The notes under the pieces are model-generated. The model worked only from the letters and a program-made list of their open reading frames with translations, did no database searches and was not told the DNA's origin. Positions 1 through 34,839 of a DNA stretch of 34,839 bases are shown in pieces. Origin of the DNA: an uncultured Clostridia bacterium (GTDB lineage: Bacteria; Bacillota; Clostridia; Christensenellales; UBA1242); assembly GCA_947626955.1 (NCBI GenBank), contig CANQUB010000013.1, forward strand, positions 1 through 34,839, read 5' to 3'. A program made the translations under genes and the position numbers. The first letter of the stretch is position 1. Each line of letters begins with the position of its first letter.

Positions 1-5
1 GAAGC

Positions 6-37
6 TTGCCGCCTGCAATCGCTTGGCTTCTCCTCTC
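6..37. repeat. Dispersed intergenic module A, copy 1 (ttgccgcctgcaatcgcttggcttctcctctc)
   Basis: 32-nt exact match to 25978..26009. Confidence 0.9.
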
Positions 38-99
38 CCCACCAAGCTACGCTTGTCGGGGGCCCTTGCAAAAGTTGATGGGCAACCTTCTTTCTTAGC

Positions 100-137
100 C
101 CTTGTCACCATCTTCACCTTATCTGCTACTTTATAAG
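100..137. repeat. Dispersed intergenic module B, copy 1 (ccttgtcaccatcttcaccttatctgctactttataag)
   Basis: 38-nt exact match to 25677..25714. Confidence 0.9.
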
Positions 138-179
138 CACTTCATTACACAAGTTAACATCATTAAAATCGGCCTCAAT

Positions 180-277
180 TCGTTTGGTTTAACCAAACGA
201 GTATCATTCGGCCAAAGGACGAGTATCATTTGGCCTGCGGGCCAAGTATAATTCGCTCGCTTGCGAGCGAGTATCAT
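180..277. repeat. Tandem array of four hairpins with unrelated stems joined by GTATCAT/GTATAAT linkers
   Basis: TCGTTTGGTT-T-AACCAAACGA (180-200), TCGGCC-AAA-GGACGA (208-222, one mismatch), TTGGCC-TGCG-GGCCAA (230-245), TCGCTCGC-TT-GCGAGCGA (253-270); each followed by GTATCAT or GTATAAT. Confidence 0.85.
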
Positions 278-284
278 GACGAAG

Positions 285-1295
285 CTAAATAATTATAAGA
301 CAAATAAAGAATGCCAGCACGCCTTGCAAAAACTTGCAAAGGATGAATTGGCCGCTCTTTATTGGGGTGGATGAGAGGAAGGAGAGGGACTGCATGATTA
401 TTGATAGGCCGCCAAAGGCGATGAGAAAACTTATAAAACTAATAGAGAGCGGAGTGAGAGTATAAGAGAGCAATTTTGCCCCCGTCGTCATCTCTATTAT
501 GCCAGACATAATACCTGCTGAAATGTCGGTAAAACCTGGGATACGGCCAAAAATGAAGTTGAGACATGAAGACAGGCAGCCAATGATTTTTAAGTCGGTG
601 AGCAGGTCAATAAATAGTGAAAATAGTGCGATATAGAAGCCCACGATTAGTAGAGATATGCAGGTGTCCTTGGCCGACTTATAAATAATGTTTGAACTTT
701 GCTCGTAGGTTATGGCAGGGGGCTCATTCACTTGCTTTTTCTTTCGACCCACAAGGCCAATGAGGATGGATACAATTATGGCCGAAAGGATGTTGGAAAT
801 ATAGATGATTAGCCCTATTTTGGGGCTATTTAGCATTGCACCGCCCACCGCACCAATGACAAAGATGGGCCCCGAAGTTGAGGACAGCACGGCAGCTCTT
901 GTCACATTTTCCTTGCTAATCAATCCTTTTTGGTAAAGGTCGGCCGTTATGGTGCTGCCAATCGGGTAGCCCGAAATGACGCTCATTAAAAAGGGGTACA
1001 GGCAAGCTCCTTCAAGGTTAAATATTGCTTTCATGGGCTTTCCTGCCTTTTGCGACAAGCGGGAAATGACTTTTAGCTCGGTTATAAGTTTGGTTAGAAA
1101 AATAAAGGGCAAGAGGCCGGGCAAAACGGCGGTAAAAAAGAGCTTCAGGCCTTTTACAACGCTTTGGGCGTAGCGAACGGGAGCAAACAAAATGAGGGCC
1201 ATTACCACCAGTATGGCAAGAGTGAGAAGAATGGAAGAGATTGACAACCCCCTCAAATTCAATTTACTTTTTCGCTTTAATGTAGTATTATTCAT
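285..1295 (-). CDS. YlbJ-like nucleoside-recognition-domain integral membrane protein
   Basis: Multi-TM protein with SGYPIGS and STSGPIFVIGAVG motifs typical of YlbJ-type gate-domain proteins; near tmcAL (ylbM) and yceD-rpmF as in the Bacillus ylb cluster. Confidence 0.7.
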   Translation of the reverse strand: MNNTTLKRKSKLNLRGLSISSILLTLAILVVMALILFAPVRYAQSVVKGLKLFFTAVLPGLLPFIFLTKLITELKVISRLSQKAGKPMKAIFNLEGACLYPFLMSVISGYPIGSTITADLYQKGLISKENVTRAAVLSSTSGPIFVIGAVGGAMLNSPKIGLIIYISNILSAIIVSILIGLVGRKKKQVNEPPAITYEQSSNIIYKSAKDTCISLLIVGFYIALFSLFIDLLTDLKIIGCLSSCLNFIFGRIPGFTDISAGIMSGIIEMTTGAKLLSYTLTPLSISFISFLIAFGGLSIIMQSLSFLSSTPIKSGQFILCKFLQGVLAFFICLIII

Positions 1296-1344
1296 TTATA
1301 AATGTGTATGCAAGGCCGCAAGGCTATATACAAAAGGGGGTCAC

Positions 1345-2181
1345 ATGACCAAGAATAAGTATTCACAAGATGTCACTCCAAAAATTTTCACCATAAGGCT
1401 TTTTGTAACCTCGCTGTTCATGGCCATTGCTCTTGGGCTTTACATTGCCAAGATAATAGGGCTTCCGGGGCTGCTACTCATATTATTTGGAGCTATTTGG
1501 AATTTCTTTGTGGGCTTTAACTCCATGGCCGCCTTCATGCTGTCTATCATCGTTGGGATACTGTATGGCATGATGGCCTTTTCGGAAGGGCTATATATAA
1601 ACGCACTGCTATACACCGTGTTCTACATACCACTGCAGTTCGCTGTTTGGCTATTATACATGGATGCGGACGATGTTCGCGTGCAAAGCTCGAGGAGACT
1701 GAGCGGGTCGGGGATATATTACACTGTACTTATATTTATCTATGCTTTCACTGTATGCTTTATAATTTCCATTTTCCAAGAACGAGAGGAGCTAAATGTG
1801 GCCGACGCCATGGTATCATGCCTTCTTGGTCTCAGTGCATACCTTCAAAGCCTGAGATATCGCGAATACTACACTGTAAGGCCGCTAGCCCTTGTGGCCT
1901 CAACAGCCATGTGGATCTATGTTGCAGTTATGCATCCAAACAGCCCGGTCGCCATCGCCATTGTGCTGCTTTACATCTACTACCTTGTACTAGACCTTAC
2001 TGGGCTATATAAATTTATAGACAACGAAGAAGAGCAAAAGAGGGCAAAAGAACGCAATATAAGCCACGCCGAAACGGTGGAGAGGCTGGAAGAATATAGG
2101 CAGCTTGAGCAAAAAGACCTTGAAGAAAAGGACAAGGCGTCTGGCAGTGGCGAGGATAAAAACCGAAAAATAAAAGCATAA
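1345..2181 (+). CDS. PnuC-like membrane transporter (nicotinamide riboside family)
   Basis: Multi-TM ORF with PnuC-like spacing (FGAIWNFFVGF...YINALLYTVFYIPLQFAVW); ATG 1345 preceded by AGGGGG; ORF-track start 1192 overlaps the divergent gene. Confidence 0.6.
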   Translation: MTKNKYSQDVTPKIFTIRLFVTSLFMAIALGLYIAKIIGLPGLLLILFGAIWNFFVGFNSMAAFMLSIIVGILYGMMAFSEGLYINALLYTVFYIPLQFAVWLLYMDADDVRVQSSRRLSGSGIYYTVLIFIYAFTVCFIISIFQEREELNVADAMVSCLLGLSAYLQSLRYREYYTVRPLALVASTAMWIYVAVMHPNSPVAIAIVLLYIYYLVLDLTGLYKFIDNEEEQKRAKERNISHAETVERLEEYRQLEQKDLEEKDKASGSGEDKNRKIKA

Positions 2182-2206
2182 AAAAACAGCCAAATGACTG
2201 TTTTTT
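2181..2206. terminator. Terminator-like stem-loop between convergent genes
   Basis: AAAAAACAG...CTGTTTTTT. Confidence 0.6.
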
Positions 2207-2213
2207 ATGGCTT

Positions 2214-3425
2214 TTATATGAATAAAGTTTTGTCTTCGCTATAATTTTGATTAGTGGCAATGTTATATAGAAAACTTCCTTGGTTGTCGTAGGCTGCCAG
2301 CATTTTTTGGCTAGCTGTGAGGTTTTCACGGTCTTTATTTGAAACCAGCAGTGGGCAGCGGCTCTCACTTATAATATGGCTCAAAAGTGCCTTTTTATCT
2401 TTGCTTGCGGCCAGCACATTTATTGGCAGGTCCTCTACTAGCAAGTCGTTAAAGACGGCTTTTGTCAGGCCAAAGTAAGGGTAGAGAGCAAGGCGTCTTG
2501 CACGACTCTCTCGAAGGTTTTTGGCCGATGCTACCGCGCAAAACTGGTTTAGTGTGGCTGAGGTTTTGGCAGCGTTTATAACCAGGCTGGAGATAGGTGG
2601 AGTATAGTCAAAATAGGTGTTTAGCTCGGCTTTGGTCTTATTTCTAAGGCTGGCTAAAACAAGGGCTGAAAGACGACTTTGCCAATCATTAAACTGGCTA
2701 ATATTTGCCTTTTTGAGGCTTGCAAAGACGCAGGATGGAATAAGCTTTGATAGCTCGCCAAACTTGTTTTTTATTGCAAGCTCGCGAATATGACTGGCAC
2801 TTGAATAGCAGGTGCCGTCAATTTCCTTTGGTGAACTAGAATAGTAGCCGGAGTCAATTCGCTTTATAAACAGGGGCTCAATAGGGGAGTTAAGCTTTAT
2901 TAGTGCAACTAGGTATTCGATGGCCAGTATATTGTTTGGTCCCTTGAAGATCTCTTCTAAAGCCGCCGCCTTTTCGGGATAAACTGAACTTAGAGCCTCT
3001 TTTATGGCAACATTATAGCCAAGACGAATTGATAACTCTTTTATTTTTTTAGAGAGGGCAGGGCTCTCGTTTGCTCTTCTTTCAGCAATCCATTTTAATG
3101 TTTCAATGTCGTCAGTCTCAATTCCAAAGGCTAGGTGGGAAACAGTTCCCAGGTTACTGAGCACTTTTACCGCCCCGTAGGCAAACTTGTCGGCTGGGGA
3201 AATAGAGAAGGCAAGTGGGAGCTCAAAAACCATACTTGCCCCCAGTGTTATGCCAGACATAGCACGCTGAAACTTCGATAAAATGGCCATTTCGCCGCGT
3301 TGCACAAAATTGCCCGACATTAGAAGAAGCACATCTTCATTCGTTAGCTCACGAGCCTTTTTTATTACATATTCGTGCCCGTTTGTTGGTGGATTTAGTT
3401 CACAAATGATAGCACAAAGTTTCAT
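2214..3425 (-). CDS. tmcAL: tRNA(Met) cytidine acetate ligase TmcAL (YlbM family nucleotidyltransferase)
   Basis: N-terminal ICELNPPTNGHEYVIKKAR and LLLMSGNFVQRGEMAILSKFQRA motifs; about 400 aa. Confidence 0.88.
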   Translation of the reverse strand: MKLCAIICELNPPTNGHEYVIKKARELTNEDVLLLMSGNFVQRGEMAILSKFQRAMSGITLGASMVFELPLAFSISPADKFAYGAVKVLSNLGTVSHLAFGIETDDIETLKWIAERRANESPALSKKIKELSIRLGYNVAIKEALSSVYPEKAAALEEIFKGPNNILAIEYLVALIKLNSPIEPLFIKRIDSGYYSSSPKEIDGTCYSSASHIRELAIKNKFGELSKLIPSCVFASLKKANISQFNDWQSRLSALVLASLRNKTKAELNTYFDYTPPISSLVINAAKTSATLNQFCAVASAKNLRESRARRLALYPYFGLTKAVFNDLLVEDLPINVLAASKDKKALLSHIISESRCPLLVSNKDRENLTASQKMLAAYDNQGSFLYNIATNQNYSEDKTLFI

Positions 3426-3468
3426 GAAAAATTTCCTTTAATCGTTTTATTTTTTTTGCGTTATGTTA

Positions 3469-3474
3469 TATAAT
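3469..3474 (+). promoter_or_regulatory. -10 box (TATAAT) upstream of pta
   Basis: gttaTATAATg; overlaps the ORF-track ATG at 3473. Confidence 0.6.
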
Positions 3475-3523
3475 GAACTCATTATACAATAAAACTTGCC
3501 AAAGTGCAACAGGAGGAACTATT

Positions 3524-4570
3524 TTGTTTGGCATTAAAAAACCTCAAAGAAGAGATGTTTTTAGCAATATAATAGAGCGGGCTCAAGGCTCAGGCAAGGT
3601 CATTGTTTTGCCCGAAGGGGACGACGATAGAGTGATCGAAGCGGCCGAGAGAGTAGCCACTATGGACCTTTGCAAAATTGTTATTATCGGCAACAAGATC
3701 TTGCTTCAAGACAAGTTCTCCAAAAAAGCTCTAAGAAATATTGAAATTATCGATGTTGAAAGCGAGGGTAGAAGGCGTGAGATGTACGCCAAGAGCCTAT
3801 ACGAACTGCGTAAAGAAAAGGGTATGACCGAAGAAAAGGCACTTGAGATGTTAAAAGACCCAATGTACTATGCCACCATGATGCTCTATAGCGACGATGC
3901 TGACGGCGTTGTGGCCGGGGCAGTCTACGAGTCAGCCAATGTCATGAGACCGGCCTTCCAAATAATCAAGACCACGGCAGGAATAAGCAAGGTATCTAGC
4001 AGCTTTATTATGGAAATGCCCGAAAATTCGCCTTATGGCGAAAACGGAATGATGGTCTTTGCCGACTGTGCTGTCATTGAAAACCCTACCGACAGCGACC
4101 TTGCCGAAATTGGCATTTTAAGTGCCAAAACGGCCGACAGCATTTGCAACATCAAGCCGCGCGTGGCCTTTTTGTCGTACAGCACCAAGGCCGACGTCAA
4201 TGTCGACAATGAGGATGTGCAAAAGGTTAAAAGAGCCTACAAGATTGCCAGGCGCATGGACTCCATGCTGATTATGGACGGCGAGCTTCAGGCTGACGCT
4301 GCCATTGTGCCCGAGGTGTCCAGCCGAAAGCTCAAGGACATAAACTACCTCGAAGGCCGCGCAAACGTGCTGGTGTTCCCAGACTTAAACTCAGGAAATA
4401 TCGCTTATAAACTGGTTCAAAGAATTGCCGGCGTTCGGGCGGTTGGGCCAATACTTCAAGGGCTCAAAAAGCCGGTTAACGACCTGTCACGCGGAGCGTC
4501 TGCCGACGAAATTGTGCTCACAATTGCAATCACCGCACTTCAATCAAAAAATACTATAAAAGGAGAATAA
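3524..4570 (+). CDS. pta: Phosphate acetyltransferase
   Basis: PLEGDDDRVIEAA, DPMYYATMM, ADCAVIENP motifs; TTG start at 3524 after AGGAGGA fits better than ATG 3473, which lies in the -10. Confidence 0.93.
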   Translation: MFGIKKPQRRDVFSNIIERAQGSGKVIVLPEGDDDRVIEAAERVATMDLCKIVIIGNKILLQDKFSKKALRNIEIIDVESEGRRREMYAKSLYELRKEKGMTEEKALEMLKDPMYYATMMLYSDDADGVVAGAVYESANVMRPAFQIIKTTAGISKVSSSFIMEMPENSPYGENGMMVFADCAVIENPTDSDLAEIGILSAKTADSICNIKPRVAFLSYSTKADVNVDNEDVQKVKRAYKIARRMDSMLIMDGELQADAAIVPEVSSRKLKDINYLEGRANVLVFPDLNSGNIAYKLVQRIAGVRAVGPILQGLKKPVNDLSRGASADEIVLTIAITALQSKNTIKGE

Positions 4571-4573
4571 TAT

Positions 4574-5797
4574 ATGAAAATTCTAGTTATCAATGCAGGA
4601 AGTTCGTCAGTAAAATATCAACTCTACAATGCTGACACCGAGCAGGTTCTTGTTAAAGGCCTTGCCGAAAGAATAGGGATTGACGGCCGCCACGTGCAAA
4701 AACTTAATGGCCAAACCCGAAAGATTGACTATCCAATGCCAACCCATGTCGAAGCGTTTAAGTGCATTCTAGACAGCTTGGTAGACGATGGGATTGTAAA
4801 ATCTCTTAACGACATTTCAGCTGTCGGGCACAGAATTGTCCATGGCGGCGAAAAGTTTACAAAGAGCGTGCTAGTCACCAAAAAGGTGCGTGACGAAATT
4901 GAAAACCTTACCATCTTGGCGCCTCTTCACCAGCCAGCCCACGTTCAGGGTATCGACGCCATAACCAAGCTTATGCCAAAGGTTCCACAAGTGGTGGTAT
5001 TTGACACAGCTTTCCATGCCACCATGCCTGACTATGCATACCGCTATGCCATTGAGACCAGCGCCTACGAAAAGTGGGGCATACGAAAATATGGCGCTCA
5101 CGGCACATCGCACCGCTATGTTGCTGGCCGCCTTGCCGAACTTACTGGTAAAAAGAACGGTAGGTTCATCATTTGCCACATCGGCAACGGGGCTTCGGCT
5201 TCGGCTGTCAAGGACGGCAAGTGCATAGACACATCTATGGGTTACACTCCGCTTGAAGGCCTTATGATGGGCACAAGAAGTGGAGACATCGACCCAACCG
5301 TTGTGCAAAGGGTTATGAAAGAGACCGGCATGAGCATTGATGAGGCCATCTTGTGGCTCAATAAAAAGAGCGGACTTTTGGGAGTTTCGGGGGTCAGCGA
5401 GGATATGCGCGACCTAGAAGACCTTGAAAACAGCAAAGAAAACAGCAAAGAAAAGCAGGCTGCCACTCTTGCAAGAAACATGTATGCCTACAGGGTTAGA
5501 AAGTATATTGGAAGCTACATGGCAGCTCTTGGCGGAGTTGACGCCATTGCCATGACGGCTGGTGTTGGCGAAAATGACAGCGGGTTTAGAGAGAAGGCAC
5601 TATCTGGGCTCGAAGAGCTTGGAATTAGACTTGATAAGGACCGCAATGGCCCTAAGTTTGAAAGGGGCAAGGAAGTGCTAATTAGCACCGACGACAGCCC
5701 TGTAAAAGTCTATGTCATTCCAACCAACGAAGAGCTGGTTATAATGCGAGACACCAAGGCTTTGGTGACAAAGACCAATAAACTCAACAAAAAATAA
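4574..5797 (+). CDS. ackA: Acetate kinase
   Basis: MKILVINAGSSSVKYQL, VFDTAFH, HIGNGAS, TAGVGEN motifs; 3 nt after pta. Confidence 0.97.
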   Translation: MKILVINAGSSSVKYQLYNADTEQVLVKGLAERIGIDGRHVQKLNGQTRKIDYPMPTHVEAFKCILDSLVDDGIVKSLNDISAVGHRIVHGGEKFTKSVLVTKKVRDEIENLTILAPLHQPAHVQGIDAITKLMPKVPQVVVFDTAFHATMPDYAYRYAIETSAYEKWGIRKYGAHGTSHRYVAGRLAELTGKKNGRFIICHIGNGASASAVKDGKCIDTSMGYTPLEGLMMGTRSGDIDPTVVQRVMKETGMSIDEAILWLNKKSGLLGVSGVSEDMRDLEDLENSKENSKEKQAATLARNMYAYRVRKYIGSYMAALGGVDAIAMTAGVGENDSGFREKALSGLEELGIRLDKDRNGPKFERGKEVLISTDDSPVKVYVIPTNEELVIMRDTKALVTKTNKLNKK

Positions 5798-5805
5798 ACA
5801 AATCG

Positions 5806-5834
5806 TTGACAATTTTAAAGGCAAAGTATATAAT
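5806..5834 (+). promoter_or_regulatory. Sigma70-type promoter for yceD-rpmF
   Basis: TTGACA - 17 nt - TATAAT. Confidence 0.8.
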
Positions 5835-5861
5835 GGCTTTGCATCAATGGAAGGAGTTTTT

Positions 5862-6314
5862 ATGAGTGAACTAGAGTTCTCTCAGGCACTTGAAAAAACC
5901 AATGTGGAGTTTGACTACTCTGGTAAGATAACTCCCAGCTGCAGCCCTGAGGCCTTTGCACCAAACAGAATTGGAAGCGAGGGCACGCTGAGGTTTAAGT
6001 ACTTTGTGGACTACGACGCAGTGCTGCATATGAAAGGGTATTTATCAGTTACTTGCAGCTTCGTGTGTGACAGGTGCAACGCTCAATTTCAAAGAAATTT
6101 GTTCTTGGAATTTGAAGAAAATGCCTACCCAAAGATGAGTGAAGAGAGCGAGATAACATATAATATGCCTCGCATAAATCTCGATAAAATCGCTTCGGAC
6201 TACATTGCACTGCACTTTCCAACAAAAGTGCTTTGCCGTGAGGATTGCAAAGGGCTTTGCCCAAAATGTGGTGCAAATCTCAACGAAGGGAATTGCAATT
6301 GTTTTAAAAATTAA
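5862..6314 (+). CDS. DUF177/YceD family protein
   Basis: CDRCNAQF and CREDCKGLCPKCGANLNEGNCNC; immediately upstream of rpmF; start chosen at ATG 5862 (MSELEFS), ORF track starts at 5847. Confidence 0.88.
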   Translation: MSELEFSQALEKTNVEFDYSGKITPSCSPEAFAPNRIGSEGTLRFKYFVDYDAVLHMKGYLSVTCSFVCDRCNAQFQRNLFLEFEENAYPKMSEESEITYNMPRINLDKIASDYIALHFPTKVLCREDCKGLCPKCGANLNEGNCNCFKN

Positions 6315-6333
6315 TGACCAGGAGGATAAATTC

Positions 6334-6534
6334 ATGGCAGTACCAAAAAGAAAAGTATCTAAGGCTAGAGGTCGTTCGAGAGTAGCGAACTGGAAGGCAA
6401 GTGTTCCAACACTTGTTGAGTGCCCTCAATGTCATGCTCAGAAACCTGCACATGTGGCTTGCCCAGAATGCGGTTACTATGATGGCGAAAAGAAGATTCT
6501 TGTTGCTTCGGATAAGAAAAAAGATAAAAAGTAA
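6334..6534 (+). CDS. rpmF: 50S ribosomal protein L32
   Basis: MAVPKRKVSKARGRSR...CPQCHAQKPAHVACPECGYYDG; AGGAGG SD. Confidence 0.96.
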   Translation: MAVPKRKVSKARGRSRVANWKASVPTLVECPQCHAQKPAHVACPECGYYDGEKKILVASDKKKDKK

Positions 6535-6536
6535 GA

Positions 6537-6562
6537 AAAGCACCTTTGGGTGCTTTCTCTAT
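6537..6562 (+). terminator. rpmF terminator 1
   Basis: AAAGCACC-TTTG-GGTGCTTT followed by a partly T-rich tract. Confidence 0.7.
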
Positions 6563-6566
6563 TTTT

Positions 6567-6593
6567 GGCAGAAGATGTTCTGCCATTTTTTTT
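6567..6593 (+). terminator. rpmF terminator 2
   Basis: GGCAGAA-GATG-TTCTGCC then ATTTTTTTT. Confidence 0.8.
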
Positions 6594-6655
6594 GCTTAAA
6601 AATGCCTGCAAACGGCCATTTTTTAGGACATTTCAAAAAATGGAGTGAAATTTAT

Positions 6656-6684
6656 TTGGAAAAACACACAATTTTGTATATAAT
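6656..6684 (+). promoter_or_regulatory. Promoter upstream of plsX
   Basis: TTGGAA - 17 nt - TATAAT. Confidence 0.65.
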
Positions 6685-6715
6685 CAATATGTAATATTGT
6701 GAGTAGGAGACAAAA

Positions 6716-7720
6716 GTGAAAATTATCATTGACGCCCACGGCGGTGACTATGCACCTGCCGAAATGGTTAAAGGGGCAATAACTGCAGTAAACCTTATTG
6801 AGGATGTGGAAATAATCCTTGCCGGAAAGCAAGAGGAAATTCAAAAAGTGCTGGACGAATATGGCTACACCGGCCAAAAGATAAGCATTTTGCCAGCAAC
6901 CGAAGTAATTTCTAACGACGAATCGCCAACTTCGGCCATAAGAACCAAAAAGGATAGTTCTTTGGTGGTTGGCCTAAACAAGCTCAAAGAAGATGACGAC
7001 ATCGTCGGCCTAATTAGTGCGGGCAGCACGGGGGCGGTTTTGGCTGGAGGCCTGTTTATTGTTGGCCGTATGAAAGGCGTGCTAAGGCCAGCCCTTGCGC
7101 CAACTCTTCCAACCATAACGGGAGGAAGAACCATGCTTATCGACTGCGGAGCCAATGTCGACTGCAAAAAGGAATATTTGGAGCAGTTCGCCATCATCGG
7201 CAGCACCTACATGAAGAGTATGTGCGGGGTGGAAAACCCACGTGTTGGCCTTTTAAACATCGGTGCCGAAGAGCACAAAGGTAATTCGCTTACACATGAA
7301 GCATACGAGCTTTTGAAAGAGAACAAACAAATCAATTTCATTGGCAATGTCGAGGCTAGGGAACTTCTGAGCGGAACGGTGGACGTGGTTGTGGCAGATG
7401 GCTTTGACGGAAATATTGCACTTAAGGCCACCGAAGGAGCAGCACTAAATGTTATGAAGCTGCTTAAAACCAGCATAAAAGAGGGCAATTTGTTTGAAAA
7501 AATGGGGGCTGGCATGCTTAAGGGCGTGTTCAAGAAACTAAAAAGCACCCTAGACTACAACAACCTTGGTGGCTCGCCATTTTTGGGCATCAACAAGATT
7601 GTTCTAAAAACCCATGGAACAAGCAAGGCCGAGACCATCTTGTCATGCGTAAAGCAGGTTGTGGACATTCATAAGTCGGGCTTTATTGAAAAATTAAGAG
7701 AGGGGATTGAAGAGGCTTAA
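6716..7720 (+). CDS. plsX: Phosphate acyltransferase PlsX
   Basis: IIIDAHGGDYAPAEMVKGA, ISAGSTGAVLAGG, VVADGFDGNIALK; GTG start. Confidence 0.96.
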   Translation: MKIIIDAHGGDYAPAEMVKGAITAVNLIEDVEIILAGKQEEIQKVLDEYGYTGQKISILPATEVISNDESPTSAIRTKKDSSLVVGLNKLKEDDDIVGLISAGSTGAVLAGGLFIVGRMKGVLRPALAPTLPTITGGRTMLIDCGANVDCKKEYLEQFAIIGSTYMKSMCGVENPRVGLLNIGAEEHKGNSLTHEAYELLKENKQINFIGNVEARELLSGTVDVVVADGFDGNIALKATEGAALNVMKLLKTSIKEGNLFEKMGAGMLKGVFKKLKSTLDYNNLGGSPFLGINKIVLKTHGTSKAETILSCVKQVVDIHKSGFIEKLREGIEEA

Positions 7721-8388
7721 TGATGGCTTTTGATTCAAATCTAATACAAAAGAAGCTCGGCTACTCCTACAAAAACTCTAACCTTCTAAGAAATGCACTT
7801 ACTCATTCAAGCTACGCAAATGAGCACAAGTGCCCAAGCAACGAGAGGCTAGAATTTTTGGGAGACAGCGTGCTTGGACTTGTGGTGACCGAGTACCTTT
7901 ATAAAAAGTTCCCGTCGGGCGAGGGAGACCTATCCAAGATGAGGGCCAGCCTTGTCAGTGAAAACTCACTAGCTGCCATCTTTGATCTTTTGGGCCTTGA
8001 AGAGTATTTGATGCGAGGAGAGGGGCTAAAACACAGCCTTCCAACCAAAGCCATGACGGCCGACGCCATGGAGGCCATTATTGCAAGCATCTACATTGAC
8101 GGTGGAATGGACAGTGCAAGAAAGTTTATATTATCAATATATGGTAGTATATTGACAGACATAACACAAGACCATGTGCCTGATAGCGCAAAATCACTTT
8201 TGCAAGAGACTTTCAAAGGGGCTAAAATAGTCTATCAAACAGCGGCCAATGGAGAAGGCGTTGAAAAGACATATCATGCCAAAGTCTTTGTAAACGGCGT
8301 TTTATCGGGCGAAGGCGAGGCCAAAAAGAAGAAAGAGGCTGAAGAACTGGCCGCAAAAGAGGCAATAACAAAATTAAAAAAGGTGTAA
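7720..8388 (+). CDS. rnc: Ribonuclease III
   Basis: NERLEFLGDSVLGLVV signature, C-terminal dsRBD. Confidence 0.97.
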   Translation: MMAFDSNLIQKKLGYSYKNSNLLRNALTHSSYANEHKCPSNERLEFLGDSVLGLVVTEYLYKKFPSGEGDLSKMRASLVSENSLAAIFDLLGLEEYLMRGEGLKHSLPTKAMTADAMEAIIASIYIDGGMDSARKFILSIYGSILTDITQDHVPDSAKSLLQETFKGAKIVYQTAANGEGVEKTYHAKVFVNGVLSGEGEAKKKKEAEELAAKEAITKLKKV

Positions 8389-8389
8389 G

Positions 8390-11300
8390 ATGAAATTCAA
8401 AAAATTAGAGATATACGGTTTTAAGTCATTTGCCGACAAGCTTGAAATCAAGTTTGAAAACGGCGTTACAGGAATTGTTGGACCAAACGGTTGCGGCAAA
8501 AGTAATGTTGCCGATTCAATTCGTTGGGTTATGGGTGAGCAGAGTGCAAAGTCTATGCGTGGTAGCAACATGCAGGACGTTATTTTCAATGGCACCGAAG
8601 CCCGCAAACCTCAATCTTTTTCGGAAGTATCGTTGTATTTTGACAACAGCGAAAAGATCTTTCCTGTCGACTATAATGAGGTGGTTTTAACCCGTAAACT
8701 ATATCGTTCGGGCGAGAGCGAATACGCCATCAACAAGACCCCATGCAGGCTAAAAGATATCATTGATATTTTGCGTGATTCGGGCCTTGGAAAAGATAGT
8801 TATTGCGTCATCGGCCAGGGTAAGATTGACGCCCTGCTTTCGGCAAAACCTGAGGAAAGAAGGGCAGTTTTTGAAGAGGCTGCCGGAATTTCTAAGTTTA
8901 AAAGCCGCAAGATTGAGGCTGAGAGAAAACTTGATCGAACCCGTGAAAACCTGACCAGACTTTGCGACATTATCTCCGAGCTTGAACGTCAACTTGGGCC
9001 ACTCAAAAAACAAAGTGAGTCGGCCAAAAAGTTTTTGGAGCTTAGAGAAAAGCTGAAAGAGCTTGAGCTCAATATCTATGTTTATCAATATGACAATGCC
9101 GCCGTCAGCAAGGCTGCAATTCGCGAAAAACTCGATGCCATCGAGGAAGAACTCAATGTAAAAAATGCCGACTTTGAAAAGGCTGTCGAGGCCTTTAACC
9201 TAAGTTCGAACAACATCCGTGAGCTTGATAAAACCATCGAAGAGCTTAGGGATGAACTGCTAAATTTAACGGTTGGGCTAGAGAAGAAGAGTGGCGAGGC
9301 AAAACTCTTGCAAGAAAAGATAGCCAACTACAAGCAGTCGGCCGAAAAGATTAAGACTGACTTAAGTCAAGACGAAGTTTTAAAAGAGAACCTGACCATC
9401 GCCCTTAACGACAAGGAGACCGAGCTCAGCAAGATAAAGGTTGTCATGGGCGAGCTTGAGAGGCAAATAGATAAGGTCAACAGCGAATATCTAGAGATTG
9501 CCGACCGAATGCTTGCCGGTGAAAAGCTGGCTGAGGCTCATGAGGGCGAAATATATGATACTCTCACACAGCTTGGCGACCTTAAGAGTGACCTTTCGAG
9601 CATAAAAACCGAAAAACAGGCACTTTTGAACACTCAGGCCGAGACAAAGACCAAGATTGAGCAGGTTGAAGAAAGGATAACCGAGACTCAAACCTTGCTG
9701 GCTACCAACCGCGAAGCCTTTGAAAAAATCACGGCCGAGATTGACCAAAAGAAGCTTGAGGAGCAAAAGCTAACCGATCTTGCAAGTGATTATTCGTTGA
9801 AGCAAAGCGAGCTTAGCAGGAAGCTTGAAGACATGAAGATGGACTATCATGCCAAACTTTCGCGTGCCCGTGTTTTGCAGGAGATGCAAGAGGACAACGA
9901 AGGCTTTATTGTTTCGGTAAAGAGGCTACTAGAACAGTCTAAAACCAACTCCACCATTGGTGGCATGATTGTGGGCGTTGTTGCAAAGCTTATGCAGGTG
10001 CCCGAGCAGCTTGAAGTGGCCATCGACATGGCTCTTGGCGCGTCGGTGCAAAACATAGTTACCAAAAATGAAGATGACGCCAAATACCTTGTAAACTACC
10101 TTAAGCAAAACCGCTTTGGCCGTGCCACATTTTTGCCTATTTCTTCGGTCAAAGAGCGTTCGGTGCCCGACTGGGTGCGCGGCCGCTTAAATGCAAGGGG
10201 AGTGCTTGGCGTGGCTAGCGAACTCATAAAATTCGACAAGTCTCTAGAGCCAATATTCAAACACCTTCTTGGCGGAACGGTCATTGTGGACAATATCGAC
10301 AACGCCATCTTGCTTGCACAAAACACCAGCTACGCCGTAAAGATTGTCACCCTCGACGGAGATATTATTAATCCTCAGGGTTCAATCACGGGTGGTAGCC
10401 GCAAAGAAGAGGGTTCGGGGCTCATTGGCCGTCAGCGTGAAATTCAGCAACTTACCAAGACCCTGGAAACAGCCAAAAACGACATCAAGGCCCTTATGGA
10501 CAAGCAGGAAGCTTTAAAGCAAAAGGCGGCTGAAAACAATGACAAACTCATTAAAGTCAGCTCACAGCTTAAAGAGTGCGAAGTTAAGCAGGTTAAGCAG
10601 ACCGACGAGATTTATCGCCTTGAGGACCAGATTGGTGAGTTTGAGAAAGAAAAAAGACAGCTTGAATTTACCATAGAGACCATACTCGACAGGCTTGAGG
10701 CGCTTGAAGAGGCCCTGTCGCAGATGTCTAACAAGGAAAAGGAAATGACGGGCAAGCGTGATGAGGCCAGTGCTTCCAAAAAGCGTGAAAGCAGCCGTTT
10801 CGAAGTGCTAAAAAAGCAGCGTGAGACATTGTATGACACCTTGACCGAGCTCAAAGTCAAGTTCGCATCCAGCGAAAAGGAGCAGGCGTCGCTCGAAGCC
10901 GAGAAGGATAGGCTGGAAACTAGCATTGCCGAGAGTAATCACCGCTACCGAGAAAACAAACTTGAGCTTCAAAAGGCTGAGACCATGGTGGCTGAGCTTG
11001 AACGCAGCCTTGCAACGCTGACCGAGGAAAACGCATATAAAGTCAACATGAAAGAGCTGCAAGAGGTCAGGGACAAGCTTGCCAATTTGGATAAATATAA
11101 GACCCAGCTACAGGTTGAGATGAATAAGGCTGACGAAAACAAAATGGCACTGTCGGCCGAGATTCAGCGCGCCAGCGACAAGAAGACCAAGGAAGAAATG
11201 AACCTTGCCAAGATTGACACCGACATCGAGACCATGCAAGAGCGTGTTTGGGAAGAATATAACATGACCTATGCACTTGCTGCCGAGTTTAAGCTTGCCG

Positions 11301-11983
11301 ATTTCAATCTTACCGAGGGCATGGCCGAGTCAGCAAAGATTAAAAAGCAAATTGCATCGCTTGGATATGTCAATGTCGGGGCTATCGAAGAGCTCAAAGA
11401 GGTGACTGCAAGGTATGACGATATGGCCGCTCAGCGTGATGACTTGCAGACAGCCGAGGCCGACCTTGTAAAGATTATCAAAGAGCTCACCGGCGAGATG
11501 GAAACCAGGTTCAAGACTCAGTTTGAAAAGATTAATCAAAACTTCCAAAAGACCTTTAGAGAGCTGTTTGGCGGGGGAAGAGCCTCGCTTGAGCTTGAAG
11601 AAGAGGGCAATTTGCTCGAATGCGGAATCAACATAATAGCCGAGCCACCGGGCAAAAAGTTGCAAAGCATAACCCTTCTTAGTGGTGGTGAAAGAGCATT
11701 GACCGCCGTGGCCATCTTGTTCGCTATTCTAAAGCTCAGCCCAATGCCGTTCTGCGTGCTAGACGAGATTGAGGCCGCACTGGACGACGCCAACGTTGAA
11801 AGGTTTGCAAAATACCTTAAAAACTTCTCAAAAGATACTCAATTTATTGTCATCACGCACCGTAAACCTACCATGGAACTTGCCGACAGCTTGTATGGTG
11901 TCACCATGGAGGAAAAGGGCGTGTCTAAGATTGTGTCGGTTAAGCTTAGCGACGCAATCAAGCAAAGCAAGGAGGCTAGCTAA
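8390..11983 (+). CDS. smc: Chromosome segregation protein SMC
   Basis: GPNGCGKSNVADSIRWVMGEQSAKSMRG Walker A, hinge, C-terminal LLSGGERALTAVAILFAILKLSPMPFCVLDEIEAALDD. Confidence 0.98.
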   Translation: MKFKKLEIYGFKSFADKLEIKFENGVTGIVGPNGCGKSNVADSIRWVMGEQSAKSMRGSNMQDVIFNGTEARKPQSFSEVSLYFDNSEKIFPVDYNEVVLTRKLYRSGESEYAINKTPCRLKDIIDILRDSGLGKDSYCVIGQGKIDALLSAKPEERRAVFEEAAGISKFKSRKIEAERKLDRTRENLTRLCDIISELERQLGPLKKQSESAKKFLELREKLKELELNIYVYQYDNAAVSKAAIREKLDAIEEELNVKNADFEKAVEAFNLSSNNIRELDKTIEELRDELLNLTVGLEKKSGEAKLLQEKIANYKQSAEKIKTDLSQDEVLKENLTIALNDKETELSKIKVVMGELERQIDKVNSEYLEIADRMLAGEKLAEAHEGEIYDTLTQLGDLKSDLSSIKTEKQALLNTQAETKTKIEQVEERITETQTLLATNREAFEKITAEIDQKKLEEQKLTDLASDYSLKQSELSRKLEDMKMDYHAKLSRARVLQEMQEDNEGFIVSVKRLLEQSKTNSTIGGMIVGVVAKLMQVPEQLEVAIDMALGASVQNIVTKNEDDAKYLVNYLKQNRFGRATFLPISSVKERSVPDWVRGRLNARGVLGVASELIKFDKSLEPIFKHLLGGTVIVDNIDNAILLAQNTSYAVKIVTLDGDIINPQGSITGGSRKEEGSGLIGRQREIQQLTKTLETAKNDIKALMDKQEALKQKAAENNDKLIKVSSQLKECEVKQVKQTDEIYRLEDQIGEFEKEKRQLEFTIETILDRLEALEEALSQMSNKEKEMTGKRDEASASKKRESSRFEVLKKQRETLYDTLTELKVKFASSEKEQASLEAEKDRLETSIAESNHRYRENKLELQKAETMVAELERSLATLTEENAYKVNMKELQEVRDKLANLDKYKTQLQVEMNKADENKMALSAEIQRASDKKTKEEMNLAKIDTDIETMQERVWEEYNMTYALAAEFKLADFNLTEGMAESAKIKKQIASLGYVNVGAIEELKEVTARYDDMAAQRDDLQTAEADLVKIIKELTGEMETRFKTQFEKINQNFQKTFRELFGGGRASLELEEEGNLLECGINIIAEPPGKKLQSITLLSGGERALTAVAILFAILKLSPMPFCVLDEIEAALDDANVERFAKYLKNFSKDTQFIVITHRKPTMELADSLYGVTMEEKGVSKIVSVKLSDAIKQSKEAS

Positions 11984-12879
11984 TGGGATTTTTTTCCAGA
12001 CTTTTTGAGGGCATGAAAAAGACTAAAAAGTCTTTTGGCGAAAAACTTAAATACATCTTCACCGGCAACGACATTGACGAGGACTTTTATGAAGAACTCG
12101 AGTTTGTTTTGGTGTCGTCGGACATCGGGGTGGAGACCACCGAATATATAATTGACGAGCTTAGGGAAAGGGCCAAGAAAAACAAGGTCAAAAAGACCGA
12201 GGACTGCAAGCATCTTTTAAAAGAAATTTTGGTGGACATCTTGTCTCAAAACAAGCCCGAGAAACTGGGCTCGCCATGTGTTATCATGGTGCTTGGGGTG
12301 AACGGGGTTGGAAAGACCACTACCATTGGCAAGCTTGCCAAAAAGTTCACCGACGAGGGCAAAAAAGTGGTGCTTGCCGCCGCCGACACTTTTAGAGCGG
12401 CCGCATCCGACCAGCTAGAAGTATGGGCCAATCGCGCAAAGGTAAAGGTGGTAACAAACGAGCATGGCGTCGACCCTGCCGCTGTGGTGTATGACAGCAT
12501 TCAAGCCGCAAAGGCGAGAAATGCCGATGTGCTACTTATTGACACGGCCGGAAGACTGCACAATAAGGCGGTTTTAATGGAAGAGCTGAAAAAGATTAGC
12601 CGCGTGGTCAACAAGGAATATCCCGAGGCCGAGTACCACAAGATGGTTATAGTTGACGGGGCGACCGGGCAAAACGCCATTTCGCAGGTTGAGCTGTTCA
12701 ACGAGGCTGTCGAACTTACCGATGTGTCCATTACCAAGCTTGATGGAACTAGCAAAGGCGGCTTTTTAATCAGCCTTGCCAAGGACTTTGACCTTGCCAT
12801 ACGCTATGTTGGAGTGGGCGAGACGGCCGACGACCTTTTGGACTTTGACCCTAAAGAATTTGTTGATGCAATATTATAA
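11983..12879 (+). CDS. ftsY: SRP receptor FtsY
   Basis: GVNGVGKTTTIGKLA, DTAGRLHNK, TKLDGTSKGG. Confidence 0.97.
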   Translation: MGFFSRLFEGMKKTKKSFGEKLKYIFTGNDIDEDFYEELEFVLVSSDIGVETTEYIIDELRERAKKNKVKKTEDCKHLLKEILVDILSQNKPEKLGSPCVIMVLGVNGVGKTTTIGKLAKKFTDEGKKVVLAAADTFRAAASDQLEVWANRAKVKVVTNEHGVDPAAVVYDSIQAAKARNADVLLIDTAGRLHNKAVLMEELKKISRVVNKEYPEAEYHKMVIVDGATGQNAISQVELFNEAVELTDVSITKLDGTSKGGFLISLAKDFDLAIRYVGVGETADDLLDFDPKEFVDAIL

Positions 12880-12885
12880 AAATCA

Positions 12886-12914
12886 TTGACAAAAGGTATT
12901 TTTTATGTGATAAT
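12886..12914 (+). promoter_or_regulatory. Promoter upstream of ylxM-ffh
   Basis: TTGACA - 17 nt - GATAAT. Confidence 0.75.
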
Positions 12915-12948
12915 AACAAATGTAAAGTCAAACGGCTTTACATTTGTT
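12915..12948 (+). other. 13-bp perfect inverted repeat in the ftsY-ylxM intergenic region
   Basis: AACAAATGTAAAG-TCAAACGG-CTTTACATTTGTT, followed by TGTTTTT. Confidence 0.85.
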
Positions 12949-12955
12949 TGTTTTT

Positions 12956-13300
12956 ATGGAAAAGAAAGTTGAAAAAAACTTGTATTACGACTTCTATCAA
13001 GGTATGCTAACTGAGCACCAGCAAAAAATCTTGGAACCATACTACAACCTTGATGTAAGTCTATCCGAGATTGCCTCGCAACTTGGCATGAGCCGTCAAG
13101 CCGTCTACGACGCCGTAAAGACGGGGGAAAAGCTGATGGAAGAGCTTGAGGCAAAGCTTGGGTGCGTCAAAAGATATCTAGAAAATATGGCTAGCATTGA
13201 AAAATGCGAGGGGTTGATTGAAAATCTAAAGAGTGAGTGCCAATCGGCCGACCTTAATAAACTAACAAAAGAGCTAAAAAAACTCAAACAAAATCAATAG
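12956..13300 (+). CDS. ylxM: YlxM/p13-like SRP-operon DNA-binding protein
   Basis: YYDFYQGMLTEHQQKILEPYYNLDVSLSEIASQLGMSRQAVYDAVKTGEK; directly upstream of ffh. Confidence 0.92.
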   Translation: MEKKVEKNLYYDFYQGMLTEHQQKILEPYYNLDVSLSEIASQLGMSRQAVYDAVKTGEKLMEELEAKLGCVKRYLENMASIEKCEGLIENLKSECQSADLNKLTKELKKLKQNQ

Positions 13301-13309
13301 GGAGAACAT

Positions 13310-14635
13310 ATGGGAATGTTTTCGGGGCTTGGTGAAAAGCTCAATCACATTTTTTCAAAACTTGCTCATCGTGGCAAACTTACCGAACTTGAGATAAAAC
13401 AGGCCATGCGCGAGGTTCGTGTGGCACTTTTGGAGGCTGACGTCAACTTCGTTGTGGCAAAGGACTTTATTAATAAAGTCAGCGAAAAGGCGGTTGGTGA
13501 GGACATTTTAAAAAGCCTCACGCCCGGCCAGCAAGTTATAAAGATTGTTAAAGACGAACTCGTGGCCTTGATGGGTAGCACCAACCAAAAGCTAGAAGTT
13601 GCGCCATCTCCGCCAACTGTCATAATGCTGTGTGGACTTCAGGGTGCTGGTAAGACCACCATGTGCGGAAAGCTTGGCTTCCTTCTTAAAAAACAGGGCA
13701 AAAAGCCTATGCTTGTGGCCTGCGACATTTATAGGCCAGCCGCCATAAACCAGCTTAAAGTTGTGGCCGGCAATGCCAATGTCGACTTCTATGAAAAAGG
13801 GACTCAAAGCCCTGTAAAGACTGCACTTGAGGCCATTGAGCTTGCTAAACGTAAGGGCCTTGACACCGTCATTATCGACACTGCGGGCAGGCTGCAAATA
13901 AATGCCGAGCTAATGCAAGAGCTTGAGGAGATTAAGAAGGCTGTAAAGCCAACCGAAATTCTCTTGACTGTCGACGCCATGACCGGTCAAGAGGCCGTAA
14001 ATGTGGCCAAAGAGTTTGACGACAAACTAAACATCACCGGAGTTATCTTGACCAAGCTCGACGGCGACACTCGTGGCGGTGCAGCACTGTCTATTAAGGC
14101 GGTGACCGGAAAGCCAATCAAGTTCAGTGGTATTGGCGAAAAACTTGGCGACCTTGAGCCATTCCATCCCGACCGCATGGCATCAAGAATACTTGGCATG
14201 GGCGATGTGCTGACTTTGATTGAAAAGGCGCAAGAGAGCGTCAACGAAGAGCAGATGAAAAAGCTCGAGGAGAATATCAGGAAAAACACATTCACCTTTG
14301 ACGACTTCTTGGTGCAGTTCGAGCAATTGTCTAAAATTGGCAGCCTTTCGGACATCTTGGCAATGCTGCCGGGAACCATGGGCAAGTTTAAACCTGAGGA
14401 CATCGACGAAAGCCGCGTAAAGGTCTACAAGGCCATCATTCAAAGCATGACCCCAAAAGAGCGTGCCAACCCCGACCTTATAAAGGCCAGCCAAAGAAAG
14501 CGTATTGCAAAGGGCAGTGGCACCAGCATTCAAGAGGTCAACCAGCTCATCAAGCAGTTTGAGCAGGTTAAGCTCATGATGAAAAACCAAAACAACCCAC
14601 GCATGAAAAAGCTGATGGGTAGGCGATTCTTTTAG
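13310..14635 (+). CDS. ffh: Signal recognition particle protein Ffh
   Basis: GLQGAGKTTMCGKLG, DTAGRLQ, TKLDGDTRGGAAL, C-terminal M domain. Confidence 0.97.
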   Translation: MGMFSGLGEKLNHIFSKLAHRGKLTELEIKQAMREVRVALLEADVNFVVAKDFINKVSEKAVGEDILKSLTPGQQVIKIVKDELVALMGSTNQKLEVAPSPPTVIMLCGLQGAGKTTMCGKLGFLLKKQGKKPMLVACDIYRPAAINQLKVVAGNANVDFYEKGTQSPVKTALEAIELAKRKGLDTVIIDTAGRLQINAELMQELEEIKKAVKPTEILLTVDAMTGQEAVNVAKEFDDKLNITGVILTKLDGDTRGGAALSIKAVTGKPIKFSGIGEKLGDLEPFHPDRMASRILGMGDVLTLIEKAQESVNEEQMKKLEENIRKNTFTFDDFLVQFEQLSKIGSLSDILAMLPGTMGKFKPEDIDESRVKVYKAIIQSMTPKERANPDLIKASQRKRIAKGSGTSIQEVNQLIKQFEQVKLMMKNQNNPRMKKLMGRRFF

Positions 14636-14689
14636 ATATAACGGCCCACGTGGCGATTATATACAAAAATAACAATGGAGGAAAAAAAG

Positions 14690-14986
14690 ATGGCAGTTAA
14701 AATCAGACTTACAAGACTTGGAGACAAGAAAACACCTTTCTATCGTGTTGTCGTAGCTGATTCAAGAAAGACCCGAGATGGCGAGTATATCGACCTTGTT
14801 GGAACATACAACCCTCTCAAGAATCCTGAAGAAGTTAAGATTGACGTTGAAAAGGCTAAGGCTTGGATCAGCAAGGGTGCTCAACCAACCGAGACCGTAA
14901 AGTCAATTCTTGTTAAGGCCGGCGCTCTTGAGAAGAGCCCAGCTAAAAAGGCTCCAAGAACAGGCAAAAAGACCAAGAAAGAGTAA
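14690..14986 (+). CDS. rpsP: 30S ribosomal protein S16
   Basis: [26 protein letters not shown]; start ATG 14690 after GGAGG. Confidence 0.97.
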
Positions 14987-14999
14987 GGTGGGATAAATT

Positions 15000-15227
15000 A
15001 TGAAAGAACTTCTTGAATTTATTCTTGCAAAACTTGTGTCTTGCCCCGAAGAAGTAAAGGTTGATGTAACCGAGAACGGCAAAGAGGTTGACATGGTTGT
15101 CCATGTCGCCAAACAAGATGTTGGCGCGGTCATCGGCCGTGGAGGAAAGATTGCAAATTCTATCCGCACCGTGGTTAGAACAAGTGCAAAGCGAGAAAAC
15201 AAGCGAGTTAATATTCGTTTTGAGTAA
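15000..15227 (+). CDS. khpA: KH-domain RNA-binding protein KhpA (YlqC)
   Basis: VGAVIGRGGKIANSIRTVVR; position after rpsP. Confidence 0.92.
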   Translation: MKELLEFILAKLVSCPEEVKVDVTENGKEVDMVVHVAKQDVGAVIGRGGKIANSIRTVVRTSAKRENKRVNIRFE

Positions 15228-15251
15228 AAAAGAGCAGTTAATGCTCTTTTT
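15227..15251 (+). terminator. Terminator after khpA
   Basis: AAAAAGAGCA-GTTAA-TGCTCTTTTT. Confidence 0.8.
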
Positions 15252-15254
15252 ATT

Positions 15255-15283
15255 TTGAAAAAACGCCCGCCTCGTGATATAAT
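15255..15283 (+). promoter_or_regulatory. Promoter upstream of rimM-trmD
   Basis: TTGAAA - 17 nt - TATAAT. Confidence 0.75.
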
Positions 15284-15301
15284 CTTGCCAAGGTGAAGAA
15301 T

Positions 15302-15823
15302 ATGAACGAACTAATAGCTGTGGCATTTGTCAATAAACCGCAAGGAATAAAGGGCGACCTCAAGGTCGAGCCTCTTTTGGATGATGCCGAAAATATCACC
15401 AAATTTTCCACCCTTTATACAAAAAATGGCGACCAGCTCGAGGTTACTGGCTCCTATAAGGTGGGCGACGGCTACGCACTGCACCTTAAGGATGTCAATA
15501 GCGTTGAAGAGGCCATGCTGTATAAGAATCAGTACCTTTACGCTAGGCGTGAGCAGCTTAAAGATATGGTGGGCGACGATAAATTCTTTATAAGTGATCT
15601 TATTAATAAGGTTGCCGTGTTTGACGACGGCGAGACTGTGGGAATTATCGACGATGTCGAAAACTACGGTGCCAGCGACGTGGTCATGATAAAGTCTAAA
15701 AAGTACACCAATTTGTCCTTTGCCAATGTTGGTGGGGTGATCATGAGTGTTGACGACAAAGTGGTGACTCTAAACCGTCAAGAATTTTTGAAAGTTTGTG
15801 TCTACGACGAGGAGGATGCATGA
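15302..15823 (+). CDS. rimM: Ribosome maturation factor RimM
   Basis: VAFVNKPQGIKGDLKVEPL; 3' end overlaps trmD start (ATGA); ATG 15302 preferred over GTG 15293 because AAGGTG serves as SD. Confidence 0.9.
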   Translation: MNELIAVAFVNKPQGIKGDLKVEPLLDDAENITKFSTLYTKNGDQLEVTGSYKVGDGYALHLKDVNSVEEAMLYKNQYLYARREQLKDMVGDDKFFISDLINKVAVFDDGETVGIIDDVENYGASDVVMIKSKKYTNLSFANVGGVIMSVDDKVVTLNRQEFLKVCVYDEEDA

Positions 15824-16494
15824 GGATTGATATTTTGACCCTTTTTCCTGAAATGTTTTCAAGCCTTTCGGCCAGTTTGCTTGGCAAGGCTCAGGAAAAG
15901 GACATTTTGCAAATAAACATAATAAACATTCGCGACTTCTCCAAAGACAAGCATAAAAAGACCGACGACTACACCTTTGGTGGGGGAAACGGAATGCTCA
16001 TGACCCCGCAACCCATCTACGATGCCATGACCAGCATCGAGGGCTATGAGAGTGCACACAAGATTTATCTTTCGCCTCGTGGCAAAGTTTTTAAGCAAGA
16101 GATGGTCAAGAGTTTGACTGACTTTGACCATTTGATATTTTTATGTGGGCACTACGAAGGGGTCGACCAGCGGGTGGTGGATATGCTCATCGATGAAGAG
16201 ATCTCCATTGGGGACTTTGTGCTTACCGGTGGTGAGCTGCCAGCCATGGTCATTATCGACGCGGTTTCAAGGTATTTGCCCGGAGTGCTTGGCAACAGCC
16301 AGTCGACTGAGGAAGAGAGTTTTTCGTCGGGGCTGCTTGAATATCCGCAATACACACGGCCGGCCGAGTTTATGGGAAGAAGAGTTCCCGAGGTCTTGCT
16401 TTCGGGCGACCATGAGAAAATAAGAAAGTGGAGGGAGAATGAGGCCAAAAAAGTCACCTTGGCTCGCCGCCCAGATATTATTAAAAAGGATTAG
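15820..16494 (+). CDS. trmD: tRNA (guanine-N1)-methyltransferase
   Basis: MRIDILTLFPEMF, DDYTFGGGNGMLM, CGHYEGVDQRV, SIGDFVLTGGE. Confidence 0.97.
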   Translation: MRIDILTLFPEMFSSLSASLLGKAQEKDILQINIINIRDFSKDKHKKTDDYTFGGGNGMLMTPQPIYDAMTSIEGYESAHKIYLSPRGKVFKQEMVKSLTDFDHLIFLCGHYEGVDQRVVDMLIDEEISIGDFVLTGGELPAMVIIDAVSRYLPGVLGNSQSTEEESFSSGLLEYPQYTRPAEFMGRRVPEVLLSGDHEKIRKWRENEAKKVTLARRPDIIKKD

Positions 16495-16497
16495 GTT

Positions 16498-17343
16498 ATG
16501 GACACACTTAAAATAAATTGGTTTCCGGGGCATATGAAAAAGACCCTCGACAGCCTTGAAAGAGATGTAAAAATTGTTGATGCTGTTATCTATGTTCTCG
16601 ATAGTCGGGCCTATTTATCATGTCTAAACCCTAAGATTGACGAGATTGTAAAGCACAAAAAAGTGCTATATTTACTCAATAAAAGTGACCTAATTGCGGA
16701 AAATGACCTAAAAAATATGCTTTCATACTTCAAAAAGCAGGGAAAAACTGCAATTTCGGTGCAAGGAACAGCAAATAATAGCCAAAAAACTATAATTTCA
16801 GCACTAAAAACACTACTAAGTGATAAATTTGAAAAGGCCAAAGAAAAAGGAACAAATCCAATTTTTAAGGTCATGGTCATTGGCACTCCTAACACTGGAA
16901 AGTCGACAATCATCAACACTTTGTATGGCAAGAAAAAGGCCACCACTGGAGACAGAGCTGGCGTTACAAAGGCCAGCCAATGGGTAAGAATTTCGGACAA
17001 CTTCGCTCTTCTTGACACCCCAGGAACCCTGTGGCCAAATATGAACGATGACGATGTCAAGTTTAAGCTTGCCCTGATTGGCGGCATCAAAAAAGATGTG
17101 GTCGACCAAACCGAACTTGGCTTTCAACTTATAGGGTGGCTTATTCAAAATTATCCAAGCTGCCTTGAAGAAAGATACCAAGTGTCGGGCTTTGAGCGTG
17201 AGACCATAGAGGTCTACGACGATATTCTTAAAAAACTTGGCTGTCTGCAAAAGGGCGGTGTGCTGGATTACGACAAAGGGGCCGTCAAGGTCCTTGAAGA
17301 TTTTAGGAGTGGAAGGCTGGGCAAAATTTGCCTTGACAAATGA
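16498..17343 (+). CDS. rbgA: Ribosome biogenesis GTPase RbgA/YlqF
   Basis: NWFPGHMKKT, circularly permuted GTPase order with NKSDL before GTPNTGKST, DTPGTLWP. Confidence 0.95.
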   Translation: MDTLKINWFPGHMKKTLDSLERDVKIVDAVIYVLDSRAYLSCLNPKIDEIVKHKKVLYLLNKSDLIAENDLKNMLSYFKKQGKTAISVQGTANNSQKTIISALKTLLSDKFEKAKEKGTNPIFKVMVIGTPNTGKSTIINTLYGKKKATTGDRAGVTKASQWVRISDNFALLDTPGTLWPNMNDDDVKFKLALIGGIKKDVVDQTELGFQLIGWLIQNYPSCLEERYQVSGFERETIEVYDDILKKLGCLQKGGVLDYDKGAVKVLEDFRSGRLGKICLDK

Positions 17344-17969
17344 TGAAAACATACGACATAGAAAAGAAGAAAGAGATTGAAAATAGCCTGTACGAAAAGG
17401 GCTACAAGTTTATTGGCGGGGCCGACGAAGTGGGCCGCGGGCCGCTGGCTGGGCCTGTGGTTTGTGCTGCCGTCATTTTGCCTAAAGATTGCGACATCGA
17501 GGGCATTGACGATAGCAAAAAGCTTTCGCCTAAAAAGCGAGAGGAACTTTATGACAAGATTATAGACAAGGCGTTGGCCTATGACATTCAGTTCGTGTTT
17601 GAAGACGTGATAGACGAGATAAATATCCTTGAGGCCACCAAGCTTTGCATGGCACGAGCCATAAACTCGCTGAAAATTAAGCCCGATATCATGCTTATTG
17701 ATGCGCTCAAGCTAAACGGGATAAGCTGCGAGCAAAAGGCGGTAGTGCATGGCGACGCGCTGTGCTACTGCATTGGGGCTGCCAGCATTATTGCTAAAGT
17801 TGCCAGGGATCGCTTTATGGATGAACAGGACAAAATATATCCCGAATATGGCTTTAAATATAACAAGGGCTACGGCACCAAGGCGCACATGGACAAGCTT
17901 AAAGAAATTGGCCCATGCAAAATTCACAGGCACTCCTTTTTATCTTTTCTTGATAAGGAGGTCTCATGA
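17340..17969 (+). CDS. rnhB: Ribonuclease HII
   Basis: GADEVGRGPLAGPVVCAAVILP, DDSKKLSPKKRE, HRHSF. Confidence 0.97.
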   Translation: MMKTYDIEKKKEIENSLYEKGYKFIGGADEVGRGPLAGPVVCAAVILPKDCDIEGIDDSKKLSPKKREELYDKIIDKALAYDIQFVFEDVIDEINILEATKLCMARAINSLKIKPDIMLIDALKLNGISCEQKAVVHGDALCYCIGAASIIAKVARDRFMDEQDKIYPEYGFKYNKGYGTKAHMDKLKEIGPCKIHRHSFLSFLDKEVS

Positions 17970-18400
17970 ACAACATTGCCAAGGGGGCGTATGGTGAGAA
18001 CATGGCAGCCGAATACCTAAAGAAGAACGGCTACAAGATTCTTGCAAGAAATTGCGTTTTTGCCGGGGCTGAGCTGGATATTGTGGCACTCTACAGTGCA
18101 AAAATGCAAAAAAAGCATTTGAAAAAGAGCTACAAGGCCGGAGAAATCAAAAGCCGTGAGGCCCTCAAAATTTTAAGTAAGACGGCCGAAGACACCATCG
18201 TGTTTGTGGAAGTTAAATACAGCTCGACAAGGGTCATGGGTGAGCCGGCCGACAGAGTGGACAGCCACAAGCAGCATCAAATTTCGCGTGCGGCGCAGGG
18301 CTTTATGATAAAGAACCAGCTTGATATGCCGCATCAGTTCGATGTCATTTCGATAGTTGGCAAAGAGATTGAGCATATTAAAAATGCTTTTGGCAACTAA
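17966..18400 (+). CDS. UPF0102/YraN endonuclease-like protein
   Basis: GAYGENMAAEYLKKNGYKILARN...AELDIVA...FVEVKYSS; follows rnhB. Confidence 0.92.
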   Translation: MNNIAKGAYGENMAAEYLKKNGYKILARNCVFAGAELDIVALYSAKMQKKHLKKSYKAGEIKSREALKILSKTAEDTIVFVEVKYSSTRVMGEPADRVDSHKQHQISRAAQGFMIKNQLDMPHQFDVISIVGKEIEHIKNAFGN

Positions 18401-18459
18401 TTTTAATAAAAATGCTTGATTTTATATCATGGCCGTGTTAAAATAACAAAAGTGATTTG

Positions 18460-18493
18460 AAGTGGTCCTCTGCTAGGGTTAGCACGAACACTT
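18460..18493 (+). promoter_or_regulatory. Candidate ribosomal protein L19 leader structure
   Basis: AAGTG...CACTT outer stem enclosing TGCTA-GGGT-TAGCA, in the 5' UTR of rplS. Confidence 0.5.
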
Positions 18494-18522
18494 AGAAACA
18501 TACTAAAAGAGGAGGCAAATCC

Positions 18523-18864
18523 ATGGACATTATAGATACAATCGAAAAAGATGGTATGCGTACAGACCTTCCAGCTTTCGACATTGGCGACACTGTAAAG
18601 GTGTTCGTTAAAGTCAAAGAAGGTAACCGCGAAAGACTTCAAGGTTACGAAGGTGTGGTTATAGCCCGTAAAAATGGCGGAATCCGTGAAACTTTCACCG
18701 TTAGACGTGTTTCTTTCGGTGTTGGTGTTGAAAGAACATTTCCGCTACATTCGCCAAAGATTGACCATATCGACATAGTTCGTAAAGGCGATGTTAGAAG
18801 AGCAAAGCTATATTATCTTAGAGAGCGTTCGGGTAAGAGTGCTAAGATTAAAGAGAAAATATAA
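18523..18864 (+). CDS. rplS: 50S ribosomal protein L19
   Basis: [57 protein letters not shown]. Confidence 0.97.
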
Positions 18865-18867
18865 AAA

Positions 18868-18889
18868 GTGGGCAATAGCCCATTTTTTT
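18868..18889 (+). terminator. rplS terminator 1
   Basis: TGGGC-AATA-GCCCA-TTTTTTT. Confidence 0.8.
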
Positions 18890-18901
18890 ATGCAGTTTAT
18901 T

Positions 18902-18919
18902 GGGCCTTGGCCCTTTTTT
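18902..18919 (+). terminator. rplS terminator 2
   Basis: GGGCC-TT-GGCCC-TTTTTT. Confidence 0.7.
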
Positions 18920-18932
18920 ATTTGAATAGCGT

Positions 18933-18962
18933 TTGCAAAAAACAAAAGGTATGTGCTATACT
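18933..18962 (+). promoter_or_regulatory. polA promoter, leaderless configuration
   Basis: TTGCAA - 18 nt - TATACT, then 6 nt to ATG 18969. Confidence 0.6.
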
Positions 18963-18968
18963 AAAAAT

Positions 18969-21515
18969 ATGAAAAATAAAGTAGTAATTATTGACGGAAA
19001 CAGCATTCTATACAGGTCATTTTACGCCTTGCCGCTGCTTGCCAACCAGGATGGGCTCTACACCAACGCCATCTACGGTTTCACCAACATGATGGTGAAG
19101 ATAATAAACGACATCAAGCCAACCCACATGGTTGTGGCCTTTGATGCTGCACACCGCACTTTTCGTAACGATATCTACGAGGCCTACAAGGGCACGCGTA
19201 AGCCCATGCCCGAGGAGCTGAGGTCGCAAATTGCGCCGCTTAAGGAAATGCTTGTGGCCATGAACATAAAGATTCTCGACCAGTTGGGGATTGAGGCTGA
19301 CGACATCATCGGCACCTTGGCAAAACGCTTTGACGGCAACGAGATAATCATTGTTACGGGGGATCGAGACACCCTCCAACTGATCTCGCCATCCACCTCG
19401 ATATATTTTACCAAGAAAGGTCTGACCGACATCAAGATTATGGACGCGCAAGCTCTTAAAGAGGAGTATGGAATTGCACCGGCTAGCATTGTTGACCTAA
19501 AGGCACTGCAGGGCGACAGCTCAGACAATATTCCTGGCGTTGCCGGCATTGGTCCAAAGACCGCACTTGAACTCATTCAAGAGTATGCCACTATTGACAA
19601 GCTCTATAAAAACCTCGACAAGGTTAAACCATCCCTTCGTGAAAAGCTTGAGAAAGGGAAAGAGTCCTGCGACATGAGCTATAAGCTTGCCAAAATAAAT
19701 CGAGATGTGGACATTGCCTGCGAGCTTGATGAACTTTATTATGACTATCCATTCTCGCAAAAAGTCTATGAGCTTATGCAAAAGTTTGGCTTTTCAAGCC
19801 TACTAAAACGCACCGACATTTTCGGTGAAAGCAAGGTCGAAAGCCAAAAGGTCAAGGTGGACACCACAAAAATAGACAGCCTCGAAAAACTGCAAAATGC
19901 CATTAAAAATATTGAAAAAAGCGGTCTTTTTAGCACATTTATTTCAAAAGACGAGAATATTTACCTTTCAGACGGCGAAATGGAATGGTCAATTTCTCCA
20001 GTGACAGATATGTTTTCTATGCTTGAAGGCGGGGATTATTTACAAAATTTAAAACCGCTTTTTGGTGAAACAAACCTAAGAAAAATATTCTTTGATAACA
20101 AGCAAATGAGGCATAGACTTGCCCAAGAGAACATCGAAGTTTGTGGCAAGATTGAAGACGTTGGCATTATGGCGCACCTTGCAAGTGGAGTTTCGATAAA
20201 GCAGGCCGAAGACGTTTTGGATACACCTGAGCTCAGCCTAGAAAACCCTGCCTACAGCCTTGTGGTGGCCTATAGCAGCTACCTTGAAAAGCTCAAACAA
20301 ATGGGCATGGAAAAACTTTACTACGACGTGGAATTGCCACTGAGCGGCGTGCTCTTTGACATGGAGCAAACCGGCTTTAAGGTGGACAGGGCCAGGGTAG
20401 ATGAGCTTGGAGCTGCCTATAAAAAAGAGATTGACAGCCTTACTAAAAAAATTCATGAGTGTGCGGGCGAGGTGTTCAACATTAACTCATCCAAGCAGCT
20501 TAGCGAAATTTTGTATGACAAGCTCAATCTGCCACACAACAAGAAAAAGTCTACCGGGGCCGACGTCTTGGAAGAGATTAGATACTCGCACGACATTGTG
20601 CCGCTAATTTTGCGATACAGGAAGGTGTCAAAGCTCTACAGCACCTACATCGACGGGCTGAAGCCACATATCGATGCAAATGACGTTGTGCACACCAGCT
20701 TTAAGCAAACCTTAACCACGACGGGCAGGCTTTCCAGCGTTGAACCAAACCTGCAAAACATTCCAATTCGCACCGAAGAGAGCCGAGAGGTTAGAAGCAT
20801 CTACGTTGCACGGGATAAAGAGCATGTATTAATCGACGCCGACTACTCGCAAATTGAGCTCAGGCTGCTTGCACACTTTTCGGAAGATCCGTTCTTTGTC
20901 GAGGCCTTTAACGAGGGATACGACATACACGCCCAAACGGCCAGCCAAGTTTTTGGCGTGACCAAAGAGAATGTGACCAGCGAGATGAGGCGTATTGCCA
21001 AGGTGGTGAACTTCGGCATAATCTACGGAATAAGCGGTTTTGGTCTTTCGCAAGACCTCAAAATTTCCAGCCGTGAGGCCAATGCCTTTATTGAAAACTT
21101 CTACAGCCAACATCCAAAAGTTAAAGAGTATATGCAGTTGGCTGTGGACAGTGCTAGGGCTACGGGCAGAGTTTCAACAATCCTTGGCCGCACTAGAAAG
21201 ATGCTGGATATAAATTCATCCAATTTCATGGTCAAAAAAGCGGCTGAACGGGCTGCACAAAATATGCCGCTTCAAGGCTCGGCCGCCGACATTATTAAGC
21301 TTGCCATGCTCAAAGTCTACCAAGCACTAAAAGACGGGGGATACAAGGCAAAACTCATAATGCAGGTGCACGACGAGCTCATCATCGACTGCCCACTTAG
21401 CGAAAAAGAGGCTGTTGAGCAGTTGGTTAAAGAGTGCATGAATACGGCCATTCAGCTAAAAGTGCCACTGGTTTGCGATGTTGTGGCCTCGTACCGTTGG
21501 TCGGACGGACATTAA
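18969..21515 (+). CDS. polA: DNA polymerase I (5' nuclease plus polymerase; 3'-5' exo domain appears inactive)
   Basis: VVIIDGNSILYRSFYALP, GDRDTLQL, DYSQIELRLLAHFS, VNFGIIYGISGFGLS, MQVHDELI; start moved from 18933, which lies in the promoter. Confidence 0.96.
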   Translation: MKNKVVIIDGNSILYRSFYALPLLANQDGLYTNAIYGFTNMMVKIINDIKPTHMVVAFDAAHRTFRNDIYEAYKGTRKPMPEELRSQIAPLKEMLVAMNIKILDQLGIEADDIIGTLAKRFDGNEIIIVTGDRDTLQLISPSTSIYFTKKGLTDIKIMDAQALKEEYGIAPASIVDLKALQGDSSDNIPGVAGIGPKTALELIQEYATIDKLYKNLDKVKPSLREKLEKGKESCDMSYKLAKINRDVDIACELDELYYDYPFSQKVYELMQKFGFSSLLKRTDIFGESKVESQKVKVDTTKIDSLEKLQNAIKNIEKSGLFSTFISKDENIYLSDGEMEWSISPVTDMFSMLEGGDYLQNLKPLFGETNLRKIFFDNKQMRHRLAQENIEVCGKIEDVGIMAHLASGVSIKQAEDVLDTPELSLENPAYSLVVAYSSYLEKLKQMGMEKLYYDVELPLSGVLFDMEQTGFKVDRARVDELGAAYKKEIDSLTKKIHECAGEVFNINSSKQLSEILYDKLNLPHNKKKSTGADVLEEIRYSHDIVPLILRYRKVSKLYSTYIDGLKPHIDANDVVHTSFKQTLTTTGRLSSVEPNLQNIPIRTEESREVRSIYVARDKEHVLIDADYSQIELRLLAHFSEDPFFVEAFNEGYDIHAQTASQVFGVTKENVTSEMRRIAKVVNFGIIYGISGFGLSQDLKISSREANAFIENFYSQHPKVKEYMQLAVDSARATGRVSTILGRTRKMLDINSSNFMVKKAAERAAQNMPLQGSAADIIKLAMLKVYQALKDGGYKAKLIMQVHDELIIDCPLSEKEAVEQLVKECMNTAIQLKVPLVCDVVASYRWSDGH

Positions 21516-21521
21516 AAAATA

Positions 21522-21547
21522 ATACTGGCTATAAGCCGGTATTTTTA
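21522..21547 (+). terminator. polA terminator
   Basis: ATACTGGCT-ATA-AGCCGGTAT-TTTTA. Confidence 0.8.
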
Positions 21548-22678
21548 TGTATTTTTTTCGCACTCTTCAAGAAGGGAAGTGCGAAATTCGCTGGTGTTGG
21601 AGCGGTTGTCATAATTGCCGGCAAGTGGGAATGGAGGGGTGGTAGCATGAGGGGTGGAAAGCCATAGTTTTTTTAATGCAGCCTGTAAAAACTCGGTATC
21701 TTCTTTGTTTGGCTGAATTTCAAATGGGGAGAAGTTTACCGAATAAACGCCGCCCCAGGAGTGGGACTGAGGATCTTTTTCATATACTGAGTTAGGGAAA
21801 TATTTGGCCGCATCTTCTTTAGAAACAATCCTTGGCTTAAATTCGGTGGGAGTGTGCTGAGTGCTTTTGACTATTCCAAGCGAGGTGTCAACCCGAGAAA
21901 AAGAGTTTTTCATCAAGAAATTTACCGAGGAATGAAGTGTTTCTTGAACACGCATCATATATGGGAAAAAGCCGTGAGTGCTGTATAAATAAAAGTTTTT
22001 GTCAAAATAGTTGTCAGTGATGAATTTAATATTCTTTGGCCTTGTAATTTGTTTTCTGTCAAATTCGGTGAGTTTTTCTTTGCTCAAATGTTTCATGAGA
22101 GTTCTTTGCACTCTGGTAGTTGGAACTGTGCCTTCAAGTGGGGTGTAGGACATAAGAGAGACCAATACCAAGTATTTAAGACTACGATCGGCGGCCTTGT
22201 TTTCAATTGATTGCAACAAAACATCGCCAATTCCTAGCCCATTGAACTCTTGTGGTACATTTAGATAGGAGATATAGATGCTATTGATGTGGCTGAATTG
22301 TTCGTCATCCGTGAATGATTCTTTAAAAGAAAGAGCATTATAGTCGATTCGGCTCGGTTCGCTATTATTGCGGTCAAAAACGCCATATTCGTAGGTCAGC
22401 GAGCCGACATTGTGAAAATGCAAATAATTGGTCTTGCAGTCAAGACCAAGCATATAACAGCAGATAATCTGGCCTTGGTTGTCGCTCTCGTTGCAGAGGA
22501 CTAATATATGGTTTTGTTTATCCCGCGAAAGCCATATGTTTTTGGCATCCTCAAACAAGTTGTGCTGTTTTATGTAGTCAAGAACGACCTCGTTTTGACT
22601 TTGGCCAAAAGACCTCTGCTCGCTGGTGAGCGATGTGGGGCGTATGACGCTTGTCTTGAGAGGCTTGAATATTTTCAT
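21545..22678 (-). CDS. GNAT-like acetyltransferase-fold protein of unknown function
   Basis: YISYLNVPQEFNGLGIGDVLLQSIENKAADRSLKYLVLVSL resembles GNAT motif A; NFYLYSTHGFFPYMMR resembles the C-terminal GNAT segment; own promoter. Confidence 0.55.
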   Translation of the reverse strand: MKIFKPLKTSVIRPTSLTSEQRSFGQSQNEVVLDYIKQHNLFEDAKNIWLSRDKQNHILVLCNESDNQGQIICCYMLGLDCKTNYLHFHNVGSLTYEYGVFDRNNSEPSRIDYNALSFKESFTDDEQFSHINSIYISYLNVPQEFNGLGIGDVLLQSIENKAADRSLKYLVLVSLMSYTPLEGTVPTTRVQRTLMKHLSKEKLTEFDRKQITRPKNIKFITDNYFDKNFYLYSTHGFFPYMMRVQETLHSSVNFLMKNSFSRVDTSLGIVKSTQHTPTEFKPRIVSKEDAAKYFPNSVYEKDPQSHSWGGVYSVNFSPFEIQPNKEDTEFLQAALKKLWLSTPHATTPPFPLAGNYDNRSNTSEFRTSLLEECEKNT

Positions 22679-22684
22679 ACTGAA

Positions 22685-22713
22685 ATTTTATCAAAACATG
22701 CCTATTATGTCAA
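22685..22713 (-). promoter_or_regulatory. Promoter of GNAT-like gene, leaderless configuration
   Basis: TTGACA - 17 nt - TAAAAT, then TTCAGT and ATG (minus strand). Confidence 0.75.
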
Positions 22714-22756
22714 GAGTGGCTTTATAAAAACCGAGACAAAAGCATACACTATAGTC

Positions 22757-23266
22757 ATGAAAAGGGAAGTGTTTTCCTATGTTTTGTTGGGTGTTATGTC
22801 TGTCATAATACTCTTTTTGTGCGGTTTTATCTATAATTTGGTCTATCCGCTTAGATATAAAGAAGAGATAGTTGCAAGTTCAATAAAGCACGGCCTTGAC
22901 TGCGGCCTTGTGGCAAGCATTATCTACACCGAAAGCCATTTTAAAAGTGACGCAATTTCAAAAAGCGGAGCGGTTGGGCTAATGCAGCTTATGCCGTCCA
23001 CGGCGGCAAGTTTTTGTGAAGGGGAAGCTAAGCTTTATGACCCAAGCTGCAATATAGAAATTGGCTGCAGTTACCTTGAATATCTATTTAATAAATATGG
23101 CGACAAAGTAATGGTGCTAGCCTCGTATAATGCGGGCGAAACTCAGGCGCGGGCTTGGAGAGGAACTGATCAAAACCTAGATTTAGATAAAGTTACATTT
23201 GCCGAGACGCACAATTATATTTTGAAGGTTTTAAAAATGGAAAAAGTTTATAAAGACAGATTTTGA
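22757..23266 (+). CDS. Membrane-anchored lytic transglycosylase (SLT family)
   Basis: ASIIYTESHFKSDAISKSGAVGLMQLMPSTAASFC...VLASYNAGETQARAW; N-terminal TM; start MKREVF preferred over ORF-track 22508. Confidence 0.92.
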   Translation: MKREVFSYVLLGVMSVIILFLCGFIYNLVYPLRYKEEIVASSIKHGLDCGLVASIIYTESHFKSDAISKSGAVGLMQLMPSTAASFCEGEAKLYDPSCNIEIGCSYLEYLFNKYGDKVMVLASYNAGETQARAWRGTDQNLDLDKVTFAETHNYILKVLKMEKVYKDRF

Positions 23267-23312
23267 GTTGCTATATTTATTTTAATTATGTATAATAATT
23301 TTGGAGGCAGTT

Positions 23313-23666
23313 ATGGCTGATATTTATGATTTTACAATCGATCCAAGCATGTTTGATAAGGTGCTGAACAAAAAGTGCCACTTTTTAGTGTGTGTAAACG
23401 ATAAAGATGTGCAAACTTTTAAGCCTGACAATTTACTAACCTTTCATGAGTTTGGGTCGGACAGACAGCTAAAAGTCAAAATAGCCAGACTACTTTATTT
23501 TGAATCTCTAAAAGAACTTGTCGACATGGTAGGAGACAAGAATTGCGGGTTTAGATCGGGGGTAAACCTCGATAAACTCGAAGATGAATACCACTCTTTA
23601 AACAAGACCACGACTATAAATAAATATGGTTTTGTGGCCGTTGAGTTCAATCTTCAAGAGGAATAA
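23313..23666 (+). CDS. Hypothetical protein, possibly ASCH-like fold
   Basis: Small ORF with SD GGAGG; ...LNKKCHFLVCVNDKDVQTFKPDNLLTF...LLYFESLKELVD...NKYGFVAVEF resembles the ASCH pattern. Confidence 0.5.
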   Translation: MADIYDFTIDPSMFDKVLNKKCHFLVCVNDKDVQTFKPDNLLTFHEFGSDRQLKVKIARLLYFESLKELVDMVGDKNCGFRSGVNLDKLEDEYHSLNKTTTINKYGFVAVEFNLQEE

Positions 23667-23668
23667 AA

Positions 23669-24346
23669 ATGAAAGAGATTGATCAAAGCTACTTTCAGTA
23701 TGATGGCAAAGACACCAAAAGTAGCATTGATGAAGCTTTGACCAATGACGAACAAATTCTTTGGCGGGGCAAACCAAAGAAAGCGTCTTATGTTTGGTCG
23801 CATTTTACAAGGTTACTGCCAATTGCTATCGTTTGGCTTATTTTTGACGGTGCTTTTTTGGGGTGTTTGTTTGGCTTTGGGGGAGTGCCAAAGTTTGTTT
23901 ATTACATAATCATTCCATTCTTTTTGATCCACTTGGCACCTGTTTGGGTGTGGATTGGCGGAACGATAAGGGCCAGCATCGAGCACAAAAACATTGAATA
24001 CGCCTTCACAACTAAGCGCATAATCGTTAAAACGGGCGCAATTGGAGTGGATTTTAGGAATATCTACTACAGCGACATTGTTTCGGTCAATGTAAAAGTG
24101 GGAATAATAGACAAAATGTATAAGGTGGGAGATGTTTATATCCGCACCAACAACGAATCGGTGGTTCTTTTCGACATTGAAGATTATATGGTAATATTAA
24201 AGGCTTTGCAAAAAATTGCCCTTGACGCTAAGGCCGACATACAATTTCCAAACGCTCTGCGTCCTGAAATTAACAAGGGTTACGACACCAGCTATGATGA
24301 CAAAGAAGTCAAAGACATTTTAGACAGCGTGCACGGAAAAAAATAA
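23669..24346 (+). CDS. PH-like (bPH2) domain membrane protein
   Basis: LTNDEQILWRGKPKK, two TM segments, EYAFTTKRIIVKTGAIGVDFRNIYYSDIVSVNVKVG. Confidence 0.75.
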   Translation: MKEIDQSYFQYDGKDTKSSIDEALTNDEQILWRGKPKKASYVWSHFTRLLPIAIVWLIFDGAFLGCLFGFGGVPKFVYYIIIPFFLIHLAPVWVWIGGTIRASIEHKNIEYAFTTKRIIVKTGAIGVDFRNIYYSDIVSVNVKVGIIDKMYKVGDVYIRTNNESVVLFDIEDYMVILKALQKIALDAKADIQFPNALRPEINKGYDTSYDDKEVKDILDSVHGKK

Positions 24347-24370
24347 GAGAGGGTTGAACCTCTCTTTTTT
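24345..24370. terminator. Terminator between convergent genes
   Basis: AAGAGAGG-GTTGAA-CCTCTCTTTTTT. Confidence 0.8.
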
Positions 24371-25616
24371 ATTGCATTGTTTTATCGAAAGAAAACAGCG
24401 AGTAGTTAGAAACAGACATACCGTTTCGGTAGCAGTTTATATCGTCATAGCCCGAGCAAATAAGCTCGTTTCCGTCCATGGTGAGCACCAGGTTTTGTGG
24501 TGGACATTTTTTGTTTGGGTTTGAACTATTCCATAGGTAGCAGCCAAGCACCGAGCTGGTTTCGGGGATGCAATTGCCAAGCATTATTGCTCCGCGTGCT
24601 CTATAAATTTTCCCTTTAACAACCGAGGTTTCGCCTTTTTGGTCGACCAGAGTGTAGGTGTAGTAATCGCCAACAACTTCAATGGTAATTTTGCTTCCAG
24701 CCTGTTCATAGCCAAGCAAAAAATCGGCGTCCAGATAGTCATTCGTGCTTTTAAACTCTGAGTTTTCTATCATGTTTCGCATATAGGTTTCTTCGTATGC
24801 GTTTGCCATTTCTTCCAAACGAGAGTACTCGCTGTTTAGCTCGGATGGGTCGCTGCATTTTTTTAAATATAGTGCACACAAATGCCTGAAGTCGCCCGGG
24901 GTGATGTGGGTCATTTGCATATTGCAATCGTAGTTCATTATTGAATAAGCACCTTTGGTCTTATCGTCAAGGTCGGCAAGCCCGAAAGTGTGCATCATCT
25001 CATGTAAATAGATGTGGCTCCACGTGTCAATGTCGTTTTCAAATGTTTCAGGCGAGGCGATCGAAGAGATTGTAAAATGCTTGAGAGTCTTTTTGGTGGT
25101 GAGAAAGGACATTAGCGATGGGAAGTATCTATTAGTACCCAAGGCCTCGGGTTGGATTGAACTCGAATCGGTATTGTCAAAAACTATAGTGGTTTTGTTT
25201 CGTATATTGTTTTTGTTGAAGGTCTCAAGGTCGACAATTTCATATCTATATTTGTCGTTTATTGCACCAACCAAGCCGAAGGTGGTGTTAAGAGCATTGA
25301 CGATGGCCTCTTGCTTAATCTCAGGAAGCGAGGGGTCAATATAAACATATATTGGTTCGTCGCCGTTATGCTCCAAAACGGCATAGTTATTCATGACTTT
25401 TATTGACCTGTCAAGGTCAACATTAAACCTATCTGCAACGGTTTCAATCTGTTGTTTGTTGGCATAGTCTTTAAGCTGGTAGCTCTTGACTCCGCCAGTG
25501 ACACCATACAAAACACTTAGACCGACAATGGCGGAAAGTGCTGTCAGTTCAACGCCATGAAGCACCCTAGAAACAGTTTCTCTTCTATTTATGCGGCTTT
25601 TTTCATCTCTTTCCAT
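24369..25616 (-). CDS. Membrane-anchored metzincin-like zinc metalloprotease
   Basis: N-terminal TM; HEMMHTFGLAD (HExxHxxGxxD) followed by SIMNY Met-turn candidate. Confidence 0.65.
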   Translation of the reverse strand: MERDEKSRINRRETVSRVLHGVELTALSAIVGLSVLYGVTGGVKSYQLKDYANKQQIETVADRFNVDLDRSIKVMNNYAVLEHNGDEPIYVYIDPSLPEIKQEAIVNALNTTFGLVGAINDKYRYEIVDLETFNKNNIRNKTTIVFDNTDSSSIQPEALGTNRYFPSLMSFLTTKKTLKHFTISSIASPETFENDIDTWSHIYLHEMMHTFGLADLDDKTKGAYSIMNYDCNMQMTHITPGDFRHLCALYLKKCSDPSELNSEYSRLEEMANAYEETYMRNMIENSEFKSTNDYLDADFLLGYEQAGSKITIEVVGDYYTYTLVDQKGETSVVKGKIYRARGAIMLGNCIPETSSVLGCYLWNSSNPNKKCPPQNLVLTMDGNELICSGYDDINCYRNGMSVSNYSLFSFDKTMQ

Positions 25617-25622
25617 ATCTAT

Positions 25623-25650
25623 ATTATATCATATATTTTATATTTTTCAA
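25623..25650 (-). promoter_or_regulatory. Promoter of metzincin-like gene, leaderless configuration
   Basis: TTGAAA - 16 nt - TATAAT, then ATAGAT and ATG (minus strand). Confidence 0.65.
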
Positions 25651-25676
25651 GAGGGAAAGGGGTATTTTCCATGAGG

Positions 25677-25714
25677 CCTTGTCACCATCTTCACCTTATC
25701 TGCTACTTTATAAG
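25677..25714. repeat. Dispersed intergenic module B, copy 2
   Basis: 38-nt exact match to 100..137. Confidence 0.9.
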
Positions 25715-25756
25715 TCTAAATATCTTTTGGTTGACATCGTGAATACCCCCTTAAAG

Positions 25757-25803
25757 TCTCCCCCGTCGAGGGGAGATAGGTGGTGCATCGCACCAAACGG
25801 GGG
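25757..25803. repeat. Structured intergenic element with competing stems
   Basis: TCTCCCC/GGGGAGA (25757-25776) competes with CCCCCGT/ACGGGGG (25760-25803), which encloses TGGTGC-ATC-GCACCA (25781-25795). Confidence 0.7.
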
Positions 25804-25816
25804 CATAACCACAATC

Positions 25817-25829
25817 TCGCCAACGGCGA
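25817..25829. repeat. Variable-stem hairpin, copy 1 (TCGCC-AAC-GGCGA)
   Basis: Perfect stem between constant flanks aatc and cgcc[c/a]taacttttcac. Confidence 0.75.
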
Positions 25830-25836
25830 CGCCCTA

Positions 25837-25912
25837 ACTTTTCACTCTTCACTTTTCACTTAAAAACAGCCAACCATCTAGGTTAGCTGTTTTTTGGTGC
25901 GGGCGGTGGGAT
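25837..25912. repeat. 76-bp direct repeat, copy 1 (heptad tract, terminator, 18 nt of tRNA-Leu 3' end)
   Basis: Exact match to 26063..26138. Confidence 0.95.
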
Positions 25913-25977
25913 AGGTTCGTTCCGCCTCTCTACCTCGTCGAAGCACAAGCTCAATTGTCAGCAACATTCTACGAAAG

Positions 25978-26009
25978 TTGCCGCCTGCAATCGCTTGGCT
26001 TCTCCTCTC
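25978..26009. repeat. Dispersed intergenic module A, copy 2
   Basis: 32-nt exact match to 6..37. Confidence 0.9.
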
Positions 26010-26031
26010 GGTTGATGAGGACGAAAAAATC

Positions 26032-26048
26032 TCGAGGCTTTGCCTCGA
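26032..26048. repeat. Variable-stem hairpin, copy 2 (TCGAGGC-TTT-GCCTCGA)
   Basis: Same flanks as 25817..25829, different stem. Confidence 0.75.
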
Positions 26049-26062
26049 CGCCATAACTTTTC

Positions 26063-26138
26063 ACTTTTCACTCTTCACTTTTCACTTAAAAACAGCCAAC
26101 CATCTAGGTTAGCTGTTTTTTGGTGCGGGCGGTGGGAT
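26063..26138. repeat. 76-bp direct repeat, copy 2
   Basis: Exact match to 25837..25912. Confidence 0.95.
26089..26120 (-). terminator. tRNA-Leu terminator
   Basis: Minus strand ACAGCTAACC-TAGAT-GGTTGGCTGT-TTTTA immediately after CCA; duplicated in copy 1. Confidence 0.8.
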
Positions 26139-26203
26139 TTGAACCCACACTCTCTCGAACACGCCCCTTAAACGTGCGCGTCTGCCAGTTCCGCCACGCC
26201 CGC
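26121..26203 (-). tRNA. tRNA-Leu (anticodon AAG), CCA encoded
   Basis: GCGGGCG-TG-GCGGAACTGGCAGACGC-G-CACGT-TTAAGGG-GCGTG-TTCGAGAGAGT-GTGGG-TTCAAAT-CCCAC-CGCCCGC-ACCA; aligns with canonical bacterial tRNA-Leu. Confidence 0.93.
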
Positions 26204-26216
26204 ATAACACTTTCTT

Positions 26217-26245
26217 ATTATAAGATACTTTTCTTTTGTTGTCTA
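26217..26245 (-). promoter_or_regulatory. tRNA-Leu promoter
   Basis: Minus strand TAGACA - 17 nt - TATAAT. Confidence 0.75.
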
Positions 26246-26288
26246 GTGTTTTGACGAAAAAAATATTTCAAATTAGTCGAACAAATGT

Positions 26289-26317
26289 TTGACAATGCGG
26301 TAAATATTTGCTATCAT
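26289..26317 (+). promoter_or_regulatory. Promoter of the DUF1273/SLOG gene, leaderless configuration
   Basis: TTGACA - 17 nt - TATCAT, then 6 nt to ATG 26324. Confidence 0.75.
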
Positions 26318-26323
26318 GACAAT

Positions 26324-26926
26324 ATGAATAAAGTGGAAGAAATAAATATGTTCGGGGAAAATTTTGAGCTATCTCTTGAACTTTACGACGATTTTAATAG
26401 CGAGCTAAATAGCTTTTTGAAAAAGTCTTTTTCGGGGCAGAGGCTCACGGTCTGTTTTTCGGGCAGCCGTCCAACCGCGCTACCTTGGAAGTATAACGAG
26501 GAGTGTGAGCTCTGCCAAAAGTTTAAAGAGGCCATGCTCGCCGTTATCGACAAACTCTATGCCGCTGGCTTTACGCACTACATAACCGGTCTGGCTCTTG
26601 GGTTTGACACCATTATGACCGAGCTTCTTTTGCAAAAGAGGGACGAAGGGAAGAAAATATTTGTCGAATGTGCCATACCTTGTCAGTCTCAAACCACTTT
26701 TTGGCAGGTCGGTGAAAAAACACGGCACGAGGCCATACTAAAAAGGGTGGACAAGGTGACCTATACAAGTCAGGAATATCATGGAGGGGTGTACAAGATT
26801 CGCAATAAGTATATGGTGGATAATGCAAACCTCCTGGTGGCTGTGCAGTTTACTCCAAGTCGTGGAACGGCCACAACTATTGACCTTGCAAAAAAGGCCA
26901 AACTTCCACGCATAATTTTTCATTAA
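26324..26926 (+). CDS. DUF1273/YpsA-type SLOG-family protein
   Basis: VCFSGSRPTALPW, HYITGLALGFDTIMTELLL, DNANLLVAVQFTPSRGTATTIDLAKK; start 26324 (leaderless) or 26348 (SD-led); 26285 lies inside the promoter. Confidence 0.75.
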   Translation: MNKVEEINMFGENFELSLELYDDFNSELNSFLKKSFSGQRLTVCFSGSRPTALPWKYNEECELCQKFKEAMLAVIDKLYAAGFTHYITGLALGFDTIMTELLLQKRDEGKKIFVECAIPCQSQTTFWQVGEKTRHEAILKRVDKVTYTSQEYHGGVYKIRNKYMVDNANLLVAVQFTPSRGTATTIDLAKKAKLPRIIFH

Positions 26927-26953
26927 ATTTTTATAAAATATGCCATTTTTAGA

Positions 26954-26982
26954 TTGACAAACTAAAGTTAGGGGATTATATT
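26954..26982 (+). promoter_or_regulatory. Promoter of the ctsR operon
   Basis: TTGACA - 17 nt - TATATT. Confidence 0.75.
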
Positions 26983-26992
26983 AATACTAGAG

Positions 26993-27009
26993 TTTGACTT
27001 TCTTTGACC
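26993..27009 (+). promoter_or_regulatory. CtsR operator
   Basis: TTTGACT-TTC-TTTGACC, complement of the GGTCAAA-N3-GGTCAAA heptad repeat. Confidence 0.85.
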
Positions 27010-27033
27010 TTTCAAAGAAGAAATGAGGTGGAC

Positions 27034-27501
27034 ATGGCAAACATAAGTGATATCATTGAGCAATTCATTTTAAAGACGCTTGGGGAAGACGACAGTGTTG
27101 ACATCTCACGAAACGAGTTGGCAAATTTCTTTTCGTGCGCACCAAGCCAAATTAACTATGTGCTTGAAACTCGCTTCACTCTTGACCGAGGCTTTGTTAA
27201 GCAGAGCCGCAGGGGTGGCGGTGGATATATAAAGATTAGTCGAATCAATGTTGAAGACGACAACTATATGAACAACCTCATTTTAGAGAGTGTTGGTGAT
27301 GAGCTTTCGGCAAAACGCCTTTCACAAATTCTAGACAAGCTTTTGCAAGAAAAGATTATAACAAGGCGTGAAAGCGAGATAATAATTTCAGCTCTCAGCG
27401 AGCAGTCACTTTCAATGCCTTTCACCATAAAAGACAGTATCCGTGCTCGTGCTTTTAAAAATATCCTTTCAACCCTTCTTATCTACAAGGAGGAGAAGTG
27501 A
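27034..27501 (+). CDS. ctsR: CtsR transcriptional repressor
   Basis: ISDIIEQFILKTL...RNELANFFSCAPSQINYVLETRFTLDRGFVKQSRRGGGGYIKI. Confidence 0.95.
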   Translation: MANISDIIEQFILKTLGEDDSVDISRNELANFFSCAPSQINYVLETRFTLDRGFVKQSRRGGGGYIKISRINVEDDNYMNNLILESVGDELSAKRLSQILDKLLQEKIITRRESEIIISALSEQSLSMPFTIKDSIRARAFKNILSTLLIYKEEK

Positions 27502-27881
27502 TGAATTTTAATTTCACTAACGTTACCGACAATCTCAGTCAATACTCCGACGTTTTACAAAACCAAGAGCCAAACCATCAAAAAGTTGTGGTATGCGACA
27601 ATTGCGGAACCACGCTTGAAGACTTTATGGATTCGGGGTTCGTGGGCTGTGCTGAGTGTTACAAGACTTTTGCAGTGCATGCACGCAAGTTTGCCGAAGA
27701 TATGCACGGCCGTGCCATCCATGTTGGCAAAGTGCCAAAAGCTGAGGCCACCAAGGCCATGAAGAGGCGTGAGCTAGAAAAACTCATTGTCGAAAAAGAC
27801 ATGGCGGTAAAGAGCGAAGAGTACCTAAAGGCTGACGAGATAAAGAAGAAAATTGAAAAGCTTAGGGAGGACGCAAGATGA
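27501..27881 (+). CDS. mcsA: McsA-like protein with one zinc finger and UVR domain
   Basis: CDNCGTTLEDFMDSGFVGCAECYKTF and C-terminal UVR-like coiled coil; between ctsR and mcsB. Confidence 0.88.
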   Translation: MNFNFTNVTDNLSQYSDVLQNQEPNHQKVVVCDNCGTTLEDFMDSGFVGCAECYKTFAVHARKFAEDMHGRAIHVGKVPKAEATKAMKRRELEKLIVEKDMAVKSEEYLKADEIKKKIEKLREDAR

Positions 27882-28885
27882 CCGATCTTAGCACTATTGT
27901 GGTTTCTTCACGCATACGCCTGGCGCGTTCGCTCAGTGACCATGTTTTTCCCGAACTTTTGCCACGAAAAGAAGGCAACCAGATTATAAAGAGCGTTTAT
28001 AAAGTGCTAGATAGTGTGGGGGATTTTAAACTCTACACCATGCAAGACCTGCCCGCACTTGATGCCGAGGTCATGCAAGAAAAACATCTCATTTCTAAAA
28101 ACCTTCTAAAAAACACTGACTCCGGAGCCGTGATACTTTCCAGCGATGAGACCATCTCGGTCATGGTAAATGAGGAAGACCACTTGCGTGAGCAATGCTT
28201 TATGAAAGGACTCAGCCTCGAAAAGGCATATGAGGCCCTAAACAAGATTGACGACGCACTGCTCATGGGGCTGAACATTGCCTTTGACCCAACACTTGGA
28301 TTCTTGAACAGCTGCATTACAAATGTTGGAACGGGTATGCGAGCCTCGGTCATGCTGTTTCTTCCTGGGCTGACACTTTCTAAGGAAGTTGGCAACGTTA
28401 TTAGAAATTACCAAAACCAGGGGCTTGCTATTCGTGGAGTGTTTGGCGAAGGTAGCGATGCTGAAGGGTATATGTTTCAAGTTAGCAACGCTCGCAGCCT
28501 TGGGGTGACCGAGCAAGATATAATTGCAAAGATTACTTCGTCGGCCATAAAGATTGCCGAGGCCGAACTTGTGGCAAGGCAAAAGCTTTTAGTAGAGAAC
28601 GAAGACGAGCTCAAAGACCGAGTATTTAGAGCCTATGGAACTTTGACCAACGCCTACATAATTTCCTCTGAAGAGTTTATGAAATGTGCAGGAGAGGTCA
28701 AAATGGGGATAGCACTTGGGCTTATTAGACTTAACGACAACACCCTTATAGACAGGCTGATATTTGATGCACTTCCAAGTACGCTAACTCAAATGAGCGG
28801 CGAAGAAGCACTGACCGAAAAGGAAGAAAAAAAGTATCGAGCACAGTTCGTTTCAAAGACTTTGCGAAATGCTAGAATCAAATAA
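27878..28885 (+). CDS. mcsB: Protein arginine kinase McsB
   Basis: VVSSRIRLARSLSDHVFPELL, guanido-kinase-like core, operon position. Confidence 0.95.
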   Translation: MTDLSTIVVSSRIRLARSLSDHVFPELLPRKEGNQIIKSVYKVLDSVGDFKLYTMQDLPALDAEVMQEKHLISKNLLKNTDSGAVILSSDETISVMVNEEDHLREQCFMKGLSLEKAYEALNKIDDALLMGLNIAFDPTLGFLNSCITNVGTGMRASVMLFLPGLTLSKEVGNVIRNYQNQGLAIRGVFGEGSDAEGYMFQVSNARSLGVTEQDIIAKITSSAIKIAEAELVARQKLLVENEDELKDRVFRAYGTLTNAYIISSEEFMKCAGEVKMGIALGLIRLNDNTLIDRLIFDALPSTLTQMSGEEALTEKEEKKYRAQFVSKTLRNARIK

Positions 28886-28974
28886 AAAAACGCAAAATTG
28901 ACATTAAAATAGTGAAAAAACCATATCAAAACCATTAAATGAGCAAAAATTTTTACTTTTGGAGGTAAACAGTA

Positions 28975-31464
28975 ATGATAAATTATCCAATGACAAACAA
29001 CACAAAAGCCGCCCTCGGGCAGGCCGCTGAACTTGCATATGAACTTGGAGAAACACAGGTTGGGACCGAGCATCTTCTATATGGTCTTGCCAGTGTTTCA
29101 GGGTCGGTTGCAAGTGACCTACTTAACGCCTATGGAGCAAGTGCAAAAAGCATTTTAACCATTATTAAGCGCAGCAAAGTTGCCACCAAGCCGCAGGCCG
29201 GTCGGGTTACCATGGAGTACACTCCAAGGGTAAAAGATATAATCCGCCGTGCATCGTCGATTAGCTATCAGACCGGAACGGGCTACATTGTTACCGAGCA
29301 CGTCTTGTTCTCGCTGCTGTATGACAGCGGTTGCATGGCTGTGTCAATCCTAGAGCAAGGACTTGGAATTGACGTGACAGCGCTAAAGGGTGAGACTGCC
29401 GCCGTAATAAATGGCTACGACCCCGAAGAGCATATGCAGAGCAATTCGGGTTATGAGCGTGCACGAGACAACAAACCAAGTCCACAAGATGTGAACGCTG
29501 GTTTGCCTGAAGTTCTGCGTGACATGGGAATCGACCTTACTGCCCGTGCAAAGATGGGCAAGATGGACCCAATCATCGGTCGTGAAAAAGAGACGGCACG
29601 CATTATTGAAATTCTTTGCCGTAAGACCAAGAATAATCCAGTACTAATCGGTGAGGCTGGCGTTGGTAAGTCGGCTGTCGTTGAAGGTTTGGCACAGGCC
29701 ATCGTCAAAGGTGATGTGCCTGAGCTATTAAAGGGCAAGACCATTTTCTCGCTCGAGATTGGCTCATTGATGGCTGGAACAAAATATCGTGGCAGCATGG
29801 AAGAAAAGCTTAAAAACGCCATCGAAACCATAATTTCACAAAAGAATATCATCGTGTTTATTGATGAAATTCATATGCTGGCACAGGCTGGCAGCAAAGA
29901 TGGCGAGGTTAGCCCTTCGGATATGTTAAAGCCATATCTGGCACGTGGAGAAATGCAGACCATTGGTGCAACCACCACCGAAGAATATCGCAAATTCATT
30001 GAAAAAGACAAGGCGTTGGAGCGTCGTTTCCAACCAATTATAGTCGACCAGCCTAGCGAAGAGGATACAATAAAAATTCTTCAAGGTATTCGTGACAGCT
30101 ACGAAGCCTTCCACAAAATTAAAATTACCGACGAGGCCATAAAGGCTGCTGTCAATTTATCGGTTAGATACATTATGGACCGTAGCTTGCCCGACAAGGC
30201 CATCGACCTTATTGATGAGGCCTGCAGCCATGCAAAAGTGGGTGCTAGCATTGCTTCGCCAAAACTAAAGGAAATGGAAAAGCAGCTGGCCGAACTTGAA
30301 ATGCAAAAAGAAGAGGCCAAGCGTACCGACAATTTTGAAGGGGCTAAAATATATAAGGATAAGGCCGACAAGCTCCGCCGTGAAATTGAGGATATGCGAA
30401 ACGACTGGAACAAGTCTAAGCAAAGCCAGGAAGGGCAGATTGACGAGAACGACATCGCGCGAGTGGTGGCCAGCTGGACAAAGATTCCTGTCACCAAGCT
30501 TACCGAAAGCGAGCGTGACAAGCTTATTAACCTTGAAAAGACTTTGCACAAGCGTGTGGTTGGGCAAGACGAGGCCATCAACGCCGTGGCAAAAGCCATC
30601 CGCCGTGCTCGTGCTGGACTGAAGGATCCAAAGAGGCCTATTGGTTCGTTTATCTTCCTTGGACCTACCGGTGTTGGTAAAACCGAGCTTACAAAGGCGC
30701 TTGCCGAGGCTCTGTTTGACGATGAAAACACTGTTATTCGTATCGACATGAGCGAATACATGGAGTCGCATTCGGTGGCCAAGCTCATTGGTGCACCTCC
30801 GGGATATGTTGGGTTTGACGATGGCGGGCAGCTGACCGAGCAGGTTAGAAGAAAGCCATACAGCGTGGTGCTGTTTGACGAGATTGAAAAGGCTCACCCT
30901 GATGTGTTCAATATTCTTTTGCAAGTTCTTGACGACGGCAGGCTCACCGACAGCCAAGGCCGCACTGTCAACTTCAAAAACACAGTTATCATAATGACCA
31001 GCAACGTGGGTGTGGCTGATTTGCCTAAGAACTCGTCTAAGTTCGGCTTTGGCGATAATGACGACGACGGCAAGACCCCTGACAGCGTGCGTGAGCATTT
31101 GCTAAGGTCTCTTAGAGAGAAGTTCAAACCTGAGTTTTTGAACAGGGTGGATGTGACTGTTATCTTTGACCGCCTGACCAAGGACGATATAATAAAAATT
31201 GCCAATATCATGATAAACAACCTAAACAAGAAGCTGGCTGACAAGAGGATAAGCTTGCAATTTACCAACGGGGCAATGCAAGAAGTCTTTGAAAAAGGCT
31301 ACAGCGAGGAGTACGGTGCAAGGCCGCTAAAGAGGTTCATTGAACAGAAGATTGAGGACAATCTCGCCGAAGAAATTTTGGCTGGTAACATAAACGAGGG
31401 CGACGAAATAACAGTTTCATTTAAAGATGGGCAGTTTATCTTCACTCCAAGCAAAAAAAGCTGA
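28975..31464 (+). CDS. clpC: ATP-dependent Clp protease ATP-binding subunit ClpC
   Basis: Clp N domain; [15 protein letters not shown] and [16 protein letters not shown] Walker A motifs; UVR segment; operon position. Confidence 0.97.
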
Positions 31465-31479
31465 ATAATTTGCATGTAA

Positions 31480-31506
31480 AAATCGGGGTTTAGCCCCGAT
31501 TTTTTG
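31480..31506 (+). terminator. clpC terminator
   Basis: AATCGGGG-TTTAG-CCCCGATT-TTTT. Confidence 0.85.
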
Positions 31507-31514
31507 TGCCTTTT

Positions 31515-32048
31515 TTAAAGGTTTGTTTCAATAAGACCGTAGTCGCCGTCAGCACGGTGGTAAACCACGCAAACCTTTTGAGTGGCCTCGTTTAGGAACA
31601 CGTAGAAGTCGTGGTCAACAAGGTCGAGTTGTTCAATGGCTTCTTGCTCGCTCATAGGGTATAGCTCGTAGCTTTTACGCTTGGTGATCTTTGGCTTTTT
31701 GAAAGTTGGCAGTTCATCAAAGAACAAAAGGTCGGCAGCGTCGATAAGGTTGACTTTCTTGAACTGCGAGAGCTTGTCTTGGTGCTTTACTATTTGGCGT
31801 TCAATCTTGCTAAGGCAAGTGTCGATATTGGCGTACATATTGTCCGACTCAACCTCGCTACGAACGAAGAGACCTTTAGACTGGATTGAAACTTCCATTT
31901 TATATGACACATCTTTTCGAGCTGAAAGAACCACCTTGCAGGATGCGTCTTTGCCGAGATATTTCTCGAATTTTTCAAGTTTTTTCTCAATTAAATCTTT
32001 AAGTTTTGGTTTGGCATTATAGCCTCTTTCTAAAATGTCTATTTTCAT
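31515..32048 (-). CDS. hpf: Long-form ribosome hibernation promoting factor
   Basis: MKIDILERGYNAKPKLKDLIEKKLEKFEKY...; C-terminal EQLDLVDHDFYVFLNEATQKVCVVYHRADGDYGLIE; start after GGAGG. Confidence 0.93.
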   Translation of the reverse strand: MKIDILERGYNAKPKLKDLIEKKLEKFEKYLGKDASCKVVLSARKDVSYKMEVSIQSKGLFVRSEVESDNMYANIDTCLSKIERQIVKHQDKLSQFKKVNLIDAADLLFFDELPTFKKPKITKRKSYELYPMSEQEAIEQLDLVDHDFYVFLNEATQKVCVVYHRADGDYGLIETNL

Positions 32049-32120
32049 AATTTTTCCTCCTAAACCTATAATAATTATACACAAATTTTTTGCCTGTGGC
32101 TAGTTTTTTAAACCATGCAT

Positions 32121-32630
32121 TTATCTTTTTTTATAAAGTTTGATCAAACTCTCAATCCAAAGTTTGTTGGGGCTTTCGATATTGACGCTTGGGGCGAGGT
32201 CGCCAGTAGAGATAATGGGAGTTAAATAGATAATAATTCCAACCCTTGTGGAGTTGGGCATGACGGCCGTGTAGAAGTTTATGCTATCGGCGTAGCCGTT
32301 TTTATAGACAAGAAGAGTGACTTCGCCCCAGGTACGCTCGACCGACAGATCAAAGTTGACATTTTTTATGATTGGCACACTTATTAGCGAGGTTTTACCA
32401 TACTTATTGGTGTTTTCGTAGTGGCGGCTCTCAATAACGCAAACCGTGGCGCCGTCTATGGGTCGGTTCGAGTTGGCCTCTAGTACTTCGACTTGAATCT
32501 TGCCGGTGGATACGGTAATGCTGGCGGCTTTTAGCTTGTAATCCTGCCAGCGGGCAAATAAAACAAGGCCGCTTACAATATTGACAGTCAGCAGAAGGGA
32601 AATAATAGCAGCCACGGTTTTTTTGTACAT
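32121..32630 (-). CDS. Membrane-anchored protein with carboxypeptidase-regulatory-like beta domain
   Basis: N-terminal TM; IQVEVLEANSNRPIDGATVCVIES...VYKNGYADSINFYTAVM. Confidence 0.5.
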   Translation of the reverse strand: MYKKTVAAIISLLLTVNIVSGLVLFARWQDYKLKAASITVSTGKIQVEVLEANSNRPIDGATVCVIESRHYENTNKYGKTSLISVPIIKNVNFDLSVERTWGEVTLLVYKNGYADSINFYTAVMPNSTRVGIIIYLTPIISTGDLAPSVNIESPNKLWIESLIKLYKKR

Positions 32631-32687
32631 ACTAAGTTATATTCAAAAGTACTAGCAATTTTTCTTTTCTTAGTGTATTATATAGCC

Positions 32688-33680
32688 ATGATTGAAGTTA
32701 AAAACTTATGCTTTGGATATATTAAAAAGCCGCTATGCTTGGTGGATGTTTCTTTTTCGGTTAAGGATGGAGAGACTTTAATTGTTTGTGGAGGCGAGGG
32801 GTCGGGTAAAACCAGCCTGCTTAAAATTTTGTCAGGGCTAGAAGAATTATATTTTGGCTCAGTTAAAATAGACAATATTGACCTTAAAGAAATTAAACAA
32901 AAGCGTAGCATTTCATATTTGCCGTCGCAACCTGTATTGTTTGAAAACAAGAGTGTTATGTTTAACCTTGAATTTTTGTATAAGACCGAACAAATTGAGC
33001 CTCTTTCAAGCGATAAACTAAAAGAAATTTTTGAAAAATTTGGCCTTGAATTTGAGCCAAAGAAAAAGGTAAAAAAGCTGCCACTGTATCAAAAAAAGAT
33101 CTTGGCATTTATTAGAAGTTATATCAAAAATTCAAGCATCTTACTTGTTGATGATCAGTTTGAAAATGAAACAAGCGAAAATATTGAGAAGCTAAAAAAC
33201 GCAATTTTAGCCCTTAAAGAGTGTAAAAACGGCCACAAAACGCTAATTTTGGTCATAAATAATAAAAACGGACTGATTGCTGCCGATGACTATTTATACC
33301 TAAGTTTTTCAAAAGCTAGGCTTTTAAAAGCTCTAAATGAGCCCATCGACCTTTATATTTACGACTATGTTTTATCATCTAAAAAAGATTATATTTTAAA
33401 AAATGAAGGAAGTTTTTATCTTTATAATTTTGAGATGAGTGTGCCTAAAAAGAAAAAGGAAAGGCCGCAGATTATATATAAAGACAAGGTAAAACTGTCA
33501 GACAAATTTATGCCTATTTTGCAAAAAGCCTGCCTTGAGGAAGGCGAGGAAATTTTTGCAACTCTTGCCGGCTTTGGAGAACTTGACATTGGCGGGCTTA
33601 GCGATGCTAAGATAAATAATATGCTTGAAACTGGCAGCCTAAATTTATACGAGACTGGCAGCCACGAAAAAATTATTTAG
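32688..33680 (+). CDS. ABC-type ATPase with degenerate signature and C-terminal extension
   Basis: Walker A GGEGSGKTSLLKILSG, Q-loop-like YLPSQPVLF, Walker B SSILLVDD; LSGGQ replaced by LPLYQ. Confidence 0.7.
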   Translation: MIEVKNLCFGYIKKPLCLVDVSFSVKDGETLIVCGGEGSGKTSLLKILSGLEELYFGSVKIDNIDLKEIKQKRSISYLPSQPVLFENKSVMFNLEFLYKTEQIEPLSSDKLKEIFEKFGLEFEPKKKVKKLPLYQKKILAFIRSYIKNSSILLVDDQFENETSENIEKLKNAILALKECKNGHKTLILVINNKNGLIAADDYLYLSFSKARLLKALNEPIDLYIYDYVLSSKKDYILKNEGSFYLYNFEMSVPKKKKERPQIIYKDKVKLSDKFMPILQKACLEEGEEIFATLAGFGELDIGGLSDAKINNMLETGSLNLYETGSHEKII

Positions 33681-33754
33681 TCAATTCTAATTGATTTTTT
33701 AATTATAATTGTTATAATACTAACTTAGAAGTCAATAATTTTTAAAGGTGCAAA

Positions 33755-34084
33755 ATGGAAAAAACTAAAAAAACTAGATTTATAGATAATTTCATTTCTT
33801 CGTTGAACGGCGACGAAAAGGTAGAGCTTGCTCAAAAATATTTGACCCCTTCGATAATTTCAGTGTTTGAAGACGAGGAGCTGAAGCAGAGCATAGATGC
33901 CTTCTTTTTGAACAACCTCAACATCAGCGAGACAAGCCGCAATGCTTTTATGCACCGAAACACACTATTATATAGAATAGACAAAATTCATAAGATAACC
34001 GGTCTTAACATTCGTGAGTTTGACGACGCTGTAACACTTATCGTGCTTGAAACCATCTACGAAAAGACCAAGAATCTTATTTAG
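33755..34084 (+). CDS. Stand-alone PucR/CdaR C-terminal-type HTH protein
   Basis: FLNNLNISETSRNAFMHRNTLLYRIDKIHKITGLNIREFDDAVTLIVL. Confidence 0.75.
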   Translation: MEKTKKTRFIDNFISSLNGDEKVELAQKYLTPSIISVFEDEELKQSIDAFFLNNLNISETSRNAFMHRNTLLYRIDKIHKITGLNIREFDDAVTLIVLETIYEKTKNLI

Positions 34085-34092
34085 AGAAAATT

Positions 34093-34839
<747 letters not shown>

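What the first reader, a model, noticed from the sequence alone, without database searches (positions are those of the whole stretch)
180..277. Array of four hairpins with unrelated stems joined by an invariant 7-nt linker
Seen directly: four consecutive inverted repeats (stems of 10, 6, 6 and 8 bp) whose arm sequences differ, yet three are perfectly self-complementary and one has a single mismatch. Each is followed by GTATCAT (x3) or GTATAAT (x1). Variable paired arms in a constant frame is the reverse of a CRISPR layout, and suggests either selection on structure or a mechanism that keeps remaking palindromes. It lies directly downstream of the ylbJ-like gene, so it would be that gene's 3' UTR. 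I recognise no named repeat family.
Basis: seen in the sequence. Interest (0 to 1): 0.75.

Follow-up and report, generated by a model that had tools for sequence, protein, structure and literature searches.

The report
Hairpin arrays of four-helix-bundle gene elements
The odd row of four hairpins joined by a fixed 7-base spacer is one of at least 46 such arrays in this bacterium's genome, and it appears to be a stray end of a small, undescribed kind of DNA element whose only gene encodes a four-helix-bundle protein and which, in many other bacteria, is bracketed by repeats built on its own 7-base unit.

Summary
Window 180-277 holds four palindromes separated by exactly 7 nt (GTATCAT, GTATCAT, GTATAAT, then a last GTATCAT). 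It belongs to a dispersed family: 130 hits for heptamer-gap-heptamer in this 1.2-Mb draft genome against 0 for the reversed-pattern control, and nothing like it in 60 relatives. In 426 kb read closely there are 46 arrays, 37 with exactly four hairpins. Of 1,241 stem pairs 1,209 are Watson-Crick, with covariation, and hairpin words are shuffled between positions. Array ends sit at gene 3' ends, often abutting a terminator-like hairpin.

Main result: the only gene found inside this family is the genome's single PF05635/TIGR02436 four-helix-bundle ("23S rRNA IVP", Avd-like) gene, bracketed by the array's inverted leaders. The link is general. Across the order, other classes and other phyla, PF05635 genes are flanked by tandem 7-mers or by hairpins about 7 nt apart, each locus with its own heptamer; in 42 of 130 loci the same heptamer recurs inverted on the far side (null 1.9%).

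Best reading: a solo terminal array of a PF05635-encoding element. Binding and movement are inferred. No Y1 transposase or RVT_1 reverse transcriptase was found in the genome.

The parts
155..179 (+). Leader of the array (TAACATCATTAAAATCGGCCTCAAT), a diverged form of the usual ...CATTCCCTAAT leader
   Evidence: Comparison with 46 arrays
180..200 (+). Hairpin 1, TCGTTTGGTTTAACCAAACGA
   Evidence: Sequence; fold
201..207 (+). Heptamer 1, GTATCAT (GTATCAT in 36/37 four-hairpin arrays)
208..222 (+). Hairpin 2, TCGGCCAAAGGACGA, one mismatch; one base off the common word TCGGCCAAAGGCCGA
223..229 (+). Heptamer 2, GTATCAT
230..245 (+). Hairpin 3, TTGGCCTGCGGGCCAA
246..252 (+). Heptamer 3, GTATAAT (GTATAAT in 36/37 four-hairpin arrays)
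253..270 (+). Hairpin 4, TCGCTCGCTTGCGAGCGA
271..277 (+). Heptamer 4, GTATCAT, outer end of the array, 7 nt from the stop codon of the ylbJ-like gene
285..1295 (-). ylbJ-like gene whose 3' end faces the outer end of the array
   Evidence: TIGR02871 E=5e-63, below the model's cut-off
25837..25861 (+). Pure tandem heptamers (ACTTTTC-like) elsewhere in the window: same class of repeat unit, without hairpins between
   Evidence: TRF period 7; sequence
26056..26087 (+). Second tract of pure tandem heptamers (ACTTTTC-like)
   Evidence: TRF period 7; sequence

Best explanation
The array is a solo terminal array of a dispersed element whose one gene is a PF05635/TIGR02436 four-helix-bundle protein. 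The element is laid out as array - leader - gene - inverted leader - inverted array. The constant heptamer is the recognition unit, and in this family a hairpin sits between successive heptamers. Shown: heptamer spacing, stem covariation, the four-unit design, paired inverted arrays, 3'-end placement, and the gene bracketed by inverted leaders (the left array lies beyond a contig end). Shown in many other genomes: PF05635 genes flanked by tandem heptamers or heptamer-spaced hairpins, with the same heptamer inverted on the far side in about a third of loci. Inferred: the protein, probably an oligomer, binds heptamer plus hairpin on single-stranded DNA or RNA and, with host enzymes, lets elements and array-only copies spread in trans into hairpin-rich gene 3' ends; hairpin words are later exchanged between copies while the heptamers are kept.
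For: 130 units genome-wide, 0 control. Gap between successive hairpins exactly 7 nt in 111 cases, at most 12 for any other gap. Covariation 0.966 against 0.718. The only PF05635 gene of the genome lies between AATTAGGGAAT and ATTCCCTAATT plus an array. Arrays of at least 3 distinct hairpins upstream of PF05635 genes 10/80 against 2/655 windows, p=8e-9. Upstream tandem repeats 46/78 against 8/91, p=1e-12, best periods mainly 7, 14, 21. Same heptamer inverted across the gene 42/130 against 1.9% null, p=2e-39. Similar PF05635 proteins tend to have similar heptamers (Mantel r=0.12, above all 500 permutations, heptamers chosen from both flanks, and common descent alone could give this). An array-free orthologous site in a congener. 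Outer ends face gene 3' ends in 32/43 and abut hairpins in 18-21/44.
Against: No movement has been observed; the one empty site is in another species and could be a deletion. Only one PF05635 copy is known in this genome against at least 46 arrays, and its left array is cut by the contig end. The genome also has two other heptamer families (GTGATAT hairpins; ACTTTTC-like tracts) with no second PF05635 gene found. About 40% of PF05635 genes show no flanking repeat by these tests. A 115-residue helical bundle has no known catalytic activity. Whether each gene's heptamer is dispersed in its own genome gave mixed results.
Confidence: 0.6

Rival explanations
1. Regulatory RNA reading: the arrays are 3'-UTR or terminator structures kept because they protect or terminate mRNAs, and the four-helix-bundle protein is their RNA-binding regulator rather than a mobility factor.
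For: Outer ends lie near stop codons and beside terminator-like hairpins; structure is conserved with a slight G.T over A.C bias, 11 to 4 distinct forms.
Against: Absent from six congeners, as expected of a recent invader and not of a needed regulator; inverted bracketing of the gene itself is an element-like design; linkers are not T-rich, and only hairpin 4 of the window array matches the terminator consensus, weakly.
Confidence: 0.2
2. The PF05635 gene is a passenger: it inserts into, or is trapped by, heptamer and hairpin repeats that some other enzyme makes and spreads.
For: Many more arrays than PF05635 genes; heptamer families without a gene in the same genome; direct arrangement also slightly above null, 9/130.
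Against: Insertion into an existing tandem array should give direct, not inverted, flanks; inverted is 42/130 against direct 9/130. Each locus has its own heptamer, and similar proteins tend to share it.
Confidence: 0.12
3. REP/RAYT-like repeats moved by a Y1 (HUH) transposase that recognises a foot plus a hairpin.
For: Foot-plus-hairpin layout and inverted pairs resemble REPs.
Against: No PF01797 match in the 93%-complete genome, while 5 of 14 control genomes ring; stems are not conserved in sequence; foot is GTAT with 7-nt spacing.
Confidence: 0.04
4. Ordinary sequence expansion or assembly artefact without function.
For: Draft metagenome-derived genome; contigs often break at these repeats.
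Against: Covariation, fixed 7-nt spacing, position-specific heptamer letters and independent occurrence of the same design in other genomes.
Confidence: 0.04

Closest known systems
Dispersed intergenic heptamer repeats (TAACTGA in Beggiatoaceae, Cyanobacteria and Bacteroidetes, PMC4679880; GGGNATC in Xanthomonas and Nostoc, PMC4692102; STRR heptanucleotides of cyanobacteria, from memory)
   Same: 7-nt unit, intergenic, many copies per genome, unrelated lineages, sometimes in inverted pairs
   Different: Here hairpins lie between the units; those papers report no link to PF05635 genes and no established mechanism
23S rRNA intervening sequences (IVS) encoding PF05635 proteins
   Same: Same protein family; ends inverted and complementary (IVS ends from memory)
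   Different: The arrays here are intergenic, not in rRNA; ends are heptamer-hairpin arrays; array-only copies are abundant
REP/BIME/REPIN palindromes with RAYT (Y1) transposases
   Same: Short foot plus hairpin, inverted pairs, intergenic, many copies
   Different: Stem sequence variable, foot GTATMAT, no Y1 transposase found
Small dispersed repeats in heptamer tracts of cyanobacteria (Elhai et al. 2008, from memory)
   Same: Very small palindromic inserts associated with short repeats
   Different: Not compared here; a lead only
Diversity-generating retroelement accessory protein Avd
   Same: Homologous four-helix bundle, noted in PMC10053308
   Different: No RVT_1 reverse transcriptase found in this genome

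Membership tests
PF05635 / TIGR02436 four-helix-bundle protein (the C17 gene) | Match above the curated score | tested here: met
   91.8 bits against cut-off 33.8; TIGR02436 99.4 against 24; solved chain 2rld E=2e-26
Dispersed heptamer repeats | Constant 7-nt unit, dispersed, intergenic | tested here: met
   Gap of exactly 7 nt in 111 hairpin pairs; 130 units genome-wide
Dispersed heptamer repeats | Units directly head-to-tail | tested here: not met
   In the GTATMAT family a hairpin separates units; the same genome has separate head-to-tail tracts of another heptamer
23S rRNA intervening sequence | Inserted within a 23S rRNA gene | tested here: not met
   Arrays beside protein genes; the C17 gene neighbours a 349-aa protein gene
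23S rRNA intervening sequence | Encodes PF05635 protein between inverted ends | tested here: met
   C17 gene between AATTAGGGAAT and ATTCCCTAATT; array-only copies such as the window's do not encode it
REP/RAYT palindromes | Y1 (HUH) transposase gene in the genome | tested here: not met
   No PF01797 match; controls ring
REP/RAYT palindromes | Conserved stem sequence with GTAG or CGTC tag | tested here: not met
   78 distinct hairpins, tag GTATMAT; tag names from PMC3733652 title and abstract
MITE | Inverted ends shared with a parent element in the genome | tested here: inconclusive
   Shared leaders and arrays with the C17 gene locus, left end cut by the contig
MITE | Target-site duplication at a defined insertion site | tested here: inconclusive
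   No clear duplication seen at outer flanks; one array-free site only in another species
Intrinsic terminator | GC-rich stem followed by a T run | tested here: not met
   In the window array only hairpin 4 is listed, on the minus strand, as a weak consensus match
CRISPR | Constant repeats with non-palindromic variable spacers and cas genes | tested here: not met
   The variable segments are self-complementary; cas genes were not searched

The most novel reading that the evidence does not exclude
PF05635 four-helix-bundle proteins define a previously unrecognised, widespread class of mobile DNA: single-gene elements whose ends are inverted arrays of an element-specific 7-mer, spreading without a known transposase or reverse transcriptase of their own. 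Such elements would be a source of the unexplained intergenic heptamer repeats of bacteria, with the hairpin arrays of this genome as their structured form.
Probability: 0.4. Interest if true: 0.92.

Novelty: new variant of a known kind. Interest (0 to 1): 0.8.

Why it matters
Intergenic heptamer repeats have been described in Cyanobacteria, Xanthomonas, Beggiatoaceae and Bacteroidetes without an established mechanism (PMC4679880, PMC4692102). PF05635 proteins are common and, as far as I know, have no established role. A link between the two in which each locus has its own heptamer makes both questions testable, and points to a possible DNA- or RNA-moving or -binding activity in a protein of about 115 residues.

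Tried and rejected
RAYT/Y1 transposase: none. RVT_1 reverse transcriptase: none in the own genome and scattered without clear relation to arrays elsewhere. Rfam: no family. GTDB-wide pattern scan: 86 stretches, probably mostly chance by my estimate, some simple tandem repeats; they were not examined one by one. De novo scan of 298 kb of congeners: no recurrent linker. First, stricter array detector missed real arrays and was replaced. Test whether each gene's heptamer is dispersed in its own genome: mixed, limited by 20-kb samples and near-identical heptamers. The 101-locus heptamer set was chosen using both flanks, so its count and its purine bias are biased and not used as evidence; the unbiased test is. 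Viral contig scans failed on the server. Literature: no paper found that links PF05635 to heptamers or hairpin arrays; PMC10910872 names 23S rRNA IVP only in a figure legend of a CRISPR survey.

Full report
OBSERVATION. Window 180-277 holds four palindromes, each followed by GTATCAT or GTATAAT. It folds far better than shuffled sequence on either strand. In the whole draft genome (1.23 Mb, 64 contigs, 93% complete) heptamer-gap-heptamer occurs 130 times and its mirror control 0 times. Among 60 relatives, six of them congeners, only a few isolated exact matches turn up, with no palindrome evident in the listed sequences. A DNA search of the six congeners finds nothing.

ANATOMY. I read 426 kb of this genome closely. 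It has 46 arrays of two or more hairpins, 37 of them with exactly four. Heptamer 1 is GTATCAT in 36/37 and heptamer 3 is GTATAAT in 36/37; heptamers 2 and 4 are mixed. Between successive perfect hairpins the gap is exactly 7 nt in 111 cases, and no other gap value exceeds 12. Pairs 2-7 of the stems are 96.6% Watson-Crick, against 71.8% when right arms are re-dealt among hairpins of equal length; pairs 4, 5 and 6 each show all four Watson-Crick types. Some words occur at different positions while the heptamer letter keeps to its position, for example TCGCCACAAAGTGGCGA at position 1 with GTATCAT and at position 3 with GTATAAT. So hairpins seem to be swapped as modules. Non-canonical pairs on the + strand are 11 G.T against 4 A.C distinct forms, a hint, not proof, that the + strand is the folded one.

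PLACEMENT. Arrays are often in head-to-head pairs around a core of tens to a few hundred bp, with leaders such as CATTCCCTAATTCG. The outer end faces a gene 3' end in 32/43, usually within about 50 nt. A hairpin starts 0-4 nt beyond the last heptamer in 18-21/44, against 0-7 at offsets of 10 nt or more; a few of the 18-21 are further array hairpins, most look like terminators. At C1:5916-6400 an array and other repeats lie between a stop codon and a terminator. In a congener (L226) the orthologous genes are 30 bp apart with only a terminator-like hairpin. This fits insertion, but deletion in the congener is not excluded.

THE GENE. At the start of contig C17 a 114-aa gene lies between AATTAGGGAAT on the left and ATTCCCTAATT plus a four-hairpin array on the right. 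It is the only PF05635 match in this genome, is also TIGR02436 'four helix bundle protein' (E=1e-28), and matches the solved chain 2rld (E=2e-26). Its left array would lie beyond the contig end.

GENERALITY. PF05635 occurs in 77 of 297 genomes sampled from the order and 62 of 300 from the phylum. By eye, most PF05635 loci first inspected showed hairpin arrays with their own linker. Counted: arrays of at least three distinct hairpins within 600 bp upstream in 10/80, against 2/655 windows from PF05635-bearing genomes of the order (p=8e-9); at least two, 26/80 against 25/655 (p=5e-14). Tandem repeats in 400 nt upstream: 46/78 against 8/91 upstream of other genes (p=1e-12); other classes 18/27 (p=5e-9, against the same order-level controls); other phyla 18/30 against 20/80 (p=1e-3). 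The best period is a multiple of 7 in 32/78, 16/27 and 14/30, against 1/91, 1/91 and 8/80 (counts, tests). Taking the best heptamer from the upstream flank only and looking for it downstream gives inverted 42/130 and direct 9/130; null from other loci 1.9% and 1.6% (binomial p=2e-39 for inverted). Hairpin spacing also peaks at 7 nt beside PF05635 genes of other genomes, with no such peak in control DNA. The 7-nt linker of this finding is therefore best seen as the heptamer of a general class, here with hairpins between units. The window also carries head-to-tail heptamers, ACTTTTC-like, at 25837-25861 and 26056-26087; this genome has 27 period-7 tracts in 426 kb against 3 in 298 kb of congeners.

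MECHANISM. Shown: the points above. Inferred: the four-helix-bundle protein binds heptamer plus hairpin on RNA or single-stranded DNA, and elements and array-only copies spread in trans with host enzymes, favouring hairpin-rich gene 3' ends. No Y1 transposase or RVT_1 reverse transcriptase was found in this genome; DDE transposases and tyrosine or serine recombinases were not searched. An attractive but untested variant is that the heptamer began as a 7-bp target duplication. The XCC0516 homologue is described as an assembly of five four-helix bundles (title of a reference listed in PMC10053308); any relation of five-fold symmetry to 7-nt repeats is speculation.

KNOWN WORK. Heptamer repeats are described as abundant and unexplained (PMC4679880: 'no mechanism is evident'; PMC4692102). 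PF05635 is noted as Avd-like (PMC10053308). I found no paper joining them, but the library lacks most subscription journals and all preprints, so priority is not established.

LIMITS. Draft metagenome-type assembly; about a third of the genome read closely; loci are not fully independent (related genes, and one genome apparently sampled twice, L307 and L398, with identical proteins); repeat tests depend on thresholds; about 40% of PF05635 genes show no tandem repeat by these tests; control windows include coding DNA, though the controls are upstream of other genes; function and movement are untested.

Noticed in passing
L002 about 1230-1480; G000:C33:7911-8116, C36:10562-10819, C42:8938-9142: A second hairpin-array family in the same genome with linker GTGATAT; the same linker type is abundant in order-level relatives G045 and G048, where PF05635 genes carry it (L246, L252).
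   Followed up: partly
window 25837-25912 and 26063-26138: Two identical 76-nt copies that join ACTTTTC-like heptamers to a terminator-like hairpin and the start of a tRNA-overlapping stretch.
   Followed up: partly
window 1-66 and 81-168; partial copies at 25674-25714 and 25973-26009: Other dispersed repeats with dozens of partial copies in this genome, and at most three short weak matches in one congener among 20 relatives searched; they often lie next to the arrays, as if gene 3' ends collect several repeat families.
   Followed up: no
G000:C64:74-451: Three four-hairpin arrays in tandem, about 140 bp apart, each followed by a TTTCGGCCACCG(G/A)CCGAAA palindrome.
   Followed up: no
G000:C8:11749-11847, C14:14380-14480, C6:31493-31586: Neighbouring reading frames overlap the outer heptamer by 4 nt, so the array seems to supply the host gene's stop codon, for example TGA in ATGATAC.
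   Followed up: no
L284 and L339: Very long repeat tracts beside PF05635 genes: 36-nt period x 4.8 built on GTGATGT and 42-nt period x 9 built on CTCCTGT-like heptamers.
   Followed up: no
L339, L341, L345: Several PF05635 genes from different families share CTCCTGA/GGAGTCA-like heptamers, worth checking for horizontal spread.
   Followed up: no
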